DNA from: a virus
Length of the DNA: 64,000 nucleotides
Virus record (IMG/VR): IMGVR_UViG_3300015360_000023
Location: 62,001 to 126,000 of that record
Reading direction: 5' to 3' (one strand)
The notes below the pieces were generated by a model that worked only from the letters and a program-made list of their open reading frames with translations, ran no database searches and was not told the DNA's origin. This document shows, piece after piece, positions 1 to 64,000 of this stretch; the first letter of the stretch is position 1; every line of letters starts with the position of its first letter. The position numbers and the translations under genes were made by a program.

Positions 1-2
1 GT

Positions 3-992
3 GATGATAGTAGTTGGGATCAAATCTTTGCATGTCAAAATCGCTTTGAATATCCAAATTATCAATACACTAATGCTGATGGATATCATCAAGTCACTAA
101 AGACTTATTGCATGCTGCCTGGCAAGAAATGGATGCTGCCAATGTTGATTTTCCGATGTATGATTTTTCGGGTTATCATAGGACAGATCCAGTTCAACTG
201 TTAAATGGAACTTGCGTAGGTAGTTACATTGGCGGCGAAATGGGATGCATAGATAAATACGGTAATGTGCAAATCCTAAGAGGGTTCTCATTACAAGATC
301 AGAATACTCAACGTCAAGAAGTATTATTATCTATAACTGGACGTGATGCTATTTTAATTAAGATGGTTCATACTGGCATTACTTGCGCTTGTTATTTACC
401 GTCTAGCGAATATCAAGATGATAGATGCCCTAAATGCTATGGAACTAAATTTGTTTATGGATATGAGCAATATTTTAATCCACGTAGTTCTAATGGTAGA
501 ATAAAAGTTCGTCCAGGGCCAACCGCCGAAAACATCAAGCAAACTGAGGCCGGTTTAGAATCAGAGTTCCCAGTTGATTTGTGGACTTTGGCTGTTCCAA
601 CCATTCATACTAGAGATATTATTATTCTTTTTGATCAAGATGGAATTAATGAAGAGTTTAGATATGAAATATCAGATGTAACTAGAAACAATACTATTGT
701 TGGATTACAGGGCGGTCAACATATGAAGGCCTTGAGAATCAGAAAATATGATCCTGCGTATCAAATCAGAGTATTTAGAGATAGCTCTGAATTCCCAAGC
801 AAGTTAAACACTAGCATTGGATTTGTGCCAGGTATTCCGCCTCACACCCATGAAATCGTAATTAGTGAGAAAATAACTTCTGTCAATCAGATTAATCAAA
901 CTACAGCCGTTTCGCAGGGACATAACCACCCAATCGTCAATGGAGTAGTTATGGAGGCGCTTGGACACACGCACACGATTATACTTCCATGA
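3..992 (+). CDS. Virion-associated protein with Cys motif and His-rich C-terminus (5' truncated)
   Basis: The frame is open from base 3 at the left edge, so the gene begins outside the window; the in-frame TTG at 108 is not needed as a start because the upstream codons also read as good protein. About 329 residues are visible. Seen: a Cys cluster around bases 380-445 (Cys-Ala-Cys, then CPKC about 14 residues on), which looks like a zinc knuckle, and a C-terminus with repeated His pairs (HTHE, GHNHP, GHTHT). Such His repeats bind metal in trimeric phage fibre and collar proteins. It lies directly upstream of a fibre gene, which supports a structural role in baseplate or fibre attachment; the exact role is inference. 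No enzyme motif was recognised. Confidence 0.55.
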   Translation, partial: DDSSWDQIFACQNRFEYPNYQYTNADGYHQVTKDLLHAAWQEMDAANVDFPMYDFSGYHRTDPVQLLNGTCVGSYIGGEMGCIDKYGNVQILRGFSLQDQNTQRQEVLLSITGRDAILIKMVHTGITCACYLPSSEYQDDRCPKCYGTKFVYGYEQYFNPRSSNGRIKVRPGPTAENIKQTEAGLESEFPVDLWTLAVPTIHTRDIIILFDQDGINEEFRYEISDVTRNNTIVGLQGGQHMKALRIRKYDPAYQIRVFRDSSEFPSKLNTSIGFVPGIPPHTHEIVISEKITSVNQINQTTAVSQGHNHPIVNGVVMEALGHTHTIILP

Positions 993-1006
993 TAGCAATA
1001 ACCCCG

Positions 1007-1016
1007 TATAATACCA
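1007..1016 (+). promoter_or_regulatory. Putative -10-only phage promoter (TATAATACCA)
   Basis: The 42-base gap before the fibre gene contains TATAATACCA, 19 bases before the ATG. The identical 10-mer sits in the next intergenic gap (2766-2775), and shorter TATAATA versions precede genes at 52079 and 58600. No TTGACA-like box is present at the usual distance, so this would be a -10-only element as in T4-type late promoters. Function is inferred from recurrence and position only. Confidence 0.35.
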
Positions 1017-1034
1017 GCAAATTGAGAGTAATAA

Positions 1035-2747
1035 ATGAGTGATCCAATATCCCCCAACTTTAAGCCAGGCGTAGGTAGATTAGTTACGGACAGATTCGAT
1101 TTTCAGAATCATGTTGATGGATATAGCTTTAGGCATAAGGCTAATAATATGGATCTTTTTCCAACTGTAGTTATTAGTGCCGTCACTCATTCTAACGTTC
1201 AAAGCGCTATTGAAGCTTTAGTTGCTGTAGTTTCTCCTCCTGATATCATTGTTACCGATGCAACTTTGTTTGCAAAGGGCATCGTTCAATTAGCTGGAGA
1301 TATTGGTGGAACCGCAACTAATGTTAGAGTCACTAAGATTCAAAATTTTGCAGTTGCAAACACTGCCCCATCTTCTGGACAGGTATTGGCTTGGAACGGT
1401 GTCCAGTGGACCCCAACGACTTCCGTATCAACTTTCACGGCAGCTAATGACCTTTTTGGTAGCAACGTAACTCAAACTGTTGTCGGTATTCAAAGCAGAC
1501 CTGTCGCTAATATCCTTCCAACTAACAATCAAGTATTAACTTGGGTCGGCGCCAACTCTAGATGGGAGCCTGTTCTAAGTACTCCTACTGGAACTGGATT
1601 TGCAACATTAACTTCTGGTGCTTTTGATGGCACTGCTACCGCTAATATTCGTTATACAGGCGGCAAGTTACAAACCGACACTAATCTTCAATTTAAGAAT
1701 AGTTCTATTACTGGAGATTTAGCTTGGGCACCAACTTCTGTTAACAAAACTATTACATTGCCAAATGCTACGGATACTCTTGTTGGTTTGGCTACTACTG
1801 ATGTCCTAACTAATAAAACAGTAAACGCATCTAACAATACAATTACTGATACGAGCATTGCTACAGGAGACATTTTAATTTCTAATGGAACTAAATTTGT
1901 TCGTCAGGTAAAGGGATCTAATGGAAGTTTCTTAGGCGTATCAGGCGGCGTTGTTGGATATTATACACCAGCCAACAGCACTCCAACTGGAACTGGATTT
2001 GCTCACGTAACTGCCGGCGCTTATGATGCTACGGCTACTGCTAATATTAGATATGTTAGCGGTAAGTTTCAAACTGATTCAAGTATTCAATATCTTAGCG
2101 GAGGTATTAGTGGAGACCTTACTTGGACTCCTGCTACCACAAATAAAGTATTAACTTTACCAAATGCTACGGATACGCTTGTTGGAAAAGCCACCACTGA
2201 TACTCTGACCAATAAAACTTTTAACATTATTGATACTGGTAATTTCTTAACGTCTACATCGCAAGCTACTGGAGATTTGATTAAAAATAATGGAACTCAG
2301 TTTCTTCGTTTTGCTAGAGGAACCTCTTTACAAGTTTTGCGCGTTAACGTTAGCGCAACTGATTTGGAATGGGCGACCGTAGCTTTCCCTTCTACTGAAG
2401 TTACTATTAATCAGGTAGGAGCTGGACAGCTTAATAACGTAGTAACAGATAATGGTGCTGGTAGCAATGCTGCAATGATAAGATTTACTGGAGACGGAGC
2501 TGCTACTGATATTACCCTTAGCGGTCTTGCTAGCGGCTCAGGAGTTAGAAGAGTGGTGCTTGCAGCTACAAGTACTTCTAAGCTAATTGTTTCACATCAG
2601 GATACAAACAGTACATCCACTAATAGGATTATTTGTCCAGGTAATGTACCTTGGATTGTTGGAACAGATGGCTATACTACTGAGGTTATGTGGGATAGCA
2701 CTACTTCAAGATGGAGATTAATTGGCAGTTTGGCCCAAATGACTTAA
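1035..2747 (+). CDS. Tail fibre/appendage protein with tandem repeat
   Basis: 570 residues, start ATG with GAGAG nearby upstream. The protein is Thr/Ser/Asn/Gly-rich and lacks enzyme motifs. It contains two copies of a module of about 80 residues offset by 133 codons; each begins near PTGTGFA and ends with ATDTLVG followed by TLTNKT-type sequence, a pattern common in phage fibre shafts. The C-terminal 130 residues differ and could be the distal head domain. Its neighbours are other virion proteins. Fibre assignment is by composition, repeats and context; the receptor is unknown. Confidence 0.7.
   Translation: MSDPISPNFKPGVGRLVTDRFDFQNHVDGYSFRHKANNMDLFPTVVISAVTHSNVQSAIEALVAVVSPPDIIVTDATLFAKGIVQLAGDIGGTATNVRVTKIQNFAVANTAPSSGQVLAWNGVQWTPTTSVSTFTAANDLFGSNVTQTVVGIQSRPVANILPTNNQVLTWVGANSRWEPVLSTPTGTGFATLTSGAFDGTATANIRYTGGKLQTDTNLQFKNSSITGDLAWAPTSVNKTITLPNATDTLVGLATTDVLTNKTVNASNNTITDTSIATGDILISNGTKFVRQVKGSNGSFLGVSGGVVGYYTPANSTPTGTGFAHVTAGAYDATATANIRYVSGKFQTDSSIQYLSGGISGDLTWTPATTNKVLTLPNATDTLVGKATTDTLTNKTFNIIDTGNFLTSTSQATGDLIKNNGTQFLRFARGTSLQVLRVNVSATDLEWATVAFPSTEVTINQVGAGQLNNVVTDNGAGSNAAMIRFTGDGAATDITLSGLASGSGVRRVVLAATSTSKLIVSHQDTNSTSTNRIICPGNVPWIVGTDGYTTEVMWDSTTSRWRLIGSLAQMT
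1581..2223 (+). repeat. Two diverged coding repeats in the fibre gene (399-base offset)
   Basis: Copy 1 spans about 1581-1822 and copy 2 about 1980-2223. Both encode PTGTGFA, then TATANIRY, then ITLPNATDTLVG or VLTLPNATDTLVG, then TNKT. DNA identity is partial, with many synonymous changes, so the duplication is old and kept at the protein level. This is the usual architecture of a repeating fibre shaft. Confidence 0.8.
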
Positions 2748-2765
2748 TCCTATAAGTTTGCGTAA

Positions 2766-2775
2766 TATAATACCA
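2766..2775 (+). promoter_or_regulatory. Putative -10-only phage promoter (TATAATACCA)
   Basis: Exact second copy of the 10-mer at 1007, in the 57-base gap before the holin-like gene, 30 bases from its ATG. No -35 box was seen. A strong ribosome site (GAGGAG) follows before the start codon. Promoter role inferred. Confidence 0.35.
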
Positions 2776-2804
2776 ATTCTTTTGCATATATCCGAGGAGT
2801 TTTT

Positions 2805-3317
2805 ATGGATACGATTTTACAAGCCTTCTTAAGTTGGCAATTTTTAGCTTTTTCCTTGTCAATTGGTGCAATTATTTACGTAATTAGACAAGTTGTTGAA
2901 TATGCAATGATTCATTGGTGGCCGCTTAAGCAATGGAAGGCTGCAAACAAGCAATCTAAAGTATGGAGAGCCTTAATTCTTCCAATTCTTCCAATTTTGC
3001 TTGGCGGCGCAAGCTTCTTTATTACTACATATCCATATCCTGAAGGATTTAATACTTCCGCAGGTCGTTTGGCTTTTGGATTAGTCGCCGGGTTTACATC
3101 TGGCATGTTTGTTAGATTGTATAACTCTTTCTTAGCATCTAGCATTGCTGATTTTGCTCAAAAAATTAGAACTGCCTCAGAGCCTCCTAAGCCTAGGCGC
3201 CGTTCTCGTGACCGTGACCGTGACCGTGACCATGACCATGACCATGATGACTGTGACCACGATCATGACAGCGATTTAGAACAATCAGTAAGAGATTCAA
3301 TTAAAAAAGATCAATAA
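2805..3317 (+). CDS. Small membrane protein with Arg-Asp/His-Asp tail, holin-like
   Basis: 170 residues, ATG preceded by GAGGAG. Three hydrophobic segments are visible at about residues 10-34, 57-75 and 88-108, followed by a soluble tail (about 120-170) made of Arg-Asp then His-Asp dipeptides and a charged end. Three membrane passes with a charged cytoplasmic tail is the layout of class I holins, so a role in timing lysis is possible, but no lysis enzyme is adjacent and the neighbours are tail proteins. A virion or membrane-docking role is the alternative. The His-Asp tail could bind metal ions. Family not recognised. Confidence 0.45.
   Translation: MDTILQAFLSWQFLAFSLSIGAIIYVIRQVVEYAMIHWWPLKQWKAANKQSKVWRALILPILPILLGGASFFITTYPYPEGFNTSAGRLAFGLVAGFTSGMFVRLYNSFLASSIADFAQKIRTASEPPKPRRRSRDRDRDRDHDHDHDDCDHDHDSDLEQSVRDSIKKDQ
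3207..3248 (+). repeat. Hexanucleotide tandem repeat (CGTGAC x4, CATGAC x2, CATGAT)
   Basis: Seven in-frame hexamers encode the Arg-Asp and His-Asp dipeptides in the C-terminal tail of the holin-like protein. The change from CGTGAC to CATGAC is one base, so the two blocks are one repeat that has mutated. Unit gain or loss would change tail length without a frameshift. Confidence 0.85.
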
Positions 3318-3357
3318 CAATAATTTCAGTTATATATTGAAATAAATATGGTAATAG

Positions 3358-6300
3358 ATGAGTAACTTTCCAAACAATTTTGATGATGACACAACGTTGC
3401 CGTTTGTAAACGACAACATTACTGAAATAGGCGGAGATGCAATCAACGCCCTTCGTGATGCTGTGTTTCAAATTCAGCAATATCTTGGGTTAGGCGGAGC
3501 TGGCACCACTAGCTCTATTTCCGCACGTTTTGGTATTTCCATTTTTCCAGATGGAACAATCAAGCCTTCCGCCATCACTGGTTTAGGGTTAGTCACTCTT
3601 CCAATTACTGAAAATCAAATCGCTAACAACGCGAACATCCCTGAATCTAAATTACGTTTAGATCACAGGACGCAAGATTTATTTAACTATACTAAAGATC
3701 TAGCAAGAGATGTTAACTTAGTAGCTGGATGGATTTCTACTACTGGTATTAAGTTAGAGCCACACTTGATTGGCGCAATCTATAGACATACTATGGATCA
3801 AATTGATGTCTCTTATGATGATACTAAATTCTTGTATAATAACAAACGTATTCTTAGGGACAACCTAAATTCTTACACGCTTGTTAATGATATGAATGAT
3901 GAGCTATTGGCTCATCAGTGGGCAGATGGATCTCCTTTTGGTACTCCATACACCATTACTTCAAATAATGGCTCTGTATTTTCTTCTAATTACGGACACA
4001 CCGCAAGCTCTATCTTCATTAATACAAGTAGGTTTAACAATCTTCCTCAAACTGCTGACGACGTTCAGTTGTTTGCTGAATACATTGATAGCTCAAGTAT
4101 TTTCTTGCTAGGTACAAGAATTCAAAACTTGTACAGCAGTGGTATTTCTAGAGCCTCTCGTTCTTCTAATTTGACAACAGATGGATATGGTCAATTCATT
4201 ATCTCATCCACTCCAGCTATTGCTTATCTAAAGAATATTGGTAATATCAGTAATCCATATGATAACATTGACACTGGTGACGACGTCATTGAATTAAAAC
4301 CATCAAACGCAGAGCAGCTTAATCATTCTTTTGATGCAAAATTTGCTCTTGTTAAAGTTGGCGATATTATCAGAGTCAATTATGGTACTATTGAAGTTCC
4401 GTTTGTCATTAAAGAAAAAAAGTATTCAGGAACAATTGGTAGTAAGAAATATATTGTTAGAATTGCAGGAAAGAATCAATTCTATTCGCCTGTAGCACTT
4501 GCCACTATTTCCAAGCCGCTATTTAATTCAAATAAGTATGCAGAGTTATCAATCTCGCCGGTTAATAATAGATTTAATGCTACTCCAAGTTTGATTATCA
4601 ATAATCCTCGTGGCGCTCAAACATTAGGTGTTGGTTTCAATCCAGATCAATTAGATGAAAATCACTATCTATTATACCTTGCCCTTTACCCAACTGGTCA
4701 CGTCTCAGACGGTTATACTATTTTACCAGCAATTGACGTTACTGGAAATCAAGGAACCACTCCTGGCTTATATACATTAAGCTCAGTAGTTCAAGCAACC
4801 AATAATGCATTTAGACAAGCTGGATTCAATTACAGATTTGCTGCCTTTTCTTATAAGGGCGAGTTTGGTGTTTGTTTGGCCGACTCATATAATAACACTG
4901 CTTTTTCAATTGTTAGTGCTGCTTTAAAAGATGATGGAACAATTGATACATTAGCTACTCAGGTTACATTGCCAAAGAACGTTGTTGATTTGCTTCCAGT
5001 GGTCGGTACAATTGGTTATGATCCTCTTGGATTCGGACAAACTGGATCTGGTAGTGCCAGCCCACCATATTATACGACCTACGGATCTGCTGCCGCCTCT
5101 CAAGCTCCAACTAAACTATTTGTTCCTTTAAGAAGAAATAGTTACTACGTTGACGGAACTGAAAAAGAAAAACTAGATAGAGAACCAACACAAGCACTTG
5201 ATGGGTATGGAGATGGTTACTGGGTAGCTACTATTCAAGATGTTACTATCCCTTCTGGACGTGTTCAAACTACTTATCGTGTTCCATTAGATTTATCTAC
5301 CTCTGGACTTAAAGAAGGAAAAACATTAGTTATTCAATCTTTGGGCGGAGCAAGTTTAGTTGACTGTGGAAGATACATAATTCAACAAGTCGTATTCGGA
5401 TGCTCTCCAACAAATTTCACGGATATTACAGTCTATGACTCTGTTCATGGAGTGGGAAGCTCTCCATCCGCAGTTGTACAGCCATTTGAACAGGTAGCGT
5501 TATACTTTGGTCCTGACTCAGTTTCTTTCAACAATGAATCAGTATCAGATATTAGTGTATTTACACCATTCAAAAGACATTTTGAAGTTTACATTGATAG
5601 AGATGGTAGAACATTTACTCATGAAAGAGGCAGAATAACTGTAGGCGGAAGCAACAAAACCGTCAACGGAACTTTGTTGTACGGATTCTCTCAACTTGCT
5701 AAGTTAGATATTATTAAGATCTCTTCCAAGTTACGTGGATTTCAATTCGGATCAGTTAACAAGATTACCTTAAGAGTGTTTAGTTACGTTGCTTCTACTG
5801 GAGTGTTTGACGGGTATCTAAGTTCTTATGATGGTAGTACTTTTACTCACTTTGGTCCTCGCACCACTGGTAAAAAAGGCCAAGTTACAAGATTTTATGA
5901 TGAAACGAATACAGACTACATCGAAGTAATATATGATATTAATGATTCTGTTTCTGATTTTACAGATCAGCTAATTGACTTTCAATTATTCCCAAGCTTG
6001 ACTCTTGATGATGAGCTTATGTTACTTGGCACTTGTCAAGTTGACGATGGGACTAGCGATCCAACCAAGATGGTTAGCAGGATTCTAGACGCAAGACAAT
6101 TTGGAAATACCAGCGAAAAAGATTTAAGTAACTCTGTTTTTGAGTACATGTCAGTCCCAGAGAAACACCTACACAGCAACGGAGTAATTAGAGGCTTTAA
6201 CGTTTATCAGAATTTTAACGGTACTCCTGGTACTGGCGCAATGATTTACCTAAACGGTGGCGTTGCTTTAGTTAACGGCGTATTGCTAAATATTAATAAT

Positions 6301-7872
6301 GATACAGTCACTATTCCGGCTATCAGAGAAACTTATGGAAGCTCTTTCTGGAGTGTAAATTGGATTGTTTGTCTTGATGACAATGGTGATTATAAATTAA
6401 TTCCAATGTTGGATTATGATGCTGTTCTGGGAACCCCAAATGCACCAACAAGATTATTTACCGCTGTAGATGTTATCAGTTCAACTAGTTATATCTTACC
6501 AGCAAGTTCATTTGCTGATTTAGTTAATAATAGAAAAGATCTAACTCCACTATATGTAGTATCTACTACAACAGTCGGCACAATAACTCCAACTGTTTCC
6601 ATTACAATAAAAGATGTAAGAAAGTTTATTTACAAGAGCGATTGGAGTGAAAGACCAACTTTAGCTGTAGGTATTGAGAACGCAGACTTTAGAAGTTTAG
6701 AAGCTCTAACTATGTGGTTTAACTATAATTCTAGTTACAACAACACGGTAAATGTTAGGGGAACCATATCTTCTTTCACGTCTCCAATGACGTTTACTAC
6801 CAGGAGCAGATTTTATGGTGATGGTTTAGCTGCATTTTCTGTCAGTTCAACGCTTAGCATTACAAATATAGAATTTAATAGTATTACGTTCACTGTAAAT
6901 GCAACAATGACTTTAACTTCTGTTGATTTTAATTCCATTACTTTTGGAGGAACAGCCAATTTAACGAGCACTACATCTAACTTTAATAAATGTACGTTTA
7001 ACGTTCCTGCCGGAGCCTCATTGGTATTCAATAGTTCCAATCTTGATAATGTTACTTTCAATTTGAATGGTGGGGCTACTCTTTCGTTTGGTAATTCTCA
7101 TGTAACTAATTGTACAATAAATTGTTCTTCTGGTGCAAGTACGATTAATATTACTGGTGTTAACTCAAATATAATTAATAATACGTTTACTTTCAATAGC
7201 GCTAGTAACACATTGAATTTTACGGGGAGAGCTAGTGGAAACAAATTTAATTGGAATGCTATTTCTAATGTAATAAATGTAAGTGGGGACATTGATTTAA
7301 TTGCTAATCATTTCTTATCTACTACTTCTATACCTATTAGCTATTTCTTAAATATTGCAGATGGAACTAATGGTATTATTTCAGATAATTTATTCTTTAG
7401 ATTAAATAACGTTATTTCGGCTTACATTGTGGGGCCGGCTTCGCTAACTAGCGGCGTTGTAACAATCACGAATAACTTTTTTGATAGCTCTACTATCGAT
7501 GGTACTAATCAAAATTTGATTTCTAACTTACCATTAACTTGGATTTATGCTAACAATCTAAATACTCCGCATAGACTTAATGTTCGTAGAATTACTGCGG
7601 GCGGCACTTATAACGTAGCTATAACTGATCATGTACTTGCATTAGAGCACACCTCAGCAATCACTATTAATTTACCAACTATTAGTGCATCTCCTGCTGG
7701 TAGAACTTTGATTATTAAAGATGTACTTGGAAGAGCAGATAGTTTTCCTATCACACTACATAGGGCTGTATCAACTGAAAATATTGAAAATATTGTCGCA
7801 GATTACGTTACAAAAAATCCTTATGGATCAATCACTATAGTTATCAATTCAACTGGATGGACTATCTTATAA
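3358..7872 (+). CDS. Giant fibre/spike protein with parallel beta-helix region
   Basis: 1504 residues. The N-terminal 60 residues (FDDDTTLPF... then LGLGGAG) look like a virion-attachment part and the central 900 residues are mixed beta sequence without recognised enzyme motifs. From about residue 1115 to 1380 the protein is dominated by short strands with regular Asn/Thr/Ser turns (recurring FNSITF, STLSIT, LDNVTFN, NNTFTF), typical of a right-handed parallel beta-helix as in phage tailspikes. No catalytic triad of a depolymerase can be assigned from sequence. A weak 6-base hairpin lies upstream. It probably binds host surface glycans. The next gene, a polyglycine adhesin, starts 10 bases on. 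Confidence 0.65.
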   Translation: MSNFPNNFDDDTTLPFVNDNITEIGGDAINALRDAVFQIQQYLGLGGAGTTSSISARFGISIFPDGTIKPSAITGLGLVTLPITENQIANNANIPESKLRLDHRTQDLFNYTKDLARDVNLVAGWISTTGIKLEPHLIGAIYRHTMDQIDVSYDDTKFLYNNKRILRDNLNSYTLVNDMNDELLAHQWADGSPFGTPYTITSNNGSVFSSNYGHTASSIFINTSRFNNLPQTADDVQLFAEYIDSSSIFLLGTRIQNLYSSGISRASRSSNLTTDGYGQFIISSTPAIAYLKNIGNISNPYDNIDTGDDVIELKPSNAEQLNHSFDAKFALVKVGDIIRVNYGTIEVPFVIKEKKYSGTIGSKKYIVRIAGKNQFYSPVALATISKPLFNSNKYAELSISPVNNRFNATPSLIINNPRGAQTLGVGFNPDQLDENHYLLYLALYPTGHVSDGYTILPAIDVTGNQGTTPGLYTLSSVVQATNNAFRQAGFNYRFAAFSYKGEFGVCLADSYNNTAFSIVSAALKDDGTIDTLATQVTLPKNVVDLLPVVGTIGYDPLGFGQTGSGSASPPYYTTYGSAAASQAPTKLFVPLRRNSYYVDGTEKEKLDREPTQALDGYGDGYWVATIQDVTIPSGRVQTTYRVPLDLSTSGLKEGKTLVIQSLGGASLVDCGRYIIQQVVFGCSPTNFTDITVYDSVHGVGSSPSAVVQPFEQVALYFGPDSVSFNNESVSDISVFTPFKRHFEVYIDRDGRTFTHERGRITVGGSNKTVNGTLLYGFSQLAKLDIIKISSKLRGFQFGSVNKITLRVFSYVASTGVFDGYLSSYDGSTFTHFGPRTTGKKGQVTRFYDETNTDYIEVIYDINDSVSDFTDQLIDFQLFPSLTLDDELMLLGTCQVDDGTSDPTKMVSRILDARQFGNTSEKDLSNSVFEYMSVPEKHLHSNGVIRGFNVYQNFNGTPGTGAMIYLNGGVALVNGVLLNINNDTVTIPAIRETYGSSFWSVNWIVCLDDNGDYKLIPMLDYDAVLGTPNAPTRLFTAVDVISSTSYILPASSFADLVNNRKDLTPLYVVSTTTVGTITPTVSITIKDVRKFIYKSDWSERPTLAVGIENADFRSLEALTMWFNYNSSYNNTVNVRGTISSFTSPMTFTTRSRFYGDGLAAFSVSSTLSITNIEFNSITFTVNATMTLTSVDFNSITFGGTANLTSTTSNFNKCTFNVPAGASLVFNSSNLDNVTFNLNGGATLSFGNSHVTNCTINCSSGASTINITGVNSNIINNTFTFNSASNTLNFTGRASGNKFNWNAISNVINVSGDIDLIANHFLSTTSIPISYFLNIADGTNGIISDNLFFRLNNVISAYIVGPASLTSGVVTITNNFFDSSTIDGTNQNLISNLPLTWIYANNLNTPHRLNVRRITAGGTYNVAITDHVLALEHTSAITINLPTISASPAGRTLIIKDVLGRADSFPITLHRAVSTENIENIVADYVTKNPYGSITIVINSTGWTIL

Positions 7873-7881
7873 AGAGGAAAC

Positions 7882-8628
7882 ATGTCAAATCCTAGGTTAT
7901 ATAAACAGATTTTTTTCTCAAATAGTACGTGGTCAACCCCCGCTGGTGTCCGATTTGTTATCGTTACAGGTTGTGGTGGAGGGGGCGGAGGTGGTGGCGG
8001 AGCAGCAACTAGCGGTGCCGCTAATATTCATTATTACGCAACTGGTGGAAGTGGAGGTCAACCTGCGCCTACCTCTACTCAAATTGTTGAAGTTACTCCA
8101 GGTATAACTTATACAATTACTATTGGTTTAGGTGGTGCTGGTGGTGGCTTTACTGCTGTACCTAATTACAATGATGGTGGCGGTAAAGCGCCTGGCAACG
8201 TTGGTTCTGCTGGAGGATCTACTGTTTTTGGCGGTGTTTTTTTTCCAGGAGGTCAAGGCGGCGCTCGTGGAGAAATTGTTTACCCTGCCGGCCCTTCTGA
8301 TCCAAATGATCTTCAAGGTCGTTTGTTAGCTAATAGAGAGCCGGCTACTTTTTGCGCTGCACCCGGAGCTACTCGTTTGAGTAAAGGTGGTGGTGGCGGT
8401 GGTGGTGGTGGCACTTCTAACAACATCTATTCTGCTGGCGGTGGTGGCGGTCAAGGAGCTTTTGGATTTGACGGTTATCCATTTTCAACTGGTGGCGGTG
8501 GTGGTGGTGTTGGTGCGGGCGGCGGAGGTGGCGGTGGTGGTGAAGGTCGCGATTATAACAATACACATGACGGTTCTGCCGGTGGTCCGGGCGGTTCTGG
8601 TTTTGTAGAAATTTCATGGATACAATAA
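7882..8628 (+). CDS. Polyglycine tail-fibre tip adhesin (gp38-like fold class)
   Basis: 248 residues with GAGGAAAC upstream of the ATG. The N-terminus has the pattern W-S-T-P-A-G followed by V-I-V-T-G-C and a long Gly run, known from phage glycine-rich fibre domains. About eight runs of Gly (three to nine residues) are separated by short variable loops. In T-even-like phages such as S16, gp38 adhesins use this composition to form a polyglycine II helix sandwich, with the loops binding the receptor; the analogy is by composition, not by detected identity. Position right after the giant fibre gene matches the fibre-adhesin gene order of T-even phages. Confidence 0.7.
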   Translation: MSNPRLYKQIFFSNSTWSTPAGVRFVIVTGCGGGGGGGGGAATSGAANIHYYATGGSGGQPAPTSTQIVEVTPGITYTITIGLGGAGGGFTAVPNYNDGGGKAPGNVGSAGGSTVFGGVFFPGGQGGARGEIVYPAGPSDPNDLQGRLLANREPATFCAAPGATRLSKGGGGGGGGGTSNNIYSAGGGGGQGAFGFDGYPFSTGGGGGGVGAGGGGGGGGEGRDYNNTHDGSAGGPGGSGFVEISWIQ

Positions 8629-8629
8629 A

Positions 8630-9136
8630 ATGAAGAATGTAGCTTATAAAACCGCAAAAGATATACCTAGTTTACCTGATGGATTTATTATAGAACACTT
8701 TGAAACAAATAAAGATTCTGAAGAAGGATATTTTGTAGTTTCAAAAGCCTCATTTAATCAATTAATAGCTAATAATGCTGTTCTAGTTAAGCAACAAGAT
8801 GAGGCTAAGGGAGTTGTGGTTGTACCTCAACTTGAACCTGATAATGATTCAGGTAATTCAAGTAGCTCTGGTAATACCAATTCTGGTAATGGTAATTCTG
8901 GTAATGGTAATGGTAGTGGTAGTGGTAGTGGTAGTGGTAGTGGTAGTGGTAGTGGTAGTGGTAATACTGATACCACTGAAAAAATCAGAAGACCTGATAG
9001 GCCTCCAGCTATTGCTAAACCTGTAATTACTAATAAAGTGGCACAGGCTATTGATCCGGATAAAAGGCCTGGAAAAGAGACTGATGATGAGTTGTTTAAG
9101 CAATTTTTAGCATGGAAAAAATCTCAAGGTGTATAA
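8630..9136 (+). CDS. Unknown protein with Gly-Ser linker, fibre-associated
   Basis: 168 residues; the ATG is one base after the adhesin stop, so it is translationally coupled. Residues 1-65 are a compact globular N-terminus, residues about 80-115 are Asn/Ser/Gly low complexity ending in eight Gly-Ser units, and the C-terminal 50 residues are basic then acidic and helical. A flexible linker between two small domains suggests a tether or accessory fibre subunit. By gene order it could be an adhesin chaperone, but no chaperone family was recognised. Confidence 0.5.
   Translation: MKNVAYKTAKDIPSLPDGFIIEHFETNKDSEEGYFVVSKASFNQLIANNAVLVKQQDEAKGVVVVPQLEPDNDSGNSSSSGNTNSGNGNSGNGNGSGSGSGSGSGSGSGSGNTDTTEKIRRPDRPPAIAKPVITNKVAQAIDPDKRPGKETDDELFKQFLAWKKSQGV
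8912..8965 (+). repeat. (GGTAGT)8 microsatellite followed by GGTAAT
   Basis: Eight identical in-frame hexamers at 8912-8959 and one variant, encoding the Gly-Ser linker. The preceding 30 bases are GGTAAT/TCTGGT variants of the same unit. Perfect identity of eight copies suggests recent expansion and a length that can vary between relatives. Confidence 0.9.
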
Positions 9137-9141
9137 ACTAA

Positions 9142-9963
9142 ATGTCAACTAATAATTTCTTCAAATCTAACTTGATGGGTCTGCACAATTTTGTACAGGC
9201 ATCAATGCTGGTATTTCCAAAAGAAATTATCATTTCAACCTTAAGAGATTTTTTCTCCAAGGACGATTATTATCATTTTTCAAAAGATCAATGGGGCTTT
9301 GCTAACACAACAGATCACACTGATCTTCCACCGGGTGCCGATATCCCTACACAACATAATGCTAATGGAGCTAATCAAGAAGGATTATCTACTAGAATTT
9401 ATATAGGTGAGAATTATCGTAAAGATGGAATTTTTTATCCAGCCGTTTTAGTTAAAAGCGGAGGGTCTAAATCAGTTCCTATTTCAATAAATAGAGAACA
9501 AGAGAGTATTCAATACGAAGATATTATTTATGAAGATGGATATGGTAATGAAACAATTGTCCACAGACCTCACTCGTTTATAACGGCTGGAGTTTGGGAA
9601 GGTACGATTATTATTGATGTTATGTCTAGAAGCTTAAGGGCAAGAGATGATATCGCCGAAGCTATTGCAATGTGCTTTACAGAAGTAACATTTGAGACAA
9701 TTGAGGATATCGGAATCATAATTAAACCAATTAGTATTGGTGCTGCCAGCGAGGGAGATGATAGAAACGACAAGCTATTTAGGCAAACTCTCACATTAGA
9801 TATAAGAACCGAGTGGAGAAGAGAAATCCCAGTAGGTAACGTGATTGATGCTATTTTCTTCACTGTAACCTTTGAAGAACTATCAAGCCCTGGAACCCCT
9901 GTACCAGCTAATCTTACAGCTAATACTGATGTTAGCTTGTCAGATATGCTACTAAACATGTAA
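9142..9963 (+). CDS. Probable tail terminator/completion protein
   Basis: 273 residues, ATG five bases after the previous stop and without a strong ribosome site, so probably coupled. It sits immediately upstream of the sheath gene, where many contractile phages keep the tail terminator. The fold is mixed alpha/beta: an N-terminal helix, a disordered stretch (about 50-75), then strand-rich sequence with G-x-W-E-G-T-I-I-I-D and a helix of the form R-x-x-D-I-A-E-A-I-A-M, a pattern seen in tail terminator and head-tail completion proteins. No catalytic motif. Assignment rests on position and secondary-structure pattern, so it is tentative. Confidence 0.4.
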   Translation: MSTNNFFKSNLMGLHNFVQASMLVFPKEIIISTLRDFFSKDDYYHFSKDQWGFANTTDHTDLPPGADIPTQHNANGANQEGLSTRIYIGENYRKDGIFYPAVLVKSGGSKSVPISINREQESIQYEDIIYEDGYGNETIVHRPHSFITAGVWEGTIIIDVMSRSLRARDDIAEAIAMCFTEVTFETIEDIGIIIKPISIGAASEGDDRNDKLFRQTLTLDIRTEWRREIPVGNVIDAIFFTVTFEELSSPGTPVPANLTANTDVSLSDMLLNM

Positions 9964-10108
9964 AATAGAGAAGATTCGAAGCGGTTCTACAATTCGAAAA
10001 GTTTCAACCCCAGGTAAGACAATAAAATGTGCTAATATATCGCCAAGAATAGGAATATTAATACATTTTAATGATACAATCTACAAAACCGAGTGATAAG
10101 GATTCAAT
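9964..10108 (+). other. 145-base intergenic leader of the sheath gene
   Basis: This is the longest non-coding gap in the window. It holds two TTCGAA palindromes (9975-9980 and 9993-9998, centres 18 bases apart), AT-rich stretches resembling -10 boxes (TAATATAT near 10033, GATACAAT near 10074) and a ribosome site (AAGGA) before the sheath ATG. A start-less open frame of about 46 codons also runs through it from the stop of the preceding frame to a TGA at about 10094. A promoter for the abundant sheath and tube is plausible but no clear consensus was found. Confidence 0.45.
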
Positions 10109-13100
10109 ATGGCTAACATACCAGGCGCAACAAATGTCCTACCAGGAGTTTTTACTGACGTAATAACTCAATCACGTGGAGTATCCGTTCCTGGTGGTTC
10201 ACGTATAGCTGCAATGATCGGTGAAGGCTCTACCGACGAAACTATCGTTTCGCAAGCCCTTGGCGGCGGCCAAGATGGTTTAAATTCAAGTTATACCGGC
10301 ACTACTGGCCGAGACGGAAGACACTTCCAACTTGTTAATTTCCCATTAGTTTCTAACAGAGTTTCTATATTTAAGAATGGAATTCCACTTAATGGTCTTG
10401 AGTCTCTTATTGATTCTAATCCATTTAGCAGTAAATACGATTACAGAATTGATATTACTACAGGTAAACTGGAACTACAACGTGGTCATTTATTTGACCA
10501 AGGCGGTTCTTTCTGGACGGCTCTTTCTACTAACGTAGGTCAAGGCTCTCTTTCTAGCCTAACTTTGGTTGATGCCAATGCTCTTCCAGAGACCTGGACT
10601 GTTAGATGTGTCAAGGTTCAAAGAAACTCTCTTAATCAACCAATTGCAAACACTGCTTCCTTCCTAGCTTTCGGTTCCGTCTCCGGTTCTAAGTTAGATG
10701 CTAATGGCAATCCAATCATTTGGCTTGCTGACGGTACTGTTGTTTCTAACGGTGTTATTAGTTTCTCTATTACCGAGACCACTCCAGTCTTTAGAGAAGG
10801 TGATGCATTCACAGTTGTAATTGCTAGCGGAGTTCTATCAAGAAACGACTCTTTAACTGCAAATTATATTCCAGTCGCTATTTTGAATGACCCTCTTCTT
10901 GTTCAAGGTCTTGGTGACGTTGTCAGAAGGCACGGTCTTCCAAGCCTAAGCAACAATCTTGCTTTGGGCGCTCAATTAGCTTTCGCTAACCAGGCTCCAG
11001 CCTTGTTAACGGTTCAGGCTGCTCCTCCACTGCCAAGAAGAACCTCTTATCTATTAAACAGCGAAGTAAATGCTTTGGCTCTAGATACAGATGAGTTCAC
11101 TTTTCCGTTGCCATTCGGTGTTATTCCGGACCTTAACTCCAACATCCACTTCTTTGTTAGAAACAATGCAACTAACACTGAAACCCAAATTCTTCCTAAC
11201 AAGTTTGATTACTACCAATTAGATGAGTCCGGCCAACCAACTACTCAACAATTTATTTTTGATGACGTACCTGCTCCAGGCGGTCACTCCTACTTCTATA
11301 CTGTAAAAGAAAGCCTTGAGGCCCTTAATTATGGTGAAGATGGTTACATCGGTAGAAACTTAGCTTTCAACAATCAAGGTCTATTTAGCTCTGCTTCTAT
11401 TACTTTTGATTCCACTTACGTAGGAAAAGCTCTAAAGATTACTGAGTCTAATAACTCCGCTAACTTCGGTATCTTCAATGTTACCGCAGTTCAAAATGGT
11501 AAACTTTATGTCGTAGCCGATGATAGCATTTTCTCTCCATCTACTCTACAAGCTAATCCAGTTTACTTATCAGACTTCATTAACGTTGCAACTCCAACGG
11601 CCTCCTTCCGTGTAATTGATCCAGTTACTGGATTACCAGTCGGCGGTGGCGCAGGTACTGACGGTTACATCACCACTGTTGGTGCTACAACTGGTCAAGC
11701 AACTGTTAAGAGCGCTTCTGTTAATACTAACGCTATCGCAGGTATCTTAGGGTACAAGCTAGAGATTACTGGCCCAACTACTAACTTCACGGCAGCACAG
11801 CCAGTTGGTAACCTTGGCCTATATGATATTTCTGCTGCACCTACATTCACTGTAACTGGTGCAACAAATGCATCTCCAATTGAAATTACAACCAGCACTG
11901 CTCACGGTTTATCCTCTCAGGACACCGTAACCATCTCTGGTGTTGTTGGTAACACGGCAGCTAACGGAACTTTCCAGGTTGTCAGCACTGGTGCAAATAC
12001 ATTCACCTTAAATGGTTCAACGGGTAACTCTGCATATGTTTCTGGTGGAACTGTATATCCTCACAAGCTAACTATCACTAAGGCTATCGTTAACGAAAGT
12101 GATCTTGAATTCGAAGTTCTAGACCCAACACTTACGAGCAGCTATGTTGTTGTTAACCACAACGTAGTTCCAAACGGATATGGTCTAAGAGTAACTATCG
12201 TTGACTCTAGAGATGCAAGCTTCTACGATGCAGGCTGGATCAATGCCTTCGATGCTCTTGAAAAGGTCGAATGTGACATTCTGGTTCCGCTTCCAAAGCA
12301 AACTATCTCCATTATTTTCCAGACCGCTTTAGCTCACTGTATAACAATGAGCAATATCCGTAACAAGAAAGAAAGAGTCTTGTTCATGGGAGCAATTAGT
12401 GGTTTGACCCCTGACAACATCACTGGTGTTAAGCCGGCCGCTGTTGAAGACATCGGCGTCCTAGAAGGTATTCAAGGCGAAACCGTAACCGACATTCTTG
12501 CCGGTAACGTTGAAGACTTGGCTAACTACTCTGTTCCAGATGCCTTTGGTAACACCTTCAGAGCTGTATACTTCTATCCAGACCAGATTGTTGTTCAAGC
12601 TGGTTCTGACAATGTCTTGATTGACGGATTCTACCTAGCCGCAGCCGCTGCTGGATATGAGGCTGCCGACGTAAGACTTGAAAACCCACTTACAAAGAAG
12701 ATTCTAACCGGATTCACTATCCTTAGAAATAAGCAATTCTCTCCACAAACTCTTGAAGCCTTGGCTACAGCCGGTGTCACTACCTTGCAGCCAGTTGCAG
12801 GAGGCGGTCAGATCGTTTGGGGACGCACCACTACTCAGAGTGGATTCCCAGAAGAGCAAGAAATCTCAATTGTCTTTATCAGAGACAGGGTAGCCAAAAC
12901 CTTGAGAGCAGGATTCGAAGGTTTCATTGGAAACCCAGAATCAGTTAATACTGGTGCAATTTTGAATACTCGTGGTGTCATCTTGATGAACTCACTAGTA
13001 GCTCAAGGATTGATTACTCAGTATAAGGACTTATCTGTCATCAGAGATGATGTAGATCCAACTCAATGGAACATTACTGTTAGAGTTCAACCAACCTACC

Positions 13101-13144
13101 CAATTAACTTCATTTATATCAAGGTAAGTTTGGGACAACTATAA
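10109..13144 (+). CDS. Contractile tail sheath protein
   Basis: 1011 residues. The N-terminus (PGATNVLPGVFTDV, then S-R-G-V-S-V-P-G-G-S-R-I-A-A-M-I-G) and the C-terminal third, with repeated G-I-L/F-T-I-L-R-N and the closing strand pattern W-N-I-T-V-R-V-Q-P-T-Y-P-I-N, match the myovirus sheath family. The C-terminal part forms the conserved ring that wraps the tube and contracts. The protein is long for the family (T4 gp18 has 659 residues); the excess is in the middle, including about 70 residues near 575-645 with AHGLSSQDTVTISGV and the ANTFTLNGSTGN pattern of E1-FCCH-like inserts. The tube gene follows after 11 bases with its own AAGGA site. Confidence 0.92.
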   Translation: MANIPGATNVLPGVFTDVITQSRGVSVPGGSRIAAMIGEGSTDETIVSQALGGGQDGLNSSYTGTTGRDGRHFQLVNFPLVSNRVSIFKNGIPLNGLESLIDSNPFSSKYDYRIDITTGKLELQRGHLFDQGGSFWTALSTNVGQGSLSSLTLVDANALPETWTVRCVKVQRNSLNQPIANTASFLAFGSVSGSKLDANGNPIIWLADGTVVSNGVISFSITETTPVFREGDAFTVVIASGVLSRNDSLTANYIPVAILNDPLLVQGLGDVVRRHGLPSLSNNLALGAQLAFANQAPALLTVQAAPPLPRRTSYLLNSEVNALALDTDEFTFPLPFGVIPDLNSNIHFFVRNNATNTETQILPNKFDYYQLDESGQPTTQQFIFDDVPAPGGHSYFYTVKESLEALNYGEDGYIGRNLAFNNQGLFSSASITFDSTYVGKALKITESNNSANFGIFNVTAVQNGKLYVVADDSIFSPSTLQANPVYLSDFINVATPTASFRVIDPVTGLPVGGGAGTDGYITTVGATTGQATVKSASVNTNAIAGILGYKLEITGPTTNFTAAQPVGNLGLYDISAAPTFTVTGATNASPIEITTSTAHGLSSQDTVTISGVVGNTAANGTFQVVSTGANTFTLNGSTGNSAYVSGGTVYPHKLTITKAIVNESDLEFEVLDPTLTSSYVVVNHNVVPNGYGLRVTIVDSRDASFYDAGWINAFDALEKVECDILVPLPKQTISIIFQTALAHCITMSNIRNKKERVLFMGAISGLTPDNITGVKPAAVEDIGVLEGIQGETVTDILAGNVEDLANYSVPDAFGNTFRAVYFYPDQIVVQAGSDNVLIDGFYLAAAAAGYEAADVRLENPLTKKILTGFTILRNKQFSPQTLEALATAGVTTLQPVAGGGQIVWGRTTTQSGFPEEQEISIVFIRDRVAKTLRAGFEGFIGNPESVNTGAILNTRGVILMNSLVAQGLITQYKDLSVIRDDVDPTQWNITVRVQPTYPINFIYIKVSLGQL

Positions 13145-13155
13145 GGACTAACTAA

Positions 13156-13869
13156 ATGACTACTGCACCAAATACAGGTTCTACTACATCAGTTAACGGA
13201 TCAGTTAACAAGACCAGTACGGCCATTTCTACTAACATCATTATCATGGTAAATAACACTGCTGTCGGTGCTATTCAGTCCATGGCTATCTCTGAGAAGA
13301 GAGGCATTAAGATGATTGATGAAGTTGGTACAGACGGTCATATTGATTCTGTTCCAAACGTTTCAACTAACATCTCTGGTACTTGCCAAAGAGTTAGATT
13401 TGACAGACTAAGAATTACCGAAGCTTTCAGCAGAGGATTCATTCACGTTGCATCTCAAGTTTATCCATTTGACATTGTCATCTTGGATAGACAAAAGAGA
13501 GCACAAGCTCTTCAAATTTCTACGGTTATCAAGAACGTATGGATCAACGGTATCGATTACACTTATCAAACCAGCGACTGGGTTATCACTGACTCTATGA
13601 CCTGGGAAGCAGAAAGCATCTTCAGCATTCTTAACGGTGGAACTTCTCCAAACTCTGGTGGTGTCCCTGTTGCAGTTGGTGGTGAAAGAGGCATTAGACA
13701 TATGGGTGGTGGCCTTAACGGTGACCGTACCATTATCAGCGGTAACGATGTTAGTGGCCAAGCTATTCAGAACATTGAACAACTTGTTGACACTGGATCT
13801 AGCGGTAGAAGAGGTTCTCTTGATGCAGCCGGTCTTATTGACATTGGCAGCTCTGGCGATCTATACTAA
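13156..13869 (+). CDS. Tail tube protein
   Basis: 237 residues, directly after the sheath, preceded by AAGGA. Strands with M-V-N-N-T-A-V-G-A-I-Q-S-M-A and the central R-V-R-F-D-R-L-R and P-F-D-I-V-I-L-D segments fit the beta-barrel of tube subunits that polymerise into the inner channel. The C-terminal 70 residues are Gly/Ser-rich and may be surface exposed or flexible. It is followed by a strong terminator-like hairpin, so sheath and tube may be a highly expressed pair. Family call from order, size and pattern. Confidence 0.85.
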   Translation: MTTAPNTGSTTSVNGSVNKTSTAISTNIIIMVNNTAVGAIQSMAISEKRGIKMIDEVGTDGHIDSVPNVSTNISGTCQRVRFDRLRITEAFSRGFIHVASQVYPFDIVILDRQKRAQALQISTVIKNVWINGIDYTYQTSDWVITDSMTWEAESIFSILNGGTSPNSGGVPVAVGGERGIRHMGGGLNGDRTIISGNDVSGQAIQNIEQLVDTGSSGRRGSLDAAGLIDIGSSGDLY

Positions 13870-13897
13870 TCTAACTCCCCTATAAACAAATAAACAG

Positions 13898-13936
13898 CCT
13901 GTTATTGATATATAATCAATAGCAGGTTTTGTTTTT
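13898..13936 (+). terminator. Rho-independent terminator after sheath-tube pair
   Basis: Stem arms 13898-13908 (CCTGTTATTGA) and 13916-13926 (TCAATAGCAGG) pair over 11 bases with one G-T pair, closing a 7-base loop, and are followed by TTTTGTTTTT. This is a classical intrinsic terminator. It would set sheath/tube transcript levels above those of the downstream genes. Confidence 0.85.
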
Positions 13937-13946
13937 GGAGTTAAAT

Positions 13947-14618
13947 ATGCCTAAATTTGATAGTCCCATTGGTAGTAAAAGTTTTGCCGGTCAACAATTG
14001 AGGGAATTTGATATTCCAGAAGGTGGAATGCAATTTGGTAGCCCTCCAGCCGGTAATAATCCCGCTGGTCGTCTTGGTGGGTACGCCCCTCAAGTTGATG
14101 CTGCGCTCGAATTTCAAGAAAGAATGGAGCACGAAAGCAATCAAGAAGTAGCTGAAATGGAAAGATCCATTAAGGAGGCTCGTGATGCTCGTAGAAGCGG
14201 TAAAGTGCGTTTAAACGAGGGAGCCAGGCGCCGCATTGAGATGCTCGTGGGTATGAGTAGAAGCACGCGAGAATTTGAAATAGACGGCAACAAATACGCT
14301 ATGCAGACACTTAGTTCCAAGGAGATGAGGGTAGCTATTCTAGAAGCTTCGGCTTTTGATGGCTCTGTTCAATCTCCATTTGAAGTAAGAAGACAATTCC
14401 TTGCATATTCGCTTACCCAAGTAGCTGGACTAGATATTGTTCAGTTTGTAGGGTCTAATGATATGGACGCTAAATTAGAACTAATTGATAGTTTGGATGA
14501 GGCCTTATTAAATAGATTATACGATGAATACTTGATAATGGTAACTGAGGCTAGAGATAAATACTCTATTAAATCAGATGAAGATGTCAAGGAGGTAATG
14601 GAAGACCTAAAAAAATAA
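13947..14618 (+). CDS. Tail assembly chaperone, short form (G-like)
   Basis: 223 residues from the ATG at 13947, chosen over the in-frame TTG at 13929 because GGAG lies six bases before the ATG and the TTG is in the terminator region. The N-terminal 60 residues look disordered and the rest is helical (R-R-R-I-E-M-L-V-G-M, F-E-V-R-R-Q-F-L-A-Y). Position between tube and tape measure, plus the slippery site just before the stop, identifies it as the short chaperone that, with its frameshifted long form, coats the tape measure during tail assembly (lambda G/GT logic). No sequence identity to lambda G is claimed. Confidence 0.8.
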   Translation: MPKFDSPIGSKSFAGQQLREFDIPEGGMQFGSPPAGNNPAGRLGGYAPQVDAALEFQERMEHESNQEVAEMERSIKEARDARRSGKVRLNEGARRRIEMLVGMSRSTREFEIDGNKYAMQTLSSKEMRVAILEASAFDGSVQSPFEVRRQFLAYSLTQVAGLDIVQFVGSNDMDAKLELIDSLDEALLNRLYDEYLIMVTEARDKYSIKSDEDVKEVMEDLKK

Positions 14619-14650
14619 TATATGAACCGGAACATCGTTTCACCTGGTTC
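14609..14650 (+). promoter_or_regulatory. Programmed -1 ribosomal frameshift signal
   Basis: The heptamer A-AAA-AAA at 14609-14615 is in the right phase and is followed at once by the TAA stop of the chaperone. After an 8-base spacer a hairpin forms: GAACCGG (14624-14630) pairs with CCTGGTTC (14643-14650) with one bulged T and a 12-base loop. A slip of one base back puts ribosomes in the frame that stays open to 14986. Heptamer, spacer and structure are all within known ranges for -1 frameshifting. Confidence 0.88.
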
Positions 14651-14986
14651 CTTTGTAAGAAGTACCAGAAACTGCCTGATGATCCATTCATAATTGATAT
14701 GGACCCGGTTCAAAGAGTCTGGCTCTTCAATAATTGGATAGCCGATCAAAATGATAATGCGGAACTTGCCAAGAATCACGCATATCTATTAGCATCCTTT
14801 TGGAATCCAGAGGCTGTCAAGCAGATATTGGGCGACAACAATGTTCACGAATCAACGGAAGAAGAATATGAAGAGTCTCTTGATATCGTAAGAAATCAAA
14901 GCCTTTCTCTACTGCCAGTGAAAGAAGCAACCCAGGAAGAACCACAAGTAAGAAGAAGACGCAGACCCCTAGCTACTAAGGCTTAA
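14615..14986 (+). CDS. Frameshift extension of tail assembly chaperone (GT-like T part)
   Basis: The -1 frame is open from the slippery site to 14986 and reads as coding before any ATG: after the slip it gives I-I-Y-E-P-E-H-R-F-T-W-F and continues through the internal ATG at 14699. The extension is 123 residues, so the full fusion is about 346 residues. It ends in a basic tail (R-R-R-R-R) four bases before the tape measure gene. In lambda the T part binds the tail tube protein; that role is inferred here. Calling a separate gene from the ATG at 14699 would miss 28 well-formed upstream codons. Confidence 0.82.
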   Translation: MIYEPEHRFTWFLCKKYQKLPDDPFIIDMDPVQRVWLFNNWIADQNDNAELAKNHAYLLASFWNPEAVKQILGDNNVHESTEEEYEESLDIVRNQSLSLLPVKEATQEEPQVRRRRRPLATKA

Positions 14987-14990
14987 ATCA

Positions 14991-17240
14991 ATGACAGAAC
15001 CTACAACACCAACAGTACCTGTCCCTACAGAAGAAGATATTGCTAAATCAAAATCTTATAATGAAGTTACTGCTAGATCTGTTCAAATTCTTGGCGCCTT
15101 TAATGGGGTAGGGAATGAAGCCAAAAATGTTATATCTGAATTTAATAACAGATTAGCTAAAGCGGCTGGAGCTTTTAAAGATCATCATTCTATGACGCAA
15201 GCGCAAACTGCCGCTTTTGGTATGTTAAGTTCTGCCATTATTGGTGCTAGAAAATCTTTTGATGGACTTGCTAATGTTGATACCACTGGATTAGAAACAT
15301 TTTCGAGCCAATGGAAAGATTTATCTGATATGGTAGATGGCTCGCCTCTTGGTAATGTAGCTTTAGACTCTATGAAGAAAATTGCTATGGGGTTGGGGAA
15401 AACCAAAGAAGAAGTTGGTAAAATGAGCCTCGCCGGTCTTAGTAAATTTGGAGCTTCATTTTTAGAGAGCGCTGATAATGGGCTTAGATTACAAAATGCT
15501 ATGGTTAACCTTGCTGCAAAAACTGGTAACCTAGATAACATTTTCAAAGCTGCCGGACCTAATCTAAACAATATCAATTCGCTTTTGCAGAATCAACAAA
15601 AGTCACTTACTGAAACAGCCGGAGCTACCGGATTAAATGCAAAAGCAGTTGAACAGTATTATTCTCAACTCGGAGCTGTACCCGGCGCCCTAGAAGCTAC
15701 TGTTAAAAGTAGTAATAATGCTAATGATAGTACTAGCATGTTAACTGCTAGTATCCAATTGGCAAAAGGCTCTGGAAGGGCTTATGCGGACGTTGTTGAT
15801 GATTTAAAAACGGCATTCGACAATTACAATTTAAAGGGAGAGGCGGCGCTTAAATTCACTGCCAGAATAAGTGAGCTTTCTAGTAAATTTGGTATCGAAC
15901 TATCTGAAGTTAAAGGTGCTTTGAGGAGCACTGCCGATATGTTTAAAATGTTTGGTAATGAATCTGAAGGTGCCGCTAAGATGATGAACAATTATCTTGG
16001 AGCATTAGAGAAGACTGGTATCAGTGGTAAGACAGCTCTCGATGTTATGAGCGGTATGACTCAAGGTATTAAAGGAATGACTCTAGCTCAAAAATCTTTC
16101 CTATCTGCTCAAACAGGAGGCCCCGGTGGATTAGTGGGCGGCTTCCAAATCGAAAAGATGATGCGTGAAGGTAAGATGGACGAAGTAATGGAAAAAGTCC
16201 GCACGCAGATGAAGAAGCAAATGGGTAACATCGTTACTTTAGACGATGCAGCTAAAAGCCCACAAGCAGCCGCCCAAATGACAAAGCAAATGGCTATTCT
16301 TCAGCAAGGCCCAATGGGTAAATTCGCTAAAGATGATCAATCTGCCATGAGAATTTTGGAAGCCTTTAAAGATAGAGAAAAAGGTGGTTCAGTTCAAGAT
16401 TTATCTAAGAGTATTGTCGAAGACAAAATGAAAGCTGGCGTAGACTTGCAAGAAAAATCGGTTACAGAACTTACCAAAATTAGAGAGTTGCTACAAGGTA
16501 ATCAGGGTTTTGCTAATATGGCTAATCTAACTACTGCTCAGCATGGATTTACGGCCGGAGTAGGTACAGCAATTACTGGTGGAGATTACAATAGAGAACA
16601 TAGACGCAATCTAAAGAAGAGTACGGCTAAGGCTACTCGTATGAGCGGCGATACAACTGGTCGTTTTGGAGATGGCACCAATAATATTGGAACTTGGGGC
16701 ATGGAGCAAGGCAAGAATTTCAAAGAAGTTTTTGATGAGTTAGGCCCAGCTTTAAAAGCACCTATTAATAAAATCAAAGAATTATTGAAATCAAAGAAGC
16801 CCGAAGATGCTCATAAAGAATATGAAAAATTCATGGCAGATATTGAGAAGAGAAAGAAAGAACTAAAGGATCAACCAGCTTTAGTTAGAGCGCAAGGATT
16901 ACAAAACATTGCACGTGATGAAGATGCAATGAAAGGCGCTTATGGAACATTAGCAACTACGGGTGGTGCTGCTGGCGATAAAAAGATGATGGCCCCGGAT
17001 ATGACTGTCTATCCTTCTGCCGTAGGTAGCTCCGCAGATGCTGTAAGCGTTGCCGCTAATAGAGCTGCTGCTTCTAAGAAGAGACAAGATGGTACTCCAC
17101 AGAGTGGGGCCACAGAAAGCAAGGACGCCCCGGCAGGGCAGAACATTACGGTTCATGTAGAAGGTATGTGTATAAATTGTGGCGAGAAGATGAGACATGG
17201 TAGCAACGGATCCTCGGTGGGATCTGGGATTGCCAAATAA
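14991..17240 (+). CDS. Tape measure protein
   Basis: 749 residues, mostly helical with long Ala/Lys/Gln-rich stretches, starting four bases after the chaperone extension. Order (tube, frameshifted chaperone, tape measure, hub) is diagnostic. At the usual rule of about 0.15 nm per residue it predicts a tail near 110 nm. Residues about 450-640 are basic and rich in Lys/Arg, and the C-terminus carries a CINC pair near residue 725, a possible metal site. No peptidoglycan hydrolase or clear transmembrane segment was recognised, so a lytic role in entry is not supported. Confidence 0.82.
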   Translation: MTEPTTPTVPVPTEEDIAKSKSYNEVTARSVQILGAFNGVGNEAKNVISEFNNRLAKAAGAFKDHHSMTQAQTAAFGMLSSAIIGARKSFDGLANVDTTGLETFSSQWKDLSDMVDGSPLGNVALDSMKKIAMGLGKTKEEVGKMSLAGLSKFGASFLESADNGLRLQNAMVNLAAKTGNLDNIFKAAGPNLNNINSLLQNQQKSLTETAGATGLNAKAVEQYYSQLGAVPGALEATVKSSNNANDSTSMLTASIQLAKGSGRAYADVVDDLKTAFDNYNLKGEAALKFTARISELSSKFGIELSEVKGALRSTADMFKMFGNESEGAAKMMNNYLGALEKTGISGKTALDVMSGMTQGIKGMTLAQKSFLSAQTGGPGGLVGGFQIEKMMREGKMDEVMEKVRTQMKKQMGNIVTLDDAAKSPQAAAQMTKQMAILQQGPMGKFAKDDQSAMRILEAFKDREKGGSVQDLSKSIVEDKMKAGVDLQEKSVTELTKIRELLQGNQGFANMANLTTAQHGFTAGVGTAITGGDYNREHRRNLKKSTAKATRMSGDTTGRFGDGTNNIGTWGMEQGKNFKEVFDELGPALKAPINKIKELLKSKKPEDAHKEYEKFMADIEKRKKELKDQPALVRAQGLQNIARDEDAMKGAYGTLATTGGAAGDKKMMAPDMTVYPSAVGSSADAVSVAANRAAASKKRQDGTPQSGATESKDAPAGQNITVHVEGMCINCGEKMRHGSNGSSVGSGIAK

Positions 17241-17248
17241 GGAGCAAA

Positions 17249-18199
17249 ATGGGCTTTAATGATTTCGTAAAAGGGGTTGAGGGCCTTAATAATGCTCTCG
17301 ATCTAAATAGTAACAACAATCCACTTACTGGAAGCCAACAATCTAACTTTAAGTCGGACGGATTTTTGTTGCCAGCAACCTTTTCAGCGGATGGTAATGG
17401 CTTGCCTTATAATAAGGCTCCTAGCTATAAGTCTGGACAGATTAAACGTAATATCATTACTTGGTTCGTTCCTGAATTTGGTATCGTTAGAATGTTTATT
17501 AATCCTTCTTCTATAAGTTATAGTCATAAAAAATTAATCAGTAAAGATAGAACTAAGGGTGGATATACTCTACAATATTGGGGAGAGGATTTAACTACTC
17601 TTAGCATCTCTGGAACTACAGGAAGCTCTGGTGTTGAAGGCATTAACGTTTTATATGAAATTTATCGTGCGGAACAATATGCATTCGATGGGGTTGGTTT
17701 GACTCTAGCTGCAAACAATGCTTCAGCCGATCTAGCTAATAATTTAGTAACTGGCGCGGGTGGGGCCCTAGGCAAGGCCGTAGGCGGTTTGTTTGGAGCC
17801 AAGGACCAAGGAGCTGCTGCTGCAATGGGGGGCGGATTATTGGGAGGAATCTTGGGCGTTAGCTCACCTAACAATAACCTTTCAGCAAAGAATATCCCTT
17901 CTTTGGCCCAATTGGCCTTTACAGTTGAGATGTTTTACAATGGCTGGGTTTATCGTGGATTCTTTGATAATATGACTGTTAATGAAAGAGCTGACAACTT
18001 TTTGATGGAATACACCCTTTCATTCGTTGCTACTCAAAGAAGAGGTTATAGACTTAATTACTTCCCTTGGACGCACAGCGCTAAGGACGGTCCAAGTCAA
18101 TATACATCACCTAAGTCTTTTAAGCCCGAAGTTAGCAGCGGTCTCGTTCCATTCCCTCCTGGCAAGCCATTAATATCTGGTATAAAGAGTGAGTTTTAA
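17249..18199 (+). CDS. Probable tube initiator / baseplate hub adaptor
   Basis: 316 residues with AAGGAG upstream, first gene after the tape measure. Residues 85-150 read F-I-N-P-S-S-I-S-Y-S-H then L-S-I-S-G-T-T-G-S-S-G-V-E-G, which resembles the start of CIS tube-initiator and LysM-type hub proteins (Afp7/gp53 class). A Gly/Ala-rich insert at about 165-210 (A-A-M-G-G-G-L-L-G-G) is probably a flexible loop or membrane-active helix. The C-terminal part again is strand-rich. Role: link between hub and first tube ring, inferred from position and pattern. Confidence 0.5.
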   Translation: MGFNDFVKGVEGLNNALDLNSNNNPLTGSQQSNFKSDGFLLPATFSADGNGLPYNKAPSYKSGQIKRNIITWFVPEFGIVRMFINPSSISYSHKKLISKDRTKGGYTLQYWGEDLTTLSISGTTGSSGVEGINVLYEIYRAEQYAFDGVGLTLAANNASADLANNLVTGAGGALGKAVGGLFGAKDQGAAAAMGGGLLGGILGVSSPNNNLSAKNIPSLAQLAFTVEMFYNGWVYRGFFDNMTVNERADNFLMEYTLSFVATQRRGYRLNYFPWTHSAKDGPSQYTSPKSFKPEVSSGLVPFPPGKPLISGIKSEF

Positions 18200-18211
18200 G
18201 TAAGGATAATA

Positions 18212-21200
18212 ATGAGTTTTTTAGGCAAATTAGCTAATCAATTAAATAGCCAATTTTCTGTTGGTGAGAATCAGAATCATACACTAGACACTGACGGTCA
18301 AAAGTATGGTGTATTGGGGGATTTTGCCAAAAAATTCGATCATTCTTCTGAAAGAAGATATGTAGAAGAAGGATATCTTAGAAGAGATCCCTTCAATACA
18401 GACCCTAAGCAATTTGAAGTTCTTATGCAAGAACCAAATGCTACAGTTTTGGTTAAGAAGAGAATGTTTTCTTCTGTCAACGAAAACTATAGACCGGATT
18501 TCATGGATGCTGATGAAAAGTTGTATTTCAAAGCAATGAAGATCTTGTTTCAAAACAAGTGTCGCCAAATTTCAGCGTTAGAAAAACTATCTAAAATTCA
18601 GAAAATTACAGAGTCTGTTGGTAGTGTTGCTGACCAGCTTATGCCAATCATCATTAGCTTAAGTGATGAAGCTAATGCTGGGTTCCCTGATTTACTGGGT
18701 GGCGGCAAGAATGATTTATTTGGACAAATTAACAATCCAGGCGATGTTAGTAAATTTGCTAAGGTAATAGATAGAGTTAGAAGAGTCTATGCTTTCAATA
18801 CGACTAATAGTTTAACAACCTGGATCACCGATCCCACCAACATGTTTCAATCTCAGTTCGGACAAGGTACTGGAGTTATTGAGATAACTAATTTCACTAA
18901 TCTAAATACTTCTGCGACCCTTGATATTAAAACTCCAGGTAACTTTAGCTTAAACATAGTGGATCCTTATGAAGCTATGTTAATTACTGAATATGATATT
19001 GAAAGAGCATTGAGTGATGCCACTAATTCTTTTTATAATCATAAGATTTTCCAATTCGGTAAGAATAGCGCAGATCAAATTATTGCCGATACTACTACAA
19101 GATTAAATCAGCTTAGAGCTTTAAGAAAAGTAAGTCCAATTAGTTTTAAGATCAACCCTGATACCTTATTAGGCCGCAGAGTTGTTGCCGTTGTAGATCG
19201 ACAGGGGCTTGAAATTCCGTTTAACTATAATGGTGGCGGAACAGGTGGTGGCGGTGCGAGCGCATCGTCTTTTGCTGGTATTGGCGGACTTGGCGGAGGC
19301 GTAGACGTTTCTGATGCATATCTTATTCATGGAGAGATTCTAGGTCTTGATGGATTAGATACAGAGCGTAAGGGACATCTTGGTCCAGATAGCAATATCA
19401 AGGCGCTATTCCCAGAATCAGAACTATCTGTATTCGGCAGATTGGTTACAGCTATTTTTAGCAAGCTCTCTCTTGAGGCTAATTCACGCGGAGCTTTCGT
19501 AACAAGCAACAAACTTACTAACTATGCTCGTCGTAAGCTTAGATTCAATTTTTCTGGTAAGCTTATTATTCAACCAATGGATACAGTTCATATTTATATG
19601 AACTCCAAAAGTAGATTTGATGGCAAGCTACTTAGCGGATTGAATAATATGTTCACTGGAGCAGGGATTCTTCAAAATCTAAATAAGACTATTACTGATT
19701 TAAAAAATTCTTTTGATACTGTTTTTAATCCGGGAGGCAGCGTTAATCTACAAGTAGAGAAAGCAGCTTTCGTTGGTTCAGATTTTCCTAATTATTTATG
19801 GTCAGTTATTAGAAATCAGTTCGTAAATGAAAAAGAAGGTACTCATGTTTTCGCAGGTATCGTCCAAGGCGCATCAGATAGTTGGAGTGATGGTAAGTTT
19901 ACTGTCTCTGTAAATGGAACCGATAATAGTGGCTATTTTGAAATGGGTAAAATAAATTTTAAACCAAGTTCAGATGTATTCAATGGGTCACTGTTTGATC
20001 CATTAACCCCTTTTAAATCAAAATTTGATTCTATTAGCAGTGTAGGCGGCGGGGACTCTCCAACTTTATTACTTGAAAATCAATATTTGCTTGGGACATC
20101 TCAAGATTCAGACTCGGCTCTTGTGAAATTTAAGCTTGGTCCAAATGCAGGAAAGCCTGCCCGCTCAGATAATGTCGATCAAGATGTTCATATTGATGAA
20201 TCAACTCGCGCCTTGAGTAAAGTTTTTTATGCCCCTGATGGGTTGGTCTATAAATGGAAAGAGGGTATTGGTACATTAGTTCAATTTGGGAGTTCTATTG
20301 AGGCAAATAATCCAAATAGAGTTGGTAATCAATCTATTGGTAAAGAACCATTTGCTGGTCAAGATATAATGAATGTTTTGTCTTTGTTAATTACGGCGCA
20401 GCCCTATAACTTTGCCAATTATTGGAAAGCGGTTTCCAATTTTGATGGGTTCCAAAGAGACCCTCAGAGTCAACAAGATTCTGCCTATTCTTTTTTTGAT
20501 TCTTTAAAACGCGATCTTGCTAAAAGTAATTCTGTTTGGGGCAACTTTATTCCATTTAAAACACTATCTATTAGTGAAGAGTCATTTGCTGGTATGATGA
20601 GTTCTCAATTTTCATACGTAAGAGATAATAAAGATTTAGATGCCAAGCTTAAAAAGCTTGCCGACGCTAAGGCTGCCGCACGTATATTTGCAAATGGAAA
20701 AGCTATTGCAACTGCTGATACAAGCAAATATAATGCAAATCAACTTCAAGCTCAGGCAGAAGCTGATAAACTTGAAGAAGATACGACTGCTCTGATTGCG
20801 CGTCTCCAAGAAGGTGATAAATTCAACAACTCAAGAACGCAATTTGGTAGTGATGTATCATATGATTTTAATGAGTTTCTAAATGCAGGAAATCCTAATA
20901 AGCAATTATCAGATGCAGCCACTCGTAGATTACTTAGACGACAAATAAATTATTTGACTCGTAGAATGTCTTACAACGTAAGGGCTAATGAAGATAAAAA
21001 TCTTTTCATTGTAGATGATTCTTACGATAAAGATTATGATATCGCCGCTTTTGAACAATCATTAAATAGTGAAGGCCTTAAGCTTTTCAATAATGAATTT
21101 AACAGTGTTAAAGAAAAGATTGTACAAACTGCCGACCTTCTTAATATGGAGGTATTTGCTGATACACAGGGGCACATCCGTGTACGCTCGCCTCAGTATA

Positions 21201-23368
21201 ATAGAATGCCAGGCTCTATTTTCTATAGAATGATGTTTCTAAAAAAGTCTACAGGATTACAGGTATTTCCTCAATTTCTAGATGATTTGTTTGGAGATCA
21301 GATAAAGACACTTACACAGAGAGTTGAAATTTTAGAAGACCAAATCAGATTAGATTGCGCAATATTAGGTATTGGTTCGGCTGCCGATGGTACTCCCGAT
21401 CCAGATTTTATTGCAGATGGGAAGGCTGTTGCCTTTCTTACCAATTCAAAAGCAACATCAAATAAAGGTGAGCCATTTAACTTTATCTCTAATACTAATG
21501 GAGTTATTACAGATATAATTACTGCTTTAGATGCTGCCCACCCTTTAACTAGGGAAGAGCTAAAGCATAATGAAACTTTTGCAAATATAACAAATCAAGT
21601 TACAAAAGTAAGTCAGATATTTCCTAATACACAGAGATTTCAAGTAGTGTTAGATGCCATCATAACTACTAAATTAGCACTGGCAGGATATGGTATTCAA
21701 GATATCACTCCATTTAATAATAACAATCGTATTGATAAATTGATTCAAAGAATTCAAAATAAGTCAGGTCAGAAAATTTCTAGAACTGCCTTCATAAATG
21801 CCAATGACATTTTTAATAATGGGCAACCTGCCGCTTCAGCCGGGCCATCCATTGACGTCTTTAAAGTAACTGAGGAGTTGGCTGATAAAATTGCCGATCG
21901 CCAAAGGGCTCTCAAATTATTATTCTCTGCCGTTACAAATGCAGTTGAAGCTCGTTCTTTGGATGATGACAGTAGCACAGCCAGCAGGCTATTAACGCCA
22001 GGCGTATATGGTAATTCTCATACTCCAGAAATCTTTGAACATATGATCGAAGATGAAACCTATGACGATTATGGTCCTGGTTCTGGTAAGCGATACATCA
22101 TTAAACGCGCCCAAATTAGAAGCTTAAATATCAGTGAGACTCCACCAGATTATACCTCAATAACTGTTATTGGACAGATGAATCCACTTAATCCAAATAG
22201 TACTTTACCATCCGATCTGAATGTATTTCCTGGTGGCGGCAATAGCATGGTAAGTGCTTCAGCTATTGATTATGATACATGGAGAAATTATGGGTTCAGA
22301 GAGCAGTCTCCACTTAATCTTCCGTTTCTAAGTGATCCAAATACACAATGTGCTCCTTACGCTAGTATGATGTTAAGCCGCGCTCGCCGTAATATTTTAA
22401 GAGGCTCAGTTACTATTTCTGGTAATGAATTTATGCAGCCAGGAGAAGTTATTTTCTTGGAAGATAGAGGAATGTTATTTTATGTTTCTTCCGTCAAACA
22501 TAATTTTCAATTTGGTAGTTCATTTACTACAACACTTGATTTAACTTATGGTCATACTCCTGGAGAATACATTCCAACTCCACTTGATATTGTTGGAAAA
22601 ATTCTTTATAAGAACAGAGATGTTGCCGGATTTGCTGTTCAAAGACAATCAAGCTCTACTAATGATAAAGATATTGGAATTGTTTTAAGAGATCCAAAAT
22701 CTCTTAAGCCATTTAATAAAGGTGGAGATCCAAAAGAAACTGTAACTGCTTTTAGTGCCGCTAATACCGCCACTATTAACAACATACTTTATACAGCAGC
22801 CTATTTGATTAATGCAAATAATACTAAAGGTAACAACATCAAGGCAACTGCGGAACTTAGAATTTATTTTGATAAAAGCAATACCCTTGATTCGGATCTT
22901 GAAACATTTGCTGGTGAAGTAATGACTTCATTAACTGTTGCGGGTCAAGGACCAAAACAAAGTTATAATAAAAATGACGGAACTTCAAGTAATCCTGTTT
23001 TATCTAAAGATAGCGTAAAGGTAGTGCCGGTTGATTTGGCAGATGAAGCAGTTTTTAATTCACCATCTCAAAAAGCAATTGATGCTTGTAGAAACTATCT
23101 CTCTATGGCCAGTATGGCTGGTGGGGGAGCTTCTTCACCAGGCGCCCCAAGTGCCAGTGGATTTGGCTCAGCTTTAGCTGGCCTAGGCTCCGCACTTACT
23201 TCTAACCCATTTTCATCTAGTGGTGGTGATCCAGTTAAGTCTGGAGATAAAGAAAATTCATTAAAACAAAGAGCGCAGTTAAAAACCGTATTGTACAAAT
23301 ATATAGTAGATATCTGGATCAAGTTTGAAGAAGTTCCAGAAGCCGTAGCTAAGGCTCAAGGCAAATAA
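18212..23368 (+). CDS. Giant baseplate hub protein
   Basis: 1718 residues, AAGGA before the ATG. The best recognised part is near residues 1386-1465: Q-P-G-E-V-I-F-L-E-D, then F-Y-V-S-S-V-K-H-N-F and G-E-Y-I-P-T-P-L-D, the end of the barrel domain of gp27/gpD-type hubs in long-tailed phages. Large central portions are helical (about 820-960, with coiled-coil-like Ala/Lys/Asp sequence) and may be extra hub shell. The C-terminal 80 residues carry a Gly/Ser-rich segment. The spike gene overlaps its stop (TAATG), consistent with hub and spike being made together. Confidence 0.65.
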   Translation: MSFLGKLANQLNSQFSVGENQNHTLDTDGQKYGVLGDFAKKFDHSSERRYVEEGYLRRDPFNTDPKQFEVLMQEPNATVLVKKRMFSSVNENYRPDFMDADEKLYFKAMKILFQNKCRQISALEKLSKIQKITESVGSVADQLMPIIISLSDEANAGFPDLLGGGKNDLFGQINNPGDVSKFAKVIDRVRRVYAFNTTNSLTTWITDPTNMFQSQFGQGTGVIEITNFTNLNTSATLDIKTPGNFSLNIVDPYEAMLITEYDIERALSDATNSFYNHKIFQFGKNSADQIIADTTTRLNQLRALRKVSPISFKINPDTLLGRRVVAVVDRQGLEIPFNYNGGGTGGGGASASSFAGIGGLGGGVDVSDAYLIHGEILGLDGLDTERKGHLGPDSNIKALFPESELSVFGRLVTAIFSKLSLEANSRGAFVTSNKLTNYARRKLRFNFSGKLIIQPMDTVHIYMNSKSRFDGKLLSGLNNMFTGAGILQNLNKTITDLKNSFDTVFNPGGSVNLQVEKAAFVGSDFPNYLWSVIRNQFVNEKEGTHVFAGIVQGASDSWSDGKFTVSVNGTDNSGYFEMGKINFKPSSDVFNGSLFDPLTPFKSKFDSISSVGGGDSPTLLLENQYLLGTSQDSDSALVKFKLGPNAGKPARSDNVDQDVHIDESTRALSKVFYAPDGLVYKWKEGIGTLVQFGSSIEANNPNRVGNQSIGKEPFAGQDIMNVLSLLITAQPYNFANYWKAVSNFDGFQRDPQSQQDSAYSFFDSLKRDLAKSNSVWGNFIPFKTLSISEESFAGMMSSQFSYVRDNKDLDAKLKKLADAKAAARIFANGKAIATADTSKYNANQLQAQAEADKLEEDTTALIARLQEGDKFNNSRTQFGSDVSYDFNEFLNAGNPNKQLSDAATRRLLRRQINYLTRRMSYNVRANEDKNLFIVDDSYDKDYDIAAFEQSLNSEGLKLFNNEFNSVKEKIVQTADLLNMEVFADTQGHIRVRSPQYNRMPGSIFYRMMFLKKSTGLQVFPQFLDDLFGDQIKTLTQRVEILEDQIRLDCAILGIGSAADGTPDPDFIADGKAVAFLTNSKATSNKGEPFNFISNTNGVITDIITALDAAHPLTREELKHNETFANITNQVTKVSQIFPNTQRFQVVLDAIITTKLALAGYGIQDITPFNNNNRIDKLIQRIQNKSGQKISRTAFINANDIFNNGQPAASAGPSIDVFKVTEELADKIADRQRALKLLFSAVTNAVEARSLDDDSSTASRLLTPGVYGNSHTPEIFEHMIEDETYDDYGPGSGKRYIIKRAQIRSLNISETPPDYTSITVIGQMNPLNPNSTLPSDLNVFPGGGNSMVSASAIDYDTWRNYGFREQSPLNLPFLSDPNTQCAPYASMMLSRARRNILRGSVTISGNEFMQPGEVIFLEDRGMLFYVSSVKHNFQFGSSFTTTLDLTYGHTPGEYIPTPLDIVGKILYKNRDVAGFAVQRQSSSTNDKDIGIVLRDPKSLKPFNKGGDPKETVTAFSAANTATINNILYTAAYLINANNTKGNNIKATAELRIYFDKSNTLDSDLETFAGEVMTSLTVAGQGPKQSYNKNDGTSSNPVLSKDSVKVVPVDLADEAVFNSPSQKAIDACRNYLSMASMAGGGASSPGAPSASGFGSALAGLGSALTSNPFSSSGGDPVKSGDKENSLKQRAQLKTVLYKYIVDIWIKFEEVPEAVAKAQGK

Positions 23369-25389
23369 TGACTAATCCTAATAAATTAAACGAAGAGGTT
23401 GGCCTATTACGAAGAGGCTGGATTCATGCTTTTAATGAAGCAAAGGGAAAGATCTTTGTCAAGCTTCTTAACTCACCTGTCTCTGGTAGTAACCCGCCAG
23501 TAACCGTTGATGCTCCTCATGGTTTATTTTATAATAATGGTATTTATGTTGGCACCGCCCCAGATATAGGCACGCCCGTTGTTGTAGGCTTGGGTAGTGG
23601 TGGTGAATATTACTTCGTATCATTCTTGTCTGAAAATAAAAATAAAGTTCCTACTTTAACGCCAGGCGAATTGCTTATTAGTTCTAATGATAGAACAAGA
23701 ATAACTCTCAACACATCTAACCATATTACTATTGGTTCAGATGGAAATAAAATTCAAATAAACACTACTCAAAATTATATGAGTAGAAATTTCCATAACG
23801 ATTATAAGTTTACTCAAGCCAGTAGAAAAATAGATGGCGTGATTAAGAGAGACTTAATTAGGAATACAAATTTCAGTCAAAATTCCAAGTTGGAAGGAAC
23901 TGGGTACGAACCAGAGTATCACATTATCTCAATGGATCCAACGGTTACCTCTTCTCCAATTATTTCTGGCTCAAGTAAGAATCCTCCTTTCGTAGAAAAT
24001 AGAGAAACCATTTATGAGTTTCAATATAAATCTAATATTGCAGACGATCTAAATGAGTCTACTATTTATTCAGACACTGGAACCAAAAAAAGAAAAGACT
24101 ATAGCTATCCAAGCCGCCGAGTCAGCAGAGCAGATACTCTTAGTTTAAGCTTAGTTTCTCCAAATTATTTGATGGAAAGCATCAAGGGAACTGTTGTAGA
24201 TATCTTTGGTAATATTTTAGATTTAAATAGATTTCCATTACCTATTGGTAAAGATCAAAACACTATTAAGTCTGATAAGAGTACTGACAAAGTTAAATCT
24301 TTTCTAAATATCAAGGCTCTTCAAAGAAAAAGTTTAGCGTATCATTTTGAAATCAATACTAGAAAAGATTTAAGCGGAAAGAGCGGTACCGTTGCTCTAC
24401 CAGATATTACTTCTAGCAAAGACTACGCAAGAGATAGAAGTCGCTTTTTCATTGATATTGATAAAGAAGGGCAGTTTAAAATTAATGTTCCAGCTTCTAG
24501 CGAGGCCGGTAATATTCCATTACTAACTCGTTATGAAAACTATTCTACATATGGACCAGAAGACAATGGTAATCCAGATAAGATAGTTCAATTGGAAAAT
24601 AATCAGGATATTTTCCATGATTGTTTTGGTGCTCAGGCTATTAAGCCAGTTCCAAAAGGATTTCAGCCAATAGATAAAGATAATCGAAGAGGCTCTATCG
24701 CATTAAAAACGGGAGATGGTGCCAACGCCGCTCCTAAGGACAGACTTACTAATCAGCACATTAGTCATGGTATGGTTTACCATGACATTCTTCAGACATG
24801 CTTCGTTCATCAAAACAATGATTATTTGAACTTTCAAGCAGGTGAAGTTATCCCATTAACTGTAGATTTATCTACTATTAAGAAACTTGAAAATATTGTT
24901 TCTCCTACTATAATTACGTCTGGAAACAGCGCTAATGGTGGTGGAAGAAGTGGCTCTATTAATTTCGATGGTTCTATTGAATTAAACATTGGAGCTAACA
25001 CTGTTGATAGGCAATCAGTATGGCTTGATACCGCAGGTGGTATGGTAGCAAATATTGGACGAGATAAAAATGGAAGAAGTATTATTGCAGCTACAGGAGG
25101 AGATGTCTTTCTTCAAATTGGTGGATTTGGAATCGCAGCAGATAGTAGATTCACTGAAGACAATAATATCAAAGAAGGTGTTCTAGATCTAAGAATAATG
25201 GGTTCTGGAGGCTATTGCCATATGCTTCGAATTGATAGTCAGGGTGTAACTGTTTTGACTCCAGGAGCATTAAGAATACATTCTAAAAAAGATATGACGC
25301 TTACTTCAGATAAAAACATTAGAATTGAATGCAACACACTTATTCTACAAGAAAGAATGCATTTGAAAGGCTTCGGAGGATCATCATGA
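23368..25389 (+). CDS. Baseplate central spike (gp5/VgrG-like), no lysozyme domain
   Basis: 673 residues, start overlapping the hub stop. An N-terminal OB-like segment (about 15-90, with P-V-V-V-G-L-G-S-G-G-E-Y-Y-F) is followed by variable sequence and a C-terminal region (about 535-670) of short regular strands: S-I-E-L-N-I-G-A, then S-V-W-L-D-T-A-G-G, then R-I-H-S-K-K-D-M-T-L. This is the triple-stranded beta-helix arrangement of gp5 and VgrG membrane-puncturing spikes. No lysozyme or other hydrolase signature was found between them. It would pierce the outer membrane when the sheath contracts. Confidence 0.65.
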   Translation: MTNPNKLNEEVGLLRRGWIHAFNEAKGKIFVKLLNSPVSGSNPPVTVDAPHGLFYNNGIYVGTAPDIGTPVVVGLGSGGEYYFVSFLSENKNKVPTLTPGELLISSNDRTRITLNTSNHITIGSDGNKIQINTTQNYMSRNFHNDYKFTQASRKIDGVIKRDLIRNTNFSQNSKLEGTGYEPEYHIISMDPTVTSSPIISGSSKNPPFVENRETIYEFQYKSNIADDLNESTIYSDTGTKKRKDYSYPSRRVSRADTLSLSLVSPNYLMESIKGTVVDIFGNILDLNRFPLPIGKDQNTIKSDKSTDKVKSFLNIKALQRKSLAYHFEINTRKDLSGKSGTVALPDITSSKDYARDRSRFFIDIDKEGQFKINVPASSEAGNIPLLTRYENYSTYGPEDNGNPDKIVQLENNQDIFHDCFGAQAIKPVPKGFQPIDKDNRRGSIALKTGDGANAAPKDRLTNQHISHGMVYHDILQTCFVHQNNDYLNFQAGEVIPLTVDLSTIKKLENIVSPTIITSGNSANGGGRSGSINFDGSIELNIGANTVDRQSVWLDTAGGMVANIGRDKNGRSIIAATGGDVFLQIGGFGIAADSRFTEDNNIKEGVLDLRIMGSGGYCHMLRIDSQGVTVLTPGALRIHSKKDMTLTSDKNIRIECNTLILQERMHLKGFGGSS

Positions 25390-25742
25390 AAAAATTGAAT
25401 ATCGTTATTTATAACAAACTACTTGCTCAGGCCGAAGAGGCTAAAGCACAAGGCCTTACTAAGTTGGCCTCCGGAATTTTAGAAGCCATTGGATCTCATC
25501 CCAATGAAGAAGAATCTGAATACTCTTATAAGCAACTTCAGGATGATGTTCATCGAGATTTATGGAAAGTAGCTAGTCGTTTATTACATTATTACGACGT
25601 TCAAAGTTTAGATGCAGAAAAGATTGATGCCGAGATTCTTGTTTGGGCATCTAAGTTAGTCGATGGCCTAGAAGAAACTATTGGAGTAGACGAAGTCTTA
25701 GTGGGTGCACTGGAGCCAAAAGTTCCAGGACAAGATAAGTAA
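25386..25742 (+). CDS. Small helical baseplate-operon protein, unknown
   Basis: 118 residues from the ATG at 25386, which overlaps the spike stop (ATGA) and has GGAGG six bases upstream; an in-frame TTG further left (25329) would add residues inside the spike gene and is less likely. The protein is almost wholly helical and acidic at the end (L-L-A-Q-A-E-E-A-K-A, V-H-R-D-L-W-K-V-A). No family recognised. Its place between spike and other baseplate genes suggests a chaperone or minor baseplate part. Confidence 0.6.
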   Translation: MKKLNIVIYNKLLAQAEEAKAQGLTKLASGILEAIGSHPNEEESEYSYKQLQDDVHRDLWKVASRLLHYYDVQSLDAEKIDAEILVWASKLVDGLEETIGVDEVLVGALEPKVPGQDK

Positions 25743-25762
25743 GTGATATATAAAGAAGTATA

Positions 25763-27934
25763 ATGAGTCCTTGTGATCCGAATGATGTATCAGTTAATGT
25801 TCCGGATGGCCCGAGTGGTCCAGCCATTCCTGGGTTTGGTACGCCTTTCGCATTAAAACTGCCCAATTTGAATCCTTTTCCAGATGGATTCCCTGAGAAC
25901 TTATTAGAGCTATTAGAGAAGTTACAATTTTTGATTCCACCGGGCGCCCTAAAAGCACCCTTGAATCCAAATTTCGGCAAAGATGTGTTCGATGCTATCA
26001 TGAAGCTATTGGACCAGTTCATGCCATTCTTAATGTTGTATAAATTCTTTCTTCCTATTCTGGAACTTATTATTTGTATTATTGAAGTGCTATGTGCCTT
26101 GATGAATCCATTCAAACTTATTAGAGCTTTGAATAGATTGTTTACTCGTTGTATTCCGGCCTTCTTGAATCTGTTTCCGATTTTTGCTTTAATTATTATG
26201 ATTATTTCTTTGTTGTTGCTTATCCTAGCACTCATCGAATACATTATCTCTCAAATCATTAAGCTCATCCTAATGATTCTAAGAAATATCAATGCGCTTA
26301 TCAAAGCCTTTGATGATGGTGACGAAGACGGTGTCTTAGCGATTGTTCAAAAGCTAGGATCTCTTCTATGTATGTTCCAAAATTTGTTTGTACTATTCTC
26401 TATTTTTAATATCATCATTCAGGTTATTAAAGATATTCTTTCCTTGCTATTCCATATTCCTCCTTGTGAAGATGGTGATCCAAGCGATGAAGATAACTGC
26501 TGTACTCCCGATGTATGTCCAGCCATTGTTAAGCAACAATATCAGAGATCCACTGGTCACTTCAGATATCTACCGCAGGTGTCTGTCGCCACATCCTTGT
26601 CGTTACCTGCCGCCTTTGGTGGTGCATTTAATTTTGATGTTCGTCCAGAGAGTATGCAGTTGTTCGATCTTGAACAAGGGTTAAATGAACAGTTCAGAAA
26701 TATCTTTGATGCTAATGATGTAACTATTTCTCCAAAGCCAGTCTTCTTCCCAACAGATGCGACGTACACCAATACGACTGATCCGCGTCAGGCCCCTTAT
26801 GTCATTGACATGAGAATGTACTACAATCCAGCAAGCTGGGGTCGTCAAGGTTCTGCTCGCTTTATCAAATTCACTAACTGTATATTGACTAAGGTTCCAA
26901 GCACATCATTAACTAACGGTGACTTATCTATTACGGATATTTATAATGCAGTTGGAATTCCAGCAGGCGGCATCGGCTTCGAAGATGACGGTAGCACTCT
27001 ATTTGGATTTGCTGCTGACGGAGTAACTCCAACGCTAATCCCAGCTACCCTTGAGAACTTTTTCCATATGCCGGGATTTGCTTCATCAAATCCACATCTA
27101 AAGATTACTGATGGGTACCAATTCAATAATGTTGAATATATTTTCAAGCCAAATATCGCTCCTCTTCTACAGAAGAACATCGTTACTCTTGGATGTGTTC
27201 CATCTATTGCAACCAATAGATCTTTTATCAATAATATCTTTGCTGGCGATATTGCCCTTAAAACTCAATTACTAGGCAGACTAGTTAATAGCCCTGCATT
27301 CCCAAGTCCCGCAGCCGCTCAAGAGTGTTTAGCTACCGCTATTACAGGCCTAAGAGCCAATATGACTGCCGCAGGAGTTGCGGTATTTCAGGCAACTTGC
27401 GATATCTGTCTTGATAAACTTAGAACAGATACTAATAATGCTTTAGGTCAAATGGTTGGAATTGGATTCGATCCATGTAAGAGCACAATCGTAGCCTCAC
27501 CAAGCCAGCAGTTCACCACATTGCCAATCGTAGTGACGGTCAACCTAAATGAAAGAAATGGTCTACCACTAAGTACCGGAGTTTCTACTATAGTTGGTAA
27601 TGACTTAGCGGCCCGTATTAAGGGTCACGTTACTTTTGGAAATGTTGGTAACTTTACTTATGATGGATACCAAGCATTCACTGCAAATATTACTAGCGCT
27701 ACGCCAGGTAATGGAACCCTAATGGTTTCTTTTGATAATCAAACTTTCTGTACTAACACTATTCCAGATGATGTTGATGTATCTCCTACTCACGACTTGC
27801 AAGAAATTCCATACAGATTCATTTACGCTCCATTCACTTTGGGCGGCGGAGTTGGTACGGGCGAAGGCGATACCGATGGCCAGCCAAGAAGAGATGCGGG
27901 TGACCAGGCCAAAGAGAGTGGCGGGGATAACTAA
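25763..27934 (+). CDS. Virion protein with long hydrophobic region, possible membrane channel
   Basis: 723 residues. After a Pro-rich N-terminus, three strongly hydrophobic blocks lie at about residues 86-113, 131-172 and 200-232; the second is over 40 residues of Ile/Leu/Phe, enough for two helices. Directly after comes a Cys-rich acidic stretch (four Cys in residues 235-252), then 450 residues of soluble mixed sequence with G-V-G-T-G-E-G at the end. Encoded inside the baseplate operon between spike and gp25-like genes, so probably a tail component; insertion in the host inner membrane during DNA delivery is a reasonable but unproven role. Confidence 0.5.
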   Translation: MSPCDPNDVSVNVPDGPSGPAIPGFGTPFALKLPNLNPFPDGFPENLLELLEKLQFLIPPGALKAPLNPNFGKDVFDAIMKLLDQFMPFLMLYKFFLPILELIICIIEVLCALMNPFKLIRALNRLFTRCIPAFLNLFPIFALIIMIISLLLLILALIEYIISQIIKLILMILRNINALIKAFDDGDEDGVLAIVQKLGSLLCMFQNLFVLFSIFNIIIQVIKDILSLLFHIPPCEDGDPSDEDNCCTPDVCPAIVKQQYQRSTGHFRYLPQVSVATSLSLPAAFGGAFNFDVRPESMQLFDLEQGLNEQFRNIFDANDVTISPKPVFFPTDATYTNTTDPRQAPYVIDMRMYYNPASWGRQGSARFIKFTNCILTKVPSTSLTNGDLSITDIYNAVGIPAGGIGFEDDGSTLFGFAADGVTPTLIPATLENFFHMPGFASSNPHLKITDGYQFNNVEYIFKPNIAPLLQKNIVTLGCVPSIATNRSFINNIFAGDIALKTQLLGRLVNSPAFPSPAAAQECLATAITGLRANMTAAGVAVFQATCDICLDKLRTDTNNALGQMVGIGFDPCKSTIVASPSQQFTTLPIVVTVNLNERNGLPLSTGVSTIVGNDLAARIKGHVTFGNVGNFTYDGYQAFTANITSATPGNGTLMVSFDNQTFCTNTIPDDVDVSPTHDLQEIPYRFIYAPFTLGGGVGTGEGDTDGQPRRDAGDQAKESGGDN

Positions 27935-29628
27935 TGGTTACTCCTAATCCCTCTCTTAATGAGACATCTCAGAATTTAAAGTTTGATATTGATCAGATTT
28001 ATACTGACTTCATTAAGGAAATAGACGCTAATAGAAGTTTATCAAATGTTAATATTCAGGTTGATAAAAATACTTTGAATTCTTTCGACATAGATACTAT
28101 TGCTGGCATTAATAAATCACTAAAGATAGAAGATACTCCGCAAGAAAGTAGATTGCATTGCTTTCTTCGACTTATTGGATTTCCAGTTGTAGGTAATGGC
28201 GATAGGTTTTATAATCCGGGTCATGATGTAATGGATGGTGTTAAGAGCATGCCATTAACAGAAAAGATTAATATTGCAAATAGTCCGTTACAAGGTTTTA
28301 AAGAGTTTTCCGCGAAACGTGAAAACTATGTTAATGACATAAAGGCAATTTGGGAAGTACGCCCCGTTACTATTACAGCTAGTGCATTGGCCGTCTCTTC
28401 AAGTTTGAATATCCGTCTATTTTCAGTTCCAGTTGATAAGAGCGTCGATGCATTTGATTTTGAGATTAAAAATCAAAGCTATGTCTGCGAACTTAAAAGT
28501 GTTGTTGGGGAACATAAAGTTAACTTATCAGAGTATGTAGATTCTTTAGGAAATAGCCCTGATAAGTCTAAGTTATTCCCTACTCGTTATCATTATATTA
28601 AGCCACTTATTGTTGATCCTAGAATTGACTTTAGCTGTAATCCTGCCTCTAGAAAAGTAGCCGTTCCATTTGTATTTGATAAGACAAAACTTTTAGTTAG
28701 CGAAAATACTTTTGTTAAGAGACCGTTGATTGAGAAGATTATTAGAGAGCGTTTTGATTCTAGAAATCAAAAAGATATAACAAGCAGTCAATCTAATCTT
28801 AAAAATGAAATTCTAAGTATCCCTACAATTACTGACAAAAAACTTATTGAACAAGTAAGCAATGACCTTTATGGATTAGATGATAAGATTCAATTTCAAA
28901 AATATCTTTTCATTATTGCTGCTATGTGCAAGGAATTGGTTCAAGCTCAAGTTGATATTCAAGCTACTCAGGCGCTTTATTATTGGGTGCCCGCCGTATC
29001 TACCTCTGGCCCAGAGGGCGGTAGTCAAGTAACTCCAATCATCATTACTAGCAAGCTTCCAACTGGAGATAACAATAACTTTGTTACGGCCGCTGATAAG
29101 GAAACTATCAATGCTACTTTAGCTCAAGCCGCCAATCAATTTAATGCTCAAACTATGAAGACAAAAGAACCGGACTTAGGTGGGACGGCTTTTGATAAAT
29201 TTTCTACGACTTGGGGCGATGATACCAGCAAAGGCATGGGTGATTTAACAAAAGAATCATTAGATAGCTCAAATAAACAAAGAGACCACGATCTCTCTAT
29301 CGCTAATTCGGCACTTCGAACCATTGAAATTATAATGGGGGAATTTAGTGGCTTGGGGCTGTGCGATATTATTGCAATTATCGGCGCCCTTTATGTTATG
29401 CCAAGAAAAGATTTGGTGGGGTTTTTAGATGATGATGCCTATAGCAGAATGATAGTCTCATTAAATTTGGACCTTGCTGCGTTGTCAGGATCAGATCCAG
29501 ATCTTCCTTCCACGAGAGTCAGTATTTCAAACGCTCATGCTTCTTTAATGAAGAATATGAAGAATTTTTATAACCTTATGGATGATATCTATAAGCAATT
29601 GAGTAAAAATAACGGTTTAAGCACCTAA
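27934..29628 (+). CDS. Baseplate protein, unknown
   Basis: 564 residues, start overlapping the previous stop (TAATG). The N-terminal part includes S-R-L-H-C-F-L-R-L-I-G-F-P-V-V and R-F-Y-N-P-G, patterns I associate with baseplate structural genes next to gp25-like wedges in large phages, though I cannot name the family. The middle has a helical region (about 330-420) and the end is helical again. No catalytic motif. It is followed by a 50-base gap and the gp25-like gene. Confidence 0.5.
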   Translation: MVTPNPSLNETSQNLKFDIDQIYTDFIKEIDANRSLSNVNIQVDKNTLNSFDIDTIAGINKSLKIEDTPQESRLHCFLRLIGFPVVGNGDRFYNPGHDVMDGVKSMPLTEKINIANSPLQGFKEFSAKRENYVNDIKAIWEVRPVTITASALAVSSSLNIRLFSVPVDKSVDAFDFEIKNQSYVCELKSVVGEHKVNLSEYVDSLGNSPDKSKLFPTRYHYIKPLIVDPRIDFSCNPASRKVAVPFVFDKTKLLVSENTFVKRPLIEKIIRERFDSRNQKDITSSQSNLKNEILSIPTITDKKLIEQVSNDLYGLDDKIQFQKYLFIIAAMCKELVQAQVDIQATQALYYWVPAVSTSGPEGGSQVTPIIITSKLPTGDNNNFVTAADKETINATLAQAANQFNAQTMKTKEPDLGGTAFDKFSTTWGDDTSKGMGDLTKESLDSSNKQRDHDLSIANSALRTIEIIMGEFSGLGLCDIIAIIGALYVMPRKDLVGFLDDDAYSRMIVSLNLDLAALSGSDPDLPSTRVSISNAHASLMKNMKNFYNLMDDIYKQLSKNNGLST

Positions 29629-29678
29629 CCTCTAGATTTACCTAATAATTTAGCATAAGTAAACGGGAGCGTTAGAAG

Positions 29679-30110
29679 ATGTCGTTTGACCTGAAATTAC
29701 GTGCTGGTGACTTAGTTCTCACAAATGGAGCCTTAGTAACAGCCATAGATAGTGAAAAACTAATTCAAGATATTTTGAAGATTTGCCTGACAACGGCCGG
29801 ATCTAATCCAATTCATCCATGGTATGGTTCTTTTATTTCAAGAACTATTGTGGGTAATCCAAATTACAGCTCTATTTTAGTTCAAATTGGTAAGTCTCAG
29901 TTAACTACTGCGCTTCAAAATTTGAAGGATTTACAAGACTTACAGATTAAATCCTTTCAAAGAGTTAGTGCTGATGAACAAATAAGTGCTATTTCGGATA
30001 TATCTATAAATACAGATAGAGTCGATCCAAGGCTATTTAATGTTGTAGTAAGCGTACTTTCTAAAGGGTTGAAACCAGTAACAACCGCTTTCAGAATATC
30101 AACCATTTGA
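29679..30110 (+). CDS. Baseplate wedge protein, gp25-like
   Basis: 143 residues, start ATG with GGGAGCG upstream. It shows the compact gp25 pattern: G-D-L-V-L-T-N-G-A-L-V near the start, E-K-L-I-Q-D-I-L-K-I, then G-S-N-P-I-H-P-W-Y-G-S and I-V-G-N-P-N. The family is lysozyme-shaped but inactive in most phages and joins the sheath base to the wedge. Immediately followed by the baseplate J gene, the near-universal partner of gp25. Confidence 0.85.
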   Translation: MSFDLKLRAGDLVLTNGALVTAIDSEKLIQDILKICLTTAGSNPIHPWYGSFISRTIVGNPNYSSILVQIGKSQLTTALQNLKDLQDLQIKSFQRVSADEQISAISDISINTDRVDPRLFNVVVSVLSKGLKPVTTAFRISTI

Positions 30111-30128
30111 GTCTATCTAAAGGTAAAT

Positions 30129-33100
30129 ATGGTCACAATACGCTCAGTAAACGAAATCATCTTAAGCTTGATAGACTACTACAGGTTAGCCCAACCTGAT
30201 TTAGATACCAAACCGGGCACCGTGGCTCGCGATTTGATGATCGACGGCCCTTCGAGCCAGCTTGCTTTGCTATATGACCAACTATCAAGCGTCTCTAGTC
30301 AGCAATCTATGAGACTTGTTATTGGTGCCGACCTGGACAAGCTAGCCAAAAACTTCGGAGTTATTAGAAAGCAATCTACTTCTGCTACAGGAGTCGCTCT
30401 ATTAACCTTTGCATCCATTAATGCACCTATTCCTATTAACACCGGAAGCTTAGTTATTTCTAATAATGGTTTTTCTTACTCTATTACTTCAGGAGTCTCA
30501 GTTACTCCTGGCTCTTCTAACTTCTATCGTTCAGTAGCTAGTAAATTTCAAGACCAACTAGATGCTGCCGGAATTAAAGATCAATATGCGGTTGAAGTTA
30601 CTGTCATAGCAACCACCGCAGGCTCTTCTGGTAACATTGGAACACTATCTCTAAATAGAACTAACGTCTCTGGCGTCTCCAACGTAACCAATATAAATTC
30701 ATTTACTGGCGGGACTGATCAAGAAGATGACTCTAACTTCCGTAATCGCGTCCTCGCGGCCTTTAGCGGGTCGAGCATAGGAACTGCCTTGGGCTACCTA
30801 AACACCGCCCTAGGTACCACTGGCGTGTCGGACGCGGCCGTTATTGAACCAGGCGATGCTCTAATGACCAGAGACGGCACCGTTGTCAGCATAGCTAGCG
30901 ACGGAACTCGTACTATTGTCTCAGAGGGCTCTGGAGGAAAAGTAGATGTTATTGTTCTAGGTTCTAGCTTAGTTCAAAATACAGATACTTTCATTTACAA
31001 AGATAAAAGCAACAACACAGATCCTACTAGTGTTAAAAATGATGTGGTCATTGGTCAAATTGCGGCTGATGTTAATAAAACTATTAACAGAAAAAGAATT
31101 GATGATCTTAAAGCTGGTCAAGTTCCAGCTCAACCAGTTAATGATATACTAACTGTTACTGGATCTATAAGCGGCTCCAATTTTATTGCCAAAACAACAG
31201 ATACTTATGGCAGAGTCTCTGGAAATTTTGAATTACTTAAAGATACTGGTGTTTACGGCGGCAGCCCTTTTGGATTTGATACGTTTCATTGGGTCTCCAA
31301 TAAAATTTCATTATTCAGTGAAGATAGAATTAAGAGCCAGTTCAACGGACAAGACCCTACAACATTTACTGATGTATTAGAGATTCCTCAAGTTCAACAA
31401 AGCCTTTCTATTACTAACGAAAACAGCATCGTTACTAGTGATAAATCTATTATTCAATTACTTCATACACCAGCTACTAGTATTACTAGAGTTTTCAATG
31501 TTAACACTGGTGAAAGATATATTATCACAGATCAAGATCTTGATGAGACCGGCGTATACAATACTACTGGACGTATTCAAATCTCTGGTAACACGCTACC
31601 ATCCACTAGTGACCTACTACAGGTAGACTATAGCTGGATCGTTAATTTTGATCAGCATTCCGATTATGATGGGTTAACCCAAACAAGTAATCCAAGAAAC
31701 GTTACAGATAGCATTGACTGGGGTTACTCTTCCGCCATTCATAATGAGCGAGTCAACTTTGTACTAACGGTTGGAGACAACTTCTTTACCGGAACAACCA
31801 GCCACCCAGTTGATACTGTGGTTTCTACCAATGTATTTACTGAGGTTGATGCTGCGGTTACCTTGGTTACTTCCGGAACTTATGTTAATAGGCTCTCTGT
31901 CGTTATTGATCATTTACCAGTAACTGTAGATAGCGTTGATCAGATAACTCTTAAGAATTCTAATATTGAAATTTACAATAGCGCTCAAGCAAACGGTAGT
32001 TTCACTGTAACTACCGAAGTAGTTGGTATTGAAATTCTATATGTATTAACGGTTATCTTACCAAATGATACGGTAGCTAAGGCTGGCGATACTGTTAGCG
32101 TTATTCTAAATAGCACTAATGTCTTTCACTCTGAAGAAACGGCCGGTAGTAGCAGCGGTACACAGATTACCATTCCAAGTTCTTTAATTAATACTACAGC
32201 TACTAACATCACCTTACTAGTAACTTACATTGCGAATATCACTGATTTGTTTGCGGCCTCTGTTACTGCCCTTCCATCGAGCAAGGTCGGCAATGGATTC
32301 AACCTATCTAACAACAACGGGTTCCCAAATTTTAGCTCGGCCAATACATCTGTTAGAGAGAATCAAATTGTTCAGCAAAACCTTAGCAATCAATATTATA
32401 TTGAAGTAACTGCGCCTAGTGCTGATTTCACCATTGCAGCTTCGCAAGTTGTTTCCATTATCAGACTATCTGACGGATATGAATTATGGTCGGCCAATCA
32501 TCCCGGAACCATCGATATTGGAATTTCGGGTAATTACCAATTTATTTTACCAGGTTTAAACACGCCAGCTACTGGGGACAGAGTTTTGGCCGTTTATTAT
32601 TCTACAGATATCAGAAGGTTTCAACCATTTAGTTTTAGCAACTCTTTGATTAAGACAAGGGTACATAACTTAGCTTATGTAGCTCCTGCCAATACAAAGT
32701 TTAGCGTTCCATTAAATAGTTTCACTAATGCCACAGGGTTATCTTTTTATGTTATTGAGCCTAATACAGATATTGTCTTGTTATCTGGTTCAGATGGCGT
32801 GTTAACTACCAGCATAAGCGGTAGTGCTAATTTCACCAGCTCTACTGTTGACTTTTCTGATCAAGTAGATATTACACATAAAAAGATAAAAATAGTAACG
32901 CCAGTTAGCGGACTTACTCGTTTGAATAACGATGGCGTTTATGATATTACTAGTTATACTTTGAGCGGTAATAGTTTGGTTATTACTGAGGTGTTAAGTA
33001 ATATAAATAAAGATAACATCTCTGTTATTAGAGTAGTTGATGGCAAGGAAGTTTGGGGTTATTCTGGAACTATAGATCTAGCTAACAATAGAATAACTTT

Positions 33101-34241
33101 CCCAGTTACTGCCGCCGCCTCTGTTAATGACGTGGTGTTTGTTATGTACTATAATTTTAGTAACCTAAGAAGGTCTCCTACTAGACTTGTTGGTGCAACT
33201 GTTGACCAAATCGTTAACACCGGAATTATTACGGTAGCAGGCAGCACGCTTTCTAAAGCAGAGGGAATCATCTTTACCTCCACAAATACTGGTTTGAAGT
33301 TAAATCTTGCAGAAGCTTTGAGAAAATCACTTTCCTTAAGTTCCGTTGCTTCAATCCCAAGTAACGTTAGAATTGCTAAAATAATCAAGGCAGAAAAGGT
33401 AGTTACGGCTAGCAGCGCGGATGACACGGTTCTAGAAACCCTCACCACTTACGATATATCTGGCACTACTATTCAGAACAATTTACTTTATAGTTCTGAT
33501 ATGTTAGCCGATCCAACATTACAGGCATTAGATTTTATTCTGCCTTCAACTGCAAACAACACACTTAACACCACGCCAGTTAACTTACCAACTATTGGTG
33601 ATAAAATTAGAGTTACATTTTATTATGTAACTGATAATGATAGTGAGAATCTTTCATATACTCGAAATGGAACGTTATATACAAATAAGAAGTTTGCTAT
33701 AATTAATAAGATCTTTACGGCTTCTGGATTTAAAGCATCTCAGTCAACCAGATTTACGGCGACCTCTTTCACTCAACCTGGCCTTGGAAGCAGATACAAA
33801 GCATTGTATGACTATATTGCTCCCAAGCAAAATGAAAGAATTGTAGTTACTTACAATTACAATAAACTAATTGGCGACGTTACCTTTAGTGTTGAAGCAG
33901 CAAGACCAATTAATGCTGACGTCTTAGTAAGACAGGCCAATCAAATAGATCTAGATTTAACTATCAATGTAGTTATTGACTCAGCATTTACAAGTTCAGC
34001 TACTAATGTAGTACAAAATTTACGTAATCAGCTTATTACGGCCATGACTACGAGCACGCTAGCACAAATTGTAGACTCTCCTACATTAATCAACGTAGCT
34101 CAGGCAGTTAGTGGTATAGCTAGGGCAAGAATCTTGTACTTCAATAAAAATGGTCAACCAGGAACAGTTTTGAAAGTTCAAGCTCAAGGTGATGAGTACT
34201 TCGCACCAAATAATATAATCATTAACACCGAAACAAGATAA
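30129..34241 (+). CDS. Baseplate wedge protein, baseplate J (gp6/gp47-like), enlarged
   Basis: 1370 residues, AAAGG before the ATG. The first 240 residues are typical baseplate J: P-D-L-D-T-K-P-G-T-V-A-R-D, G-A-D-L-D-K-L-A-K-N-F-G-V, then G-G-T-D-Q-E-D-D-S-N-F-R-N-R and a conserved G-T-A-L-G-Y. The C-terminal closing part (A-R-P-I-N-A-D-V-L-V) also fits. In between, about 900 extra residues hold repeated beta modules, including two copies of a V-I-R-L/V-x-D-G-x-E-x-W unit near residues 774 and 963. The family forms the iris that opens on contraction; the inserts probably carry binding or bracing modules. Confidence 0.85.
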   Translation: MVTIRSVNEIILSLIDYYRLAQPDLDTKPGTVARDLMIDGPSSQLALLYDQLSSVSSQQSMRLVIGADLDKLAKNFGVIRKQSTSATGVALLTFASINAPIPINTGSLVISNNGFSYSITSGVSVTPGSSNFYRSVASKFQDQLDAAGIKDQYAVEVTVIATTAGSSGNIGTLSLNRTNVSGVSNVTNINSFTGGTDQEDDSNFRNRVLAAFSGSSIGTALGYLNTALGTTGVSDAAVIEPGDALMTRDGTVVSIASDGTRTIVSEGSGGKVDVIVLGSSLVQNTDTFIYKDKSNNTDPTSVKNDVVIGQIAADVNKTINRKRIDDLKAGQVPAQPVNDILTVTGSISGSNFIAKTTDTYGRVSGNFELLKDTGVYGGSPFGFDTFHWVSNKISLFSEDRIKSQFNGQDPTTFTDVLEIPQVQQSLSITNENSIVTSDKSIIQLLHTPATSITRVFNVNTGERYIITDQDLDETGVYNTTGRIQISGNTLPSTSDLLQVDYSWIVNFDQHSDYDGLTQTSNPRNVTDSIDWGYSSAIHNERVNFVLTVGDNFFTGTTSHPVDTVVSTNVFTEVDAAVTLVTSGTYVNRLSVVIDHLPVTVDSVDQITLKNSNIEIYNSAQANGSFTVTTEVVGIEILYVLTVILPNDTVAKAGDTVSVILNSTNVFHSEETAGSSSGTQITIPSSLINTTATNITLLVTYIANITDLFAASVTALPSSKVGNGFNLSNNNGFPNFSSANTSVRENQIVQQNLSNQYYIEVTAPSADFTIAASQVVSIIRLSDGYELWSANHPGTIDIGISGNYQFILPGLNTPATGDRVLAVYYSTDIRRFQPFSFSNSLIKTRVHNLAYVAPANTKFSVPLNSFTNATGLSFYVIEPNTDIVLLSGSDGVLTTSISGSANFTSSTVDFSDQVDITHKKIKIVTPVSGLTRLNNDGVYDITSYTLSGNSLVITEVLSNINKDNISVIRVVDGKEVWGYSGTIDLANNRITFPVTAAASVNDVVFVMYYNFSNLRRSPTRLVGATVDQIVNTGIITVAGSTLSKAEGIIFTSTNTGLKLNLAEALRKSLSLSSVASIPSNVRIAKIIKAEKVVTASSADDTVLETLTTYDISGTTIQNNLLYSSDMLADPTLQALDFILPSTANNTLNTTPVNLPTIGDKIRVTFYYVTDNDSENLSYTRNGTLYTNKKFAIINKIFTASGFKASQSTRFTATSFTQPGLGSRYKALYDYIAPKQNERIVVTYNYNKLIGDVTFSVEAARPINADVLVRQANQIDLDLTINVVIDSAFTSSATNVVQNLRNQLITAMTTSTLAQIVDSPTLINVAQAVSGIARARILYFNKNGQPGTVLKVQAQGDEYFAPNNIIINTETR

Positions 34242-34243
34242 AC

Positions 34244-37200
34244 ATGGTTGGCAAACTAAGTATCATCAATGTCAAAGTCGTAGATAATTCAAATATAGAT
34301 GTCACTTTTTCTTCGACTTTAACAGCTAATTTGATTACGTCTAACGTTACTATCGTTAGCGATACTATCGGTGCGCCTGATTCTGAGATATTAAATGTTA
34401 AAGTTTCTGGAGCTTTACTATCAATCACTTGCCAGCCGCTCACTCCATTAGCTTCTTATTTCATAATTTTTAAGTCATCTCCGTTGCACCCATTTCAATC
34501 ATTGAATGGTGATTTTTACTTACCAGAAGATGGTGTTAATAACAAGTATGGCATTACTGCTCAGTTAGATGCCGATAATCCTATTAAGAATTATCTTGGC
34601 GCTTTCTTTAGAGATAACGTCTATAAACTAGATGATGATAATACGCTTGTAGCTAAATACATTCAATCTCTTGCTGTTGTTTTATCAAGAGCGCTTTATG
34701 ATATTGGTCAAGTTAAAAATGAAAACTACTTATCTTTCACTATAGCAGATGAAAGAAGAATTAGGGGAGCGGGAGCTTTTGATAGACTAGATGAAGAGGG
34801 CGCGTATTCCGTCTCAAGAGTAGGTAGAACTCCTACTGGATTCGCCGCTAATCAAACTTTTGTATTCTCTTCTTTCCCTACATTCCCGGTCACTTTGCAA
34901 AAGCAAAGCAGCGTCGAAACATTAACGCCAAACACTATTGATGATGCAGGCTTCTTTGATATTAATAACCTAACTCTTAATTTAAACAAGTCTCCAGTTA
35001 CTAGAGTTACTAGTGTTGTATTTACTCTTAACACAATCACCCCTGTATATACATATGATATTGAGCGACACGGATATCAGATTAAAGATTCTAGATACTC
35101 TCAGGATTATGGGTTTACGTACCTACAATTAGCTGATAACCAAATTAGACTTAGCGATCAAATCATATCTGATCCATTATTTGATTTAACTAAAATTATT
35201 CAAGTAGAAGTTCAGTACGAATACAAGAATTTAGGAATCATAGTTAACCCAGCAAGCGTGGTAGTTTATTCATCCGAGATTTCTCCTAGAGAAGTTCTTC
35301 CACCAATCATAAACGTTTTTAATCTGGCACACGCTCCAATCATTGATAGCTCTAATAGAATTTCTACTTTAGCTGGTGCCACTTTTGATGACCCTAATTC
35401 CAATACTGGTTCGACCCACCCAGCTTTTAAATTTGAAATTCCGTTTAGATTTGATGCTTTGCCATCAGCTCCAGGACAGTATGCTGTCGACTATAATACG
35501 GGCACAGTCTACGTCTATGGCGCCGACTTAACCAATGATGGTACTGGCCCATTTCCCCCATTAGCTACTTATAGATATAGGCTGGTATATCAATCTGAAA
35601 TTGATTACACGTATGATGATGACTTTCGTGATATTGTTGCTTTGCCTACGGGTAGCTTAGTTGAAGCGCCAGGTAACGTAGCCTTTTCTTACGAAGAAGT
35701 ATTGGTTGCAGGAATCGATTACGAGGCCAAATTACACTCAGAAGAACTTACTGAAAGAATTGATAACAACTTAGTAGCTTTCAACGTTTTAAGAACTAAG
35801 CACACGCCCATCACTAATGTCTTTAGAGTTTACAATGAAACTTCTGGAGAAATTTATACCATCAATAGATGGAGTGATGAGAAAATCTATTTTAGATACA
35901 ACACTCCTCCTCGACTTGTAGCCAGGATCGCTGAGCGCGCCACCTTCAATACAATTCCTAATGAGAAGCTATTTATACATACTACATTAGTAAATAGCTC
36001 TTCACTTAAAATTTTCCAAATATTTCTTAACAAGAATAGAGTTGTATCTTCTACTGAAGACGGTCTAGGGGCTTTCTTGAATAACAGCCTTTCATTAACT
36101 GATGCGAATGTATTTGTTAGTGAAAGATGGTATGATTCAGAATTTAGTCAAACAGTTAACATTGATAAGTTAACTATTATTGGCGAATACATGGTAGATT
36201 ATCTAAATGGAGTAATCTATTGTGCAGTTTCTAATACTCAAGGATTAGAGATTGGAACGGCCACCTATAAGAGTAGTGATATCGTTCCTGAGTTTCCACA
36301 TTTGATTGCGGTTGATGATATTTATTATCAAATTAGTCCACTTAATGAGAAGAACAAGAAATTTTCTTTTACTTCATTTGATGATGGGATCATTTCTCCA
36401 GAACTGTTAGAAATTGTTGATGAAAAATTCCTTAATGGATTTGTCGGAGCGCCTTACCAGCTCTTCAGTAAGTCTGTTGGAACTTTCTCTGGAACCTCCT
36501 TTATTTCTGGAGTAACCAATTCAGTTAAACTTGTTCGTGGACTTTATGAACACGAAGATCTAGTCTACAGCACTCGACCATTTAATTTTGCTCAATCAAG
36601 TTCATCCAACGGATTCAATGTAACAGTTAATTCTTATAGTAAACAAATTTTTGAAACAGTTCAATATGATGGAATGGATTATTACGTCAACATCAATGAG
36701 AGCGTTCCTTACTTATCAAGTAACATTACTTACGACTTCAGCGTAATAAGGGTCTCTGATGGATATCAACTATGGGATAACTCAGGAACAGTTGTTCCGG
36801 GCAGTTCAATTAAATTGATTTTTTCTGGAGTCAATTCTCCGGCCCTAGGAGACCAAGTTAATGTTATTTACTCCTTTACTATTAATGATTTATCTAGAGT
36901 TATCGTAGATTATAATAAAGGTGATTACTTTATAGACTATACTTATTTAGCAGATGAAATTATCGTTAGCTATGAATATGGTGATAACGTTCTTGATTTT
37001 CGCCGTAACACTAATTTACCTACCGACACCAATTACTTCGTTACTTATAAGGCGGGAGCCCTTAGAGATGCCTTATTAAAGAATTTCGGCACTCTAGTTA
37101 ATATTCCCGAACTATCCAATTTCGATATTGATTTTGATCGTGAGCGTTATCGTGAAGCCTTGATTGCTGCGCTAAGCTCTTTCATTCAGGGTCCAACAGT

Positions 37201-40200
37201 TGCTGCTATTAAAAATATTGGAAAAACGATTTCCCATATTGAGCCTCAGGTTATCGAAGATGCATTTATTGATTGGTCTTTGGGCAGTAGCACGTTGTAC
37301 CCAGAAAACCTAGCTACAACAGGATCATTTGATACTGAATCGGTTAAATACGGTACTGGAATTATTGTTAACGATCCAGGTCAAACTATTCAATTTCCAG
37401 TCAATTCAAACATTAGATTTGAAGAGGGAACTTTTGAAACTTGGACGAAGCCTAAGTGGAATGGCTTAGATAATGATGCTCACTTAATTTTCACCATTCT
37501 AAAAGCTGGTCTTGCTATTCCATCTAATGAGGTCTTCGTTGGTTCATCCGAGTACCACCCAGAATTAGTATCTGGATCATTTACTTTGGGTAAACTGGAC
37601 AATGCTCTAGGTACGCCCAACATCAATAAAGATGGCGTATATATTTACTACGACAAGGATGCATCAGGAAATTTCTATCGTTGGTATGTTAGAGTCATCG
37701 ACGGCTATGTTGTTCCTAATTCTGATACTTATAAAATCACCATTAAGTCTGATGGTAAATTCTATGATAATAAAAGTCTGACTCTACCAAAACCAAGTAA
37801 CTTATCTATCATGAGCGGTAATACCTCTCAAAGCTTTACCTTAACTGGCGGCAGCTTTGGCGTGGATGCCGGTATCACCTTCTTATCTGATTTGGAGCAT
37901 TACCTATTAGATTTTGGAAAAGATAAAGATCATAGTAGACTTTCTATTTATAAAGACGTTAGTGGATATATGAATTTCCGCGTCTTTGACAAAGATGGAC
38001 ATAACTTTACTGTTAGTGCCGACATCTCTGCATGGAGATACAATGAGATCCATCATATTGCGGCTTCCTGGAAACTAAATACAATTAATGGAAGAGATGA
38101 AATGCATTTATTCCTTGATGGATTTGAAGTTCCAAATATCATTAAGTATGGACAAAAATTACAACCATATCTTCATGAAAAATTCCGTACAGTAAATCCG
38201 GAAGAAATCATTGGATTAGTTGATAAGGATATCGTCGGCTCAGTGGATTTGGTAACCAACTTAGGCAGCAACGTAGTTACTTCTACTTTGAATTTTGGAA
38301 CTTACGACATTGATATTGGTGATAATATTATCATTGACGAAGTTGGATTCTCTCCTACTGGTTATACGATCACCAATGTTAGCGGCCAAGCTTTAACTCT
38401 AAGCTCATCAATGCCCACAACTTTGACCAATGGTCGTTTCTCTATCAACCGCACTCAGTTCACTGTTACTTCGGATATTGACACCGCACCAAATATCGCC
38501 GTTACAACTATCCCAACCTTCCTAACTGGAGCAGACGCTACGGGTACCAGCGGGTCTAATGTAATTACTTCTACTCTGATAAATTTTGCTACAAGCGATG
38601 TTGAGCCAGGATTCTTAATTAGAATCGATGCTCTTGGATTTGATATTTATAGTATAGTTCAGGTATCAGGTAATACGGTAACAATCGACGGTCCCTTGCC
38701 CGCCAACTTACCAGCAACAGCTTTCGCAGTTTACAGTAATACTGAAACAGAGATCCCAGGCGTAAGAGCTATTAGACCATCCTACAGCATTACTAAAGAT
38801 GGATACTTTGATAATATACTTACTATTTCAAATAATGTTTATGCTGGCGATTTAATTTTGGTTAGAACTCTAGGACTAAATCACAAAAGTATTAGAAGAT
38901 CTTATTATGTTTGGAGTGATGGTCAAGAGAATGTTTTGATGACTCAGCTTCCACCTCCAATTTCTTTGGATGAAGCTAAGATCACTAAGGTTATCTTGCC
39001 TCGTACTTTCGTAGGGCCAAGTAACTCCACATTAACTCTAGGTGTCTTTGTATCGAATAATTTCCCAGGGTTGCCAACTACTACTTCTCAAAACGGTAGA
39101 ACGCTAACGGTCACACTTTCTGGTAATAATACTGATTTTACTACGCCAGTATCTGTAGTTGTTAATGGTCTTGTTGGGGTTAGTGTTATTAGCGAAACTG
39201 TTAGTTTCACGGATTACGGCAAGCTTGATACGGTTAATAAATTCCTTACGGTTAACTATGTTCAATCATCAGCAATGCCTATTGATGTTCTTAAGAATGC
39301 TGTTACAATTGAAGTAAAAGAAAAATACCCTATTACTTACTCAGAGTCTAGCTCACTGGCCCCAGTAGTTAGATACAGCTACCACATGGGCGGGGGTAGT
39401 AGTCTATACAATGACAGCGCAACCTCTGTTAGAGATGAAAACTTCTTGTTCAGCGGGCTTGATATCGGTAACTATCTAGTTATTCATTCGCCTATGTCTG
39501 TTGCTGGATTCTACATAATTACAGGTTTCTCTGAAGATAGAAAGTCTCTTTTCATTGAGTCCACACTTCAAGCTCCAGCCCAACCACTACCTAATTTCAC
39601 TGATGGAGTTTATCAAGTTCTTAGTGTAAATGATTATAGAAGCGGATTACAGAATGGTTATTTTACCCTAGAGGATGGGGTGTTACCGTCACAGCCCTAC
39701 TTCTTGTTACATGGTTTCTATGAATTAGAATATGATACTTATACGAGTATTCGTTTAGACGCCTCTCCACATAGCGCCTTCTTAGGAACTGATTTCCTTG
39801 GACATCATCAATTTAATGGAACAATCGATCAACTTAAGATTTATTCTGTAATGTTAACCGACACCAGAATTGGGGAAACAATCCCAAGTAATCAAAGATC
39901 AATTACAAAAGATTTTAACTCTCTTAAGGCTTTAAGAACTGATATTAATACTCTTATGTTAGTTAATTTTGATTCATTGCCATTAATAAATGAATCTAAG
40001 TACTATACTAATACAAATAACTACAAGGGCCAATTTCAATCTTCTATTGTTATTAATGAAAATTTTGGAAACAGTCTAGGTATTACTAATAATCCAATCA
40101 TCATAGAAAACACGGGCATTCTAAATACTAAGAAGGAAGGAACTATTGAGTTCTGGGTTAACCCACTATTTGATAGCGCTAACGATCCCTTCGATAGATT

Positions 40201-41398
40201 CTATTTTGATGCGTATGGGGCTAAAATTGAAGAGGCGGTTAGTGTTAATAATGTTGCCGTTAAATTGTCTTCTCCAGCTAGCAGAATTTTAAGTGTTCAT
40301 CTTAAGTCTGGTGATCCTCGTATTGATTATTTCATGGGCGGCAAGATTGAGATTGATACTCAGCATGCCATCCAGGAAGCAGTTACTAGTACGACTAATA
40401 GTTACGTAACTGTTAGCAAGCCAATCCTGCAAATTATCACCGTTAAAATTGTTGGTGACAAAACTGGTACAGATTATTTTCAGACCGGAACCGTTAGTAG
40501 CGATCAGATGACCATTTACTTGGGAAGAAATCTTCCAGCTAGCAACATGCCATTGATAATTACTTATCAAAGCACCGAAAACAAGAATGTGGATTTAAAT
40601 ACTCAGGTTATTAGATTAAATAGGAAGTTACCTTATCAAAACGCTCACGTTGTGGTTAAGTACATCCCTCAAGGTCTACAGGGTGACCGTATCGCTGTCT
40701 TCAAAGACAAGGCAGGCTACGTCAACTTTGGTATCTCTGCCTCTGGTAAAGACTTCGTAGTGCGCGCACCCACTCGCTGGGCCCGTAACACCTGGCATCG
40801 TGTCAAAGCTTCTTATAAAATTAATGGGGAGCTTGGTTCTGATGAAATGAGACTGTTCCTTGATGGGTATCAGTATACGAACATTGCTTTCGGCTCTAGC
40901 ATCCTATTTGGCAAGTCTCCAATTGTATATGGTTCTGCTCAACCTGGTGCCTTCCAAGGAGCGGATGGGTATACCTTTGTTCAGAGTATCAAATTCAAAG
41001 ACTCAATAAATGATCTATATATTGGAACACAATACACTGGTGAGAACCCGGTCTTTGCCTTATTAGATAATTTTAGAATCAGCACTATTTCTAGGCCAGT
41101 CTATGCGCCGTATGGTGAACCGTTAGACGTCAATTATAGCACTAACTTAAATACAGTCTTCCCAGTTACTGAGGACTTGTTCACTACTTACTTAATGAAT
41201 TTTGACAAAAAGATGGTTCTGAATGATAATTTCGCTATTCTCAAAAACAGAAAGACCGGACTATTTGATTTTTCAGTAAATATTATAGATTCTTTTGGTA
41301 TAGTAAACAGTAGCATTAAGGTACAGGAAGTTTTGGAGAAGTTGATAAAAGTGCTAAAGCCGGCTAACTCCAGGGTATTTATCCAGTATATTAGGTGA
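34244..41398 (+). CDS. Giant baseplate/fibre protein with two LamG-like domains
   Basis: 2384 residues, the largest protein here, beginning two bases after baseplate J. N-terminal 170 residues look like a J-partner (I/P2-type) region, with L-G-A-F-F-R-D-N and S-R-A-L-Y-D-I-G. Two concanavalin/LamG-like regions lie near residues 1062-1305 and 1964-2285; each has a G-T-F/I-E-x-W strand, a W-R/H-x-I/V-x-A-S-W/Y-K strand, and D-E-M-x-L-F-L-D-G. Such domains bind carbohydrates. Other modules shared with baseplate J lie near residue 831 and two twin units near 1330-1500. Probably an outer baseplate arm recognising host glycans. Confidence 0.65.
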   Translation: MVGKLSIINVKVVDNSNIDVTFSSTLTANLITSNVTIVSDTIGAPDSEILNVKVSGALLSITCQPLTPLASYFIIFKSSPLHPFQSLNGDFYLPEDGVNNKYGITAQLDADNPIKNYLGAFFRDNVYKLDDDNTLVAKYIQSLAVVLSRALYDIGQVKNENYLSFTIADERRIRGAGAFDRLDEEGAYSVSRVGRTPTGFAANQTFVFSSFPTFPVTLQKQSSVETLTPNTIDDAGFFDINNLTLNLNKSPVTRVTSVVFTLNTITPVYTYDIERHGYQIKDSRYSQDYGFTYLQLADNQIRLSDQIISDPLFDLTKIIQVEVQYEYKNLGIIVNPASVVVYSSEISPREVLPPIINVFNLAHAPIIDSSNRISTLAGATFDDPNSNTGSTHPAFKFEIPFRFDALPSAPGQYAVDYNTGTVYVYGADLTNDGTGPFPPLATYRYRLVYQSEIDYTYDDDFRDIVALPTGSLVEAPGNVAFSYEEVLVAGIDYEAKLHSEELTERIDNNLVAFNVLRTKHTPITNVFRVYNETSGEIYTINRWSDEKIYFRYNTPPRLVARIAERATFNTIPNEKLFIHTTLVNSSSLKIFQIFLNKNRVVSSTEDGLGAFLNNSLSLTDANVFVSERWYDSEFSQTVNIDKLTIIGEYMVDYLNGVIYCAVSNTQGLEIGTATYKSSDIVPEFPHLIAVDDIYYQISPLNEKNKKFSFTSFDDGIISPELLEIVDEKFLNGFVGAPYQLFSKSVGTFSGTSFISGVTNSVKLVRGLYEHEDLVYSTRPFNFAQSSSSNGFNVTVNSYSKQIFETVQYDGMDYYVNINESVPYLSSNITYDFSVIRVSDGYQLWDNSGTVVPGSSIKLIFSGVNSPALGDQVNVIYSFTINDLSRVIVDYNKGDYFIDYTYLADEIIVSYEYGDNVLDFRRNTNLPTDTNYFVTYKAGALRDALLKNFGTLVNIPELSNFDIDFDRERYREALIAALSSFIQGPTVAAIKNIGKTISHIEPQVIEDAFIDWSLGSSTLYPENLATTGSFDTESVKYGTGIIVNDPGQTIQFPVNSNIRFEEGTFETWTKPKWNGLDNDAHLIFTILKAGLAIPSNEVFVGSSEYHPELVSGSFTLGKLDNALGTPNINKDGVYIYYDKDASGNFYRWYVRVIDGYVVPNSDTYKITIKSDGKFYDNKSLTLPKPSNLSIMSGNTSQSFTLTGGSFGVDAGITFLSDLEHYLLDFGKDKDHSRLSIYKDVSGYMNFRVFDKDGHNFTVSADISAWRYNEIHHIAASWKLNTINGRDEMHLFLDGFEVPNIIKYGQKLQPYLHEKFRTVNPEEIIGLVDKDIVGSVDLVTNLGSNVVTSTLNFGTYDIDIGDNIIIDEVGFSPTGYTITNVSGQALTLSSSMPTTLTNGRFSINRTQFTVTSDIDTAPNIAVTTIPTFLTGADATGTSGSNVITSTLINFATSDVEPGFLIRIDALGFDIYSIVQVSGNTVTIDGPLPANLPATAFAVYSNTETEIPGVRAIRPSYSITKDGYFDNILTISNNVYAGDLILVRTLGLNHKSIRRSYYVWSDGQENVLMTQLPPPISLDEAKITKVILPRTFVGPSNSTLTLGVFVSNNFPGLPTTTSQNGRTLTVTLSGNNTDFTTPVSVVVNGLVGVSVISETVSFTDYGKLDTVNKFLTVNYVQSSAMPIDVLKNAVTIEVKEKYPITYSESSSLAPVVRYSYHMGGGSSLYNDSATSVRDENFLFSGLDIGNYLVIHSPMSVAGFYIITGFSEDRKSLFIESTLQAPAQPLPNFTDGVYQVLSVNDYRSGLQNGYFTLEDGVLPSQPYFLLHGFYELEYDTYTSIRLDASPHSAFLGTDFLGHHQFNGTIDQLKIYSVMLTDTRIGETIPSNQRSITKDFNSLKALRTDINTLMLVNFDSLPLINESKYYTNTNNYKGQFQSSIVINENFGNSLGITNNPIIIENTGILNTKKEGTIEFWVNPLFDSANDPFDRFYFDAYGAKIEEAVSVNNVAVKLSSPASRILSVHLKSGDPRIDYFMGGKIEIDTQHAIQEAVTSTTNSYVTVSKPILQIITVKIVGDKTGTDYFQTGTVSSDQMTIYLGRNLPASNMPLIITYQSTENKNVDLNTQVIRLNRKLPYQNAHVVVKYIPQGLQGDRIAVFKDKAGYVNFGISASGKDFVVRAPTRWARNTWHRVKASYKINGELGSDEMRLFLDGYQYTNIAFGSSILFGKSPIVYGSAQPGAFQGADGYTFVQSIKFKDSINDLYIGTQYTGENPVFALLDNFRISTISRPVYAPYGEPLDVNYSTNLNTVFPVTEDLFTTYLMNFDKKMVLNDNFAILKNRKTGLFDFSVNIIDSFGIVNSSIKVQEVLEKLIKVLKPANSRVFIQYIR

Positions 41399-41406
41399 GA
41401 TAGATT

Positions 41407-44400
41407 ATGACTAAACGCACACCCGTATCCGCACAACAAAACATATGGTCTGATGGTCAACAAGTAGATAATGATGATCTTACTTTAGAACAGCAGTATA
41501 ATGATACTATTGAGTCTTCTACGATCAATAATCATGTTGGCACGGGCGTTCTCCCAGAAGTTTTAGTTCAAAATATCATTTTTGACTCGTCTTTGGCCGC
41601 TGGCGTTCTAGATGGTAAGGCTATTTTTGCTCAAAACCAACCAACTGATAAAAATCTAGGTAATCAACTAGAAGTAAGTCTAGCTCAATCCAAGGCAGCC
41701 AGCCGTAAAGCTGTTAAAGTTGCTATAATTGGGTTAGATTTTCAAAGCAATTTAGAGTTTGAAACCTTTACTTTCAAGGCTAATGAAGCTCAGGTGAGCA
41801 AGAAGCATTTTGCTCAAGTAGTTCTAATTCTATTTAATGATTTTATTGGAGATGATGAACTATCTCTTAATCTAGGTGGGCGAATCCTTATTAAGGAAGC
41901 CCGCCCAATGACACTGTCCAGGTCTCCAATTATGGTGGCTCAGGACGTTCAACCTAATCTATTCTTCCGTGACTTCTTCTTAGATGGGCCGCTATCTTTG
42001 AATGCTCTGCTTCAAGCAGCTCTTCCATTATACAATACTGATACGCTAGATATCTTTACTGGAGATCTTGAAAAGAAACTATTATTGAGTGGTGATGTTA
42101 CTACTCAAATTGGCGAGAAGTTTTTGGCTACTACCAATAACGTTCAGAAGGTTACCCTTTTACTTGCTGTTCGTAACCAAGTAATCGGCAGTGAAACCGA
42201 CTTATCCTGGAACGGCGATTTAGTTGTTAGTATTTATCCACTACAATCTGATGTAGATTGTCCGTCTGATATCGCCCCCACTTTACCTATTGATTTCTCT
42301 CCATCCAATATTCCGGTTGCTCAAATCAGTACAAACTTCGCTTCCTTACAAGCTGCGGGTATCGTTCTTGATTCTGTTCCCCAGCCAGTTGACTTCATTT
42401 TTAGCAACAGCCCTATTGCTAGTGGTAACGTTCTTATCCCTGGGCAATACTACGCGCTAGCTATCAAGAGAAGCGGCTCCGCCAACAAGTGTGACATTAT
42501 GATTGATGTTGGTGATGCTCAAATCGCTAACTCTAGAATCACTACTTTCACAGGATCTCTTTGGGTTGACATTCCTGAACAACAACTTTGGTTTAGGGTA
42601 TGGCACGATGCAGCAAAAATCTCAGACGGCCAAGCTTATGAAGCAGGTCACGGTATTGCTATTGAGAAAACTGCTCAAGATTCTAATACACTTACTACAG
42701 TAGATTATTCTAAAGAACCACTTCAGTTTACTGGAAACGATGTTTTTAGAGCTATCGTAGCTGCCACCACCGAAGAAAGTGTCCCGGTCCCAGATCAAAG
42801 AACTGGTAATCCAGTTCTTACCCGCCAGCAGTTTATTCCAAACGTTACACTATTAAATACAATTGACGTGGCTAATTTGGAGGCTGCTTCCGAGCCATTA
42901 ATCATTGGGGTTATCTCTGATAAAAATAGAAAGTTTTTCGACTCTATTTCCTCTTTGATAAATTCAAAAATTTACAGCGCGACCTTTGTTAAAGATGAAC
43001 TATTAATTAGAATCGTTGATGATGTAACTGACGGCTACAGATATGATACGGGCGTTATTGGTCTTCAAACTAATTTGCTTAATGGAGATTTCATTGGCGC
43101 TAAGTTATTCCCTAACTCTAATAATCCTAACACCTTTTATAGAATCGCTGATGCTAGACTTTGTTCTTACATCTTGGGTGACGTAGACGGTAACGGTATC
43201 ATCGACGAGCACGACTTAGATTTACTAACTTCTTATGTTGGCACTAATCTAACTCTTGGCTTGCCACTTAATACTGTTCTTACTACAGATAACGTAACTA
43301 CTACTTTCACTAACGGTTACATTACGGTTACACAACCATTTACTAATTTATTTAGTGTTACATTCCAATTGATTGAAACTTCTACTGGTACGGTTGTAGC
43401 AAGCGGTTCAGATGGTGTTCTTGTTGCCAATCCAGCCGATCCTCGTTTGGCTCAGTTTACTAGCGCTACGGTTAACTTCAATGTTATCGTCGGTCTAACG
43501 GATTACAAACTAGTTATTATTGCTCCATTGAGTGAACCAAACTACGGCGCATTTGAAATTACTTCAATTGATTCACTCACAGATGTTCTTACTCTTAGAA
43601 AAACCTATCTAACTGGAGATGCTATTGGTGAGATGCTAAGAGCCGATATTGATGGCGACTTCCATATTACTATTAATGATGGGTATTTACTAAGTAGTTA
43701 TATTGACAGGGTTCCGCTAACCATGTCTCCAACCAGCACTTTCCCTGGACCATCAACTAACGCCTACACTAAGATTGGTGTTACTTTCAATGTTCTTAGA
43801 TTTAGACTTGAGACATACATCGATAGAGCTGACGATTATACTAATTTGACTGTTGGAAGATCTGCTAGCATTCATACTACACCAGATATCTTTACCGCCG
43901 ATGGTTATTTCTCATTGCATGACTTTTTAGCCTCTCCGGTTCCAATTACTATCCAAAAGCAACTTACATGGGACGAGTCCTTAATTGTTACTAATAGTAA
44001 TCCAAAGATGGTTCCAAGTGTCTTCACTAATCAATCGGGGTTCATTCAAAATGAATGCCTTGTTGAAGGAATCAATTGTACTATCTATGGTTCTAGACCA
44101 GATTTTGATCCTGGTACTGTAGACTTCTTTGCTCCAAATAATCTAATCATTGGTCAGGGAGAAATTCACAGACCAGATGGAGAGTTTTATAAGGTAGACT
44201 TTGAAGTTGGTACCATTGTTCTAGAAATTCCAGATGGTTTATTCGGTTCTGAAAGAACTGTTAATATCTTGGATGATTTTATTGCAGACTATACTGGTGC
44301 CGGTGCAACTCGTTTAGGATTCCCATCAATGAAGTTTGCTGATTGTTCATTCGTAACAGCAGATGCTTTAGCTAATGATCAATTAAGATTCTCTGTTGCA

Positions 44401-45417
44401 GTTCAGTCTTTCTCTCCAAATACAAATGGAATGAGTGACGACGGCTACTTCGGCGCCATCGTGGACGGCAAGATTGGCGTCTCTATTGATTATGGTACTG
44501 GTTTACTAACTCTAAATTTCACAAACTTATTTGAAGACTCTGTTCTTTCATCACTAAGTACTAAAATTCAAATTCATGTCTTCTTAAAGAAGGGTGGATT
44601 TAACAACCGTCCATTATTCGTAGACTCTGTGAAAGTTCAGAATATGCTAAAGCTTATTTCTGTCTTCTCTGGAGCCAATGATGGCGGACCTTCCGCTTTG
44701 GTTGATTTGAATTCAGACGTAAGTGGTATCCTGCCAATTCTTCACGGTGGTACTGGGCTTAATGCAACTGGATTATTTGGAACTGTCTTAACTAGTACGG
44801 GCAGCGGTCTTAATTATCAATTCGTTAATACTCTAACTAATGTTATTGCGTTTTCTACTGGTATTCCAGATGCTGATAGAGTGCCAAAGACAGATGGTTA
44901 CGGATTACTAGACCCAAGCTTCTATTACAAGCAACCAATGTATATCTGGGGTGTCGCGGGAACTTTCTCAAGCGACGGCTACGCATCCCCATCTGTTATC
45001 GGCGCTTTAACTTTTAGATTCGACAAGTTCATTCTAGAAGGATTATCAGATATTAAAATTGAAGCAATCTTAGAAACAACTAATGCAACTAATGCTGCAC
45101 AGTTACAATTGTATAATGTTAATACTCACAGCTATGTAAATTTGGGCGGAACAGGTAATGCAATTACTACAACTAGTACTTTTCCAACTTTAGTTACATC
45201 TCAAGACATTAAAGCCTTGTTATCATCGGGCGCCACCAATTTCATTTATGAAATTCATTTGAATATGAATCCATCTCCTGGTAACCCTGTCTCCGAGCAA
45301 GCTATCTGCAAGATGTGTCGTTTAGTTATGACTTACAATAATCCAACTACTCCAACTCCTCCAACGGCTCATAGCTGGAACTTCGTACCATATTTGCCTT
45401 CTCCAACCCCAATATAA
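41407..45417 (+). CDS. Giant fibre/baseplate protein with dockerin-like calcium loops
   Basis: 1336 residues. The N-terminus (Q-Q-N-I-W-S-D-G-Q-Q-V-D-N-D-D-L) resembles virion-docking ends. Two EF-hand-like loops of the dockerin type are visible: G-D-V-D-G-N-G-I-I-D-E-H-D-L near residue 591 and D-I-D-G-D-F-H-I-T-I-N-D near 745, each followed by L-L-T/S-S-Y. Between them lies a beta module shared with the other giant proteins. The C-terminal 200 residues include H-G-G-T-G-L, a common phage fibre shaft motif, and end in a compact beta domain. Last gene of the structural block. Confidence 0.6.
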   Translation: MTKRTPVSAQQNIWSDGQQVDNDDLTLEQQYNDTIESSTINNHVGTGVLPEVLVQNIIFDSSLAAGVLDGKAIFAQNQPTDKNLGNQLEVSLAQSKAASRKAVKVAIIGLDFQSNLEFETFTFKANEAQVSKKHFAQVVLILFNDFIGDDELSLNLGGRILIKEARPMTLSRSPIMVAQDVQPNLFFRDFFLDGPLSLNALLQAALPLYNTDTLDIFTGDLEKKLLLSGDVTTQIGEKFLATTNNVQKVTLLLAVRNQVIGSETDLSWNGDLVVSIYPLQSDVDCPSDIAPTLPIDFSPSNIPVAQISTNFASLQAAGIVLDSVPQPVDFIFSNSPIASGNVLIPGQYYALAIKRSGSANKCDIMIDVGDAQIANSRITTFTGSLWVDIPEQQLWFRVWHDAAKISDGQAYEAGHGIAIEKTAQDSNTLTTVDYSKEPLQFTGNDVFRAIVAATTEESVPVPDQRTGNPVLTRQQFIPNVTLLNTIDVANLEAASEPLIIGVISDKNRKFFDSISSLINSKIYSATFVKDELLIRIVDDVTDGYRYDTGVIGLQTNLLNGDFIGAKLFPNSNNPNTFYRIADARLCSYILGDVDGNGIIDEHDLDLLTSYVGTNLTLGLPLNTVLTTDNVTTTFTNGYITVTQPFTNLFSVTFQLIETSTGTVVASGSDGVLVANPADPRLAQFTSATVNFNVIVGLTDYKLVIIAPLSEPNYGAFEITSIDSLTDVLTLRKTYLTGDAIGEMLRADIDGDFHITINDGYLLSSYIDRVPLTMSPTSTFPGPSTNAYTKIGVTFNVLRFRLETYIDRADDYTNLTVGRSASIHTTPDIFTADGYFSLHDFLASPVPITIQKQLTWDESLIVTNSNPKMVPSVFTNQSGFIQNECLVEGINCTIYGSRPDFDPGTVDFFAPNNLIIGQGEIHRPDGEFYKVDFEVGTIVLEIPDGLFGSERTVNILDDFIADYTGAGATRLGFPSMKFADCSFVTADALANDQLRFSVAVQSFSPNTNGMSDDGYFGAIVDGKIGVSIDYGTGLLTLNFTNLFEDSVLSSLSTKIQIHVFLKKGGFNNRPLFVDSVKVQNMLKLISVFSGANDGGPSALVDLNSDVSGILPILHGGTGLNATGLFGTVLTSTGSGLNYQFVNTLTNVIAFSTGIPDADRVPKTDGYGLLDPSFYYKQPMYIWGVAGTFSSDGYASPSVIGALTFRFDKFILEGLSDIKIEAILETTNATNAAQLQLYNVNTHSYVNLGGTGNAITTTSTFPTLVTSQDIKALLSSGATNFIYEIHLNMNPSPGNPVSEQAICKMCRLVMTYNNPTTPTPPTAHSWNFVPYLPSPTPI

Positions 45418-45424
45418 TGCGGAC

Positions 45425-45453
45425 TTGACATGCTCCATTGGCCGCCCTATCTT
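45425..45453 (+). promoter_or_regulatory. Possible sigma-70-type promoter
   Basis: TTGACA at 45425-45430, a 17-base spacer, and TATCTT at 45448-45453. It marks the junction between the virion genes and the accessory island. The predicted start of transcription would fall almost on the ATG at 45462, giving a nearly leaderless message, so chance similarity is a real alternative. Confidence 0.3.
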
Positions 45454-45461
45454 GTGCGACT

Positions 45462-46217
45462 ATGAGTAAATTATCAGCAAAAATTACAGGTCGCCTGGAT
45501 TCGATGTACGGTAAAGAGTCTGTTTTTCGAAAATTTTGTCGCAAGTATTTTGGCCTTCCTTCTGTTATTGAATTAGGGTGGAATGATTGTAATGCGCTTG
45601 AAATGGCTGAGTTCAGTGATGAACCTAAGGGTAAAACCTGGGAAGATTATGATGCCTACATGAAGAAGACATATCCTACTCGTTTCTTCTTTAACAAGAC
45701 GCTCCCTAAGTTTTTACGATACAAGATTTGGTTTAAATTATCGATTCCTGCCGAAAAGATTCGCTATTTCTTGGTTTCTCATTTAATTCCAAGTCGCCGT
45801 TATCATATGCTTGATTTGCGTCAAGAAGGTGGATATCAATATGGCTGGAATGATGTTCCTGAAAAGATGCTCTATGCTATATTCAATCTTCTTGGAGAAT
45901 ATGTTACCAAGGAAGAGCCGCATGATCTGACTCAGTGGTATACTCAGGAACAAATTGATGCTGATGAGGGGCTTACTGCTCAGCAAAATTCAATTCTGGA
46001 AGCCCGAGCCATTCACCACTGGTGGACGGTTGAGCGTAAGGAGAATGAGAAGGAGAGGGCTCGTCTACTGACTCTTTGGGCGGATGCGCGTAAAACCAAA
46101 GATCCTAAAAAAGAAGAATATTGGATTCAGATGCATAAAATGGATGAGGATGCTGAAACAAAAACTGATGAAATGATTGCTCGTCTAATGAAGATTAGAC
46201 GAACTCTTTGGACTTGA
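45462..46217 (+). CDS. Conserved-looking hypothetical protein
   Basis: 251 residues from the ATG at 45462. An in-frame TTG at 45438 would add eight residues; neither start has a good ribosome site. The protein is rich in Trp, Tyr, Lys and Glu, with an aromatic/basic centre (R-Y-K-I-W-F-K-L) and a charged helical C-terminus (about 165-250) of likely coiled coil. No membrane segment or enzyme motif. It opens the island before the glycosyltransferases. Function unknown. Confidence 0.6.
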   Translation: MSKLSAKITGRLDSMYGKESVFRKFCRKYFGLPSVIELGWNDCNALEMAEFSDEPKGKTWEDYDAYMKKTYPTRFFFNKTLPKFLRYKIWFKLSIPAEKIRYFLVSHLIPSRRYHMLDLRQEGGYQYGWNDVPEKMLYAIFNLLGEYVTKEEPHDLTQWYTQEQIDADEGLTAQQNSILEARAIHHWWTVERKENEKERARLLTLWADARKTKDPKKEEYWIQMHKMDEDAETKTDEMIARLMKIRRTLWT

Positions 46218-46230
46218 TATAGAATGGTTT

Positions 46231-47367
46231 ATGAAAGTATGTTGGTATGGCTTCTTAGGCAAGAATCATAGTTGGTCTATCGTTGGGCAAAATATCTCGC
46301 GAGAATTGATAAAGATGGGTCACGAGGTAGATTTATTTTCTACCAATGGTGATTTGTATTTTCCTGATGATCTTCGCCCCTTTCTTAAAGGTACATTGGA
46401 AGAGGGGAAGTCGCTAACCTATGATGAGTATTTAGAGTTTGTAGCCAAGCGTCTTGATGCTACCTATGACATGCAGCTATCTTATACTGCTTTATTGAAT
46501 TTTAGCCGATACTTTGTTCGCGGTAATACAAATAGATTTGGTATCTGGAACTATGAGACTACTGTTCTTCCTAAAGCATTCGCTAAACATGCTCTAGCTG
46601 TAGATAAGATTGTTCCCTCTTCTAATTTTTCTAAAGAAATCTTTACTAAGAATGGAATGCCTGAAGATCAACAGGTTATGATTCCTCATGGAATTCATTT
46701 AGATCGTTTTGAGAATTTGGGCAAGCACCCTTTAAAGACTACGAAGAAGTATAAAGTATTAGCTAATATTGCTCAACCTCATCTACGCAAGAACATCCCT
46801 GGCTTATTAGAGACCTGGGGTAAAGCTTTTACTAAAGCTGATGATGTTTGTTTAGTGATGAAGATCTCTAAGAAGGGTGCCAATGGCATGATGGATGTCT
46901 CGTTTAACGAAATTTTTAATAATTTTCGTACTAAGTATAAAAATCATGCAGAAATCGAAATCATTGACACGTTTCTTGTAGATATTGAACCACTTTACAA
47001 TGCGTGTGACGTGGTTATTACTATGAGCCACGCGGAATGTTTCTGGATGCCTGGCCTGGAGGCCTTCGCTGCTAATAAGGTGGTCATAGCTCCGCGCTAT
47101 GGTGGTCAACTTGACTACATGAATGATGATAACTCAATCTTGATTGATGGTAAACTCATTCGTGCTGACAACCGCATGCAGTATTGGGAGCCTTCTCCTT
47201 ATGCCGCTGTCTTCGATGCAGATACGACTCAAGCCGCAACCAAACTAAAAGATGTAGTTAAGAACTATGGTGATTATCTAAATAAATTTTCTCCAAAGAT
47301 GAAGGAGATTCTTCCAGAATATTCTTGGAAGAGAGTGGCAGAAAGGTTCGTAGAACTATGCCATTGA
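46231..47367 (+). CDS. Glycosyltransferase, GT4-like (GT-B fold)
   Basis: 378 residues. The N-terminus M-K-V-C-W-Y-G-F-L-G opens a Rossmann half with an acceptor loop. The C-terminal half has I-P-H-G-I-H-L-D-R-F, then the donor-site E-x7-E pattern (H-A-E-C-F-W-M-P-G-L-E-A-F-A-A) and P-R-Y-G-G, diagnostic of family 4 retaining glycosyltransferases that use nucleotide-sugars. The acceptor is not predictable. It is the first of three transferases in this island, next to a nucleotide-sugar dehydratase. Confidence 0.85.
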   Translation: MKVCWYGFLGKNHSWSIVGQNISRELIKMGHEVDLFSTNGDLYFPDDLRPFLKGTLEEGKSLTYDEYLEFVAKRLDATYDMQLSYTALLNFSRYFVRGNTNRFGIWNYETTVLPKAFAKHALAVDKIVPSSNFSKEIFTKNGMPEDQQVMIPHGIHLDRFENLGKHPLKTTKKYKVLANIAQPHLRKNIPGLLETWGKAFTKADDVCLVMKISKKGANGMMDVSFNEIFNNFRTKYKNHAEIEIIDTFLVDIEPLYNACDVVITMSHAECFWMPGLEAFAANKVVIAPRYGGQLDYMNDDNSILIDGKLIRADNRMQYWEPSPYAAVFDADTTQAATKLKDVVKNYGDYLNKFSPKMKEILPEYSWKRVAERFVELCH

Positions 47368-47603
47368 ACTATTGGGGTTCAGAGATTGATGAGCAAATCA
47401 TCATTTCTTCAAGGAACACTATAGGTCAATATGAAGAATCATTCGTTGGGGTAATGCCTGTTCGACAAGACATTCAAGTGTTGCCGGCTGATGGGCCAAG
47501 ACAATTAAAACTTGGGTGGAAAGTAAGAGAAGTTGTAGGCGTAAGCGTCATCAACCCTAATGGTGTATTAGCTGGCAGCAAATCAACAATGGTGGGAAAA
47601 TAA
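47358..47603 (+). CDS. Small hypothetical protein
   Basis: 81 residues from the ATG at 47358, overlapping the end of the glycosyltransferase by ten bases; a TTG further left would overlap more and is less likely. Contains Q-Y-E-E-S-F-V-G-V-M-P-V-R-Q-D and a strand-rich C-terminus. No family recognised, no membrane segment. Confidence 0.5.
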   Translation: MPLNYWGSEIDEQIIISSRNTIGQYEESFVGVMPVRQDIQVLPADGPRQLKLGWKVREVVGVSVINPNGVLAGSKSTMVGK

Positions 47604-47604
47604 T

Positions 47605-47739
47605 ATGGCTTGTTATCCAGGGATGTATCATGGGTGGTCTGATTTAACTGATGAGTTACATGATTATATCACCATTACATCTAATAATAGAGTAGTAAAA
47701 AATATGGTATGGCGGGGAGTGCTCCCAGGCATTTATTAA
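47605..47739 (+). CDS. Very small hypothetical protein
   Basis: 44 residues, ATG one base after the previous stop and followed seven bases later by the next gene. Starts M-A-C-Y-P-G-M-Y-H-G-W and ends R-G-V-L-P-G-I-Y. It fills the gap between two genes exactly, which supports translation, but length gives little statistical weight. Function unknown. Confidence 0.4.
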   Translation: MACYPGMYHGWSDLTDELHDYITITSNNRVVKNMVWRGVLPGIY

Positions 47740-47746
47740 GGTCATT

Positions 47747-48457
47747 ATGAGTAAGATATTAAGTATTGTTATTCCAGTTTTCAATAAGTGGAACTTCACC
47801 AAGTCTTGTTTGACTGATTTAGTTCAATTACCTGAAGATCATGAAATCATTGTTATCGACAATGCTAGTGCAGATGATACTCCAACCAAGATTCAAGGGC
47901 TAATTGACGAGCTATTCCTCAAATACCCATTGAGCTGCGAAATCCGTTACGTGAGAAACGAAGAGAATACTTTTCATTCTAAAGCCTGTAATCAGGGCTT
48001 TCGTTTAGCTCAGGGCGATAACGTTCTATTTCTCAATAATGACATTCGAGTTAAAGCCAGCCATACAACGTGGACCAAGCCAATCATCGATGGTTGCGCT
48101 AATGGAATCGTAGGTCCAACGATGGGTCAGCTTGACAGCAATCTAAACTTCGTCAAAGAAGCCAGCCAGCAATTGACCGGCAACTCTTATTTGGGCGGTT
48201 GGTGTATTGCGGCCAGCAAGACCACTTGGAAAGAGCTTGACGTAGATGGTACGGGCCAGATTTGGAACGAAGAGTTTCCATTTTACTTCAATGATACAGA
48301 CTTGAGCTTTCGCGCTCGTCTTAATAGGGTTCCATTAACTGTAGTTAACGTTCCTGACGTAACTCATTTTGGTAAAGTTTCCGCAGCACAAATTAACATT
48401 CACAAATTGTATACTGAGGGAAGATCAATCTTCCTTAAAAACTGGAGTAAGCGATAA
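47747..48457 (+). CDS. Glycosyltransferase, GT2-like (GT-A fold)
   Basis: 236 residues, with AAGGTCATT before the ATG. Family 2 features are clear: I-V-I-P-V-F-N-K-W near residue 6, I-V-I-D-N-A-S-A-D-D-T near 35, the metal-binding F-L-N-N-D-I, and F-Y-F-N-D-T-D-L-S-F-R-A-R in the acceptor half. A single catalytic domain without membrane segments, so a cytosolic enzyme transferring one sugar. The stop overlaps the start of the DNA glycosylase. Confidence 0.85.
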   Translation: MSKILSIVIPVFNKWNFTKSCLTDLVQLPEDHEIIVIDNASADDTPTKIQGLIDELFLKYPLSCEIRYVRNEENTFHSKACNQGFRLAQGDNVLFLNNDIRVKASHTTWTKPIIDGCANGIVGPTMGQLDSNLNFVKEASQQLTGNSYLGGWCIAASKTTWKELDVDGTGQIWNEEFPFYFNDTDLSFRARLNRVPLTVVNVPDVTHFGKVSAAQINIHKLYTEGRSIFLKNWSKR

Positions 48458-49281
48458 TGCCTGAAGGCGTAGAAGTAAGAATCAGTGCAGAGTTAATTAA
48501 ACCACTAGTAATAGGTAAGCAAGTTTCAATTTCATTACCACATGGAGCTGGAAGGTACAAATCATCTCCCCCTGAAGGATACGTTGCTTTTGAAAAATCA
48601 GTAATTACTGAATATGTAAAAGTAGTTGATGTTCAAACTAAAGGTAAATTCATGTATTGGTCATTTGATAATGGCTGGTATATGTTTTGTACTTTTGGAA
48701 TGACAGGGCAGTGGTCACCTATTATGGCCAAGCACCCTTGCTTCGTTTTTACTTTTGAAGATAACACTCAGGCCTTCTTTAATGATCCAAGACATTTTGG
48801 CACAATCAAATTTATTAACAATCGAGATGAGTTACTGCTTAAGCTAAATGAATTAGGCTGGGATCCTTTGAATCAAGAGCTAACTCCCGTATGGCAGAAT
48901 TTCGTTATCAATACGCTGGCGCGCACGACCAAACCAATTGGTCAGGTACTGATGGACCAAGGCGTTTTTGCTGGCGTAGGTAACTACATTCGTGCGGAAG
49001 CGTTATATCTAGCAAAGATGTCTCCTTGGTGTAATAGTAATAAGTTAAAGAAAGACGAAATTGCTATTTTATGTCAGGCGCTTGTTGATGTAATGAAAGA
49101 TTCGTATAATCATCAAGGAGCTACTATCCTTACCTATAAAGATGCCTATGGGGCAGAAGGTAAGTACTCAAGCTGTTTTAAGGTTTATGGCCAAAAGACA
49201 GACCCTTTGGGTAATCCAATTATCAAAGAAGAGACGCCCGATAAGCGCACTATTCATTGGTGCCCCGCAGTACAAGTATAA
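48457..49281 (+). CDS. Fpg/Nei-family DNA glycosylase
   Basis: 274 residues. The start M-P-E-G-V-E-V supplies the catalytic N-terminal Pro and Glu of the family; the beta-strand Lys (T-K-G-K-F-M), F-G-M-T-G-Q-W, N-D-P-R-H-F-G and the helix-two-turn-helix V-G-N-Y-I-R-A-E-A-L-Y are all in place. The C-terminal zinc finger is altered: C-F-K-V and C-P-A-V replace the two C-x-x-C pairs, leaving one Cys in each, while the Arg that intercalates (D-K-R-T-I) is kept. Excises damaged or unusual bases; in a phage this could be repair or part of base modification chemistry. Confidence 0.88.
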   Translation: MPEGVEVRISAELIKPLVIGKQVSISLPHGAGRYKSSPPEGYVAFEKSVITEYVKVVDVQTKGKFMYWSFDNGWYMFCTFGMTGQWSPIMAKHPCFVFTFEDNTQAFFNDPRHFGTIKFINNRDELLLKLNELGWDPLNQELTPVWQNFVINTLARTTKPIGQVLMDQGVFAGVGNYIRAEALYLAKMSPWCNSNKLKKDEIAILCQALVDVMKDSYNHQGATILTYKDAYGAEGKYSSCFKVYGQKTDPLGNPIIKEETPDKRTIHWCPAVQV

Positions 49282-49289
49282 AGGTCATT

Positions 49290-50264
49290 ATGTCATTATC
49301 TACAAAAATTCTAATTTGGTTAGGCGGTATTCTTCTGGTTGGTGCTTTAGGTTTCATTATCTATACACAGATTCAAATATCTAAACGACAAGAAGCTATT
49401 GAGCAAAATGTAGTGGCTCAAAAACTATTGGTGGATGGCATTGTTCGAAGTCAGTCTACCTGGGCCACAAGAGATGATGTAGAGAAGTTTATCAAAGACA
49501 ATGGACTAAACCTCAAAGCAATCCAAGAAGACCTAGATAAGCTTCACGCTGAGGTCTCCTCAATCAATGTAGCGATTGCTAGTAGCAAAGGGCAAATCGG
49601 CACGCACATTCCAACGACTCCTGGTCCAGTAATTAATCCTGGGCCTATTGATCCAAAGAATCCAGATCCATATGGATACATGAAGCGTCAACAAACGTTT
49701 GTCCTAAATGAAGATTTTGGTTCCATTAAGATTCCAATTGGGTCAGTCGGATTTAGTGCGTGGCAGAAGGAACCTTGGAATTATGATATCAAGGCTAGAG
49801 ATTATAAACTAGCTACTGTAGTAGGAACTGACGAAAATCAAAGACAATATTTCTATAATAAGTTTACTGTTCAAACAGATGGTAAAGAATATGTAGTTCC
49901 GATCAAAACTGCAACTACAGAACAGGTATTCCCTGAGGCTAAGTTTAGCTGGTGGAACCCAAGACTATTCCTTGGCGTAGATGGTGCAGTTGGGCTCGCC
50001 CCTGTCAAAGGGGAGTTCACACCAAATCTAGGTGTTCAAATTATGTCTTATGGTCGATATAAGACTCAGCCAGATCTTTCTGTTTTGCAAGTGGGTGCAG
50101 GCTATGGTACTATTAGTAAAACGCCGCAACTTGTTATAACGCCCATATCATATAATATTGGTAAACATTTACCACTCATGAATAACACATATATTGGACC
50201 CTCTCTCGGCGTAGGTACTGACGGTAACGTCTTTATTGGCGCCGGCTTGAGAGTTGGATTATAA
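49290..50264 (+). CDS. Membrane-anchored coiled-coil and beta-rich protein
   Basis: 324 residues from the ATG at 49290, preceded by AAGGTCATT as in the gene at 47747; an in-frame TTG at 49257 lies inside the glycosylase gene. One membrane segment (about 6-26) with no cleavage site, a helical stretch (30-98), a Pro-rich linker (107-130), then 190 residues of alternating strands ending G-A-G-L-R-V-G-L, reminiscent of an outer-membrane barrel or periplasmic beta domain. An i-spanin would share only the first half. It may span the envelope; function unknown. Confidence 0.5.
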   Translation: MSLSTKILIWLGGILLVGALGFIIYTQIQISKRQEAIEQNVVAQKLLVDGIVRSQSTWATRDDVEKFIKDNGLNLKAIQEDLDKLHAEVSSINVAIASSKGQIGTHIPTTPGPVINPGPIDPKNPDPYGYMKRQQTFVLNEDFGSIKIPIGSVGFSAWQKEPWNYDIKARDYKLATVVGTDENQRQYFYNKFTVQTDGKEYVVPIKTATTEQVFPEAKFSWWNPRLFLGVDGAVGLAPVKGEFTPNLGVQIMSYGRYKTQPDLSVLQVGAGYGTISKTPQLVITPISYNIGKHLPLMNNTYIGPSLGVGTDGNVFIGAGLRVGL

Positions 50265-50274
50265 AGGAAGAATA

Positions 50275-51102
50275 ATGCTATATCTTTTGACACTTACCTG
50301 GAATGCGTGCGACAAGTTAACCAAACTCAAGGAATCAATTCTTCCTGCCCTTAATGGTATTGATTACACTTGGCTCATCAAGGATAATGCATCCAAAGAT
50401 GATACTGTTGCCGTTGCTTCAAGTTGGGGCGGTAACATAAAGGTTATCCCTTATAAGAACAACATGCAAAACTTTTCAGCGGGTATGAACTACCTCTTTA
50501 ATGAGGCGCAACCTAAAGATAATGATCGTGTTCTTTTATTGAACAATGATGTTATTTTTAATGATAAAAAGTCAATTCATAATATGATGGGTATTATGGA
50601 TAAAGATAAAAAGGTAGGCGCAGTAGGCTGTAGGTTGCTATATACTGGCACTGATAAACTCCAACACGCAGGTGTCGTTTTTGATCCGAGAACTAGGACT
50701 CCAACCCATTTTAGGGTCGGCCAAAAGACTGATGCAATGGCAGAAAGAAACAGAGAGTTTCAGGTTGTAACTGGAGCTGTTCTTTTAACTGATGGTGAGA
50801 GTTTCAAGAATTCTTTTACCAAGAACAAATCGGGCGCTAATGGCATGGACGAAAATTATCACTGGGCCTTTGATGATGTTGATTTGTGTTTAGCCATTAA
50901 GTATAATCAGAACAAGAGAATTATATATTGTGGTGAGACTAATATCTTCCATGAAGAAAGTGCCTCTCTAAAGAAGAATCCAGCTAACAAGCTATTTATG
51001 AATCATAATATGTCCTATCTAATGGACAAGTGGGCTGGACGTTATCAAATTGATCTGGTCGATTACACTAAAGATCCAAAACTTAATTTGTACCAAGGAT
51101 AA
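50275..51102 (+). CDS. Glycosyltransferase, GT2-like
   Basis: 275 residues from the ATG at 50275 (AAGGAAG upstream), preferred over the in-frame TTG at 50254. L-L-T-L-T-W-N-A near the start, K-D-N-A-S-K-D-D-T, L-L-N-N-D-V, and F-D-D-V-D-L-C-L-A-I show a family 2 single-domain enzyme of the rhamnosyltransferase-like type. Distinct from the enzyme at 47747 though of the same fold. It ends two bases before a nucleotide-sugar dehydratase gene, so the two may act on one pathway. Confidence 0.82.
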   Translation: MLYLLTLTWNACDKLTKLKESILPALNGIDYTWLIKDNASKDDTVAVASSWGGNIKVIPYKNNMQNFSAGMNYLFNEAQPKDNDRVLLLNNDVIFNDKKSIHNMMGIMDKDKKVGAVGCRLLYTGTDKLQHAGVVFDPRTRTPTHFRVGQKTDAMAERNREFQVVTGAVLLTDGESFKNSFTKNKSGANGMDENYHWAFDDVDLCLAIKYNQNKRIIYCGETNIFHEESASLKKNPANKLFMNHNMSYLMDKWAGRYQIDLVDYTKDPKLNLYQG

Positions 51103-51104
51103 AC

Positions 51105-52055
51105 GTGAAAAAAGTTCTTATTACTGGCACATGTGGTTTCATTTTCAGCAACTTCATTCGTCGAGCTATCTACGAAAGACAAGCATATTCCTTTGTGAGT
51201 ATAGATAGGGTTGGTGGTAATGCCAATGCCCTTTATTCTCATAAGAATCATGTCTTCCATCTGGCCGACTTAAGGGACAACCATATCATTGATAAGATCT
51301 TTCAATTTGAAAGACCGGATATCGTTATCCATGCGGCGGCTGAAAGCTTCGTAGATGCTTCTCTGACCGATCCTAACGCCTTTGTGACCTCTAATGTCCT
51401 AGGCACCCAGGTAGTCATCAATGCCTGTTTAAAACACGGTGTGGAGCGACTAATTTATGTTTCCACAGATGAGGTGTATGGCCAGCTTACTAGCGAGTCA
51501 GATAAGGCCTGGACTGAGGAATCACCCCTTGACCCCAGAAACCCTTATTCGGCTTCTAAAGCGGCTGGAGAGTTGATGGTCAAAGCAGCTCATGCTAGCC
51601 ATGGTTTAATTTATAACATTACTCGTAGCTCCAACAACTATGGCCCCCGCCAGACTGCCGAAAAGCTCATTCCGAAGGCAATAAAATGCATTATGAATGA
51701 CCAGAAGATTCCCCTATATGGTCAGGGTCTTCAGATTCGAGACTGGACGCATGTTTTCGATAATTGCGCAGCCTTGCTAGCCATTCTAAATGATGGTAAA
51801 CCTAATGAGACCTATAATATTTCAGCTAATCAAGAGCTACCTAACATTGAAGTAATTCAAAAGATTTGTAATGCTATGGGTAAAGGTCACAATCTTATTT
51901 CCTTCATTGAAGACCCTCGTAAGGGTCATGATTTTAGATATTCAGTTGATTCATCTAAAATCAAAGAACTGGGTTGGAAACCGACCTTCAAATTCAGAGA
52001 AGGTATCACTGAAACTGTTGAATGGTATAAGATAAATCAATGGCTTTTGAAGTGA
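51105..52055 (+). CDS. NAD-dependent sugar epimerase/dehydratase, RmlB-like
   Basis: 316 residues, GTG start two bases after the previous stop. Short-chain dehydrogenase features: T-G-T-C-G-F-I-F at the nucleotide loop, H-A-A-A-E-S-F-V-D, S-T-D-E-V-Y-G and Y-S-A-S-K-A-A-G-E. The T-D-E plus Y-x3-K combination matches dTDP-glucose 4,6-dehydratases. The third Gly of the usual G-x-x-G-x-x-G loop is Phe, which may weaken or reshape NAD binding. It would supply a deoxy-sugar nucleotide to the neighbouring transferases. Confidence 0.85.
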   Translation: MKKVLITGTCGFIFSNFIRRAIYERQAYSFVSIDRVGGNANALYSHKNHVFHLADLRDNHIIDKIFQFERPDIVIHAAAESFVDASLTDPNAFVTSNVLGTQVVINACLKHGVERLIYVSTDEVYGQLTSESDKAWTEESPLDPRNPYSASKAAGELMVKAAHASHGLIYNITRSSNNYGPRQTAEKLIPKAIKCIMNDQKIPLYGQGLQIRDWTHVFDNCAALLAILNDGKPNETYNISANQELPNIEVIQKICNAMGKGHNLISFIEDPRKGHDFRYSVDSSKIKELGWKPTFKFREGITETVEWYKINQWLLK

Positions 52056-52065
52056 TATAATACAT
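52056..52065 (+). promoter_or_regulatory. Putative -10-only phage promoter (TATAATACAT)
   Basis: TATAATACAT begins right after the stop of the dehydratase gene and 23 bases before the ATG of the tubulin-like gene; eight of ten bases match the elements at 1007 and 2766. AAGGAG follows as a strong ribosome site. Promoter role inferred from recurrence. Confidence 0.4.
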
Positions 52066-52078
52066 CTAAGGAGACATA

Positions 52079-53440
52079 ATGTCAGCAACATCCAAAACAG
52101 AAGAAACGACCGCCGAGACCGTGGTAGATGACGTTTCAAATACAGAAGTTAAAAAAGAAGACGGATTAGATCCGAATGTCTTGGCCGCATTGAAGGCTAA
52201 GAGCCAAGCTAAACAGCAGGAGAGCAAGATGGCGGCTAAGATTGTAGCGAAGAAAGAGAGAAGCCTTGCCTTAGGTATCCTGGGTTCAGGTCAAGCAGGT
52301 TCTAGATTAGCTGAAGCTTTTTACAAGCACGGTTATGACGTAGCAGTAGTTAATACAGCTATGCAGGACTTGAAGTTTATTGATGTCCCAGATTCTAACA
52401 AGCTACTCTTAGAGTATGGTCTTGGTGGAGCTGCTAAAGAAATTGAAATTGGTAAGGCAGCAGCCGAAGCTCATCGTGGTGAAATTAGCCAATTGATTGC
52501 CGACAAACTGGCTCACTCTCAAGTGAATGTCCTTTGCCTTAGTTTAGGTGGTGGTTCAGGCGCTGGTTCTTGTGAGACCCTTGTAGATATTCTATCCAGT
52601 ACCGGCAAACCCTTAGTCGTTATGACCGTTCTTCCGATGGCCACTGAAGATGCTCAGACTAAATCCAATGCTCTTGAAACTTTATCCAAACTTTCTAAGT
52701 TAGCTCAAACTAAGAAGATCAACAATCTTATCGTTGTTGATAATGCTAAGATAGAATCTATCTATTCTGAAGTGGGTCAAATGGAATTCTATAAAACGGC
52801 TAACAAAGCCATTGTAGAGCCAATTGATATTTTCAATACACTTTCTTCTATGCCATCTGAAACCAAGCCATTGGATCCAATGGAATTTTCTAAGCTGTTT
52901 TTAGACGGTGATGGCCTTACTGTTTACGGTGAATTCTCTGTCGCAGATTACGCTGGCGAAATGAGTATTGCTGAAGCAGTTGTAAACAACCTATCTCACA
53001 ACCTATTGGCTGAAGGTTTTGATCTTAAGCAATCCAAGTATGTTGGTTACATTGTAACTGCAAGCAAAGAAGTCTGGTCTAAGATTAAGGCAGTTAGCAT
53101 TGATTACGCCAACCATATGGTCAATGACCTTTGTGGTAATCCAGTAGGTGTCTTCAAGGGTATGTATGTCGTTGAATCTAACGAAGACGTTGTCAAGGTT
53201 TATTCAATGTTTTCTGGTCTTGGTTTGCCGGCTTCTCGTGTTGAGCAACTTAAGAATGATACTCAAGAACTAAAGTCTAAAGTCAAGGGCAAAGATGATG
53301 CTCGTAATCTAACTCTACAACTTGACACCGGCACCAATGAAACGGTTTCTGCCGCCCAAAAGGTCAAGGACAAGATTGCCGCTAAATCATCTTCCTTCGG
53401 TAAGTTCGTGACGGGCGTTGTCGATAGACGTAAGCCATAA
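52079..53440 (+). CDS. Tubulin/FtsZ-like GTPase
   Basis: 453 residues with a charged, probably disordered N-terminal arm of about 60. GTPase loops follow in tubulin order: T1 G-S-G-Q-A-G-S (about 69-75), T3 G-L-G-G-A-A-K-E (about 114), and the signature T4 G-G-G-S-G-A-G-S (about 157-164, FtsZ has GGGTGTG). Strands around V-L-C-L-S-L and V-V-M-T-V-L-P fit the Rossmann core. A canonical T7 catalytic motif is not evident, so polymerisation-coupled hydrolysis is uncertain. C-terminus is basic. Phage relatives (PhuZ, TubZ) form filaments that centre or segregate phage DNA; the same role is inferred here. Confidence 0.8.
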   Translation: MSATSKTEETTAETVVDDVSNTEVKKEDGLDPNVLAALKAKSQAKQQESKMAAKIVAKKERSLALGILGSGQAGSRLAEAFYKHGYDVAVVNTAMQDLKFIDVPDSNKLLLEYGLGGAAKEIEIGKAAAEAHRGEISQLIADKLAHSQVNVLCLSLGGGSGAGSCETLVDILSSTGKPLVVMTVLPMATEDAQTKSNALETLSKLSKLAQTKKINNLIVVDNAKIESIYSEVGQMEFYKTANKAIVEPIDIFNTLSSMPSETKPLDPMEFSKLFLDGDGLTVYGEFSVADYAGEMSIAEAVVNNLSHNLLAEGFDLKQSKYVGYIVTASKEVWSKIKAVSIDYANHMVNDLCGNPVGVFKGMYVVESNEDVVKVYSMFSGLGLPASRVEQLKNDTQELKSKVKGKDDARNLTLQLDTGTNETVSAAQKVKDKIAAKSSSFGKFVTGVVDRRKP

Positions 53441-53463
53441 TCTACTAGAACTGATAATATAAA

Positions 53464-53520
53464 TTGTCGAGAAAAAGGTACTAGATATATATGATCTAGT
53501 ACCTTTAACCTTTTCGACAA
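53464..53520 (+). promoter_or_regulatory. Large hairpin abutting the helicase start codon
   Basis: Perfect 13-base inner stem, 53474-53486 with 53494-53506, closing a 7-base loop; an outer 7-base stem TTGTCGA (53464-53470) pairs with TCGACAA (53514-53520). The outer arm ends one base before the helicase ATG at 53522. No T-run follows, so it is unlike a simple intrinsic terminator; masking of the start region, an mRNA processing site or a protein-binding site are more likely. Confidence 0.8.
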
Positions 53521-53521
53521 C

Positions 53522-55036
53522 ATGACCAAAATTCTTATCAAGGGTAACACCTCTCAGATCACGGAAGAGTCCGATGCTAATCATGTTTTAGCTCTGGATA
53601 AGCATCTCTCTTTTTACGTACAGGGCGCCGAACATACGGCTGCCTTTAGGGGATACATCAATCGAGATGGAGACTTTGTCAAGTGGGATGGGATGAAAAA
53701 ACTTCTGACCCCCACTCTTCAGTTCCCTACCGGATTAGTAGATAGGGTCAAAGACTTCTACATTGAACATGGTAAAACATTTGATATTGTCGATAAGCGC
53801 CCAGCTAAATCGGTGGGCACTCCACGAGATATTCTTTCTAATTTAAAGAAAATGAATAAGGATCCCTATCCTTATCAAATGGAAATTCTTGATGTCATTG
53901 ACAAAAATGATCGAGGAATTATAAAGGTAGCTACAGGTGGAGGAAAAAGTTTGATCGCGGCATTGATTGCTGCCAAATTAGGTAAGAAGACCATCATCTA
54001 TGTTATTGGTAAGGATCTACTTTACCAGTTCCACGATTTCTTCTCGTTGGTTTTTGATGAGAAGATCGGAATCATTGGTGATGGTAAATGTGAAATTCAT
54101 GACATCAACATTGCCAGTATCTGGACCATTGGTCAAGCTATTGGTATGGACAAAAAAACCATTTTACTTGAAGGTGATGATGACGAAGAAGCGGTAAGTA
54201 AAGACAAGTACGTTAATATCCTTAAGATGATTAAGGATACAAAAACTCATATGATTGATGAGTGCCATATGTCAGCTTGCGAAACCATTCAACAGGTTTT
54301 CAAAACAGCTAAGGCCGAGCATCTGTATGGTTTGAGCGGATCTCCTTGGAGAGACGACGGAGCCGATTTACTCATCGAAGCTGTTCTTGGCAAGTACATT
54401 GTCAACATCTCTGCTTCTTATTTGATTGAGCGTGACTTCTTGGCTCAAGCACTCATAAGATTTAGAGTAGTCCCTCCATATCCAACTCAGATAGAGAAGG
54501 TCTATCAATCAATTTACAAAAAATATGTTGTAGAGAATGATGCCCGAAATGGTTTAGTTTTAGATGGTGCTAAAACTCTGGTTGCAAAGGGATACCAAAC
54601 GCTGGTGCTCTTTAACAGTTTGAAACATGGTAAGATTCTTTACGAGCTATTCAAGCAGCACATGAAGTGTGCCATCTTAGACGGATCTAATAGCAAGGAA
54701 GAGCGAGAGCAAGTCAAAAAAGATTTAATGGAGCACAAAATTGATTGTGTTTTGGCTTCCAAAATCTTTGATATAGGCGTTGACATCCCCAGTTTAGCTG
54801 GTCTGGTAATCGCATGCGGTGGAAAATCAACTGTCAAGGCATTACAAAGAGTTGGAAGAGTCATTCGTAAGTATCCGGGCAAGAAGTTTGCCGTTGTTAT
54901 TGACTTCATTGATCAAGCTCCATTTCTTGATAACCACTCTAAAACTAGATACAAGATTTATAAGTCAGAAGAAGGGTTCGACGTATCATGGCCACTCCAA
55001 AAAAAGAAAAAATCGAAGAAACCGGAGGAGAACTAA
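53522..55036 (+). CDS. UvsW-like superfamily 2 DNA helicase
   Basis: 504 residues. Motif I A-T-G-G-G-K-S (137-143), motif II D-E-C-H (246-249), motif III G-S-P-W-R near 273, and motif VI Q-R-V-G-R-V-I-R (442-449) define an SF2 helicase of the UvsW/RadD type. The first 110 residues resemble the N-terminal DNA-binding part of UvsW. T4 UvsW unwinds R-loops, branches and origin structures and switches replication mode. No ribosome site is visible; the start lies just after the large hairpin. The C-terminus is Lys-rich and overlaps the next gene by 49 bases. Confidence 0.88.
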   Translation: MTKILIKGNTSQITEESDANHVLALDKHLSFYVQGAEHTAAFRGYINRDGDFVKWDGMKKLLTPTLQFPTGLVDRVKDFYIEHGKTFDIVDKRPAKSVGTPRDILSNLKKMNKDPYPYQMEILDVIDKNDRGIIKVATGGGKSLIAALIAAKLGKKTIIYVIGKDLLYQFHDFFSLVFDEKIGIIGDGKCEIHDINIASIWTIGQAIGMDKKTILLEGDDDEEAVSKDKYVNILKMIKDTKTHMIDECHMSACETIQQVFKTAKAEHLYGLSGSPWRDDGADLLIEAVLGKYIVNISASYLIERDFLAQALIRFRVVPPYPTQIEKVYQSIYKKYVVENDARNGLVLDGAKTLVAKGYQTLVLFNSLKHGKILYELFKQHMKCAILDGSNSKEEREQVKKDLMEHKIDCVLASKIFDIGVDIPSLAGLVIACGGKSTVKALQRVGRVIRKYPGKKFAVVIDFIDQAPFLDNHSKTRYKIYKSEEGFDVSWPLQKKKKSKKPEEN

Positions 55037-55599
55037 CCTCTGTTCCTAATGATAAGTACAGGAAGTTCTTCGATAAGTTTGCAGAGATTGAAACACTAAA
55101 GGTGGACGACTGGAAAGCCGCGCACCTTCTTGGCTATTTCTGCAAGAAATATAAAGATACTTACAATGAGGATTATCCCTGGAAGTTCAATAACGAGAAT
55201 CCTGCTAAATGCTTTGAGGTCTGGCAACTTAATACATTGGTTGCCCGTATCTCCAAGAACCCTCAGATTCTCAAGGACTACATCGACTGGGCTTATATTA
55301 ATTTGGTTCCTAAGGCTAAACGCAGGCTCACCTCAATTTCCTTTATGACTAAGGAAGACATCGTTCTCAATTACAAGATGAACGTGCTCTTAGCCGGTAA
55401 GAAGAATCTAAGCGTGGATCGTTCTAGTCCTCTTCCAGATAAGTTCAAATCACCATTTCAAGAGATTGGTGTTACTGTTTCCAATTACGGTGACTTAGCT
55501 TTCCTATCTCAAATGGAGAAGACTGCCGAGATGATTTCCGCTTTTGAGAAGCTTAATGAACTAGGATTCGATAATGACATCCTGGGGAGAATTGTATGA
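54988..55599 (+). CDS. Unknown replication-cassette protein A
   Basis: 203 residues, ATG 49 bases inside the helicase gene in another frame, so translation is coupled. Helical, with Y-R-K-F-F-D-K-F and aromatic-rich W-K-F-N-N-E-N-P, followed by a disordered basic region. No family recognised. Because it is locked into the helicase/helicase-loader cassette by overlaps on both sides, a replication or recombination accessory role is likely. Confidence 0.6.
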   Translation: MATPKKEKIEETGGELTSVPNDKYRKFFDKFAEIETLKVDDWKAAHLLGYFCKKYKDTYNEDYPWKFNNENPAKCFEVWQLNTLVARISKNPQILKDYIDWAYINLVPKAKRRLTSISFMTKEDIVLNYKMNVLLAGKKNLSVDRSSPLPDKFKSPFQEIGVTVSNYGDLAFLSQMEKTAEMISAFEKLNELGFDNDILGRIV

Positions 55600-56000
55600 T
55601 ATTGTTTACTTTTGAAAATCTAAGATCAATGGTTGATCTTACTAAGATTGATAGTGATTTCTTAGCCCAGGGATTTAAGTTAGCGGCCGTAGATTCTGGA
55701 CGAAATCACCTGTGGACTACTATGGATGACTTAGAAAAAGATGCTGAGAAGCATGCCATTGATAATGGTTGGGATCCAGCAACTATGTTGGTGCTGTATG
55801 ACCCGCCTAGAACAGAAGAAGAACGAGCGGCAGCGGCAGAAGAAATTAAACGACAAATAGAAGAAGACCCTGATTGGGATGATATCCAAATTGGAGAAGT
55901 TGACCCTAAACGGGTAATAGCTTCAGTCTATAAAAACATGACTCCTGAGAAGCTTGTTAAAGAGTTACTTAGACCTTGGGAAATGAGGGTCTTCTCATGA
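55596..56000 (+). CDS. Unknown replication-cassette protein B
   Basis: 134 residues, start overlapping the previous stop (ATGA). Acidic, with a helical centre (E-E-R-A-A-A-A-E-E-I-K-R) and a C-terminal helix ending R-P-W-E-M-R-V-F-S. No motif or family recognised. It overlaps the next gene by ATGA, so it belongs to the same translational chain. Confidence 0.6.
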   Translation: MILFTFENLRSMVDLTKIDSDFLAQGFKLAAVDSGRNHLWTTMDDLEKDAEKHAIDNGWDPATMLVLYDPPRTEEERAAAAEEIKRQIEEDPDWDDIQIGEVDPKRVIASVYKNMTPEKLVKELLRPWEMRVFS

Positions 56001-56503
56001 CTCCGCAAACCGGACAACATGTAAAGGTTATTCTTCGTAATGGCGCTATTGCCGAAGGCATCGTTGAAGAGTGGTTTGCTAATACAGTTCAATTACGATC
56101 TTTAGATAATGAAAGTATTCTAATTATCAGTCATCCGGCTGAAGATATAATGCTAATCAAAGTAATGTTAGATAAACCGGAAGAAGAGGCTGAGCCTGAG
56201 TCCGGCCCTACCATTGAAGAAGTAAATGATTTTGAGGCACAGTTCCAGGAAGCTGCCGACTCAACTGATCCACATGATGTGGATGATATCAAAAGTTTAG
56301 CACAATTGCGTATTGAATTGAATAAACAAGAGCGCCGCATCATTGCAGAAAAACTAAAGGATCATCGACCGGGTCGTGCTTATCAACCTAGTACAACTCC
56401 ATACCACTATCCTTCTGTGGTAACAGGCAAACCAACTCCCTATACACCATCAAGGATCCCGAATGGACACACACGACATAGCAAGAAGCCGAGCACTAAA
56501 TAA
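55997..56503 (+). CDS. Sm/Hfq-like fold protein
   Basis: 168 residues from the ATG at 55997, which overlaps the previous stop; an in-frame TTG at 55976 is less likely. Residues 5-60 read G-Q-H-V-K-V-I-L-R-N-G, then G-I-V-E-E-W, V-Q-L-R-S-L-D and I-L-I-I-S-H: five short strands in the order of an Sm barrel. Acidic helices and a basic Pro/Thr-rich tail follow. Hfq and LSm rings bind RNA; whether this one does cannot be read from sequence. The tail is rewritten by the 41-base overlap with the helicase loader. Confidence 0.45.
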   Translation: MTPQTGQHVKVILRNGAIAEGIVEEWFANTVQLRSLDNESILIISHPAEDIMLIKVMLDKPEEEAEPESGPTIEEVNDFEAQFQEAADSTDPHDVDDIKSLAQLRIELNKQERRIIAEKLKDHRPGRAYQPSTTPYHYPSVVTGKPTPYTPSRIPNGHTRHSKKPSTK

Positions 56504-57170
56504 CATCCCTCCTCGTAAAGTTCAAGATGCTCTTGCGGCCGTTGAAGCCAGTCAAGATGAATTGAAAGTGAAGCATGTTAAACAGATTGCTATTAATCGA
56601 TATGCTGAAAGCAATATCCCTATTGATTATTGGACTCTTAAAATGGATAGGGATTTCAAGGGAGATCCAAGATTGCTTGCCAAGTTCAATGAATATACGG
56701 AAGATCTAAAAGCTTCATATGTAAGCGGTAGTTCGCTATGCCTTGCTGGTGGTCATGGGCTCGGAAAAACAATGACAATAACTTGCGTTCTTAAAAAAGC
56801 AAGTCAAAAAGGATTTAATTGTCTGTACACTACGCTCAGTGATATAGTCAACGTCCTTACCATTGGCGGTGGGGAGGACAAGTTCCTGGCACGCCGAGAA
56901 CTTGCTTTGGTTGATTTCTTGGCGATTGATGAATTTGATCCTCGATTTATGCCATCTGAGAATGCGGCCGATTTATATGCTCGCAGCTTGGAAAGTGTTT
57001 TTCGAAATCGCAGCCAGAATAAGCTTCCTACATTGATGGCTTCTAATAGTCCCAATCCGGTTGAAGCTTTCAAGGGTCCTTTGAAGGACAGCATTGATAG
57101 CTTGATGAAGGGATACCTAAAAGTCTTCCCGGTCGCACCAGGCAAGGATTTTAGAAAGGAAAAAGCATGA
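56463..57170 (+). CDS. AAA+ helicase loader (DnaC-like)
   Basis: 235 residues. A helical N-terminus with I-P-I-D-Y-W-T-L precedes the ATPase: Walker A G-G-H-G-L-G-K-T (96-103), Walker B L-A-I-D-E-F-D-P (153-160), and a sensor-like M-A-S-N-S near residue 190. Size, single AAA+ domain and position directly before the DnaB-type helicase identify a loader that opens the helicase ring onto DNA. Its start overlaps the preceding gene by 41 bases and its stop overlaps the helicase start (ATGA). Confidence 0.85.
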   Translation: MDTHDIARSRALNNIPPRKVQDALAAVEASQDELKVKHVKQIAINRYAESNIPIDYWTLKMDRDFKGDPRLLAKFNEYTEDLKASYVSGSSLCLAGGHGLGKTMTITCVLKKASQKGFNCLYTTLSDIVNVLTIGGGEDKFLARRELALVDFLAIDEFDPRFMPSENAADLYARSLESVFRNRSQNKLPTLMASNSPNPVEAFKGPLKDSIDSLMKGYLKVFPVAPGKDFRKEKA

Positions 57171-58573
57171 GCAACGATTTAGATTTAGTTATTCTTAAAA
57201 CGCTAGTAACTAATAAGAAGCATGCTTTAGACTTTGTCAATGAATGTGACATTAAACTATTTGGGCCAGATGTCTTTCATTTTGCTAACCTAGCCATTGG
57301 ATACATTCGTACCTATAAAGATCTTCCAACTCAAAGGGTTATGGTTGAGAGACTTACTAAGGGTAAGAATGAAAAACAAATTGAGCACGTTAATAAAGTA
57401 TGGGCTCAACTAGATGCTCTATCATATAATGATCGCGAATATAAGCACGATCTAGAGTCCATAAAGAAACGCTTTGCTGAGAAACAGCTTTCTGGAATGA
57501 AGGACCAGCTAGGTAAACTAGAGCCTGGTGCCATGGATATCGAAAAGACTATCAGTGATATGAATAAGACTATTCAGTCTATTAAGTCATTGCATCAAGT
57601 TAAAGCTTACGAACGTAAAACTTTAAAACAAGCTATACCTATCTTTAGAGAAGAGTATAATGCTAAGATGGAGGATCCTGATTTTGATAAAGGCATCAAG
57701 ACTGGTTACTCTTATCTAGACAACGCTACAGATGGGTTGAGACCGGGCGAGCTTATTCTCATCGGTGGTGAGTCGGGTGCTGGTAAATCCATGTTGTTAA
57801 TGAACATGGCTATTCAGATTTGGTTGCAAGAGAATACCATTGATATGGTGGACAACTTCAAGCCAGGTAACAGCGTCCTTTACTTCTCTTTGGAAATGCC
57901 ATTCAAACCATGTTTGAATCGTGTTCTATCTAGACTGTCTGGCAATCCATCCAAGAAAATTCGTAATGCTACATTGAATACCGATGAGGCTCTCAAGCTC
58001 AAGAAGGCGCTCAAGTTCATTAATAATTATAATTGTGAATTTGAGATTGTTGATATTCCTCGTGGAGCTACCATGGAAAGCATGGAGCTTATCTTTGAGG
58101 AAGCTAAAGCTTATTACAATCCAAAGATTATCGTAATCGACTATCTTGGTCTAATGGACTACGATGGCGCCGATATGGAAGACTGGCTCAAGCTCGGCAA
58201 GATTGCTGAAAAGATTCACGAGTTTGCTCGTGTCCATGGTTTGATTGTTCTAAGTGCCATCCAGTTAAACCGTGGTAAGGGCGGCAAGGATACCGAGGAA
58301 AAGATTGGTTTACATCGTATTGGTCGTTCGGCTCTAATCATGCAAAACGCTAACATTGGTGTTCAGATTGAAACTCGTCCCAATGAGAAGTCTTTCCCGG
58401 ATATGAATTACCATCTTATTAAGAATCGTGACGGTGAATTGGGCAAAGGAAAGCTTATCAAAAACCTGGCGGCAGGCACCCTTATTGACGAGAAATCTGA
58501 AGAAGATCCAACTACTTTTGAGATGAGAGATCCAGACGATATTTCTGATCGTCCTGGCCTCGATCTTGACTAA
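57167..58573 (+). CDS. Replicative DNA helicase, DnaB-like
   Basis: 468 residues. N-terminal helical domain (1-150), then a RecA-type core: G-E-S-G-A-G-K-S Walker A (201-208), I-I-V-I-D-Y-L-G-L-M Walker B (321-330), S-A-I-Q-L-N-R near 363, and the final K-N-R-D-G-E-L-G strand-loop with the arginine finger region. Hexameric 5'-3' helicase at the phage fork, loaded by the preceding gene. Primase and polymerase are not in the window. The gene ends the overlapping cassette; a TATAATA element follows. Confidence 0.92.
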   Translation: MSNDLDLVILKTLVTNKKHALDFVNECDIKLFGPDVFHFANLAIGYIRTYKDLPTQRVMVERLTKGKNEKQIEHVNKVWAQLDALSYNDREYKHDLESIKKRFAEKQLSGMKDQLGKLEPGAMDIEKTISDMNKTIQSIKSLHQVKAYERKTLKQAIPIFREEYNAKMEDPDFDKGIKTGYSYLDNATDGLRPGELILIGGESGAGKSMLLMNMAIQIWLQENTIDMVDNFKPGNSVLYFSLEMPFKPCLNRVLSRLSGNPSKKIRNATLNTDEALKLKKALKFINNYNCEFEIVDIPRGATMESMELIFEEAKAYYNPKIIVIDYLGLMDYDGADMEDWLKLGKIAEKIHEFARVHGLIVLSAIQLNRGKGGKDTEEKIGLHRIGRSALIMQNANIGVQIETRPNEKSFPDMNYHLIKNRDGELGKGKLIKNLAAGTLIDEKSEEDPTTFEMRDPDDISDRPGLDLD

Positions 58574-58583
58574 TTATTAGACA

Positions 58584-58590
58584 TATAATA
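58584..58590 (+). promoter_or_regulatory. Putative -10-only phage promoter (TATAATA)
   Basis: TATAATA in the 26-base gap after the helicase gene, 10 bases before the ATG at 58600, a spacing that would give a very short leader. Upstream TTGACT is only 12 bases away, too close for a standard -35. Weak support, noted because it matches the motif at 1007, 2766 and 52056. Confidence 0.25.
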
Positions 58591-58599
58591 GAGGTCTAG

Positions 58600-58773
58600 A
58601 TGCAGAATAAAGTAGTGGCAGAAGCCGTTAGAGTTGAGTACGAAGAGAAGACTGGAAAGATGTATATTGTCTTTGAAGTAAAAGACGAAAAGTACAAGCA
58701 AGATCTTAAAAAGAACTGGACTAAAGATATAGAATTCCGTCTGGTTGATAAGCTATTAGTTGAAGGCGAATAA
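58600..58773 (+). CDS. Small hypothetical protein
   Basis: 57 residues with GAGG before the ATG. Strongly charged, strand-helix-strand pattern (V-E-Y-E-E-K-T-G-K-M-Y-I-V-F-E-V near the start). The stop overlaps the start of the next small gene (TAATG), suggesting both are translated. Function unknown. Confidence 0.55.
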   Translation: MQNKVVAEAVRVEYEEKTGKMYIVFEVKDEKYKQDLKKNWTKDIEFRLVDKLLVEGE

Positions 58774-58940
58774 TGAATCACGATTTTATTATTATTAATT
58801 CAGGAAATCAAATCTTCTATGACAAAATAGTGGGCACAATCGCGCTCGTAAGTGGTACTGGAATCACATCTAATGGTCCTGGTTATATTTTGAAATCAAG
58901 AATGCAGGACGCCTTCTTTGGAAAACTTGGAAAGAAATAA
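58773..58940 (+). CDS. Small hypothetical protein
   Basis: 55 residues, ATG overlapping the previous stop. Hydrophobic N-terminus (D-F-I-I-I-N-S-G-N-Q-I), Gly/Thr-rich middle and basic C-terminus (F-G-K-L-G-K-K). Followed nine bases later by a zinc-ribbon gene with AAGGA in the gap. Function unknown. Confidence 0.5.
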   Translation: MNHDFIIINSGNQIFYDKIVGTIALVSGTGITSNGPGYILKSRMQDAFFGKLGKK

Positions 58941-58949
58941 AGGAATACT

Positions 58950-59252
58950 ATGCCTACGTACGAACACCGCTGTGATACTTGCAAACATGAATGGGAAGCT
59001 GATTATTCAATCAAGTTAGATCCACCTAAAGTTTGTGTCTCTTGCTCTGCTGAAACTGTAACCCGCCTTATTTCTTTAGGTGGTAAAGGCGTTGTAGAGC
59101 TTACTGGCCAAGAGCTAGTTGCGAAGGTCAAGGCTGATGGGCAAGCCCTCAAGAAGGATGCTCACGCTAAAGAGAAGGTCTATGCCAATTTGCTTGGTGA
59201 AGACAAGTACCAAGCCTTGCAAGTCAGGCTAGACAAGCAGAAGCGCCGATGA
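58950..59252 (+). CDS. FmdB-type zinc ribbon protein (first copy)
   Basis: 100 residues starting M-P-T-Y-E-H-R-C, the FmdB opening. C-D-T-C and C-V-S-C form a four-cysteine zinc ribbon about 25 residues apart, followed by a Lys/Ala-rich helix. FmdB-type proteins are small regulators or of unknown role. A second, shorter member lies at 60099 beyond the HNH gene. The stop overlaps the next start (ATGA). Confidence 0.8.
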   Translation: MPTYEHRCDTCKHEWEADYSIKLDPPKVCVSCSAETVTRLISLGGKGVVELTGQELVAKVKADGQALKKDAHAKEKVYANLLGEDKYQALQVRLDKQKRR

Positions 59253-59491
59253 ACTCCTGGAGCACCGGCTTTGGCCGCAGAGGTACTCTAGAAACTCGTT
59301 TAGTAGTGGCCAAGGAGACCGTGCGTTCACTACTGTTCAGAATCCATGAAATTGAAATGAGTGCCCAACTAAGCGATAATGAAAAGCTTTCTAAAATAAA
59401 AATAATTAAGGATGAAATGATTAAAGTTGGCACGGAAATTGACAACATCAAAAAAGAGATTAACTTTCTAAACAGCTATTCGGTAAATTAA
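59249..59491 (+). CDS. Small coiled-coil protein
   Basis: 80 residues, start overlapping the zinc-ribbon stop. Basic N-terminus then heptad-like helix (L-S-K-I-K-I-I-K-D-E-M-I-K-V-G) through to the end. No membrane segment or motif. Probably an oligomeric adaptor; unrecognised. Confidence 0.55.
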   Translation: MNSWSTGFGRRGTLETRLVVAKETVRSLLFRIHEIEMSAQLSDNEKLSKIKIIKDEMIKVGTEIDNIKKEINFLNSYSVN

Positions 59492-59499
59492 GAGTTAAC

Positions 59500-60099
59500 A
59501 TGACCCAGAATTCTAAAGAATATAAAAAGGAATATTATCAGAAGAATAAGGCACGTTTACTTGCACGTCAAATTGAATACTATGTTCAAAACAAAGTAGA
59601 ACGTCTTGAATACGCCAACAATTATTACCAAAATAATCAACAGTCACTAATAGAAATTCAAAAAGAACGACAAAAGAATAATAGGGTTGAAGCGACAAAT
59701 TATCATAATCGATATGTAAAAAATCGTTCAGAAAAAGACCCTATTTTTAAGTTAAGAAAGAATATTTCTGCTGTTGTTTATCTGGCGCTCAAGAGCGTGG
59801 GCTCTTCTAAAAGGGGACAATCTGTTATGGAGCATCTACCATACTCTCTTCAAGAATTAAAGGAACATCTTGAAAAGAATTTTGAACCATGGATGAATTG
59901 GAAAAATCAAGGAATGTATAGCTGTCAAGTTTTCGATGAGAATGCTCCATCTACTTGGACATGGAACATAGACCATATTACTCCGCAATCAAAATTACCA
60001 TATCTTTCTATGATAGAAGAGAATTTTAAAAAATGTTGGGCATTGGATAACCTACGACCCTTACTATCAAAAACAAATCTTGAAAAAGGAAATAGATAA
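59500..60099 (+). CDS. HNH endonuclease (probable homing enzyme)
   Basis: 199 residues. The N-terminal half is repetitive Lys/Tyr/Asn/Gln helix (Y-Y-Q-K-N-K, Y-Y-Q-N-N-Q), as in DNA-binding parts of phage homing endonucleases. The C-terminal nuclease has W-N-I-D-H-I-T-P-Q-S and W-A-L-D-N-L-R-P-L-L-S-K-T-N, the beta-beta-alpha metal core with paired His and Asn. It sits between two FmdB-type genes, is more Asn/Lys/AT-rich than its neighbours, and is a likely mobile insertion. Its stop overlaps the next gene (TAATG). Confidence 0.88.
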   Translation: MTQNSKEYKKEYYQKNKARLLARQIEYYVQNKVERLEYANNYYQNNQQSLIEIQKERQKNNRVEATNYHNRYVKNRSEKDPIFKLRKNISAVVYLALKSVGSSKRGQSVMEHLPYSLQELKEHLEKNFEPWMNWKNQGMYSCQVFDENAPSTWTWNIDHITPQSKLPYLSMIEENFKKCWALDNLRPLLSKTNLEKGNR

Positions 60100-60290
60100 T
60101 GCCCACATACACTTACAAATGTGAGGTGCACGGAGAATTTGAAGAAGTGCACTCGATAACGACTCAATTAGAAGAATGCCCCAAATGCAAAGAAGAAGGG
60201 AAGCCGATACAAAAGGTAACTCGACTCATCTCTGGAGGCGGAGGATTTATTCTAAGCGGTTCTGGTTGGGCACGCGACAATTATAGTTGA
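60099..60290 (+). CDS. FmdB-type zinc ribbon protein (second copy)
   Basis: 63 residues, M-P-T-Y-T-Y-K-C start overlapping the HNH stop. The first zinc pair is C-E-V-H, the second C-P-K-C, and it ends with the F-I-L-S-G-S-G-W box common in FmdB-type proteins and absent from the copy at 58950. Role unknown. Confidence 0.8.
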   Translation: MPTYTYKCEVHGEFEEVHSITTQLEECPKCKEEGKPIQKVTRLISGGGGFILSGSGWARDNYS

Positions 60291-60294
60291 AGCC

Positions 60295-60453
60295 ATGCCA
60301 AAAAAACCTAACAGCAACAATGATGAGAAGAATCAGAAACTTAAACAAGTGACTGAGATACTAAGATTCGTTCTCACTGTGGATGATGAAGAATTAGTCA
60401 AGTCAACCATAGAGTCAGTCATTGAACTTTTAGAAGATGAAATCAGTAAATGA
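60295..60453 (+). CDS. Small acidic hypothetical protein
   Basis: 52 residues, ATG four bases after the previous stop. Basic N-terminal ten residues then an amphipathic, acidic two-helix body (E-I-L-R-F-V-L-T-V-D-D-E-E-L, I-E-L-L-E-D-E-I). Could be a small regulator or sigma-associated factor given the sigma gene next, but that is position-based only. Confidence 0.45.
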   Translation: MPKKPNSNNDEKNQKLKQVTEILRFVLTVDDEELVKSTIESVIELLEDEISK

Positions 60454-60546
60454 ATTCAGTGTTTGCAGAGTCCTCTATTCATATTTCAATACGAGTATGA
60501 ATAATTCAGTATGTAGTTTACTTTAGACCCAAGAGAGAAGAACAGA
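60454..60546 (+). other. 93-base leader of the sigma-factor gene
   Basis: Contains an inverted repeat, ATTCATA (60477-60483) and TATGAAT (60496-60502), with a 12-base centre, and ATTCAGT twice 50 bases apart (60454 and 60504 region). AAGAGAGAAG gives a ribosome site. No good -10/-35 pair was identified. An operator for control of the sigma gene is possible. Confidence 0.4.
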
Positions 60547-61176
60547 ATGTTGACAGAACAAGAAGCTCAAGACCTCATGGCTAAATTGTGTGACCTTAGA
60601 GTGCAAGTAAAAGACTCTAATGAGCCCAAGTTAGTTAGTGAATTGAAGAAGCATGAAAAAGTTTGTATGGATAACTTCCGTTATCTAGTAACTATGAAAA
60701 CGGGTCGTTATAAGGCCTTCAGCAATTATGAAGACCTAAATCAAGAAGGGTTCGAGGCCTTAATTAAGGCAATGAATAACTACAACCCAAAGAAGGGTTC
60801 TTTCTTTTGGTGGGCACATAAGTATATTGACACTCGTATTTCGAGAAGCGCAAACTTACATACCACTATTAGATACCCATTGAAGGTCGCTAAGGCACAT
60901 ACTCCTCACAAGGAATCTGTTATGCCTTTGCAGATCGAAGAGCGCTATTGTCCTGATAAGGAGCTTGAAGAGTCTCAGGCTACTCAAGCAATTCATGGTG
61001 CTGTGTCTTTGCTTTCGCCAGAGCAAAAGGAAGTCATCAATCTAGCCTATGGATTTGATGGGGACAAACCAATGTCCATTAACAAGATATGCAAAAAGTT
61101 AAGCATATCACGATTGAGCTGTATCAAAACGATTAACAGCGCTCTTTCTATGATGAAAGACAATATCAAAGTCTAA
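60547..61176 (+). CDS. Sigma-70-family RNA polymerase sigma factor
   Basis: 209 residues. Region 2 is clear at about 40-105: N-F-R-Y-L-V then Y-E-D-L-N-Q-E-G-F-E-A-L-I-K-A, F-F-W-W-A-H-K-Y-I and R-I-S-R. Region 4 (about 155-205) reads L-S-P-E-Q-K-E-V-I-N-L-A-Y-G-F, then a helix-turn-helix. Region 1.1 is absent and region 3 short, as in phage and alternative factors. It could direct host polymerase to phage promoters such as the TATAATA elements seen here. Confidence 0.85.
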   Translation: MLTEQEAQDLMAKLCDLRVQVKDSNEPKLVSELKKHEKVCMDNFRYLVTMKTGRYKAFSNYEDLNQEGFEALIKAMNNYNPKKGSFFWWAHKYIDTRISRSANLHTTIRYPLKVAKAHTPHKESVMPLQIEERYCPDKELEESQATQAIHGAVSLLSPEQKEVINLAYGFDGDKPMSINKICKKLSISRLSCIKTINSALSMMKDNIKV

Positions 61177-61228
61177 TCAGTGGCCCTGATTATTAACAGT
61201 TTTATTAACTTAATTCTAAGGACGAATT

Positions 61229-63733
61229 ATGCAGGGATACACTTATTCTCAGGTTTTGGAAGCATCAGTAAAGTACTTTGAAGGCGATGAATTTGCAGCG
61301 AAGGTTTTCGTTGATAAGTATGCTTTACAAGACTCGAAAGGTGTATTCCTCGAATTAACTCCAACTGACATGCATCGTCGTTTGGCTAAGGAGTTTGCTC
61401 GCATTGAAGCAAAGTATCCTAATCCATTAGATGAGGAAACGATCTTTTCTTTGATCGATCGTTTCCAATTTATTGTTCCTCAAGGCAGCCCTATGTCTGC
61501 TATTGGCAATAAGTATCAAATGCAAAGTCTCTCCAATTGCTTTGTCATTCAAGGCGTGCATTCTGATAAGCTAGATTCCTATGGTGGAATCATGTTAGCC
61601 GATCAAGAGTTAGCCCAAATCATGAAGCGTCGTGGTGGCTGTGGCCTCGATATTTCCGGAATCCGACCTAAAGATGTACTTACAAATAATGCCGCCAGAA
61701 CTACTGACGGCATTGCTGTTTTCATGGAACGATTTAGTAATACCTGTCGTGAAGTAGCTCAGAATGGCCGCAGAGGTGCTGAGATGCAAACACTTGATGC
61801 TAATCATCCAGAGGTAGAAACCTTCATTAATATCAAACGTGACCTAAAGAAAGTTACTGGTGCCAATATCTCTCTTAAACTTAGTGATGAGTTTATGAGG
61901 GCAGTAAAGAAAGGCGAGGATTATGATCTTCGCTGGCCAGTTGATAAGTCTCCCGCCGAGGCCAAAGTTACTAAGAAGGTAAATGCTAAGAAGATTTGGG
62001 ATCAAATCATTGATTCTGCCCACTCTTCGGCTGAACCAGGACTTCTCTTTTGGGATACTGTTCAACGACATACTCCTTCTGATCTTTATGCTGCCTTTGG
62101 TCATAAATCAATTTCTACCAATCCATGCGGAGAGATTGTTCTCCCCGCATATGACGCTTGCCGTCTATTGGTTTTGAATCTCTCTTCTTATGTCAAAGAA
62201 CCATTCACTAAGAAGGCCTCATTTGATTTTAAGAAATTCTCCGAGCATGCCGTGATAGCTCAGAGGCTAATGGACGACATCATTGATTTAGAATTAGAAT
62301 GCATTGATAAAATCATGGCTAAGATTGAGTCTGATCCGGAGCCGCTTGAGGCTAAGCGGGTGGAGATCAATCTATGGACTAAGATCCGTGAAATGAACAT
62401 TAGCGGGCGTAGAACCGGCTTAGGCATTACTGCTTTGGGGGACACCCTAGCTATGCTTGGAATCAAATATGGTTCTAAAGAATCCATTACTAAGACCTAT
62501 AAAATCTATCGTGCGTTGGCTGTTGCTTCGCATACTTCTTCCTGCATCATGGCTAAAGAACGTGGCGCATTTCCTATTTTTGATTATAAGCTAGAGAAGG
62601 ATCACGAATACCTCAATAGTATTTTTGATGATTGTGAGCCTGAAGTAAAGCGGATGTGGAAGAAGCATGGTAGAAGAAACATTGCTAATACTACTACAGC
62701 TCCAGCAGGATCGGTGTCGGCTTTGACTCAAACTACATCTGGTATTGAACCAGTCTTCATGCTTTCTTACATACGTCGTAAGAAGCATAATCCATCTGAT
62801 AAGAGTGCTCGCGTAGACTTCGTTGACGCAATGGGCGATTCATGGCAAGAGTTTACTGTTTACCATCATGGCGTTAAGCGCTGGATGGACGTTACAGGCA
62901 ATTCAGATTTAAAGGACTCTCCTTATTGGGGAGCTACGTCTAGTGAGATCGATTGGGTAGCTTCAGTTGAAATTCAGGCTGTTGCCCAAAAATCTATTGA
63001 TCATAGCATTAGTAAAACTTGTAATTTGCCAGAGGATGCCACTAAAGAAATGGTTTCTCAAGTTTACATGAGGGCCTGGGAATCGGGCTGTAAAGGATTT
63101 ACCGTCTATCGTGACAAGTGCCGTGATGGTGTTTTGATTAGCTCCAGCGAAAAAAAGAAGGTGCCTGAAAATGGCCGCCCAATTGAGATTGGTTCGGTCA
63201 TGGCCCCTAAGCGCCCCATTGAATTACCTTGTGAAATTAAGAAGGCAAAAATCAAAGGTGAAGCTTGGACAATATTTGTTGGCATGTTTAATGATAAGCC
63301 ATACGAAGTATTCGGTGGGTTAGCCAAGTATGTTGAAATACCTAAAAAGTATGAAAAAGGTAGAATTGTTAAGAATGGTAAAGTAGATGGAATTACTACT
63401 TATAACTTAATTATAGGTGAGGGTGATGATGAAATGATGCTAAAAGATATTGCAAATGTTTTTGAGAATGCTAACTTTGGTGCATTTACTAGAACTATTT
63501 CTTTAGCTTTGCGTCATGGCACTCCAATTCAATATGTAGTGGAACAATTACAAAAAGATAAACATTCTGATGTCACTTCTTTCGCACAAGTAGTCTCTAG
63601 AGTATTAAAAAAATACATTAAAGATGGAACTAAATCTCCTTCAGAAAAGTGTAAATCTTGCCAAAGTGAAGGCTCATTAGCATATCAAGAGGGTTGTTTG
63701 CTGTGCAAGAATTGTGGTTGGAGCAAATGTTAA
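61229..63733 (+). CDS. nrdJ: Class II (B12-dependent) ribonucleotide reductase
   Basis: 834 residues, AAGGA before the ATG. The active-site loop L-S-N-C-F (C104), the N-P-C-G-E-I motif (298-303, radical Cys and Glu), and T-A-P-A-G-S-V-S near 490 mark the catalytic barrel. There is no adjacent small subunit, and length with a C-terminal Cys ribbon (C-K-S-C and C-K-N-C, then C as last residue) matches adenosylcobalamin-dependent NrdJ. It reduces ribonucleotides for phage DNA synthesis without oxygen but needs B12 from the host. No intein interrupts it. A 17-base palindrome overlaps the stop. Confidence 0.92.
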   Translation: MQGYTYSQVLEASVKYFEGDEFAAKVFVDKYALQDSKGVFLELTPTDMHRRLAKEFARIEAKYPNPLDEETIFSLIDRFQFIVPQGSPMSAIGNKYQMQSLSNCFVIQGVHSDKLDSYGGIMLADQELAQIMKRRGGCGLDISGIRPKDVLTNNAARTTDGIAVFMERFSNTCREVAQNGRRGAEMQTLDANHPEVETFINIKRDLKKVTGANISLKLSDEFMRAVKKGEDYDLRWPVDKSPAEAKVTKKVNAKKIWDQIIDSAHSSAEPGLLFWDTVQRHTPSDLYAAFGHKSISTNPCGEIVLPAYDACRLLVLNLSSYVKEPFTKKASFDFKKFSEHAVIAQRLMDDIIDLELECIDKIMAKIESDPEPLEAKRVEINLWTKIREMNISGRRTGLGITALGDTLAMLGIKYGSKESITKTYKIYRALAVASHTSSCIMAKERGAFPIFDYKLEKDHEYLNSIFDDCEPEVKRMWKKHGRRNIANTTTAPAGSVSALTQTTSGIEPVFMLSYIRRKKHNPSDKSARVDFVDAMGDSWQEFTVYHHGVKRWMDVTGNSDLKDSPYWGATSSEIDWVASVEIQAVAQKSIDHSISKTCNLPEDATKEMVSQVYMRAWESGCKGFTVYRDKCRDGVLISSSEKKKVPENGRPIEIGSVMAPKRPIELPCEIKKAKIKGEAWTIFVGMFNDKPYEVFGGLAKYVEIPKKYEKGRIVKNGKVDGITTYNLIIGEGDDEMMLKDIANVFENANFGAFTRTISLALRHGTPIQYVVEQLQKDKHSDVTSFAQVVSRVLKKYIKDGTKSPSEKCKSCQSEGSLAYQEGCLLCKNCGWSKC

Positions 63734-63745
63734 TTACTAATTAAC
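63729..63745 (+). promoter_or_regulatory. Perfect palindrome overlapping the nrdJ stop
   Basis: GTTAATTA-C-TAATTAAC, an 8-base inverted repeat around a single central base. The centre is too small for an RNA loop at full pairing, so it looks like an operator for a dimeric DNA-binding protein, or chance in AT-rich DNA. Confidence 0.35.
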
Positions 63746-63761
63746 CAGCATTGAATATGAG

Positions 63762-64000
63762 ATGAAAGGTACAATACTTCTCAATCATAACGAGAACACC
63801 AAAAAAGTAGAAGACGAGGAAAAAACTCGTTATCTACGTGGTCTTCTTGAGCAGATGGGTGTTCCTGTCCAGGAATTCTGGACATCGGACGGCCCTTTAT
63901 CTGTGGATCAAAAAATCAAATTGAGAGGTATCCTCGCTACTTACAACATCCAGGTTATAGACGACTTGGATGGTCACATGCAGGTGTATGTGGAAGGTGA
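63762..64000 (+). CDS. Hypothetical protein (3' truncated)
   Basis: Open from the ATG at 63762 to the right edge, 79 residues visible. The nearby ATG at 63757 is followed at once by a stop, so 63762 is the start. Charged N-terminal helix (K-K-V-E-D-E-E-K-T-R), R-G-L-L-E-Q-M-G-V-P-V and a strand-rich continuation. No family recognised. Confidence 0.6.
   Translation, partial: MKGTILLNHNENTKKVEDEEKTRYLRGLLEQMGVPVQEFWTSDGPLSVDQKIKLRGILATYNIQVIDDLDGHMQVYVEG

Follow-up and report, generated by a model that had tools for sequence, protein, structure and literature searches.

What kind of tubulin does a virus carry beside its replication genes, and to what use could it be put? The question is raised by an ORF of 453 amino acids in a window of 64,000 nucleotides, by which we mean the whole stretch of DNA that was analysed, from a virus record of 202.6 kb (IMGVR_UViG_3300015360_000023) in which contractile-tail sheath, terminase, portal, sigma factor and ribonucleotide reductase genes are found. 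From the letters and ORFs of the window, the original prediction had read this ORF as a phage tubulin/FtsZ-like GTPase with an N-terminal arm and atypical loops, which could be a divergent branch beside the known PhuZ and TubZ, proteins that move or centre DNA.

Domains, active site and fold of the phage tubulin

The ORF starts with ATG and is preceded by a ribosome-binding site (AAGGAG, approximately 52068-52073), and its product is a genuine protein of the tubulin/FtsZ superfamily of GTPases, as first proposed. The Pfam Tubulin GTPase domain PF00091 is matched above its curated cut-off (2.1e-14, residues 67-229) and is followed by PF22453, the TubZ-like C-terminal domain (1.2e-7, residues 253-392; 32.3 bits against a curated cut-off of 26). 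At E values up to 10 in Pfam, the protein matches neither the FtsZ C-terminal domain nor the PhuZ C-terminal domain PF22334, which PhuZ of phiKZ does have. The closest solved relative by sequence is B. cereus TubZ (4ei7, 1.5e-12), ahead of FtsZ. An AlphaFold (AF2) model, for which 27 relatives were used, has a well-predicted core (blocks mostly 70-95) and low confidence in residues 1-32, 42-57 and 403-453, and its top match in Foldseek is Bacillus TubZ (E 2.6e-22; TM 0.67/0.78 with 4ei7_B). Structure prediction could have pointed to a non-tubulin Rossmann enzyme; because Foldseek instead ranks Bacillus TubZ first and CetZ and FtsZ next, that reading fails.

When the protein is aligned with TubZ, CetZ, FtsZ and PhuZ, loops T1, T3 and T4 stand in tubulin-superfamily order, as had been noticed, and N242 of T6 does likewise (Table 1). 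The T4 signature had been called atypical for its Ser and Ala in place of the Thr of FtsZ. These substitutions are real, but the description as atypical is overstated, since each occurs singly elsewhere in the superfamily: Ser in CetZ2 (GGGSGSG) and in one Lysinibacillus TubZ (GGGSGTG), and Ala in one PhuZ (GGTGAG). The relatives L065 and L073 have the variant GGGSGSGS. The catalytic Asp of T7, which the first reading had failed to find, is present as D266, together with E269. In the loop S-S-M-P-S-E-T-K-P-L-D266-P-M-E269-F, the stretch D266-P-M-E269 stands opposite D-A-S-E in B. cereus TubZ (T-H-F-D-A-S-E-F) and D-F-A-D in E. coli FtsZ (N-V-D-F-A-D). Neither acid varies among 27 close relatives or among 16 diverse ones, and the two form a T7 of the TubZ type (D-x-x-E).

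Table 1. Features of the tubulin locus (feature; window coordinates; strand; basis)
Nucleotide-sugar epimerase/dehydratase, conserved upstream neighbour	51105..52055	+	phrog_540 4.7e-85; synteny
TubZ-branch phage tubulin, 453 aa	52079..53440	+	PF00091, PF22453, AF2 model and Foldseek, >100 relatives
N-terminal arm, residues 1-62; length varies between relatives	52079..52264	+	alignments, AF2 model
T1 nucleotide-binding loop GILGSGQAGS, G66-S75	52274..52303	+	alignment
T3 loop GLGGAAKEIEIG, residues 114-125	52418..52453	+	alignment
T4 signature GGGSGAGS, residues 157-164	52547..52570	+	invariant in 27 close relatives
T7 loop, residues 253-269; D266 at 52874-52876, E269 at 52883-52885	52835..52885	+	alignment
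TubZ-like C-terminal domain, approximately residues 276-384; terminal motif FSGLGLPxxR common to TubZ	52904..53230	+	PF22453
Basic C-terminal tail, residues 403-453; candidate partner-binding tail	53285..53437	+	alignments
Perfect 10-bp inverted repeat ggtactagat/atctagtacc, downstream of tubulin	53477..53503	+	read from sequence
SF2 helicase, UvsW-like, conserved downstream neighbour	53522..55036	+	phrog_16 3e-69; PF04851, PF00271, PF21241
Conserved all-helical 203-aa protein; not TubR-like	54988..55599	+	synteny, predicted fold
DnaC-like helicase loader	56463..57170	+	phrog_50 4.7e-10
DnaB-like replicative helicase, occupancy anchor	57167..58573	+	PF03796 2.6e-30

In two relatives, an intein (Intein_splicing and LAGLIDADG domains) interrupts T1 of the tubulin at one and the same point, the junction that corresponds to G74 and S75 (L031:8366-11134 and L057:8489-11290). 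In a second viral TubZ-like group, an apparent intein lies just before the T7 Asp (L146:3404-6064 and L151:3443-6061), with a weak Hint_2 match (0.035). Inteins commonly occupy active-site motifs, and their position at T1, and apparently at T7, therefore supports working GTPase sites. Judged from their residues, the active-site motifs of the family are intact, and this conservation suggests that the protein hydrolyses GTP and polymerises. The known role of the T7 acids is catalysis across the subunit interface; given that these acids are invariant and that the fold match covers both domains, a nucleotide-binding protein of tubulin fold that does not polymerise is a very doubtful reading.

The charged arm of about 60 residues before the core is real. 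It is charge-balanced (11 K/R, 11 D/E) and falls into two halves: residues 1-31 are variable, with disorder to about residue 32, and a conserved helix runs from 32 to 62. At the other end of the protein, the tail (11 K/R, 6 D/E) is conserved to its tip, FGKxxxxxxDRRK, and among diverse relatives its conservation is nearly equal to that of the C-terminal domain (0.49 versus 0.56). The tail of TubZ binds TubR and TubY and modulates TubY (PMC5322520); by analogy, the tail of the phage tubulin could recruit a partner.

Placement among known tubulins

In profile-profile comparison, the family matches TubZ at 2.7e-42 over 383 columns, PhuZ at 2.7e-10 over 148 and E. coli FtsZ at 3.4e-9 over 185, and the second viral TubZ-like group matches the family profile at 1.8e-58 over 337 columns. 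A full-length tree without PhuZ recovers the family as monophyletic (100/99), and in it the family, TubZ and the second viral group form three groups in no clear order. Trees of the GTPase domain are not decisive, because the PhuZ branch is very long (approximately 4 changes per site) and its position shifts from tree to tree. We therefore place the family in the TubZ branch by domain architecture, profile and fold, and not by the tree. Of the two kinds of phage tubulin named in the original prediction, TubZ stands, whereas a PhuZ-like protein is not supported, its match lying in the GTPase domain only.

Could the protein nevertheless be a PhuZ of a nucleus-forming phage? It matches phrog_4733, the PhuZ PHROG, at 9.3e-8 over residues 130-251, and a tree in which the family and PhuZ were constrained together was not rejected (p-AU 0.64). 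However, PF22334 is absent, the match to the PhuZ profile is confined to the GTPase domain, and chimallin and the phiKZ-type RNA polymerase beta subunit were each found in none of 22 records of 181-481 kb, with the phiKZ positive control detected in both searches; these two absences are provisional because the records are mostly fragments. A PhuZ from a nucleus-forming phage is thus highly improbable, and this reading is already largely refuted.

Occurrence and gene neighbourhood in jumbo phages

As the query was widened, matches in IMG/VR rose from 36 to 74 loci and then to 118 stretches, and the family is present on more than 100 contigs of up to 481 kb. Among isolated phages, no protein match at E values up to 0.01 and no DNA match was found, and the family was found in none of the GTDB genomes searched. 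In UniProt, A0A6J5RW92 of an uncultured Caudovirales phage is 77% identical over 452 aligned columns and belongs to the same family; its automatic name is 'FtsZ Cell division GTPase', but the profiles obtained here do not support FtsZ. With DnaB as the anchor, a tubulin gene lies approximately 5 kb upstream in 53 of 58 loci. Three of the five loci without it end at a contig edge, which leaves a testable set of 55, of which 53 have the gene. The other two, L182 and L183, have no tubulin within 10 kb or on the available contigs, and the presence of the gene is therefore not strictly universal. In 44 of 52 loci, conservation is higher for the tubulin than for DnaB (mean 67.9% versus 60.0%), and each of the 22 large records (181-481 kb) has exactly one. 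The tubulin is thus a near-universal and strongly conserved gene in a large clade of metagenome-only jumbo phages, and can serve as a marker of the clade, which is uncultivated.

Nineteen of the 22 large records share the terminase family phrog_675. In a comparison aimed at the host, the nearest terminases, in small Bacillus and other phages, were only approximately 25% identical. One serine recombinase and no tyrosine integrase were found among the 22, an absence that is provisional in records that are mostly fragments, and the tubulin-bearing phages are presumably virulent. Two regions of the source record itself may be mentioned. At G000:C1:173158-188280 (L107, L108), there is a run of 28 ORFs of 98-236 aa, for the most part arranged back to back along a single strand; every one of them has a CxxC motif near the N-terminus, as in an expanded zinc-ribbon-like family. 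At the end of the contig (G000:C1, about 190000-202609; L108:5000-17609), the G+C content jumps from approximately 40% to 55% in a GC-rich repeat; this end is possibly an assembly chimera, and the record may therefore not be one genome.

The gene order is kept among relatives: epimerase, tubulin, UvsW-like helicase, 203-aa helical protein, small protein, DnaC and DnaB, with insertions of homing endonucleases, lysozyme and small ORFs. The idea of a divergent branch next to the replication cassette is thus borne out, as the UvsW-like helicase, the DnaC-like loader and DnaB lie beside the tubulin in fixed order. Where small ORFs are present between the epimerase and the tubulin, they differ among relatives. 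The inverted repeat downstream of the tubulin, which a simple repeat scan did not flag, is possibly a terminator or a regulatory hairpin. Further upstream, the window encodes a protein like formamidopyrimidine-DNA glycosylases of the Fpg/MutM family (48457-49281) and a conserved pair (49257-51102), of which the first member has a hydrophobic stretch at its N-terminus (49257-50264) and the second is a family 2 glycosyltransferase (50254-51102). In two relatives, the epimerase has intein-like inserts at different places (L053:7954-9939 and L054:7875-9971), where Pfam Intein_splicing is matched below its curated cut-off.

Possible roles and comparison with known systems

Among characterised proteins, those closest to the phage tubulin are the TubZ proteins of partition systems, with a match that extends through the C-terminal domain. 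This raises a rival reading: the protein could power a type III (TubZRC-like) partition system that segregates the phage genome while the phage persists as a plasmid prophage or in pseudolysogeny, and whose adaptor and centromere have diverged or lie at a distance. Precedent exists in TubZ of phage c-st, which is regarded as the partition protein of a plasmid prophage (PMC7950403), and the conserved basic tail recalls the TubZ tails that bind TubR and TubY (PMC5322520). However, all seven plasmid tubZ genes examined, from a reference set that left out relatives on virulence plasmids and toxin phages, have an ORF of 100-121 aa directly upstream, in the place of tubR, whereas no TubR-like ORF adjoins the phage tubulin anywhere in the family in a search that covered the adjoining genes; the upstream gene is the epimerase. 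The conserved neighbour at 54988-55599 was considered as a hidden TubR and rejected, as its predicted fold is all-helical and has no PDB match below E 0.001. Repeat searches returned only coding low-complexity repeats and the GC-rich contig end, with no clear centromere-like (tubC) array near the tubulin, although degenerate repeats could escape them. Without an adjacent TubR or a clear centromere array, an ordinary type III partition cassette is disfavoured and a distant adaptor is possible; considering also that no tyrosine integrase was found in the large records, we regard partition as unlikely.

Many phages inhibit host FtsZ, and a protein of the same superfamily might act on host FtsZ as a decoy or poison, so that infected cells stop dividing. 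A simple inhibitor would need less than is conserved here, namely the full length, all active-site loops and both domains. In addition, the protein is closer to TubZ than to FtsZ, it has no match to the FtsZ C-terminal domain, and its constant position next to replication genes suggests another role. An FtsZ decoy is accordingly very improbable.

Because no known nucleus genes were detected in the large records of the clade, the tubulin probably forms filaments by which phage DNA or capsids are moved or placed in another way, and on balance we lean towards a lytic-stage filament of the TubZ branch that places DNA or capsids in jumbo phages without a chimallin nucleus. The GTPase activity, polymerisation, cargo and lytic role that we infer could fit together as follows. 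Each monomer would bind GTP with loops T1-T6 and join the next one head to tail, so that D266 and E269 of one subunit complete the active site of its neighbour; powered by GTP hydrolysis, the filament would treadmill or show dynamic instability. It may be tethered to its cargo by the conserved basic tail, possibly together with the N-terminal helix, and this cargo would most likely be the replicating genome or assembling capsids during lytic growth. The tubulin would then do the work of PhuZ in phages that build no chimallin shell.

The well-studied lytic phage tubulins belong to nucleus-forming phages, and even among the chimallin phages only 66% have PhuZ (PMC10299810). In the clade described here, a near-constant tubulin occurs without detectable nucleus genes. 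We tentatively propose, as a plausible rather than a favoured view, that the family is a further phage tubulin lineage, distinct from PhuZ and from plasmid and c-st TubZ, and that it forms a cytoskeleton core to infection in widespread jumbo phages without a chimallin nucleus, so that tubulin-based organisation inside the cell would not be tied to the phage nucleus. No description of TubZ-branch tubulins in such phages was found in the open-access literature searched; an earlier report is possible. If the tubulin polymerises, the question arises why giant phages need a cytoskeleton without a nucleus to centre, and plasmid TubZ would be linked to phage tubulins.

With TubZ of Bacillus and related plasmids (type III partition; 4ei7, 2xka), the family shares the GTPase and TubZ-like C-terminal domains, the D-x-x-E of T7, the GL-x-LP motif at the end of the C-terminal domain and a tail after the core. 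The two differ in that the phage proteins are only approximately 17-23% identical to plasmid TubZ, have an N-terminal arm and the T4 GGGSGAGS, and are encoded in jumbo phages beside replication genes rather than next to a TubR-like ORF. The second viral TubZ-like group (L140, L142-L147, L151-L153) is up to 34% identical to the family and resembles it in T1 (GQGG), in T7 (TFDR-D) and in the full-length profile match; it differs in its gene neighbourhoods and, in L146 and L151, in the apparent T7 inteins. Within the L140-L153 group, an ORF of 106-133 aa lies directly upstream in L145, L147, L148 and L150, and these are candidate phage TubZ-TubR pairs. Archaeal CetZ has a similar T1 (GQAG) and T4 (GGGSGSG) and a matching fold (4b45_A, TMt 0.83), but its sequence match is weaker than that of TubZ, and CetZ is a cellular archaeal protein. 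TubZ of Clostridium phage c-st (3v3t, 4xcq) is likewise a TubZ-branch tubulin borne by a large phage; its sequence matches only in the GTPase domain (residues 71-227), and the phage itself is a plasmid prophage that has a partition system. PhuZ of the phiKZ-like phages differs in its C-terminal domain (PF22334), in its length of approximately 320 aa and in its company, as in phiKZ it is found with chimallin and a multisubunit RNA polymerase, both undetected in the large records of this clade; it is, like the tubulin described here, a jumbo-phage tubulin, and the two likely serve a similar kind of task.
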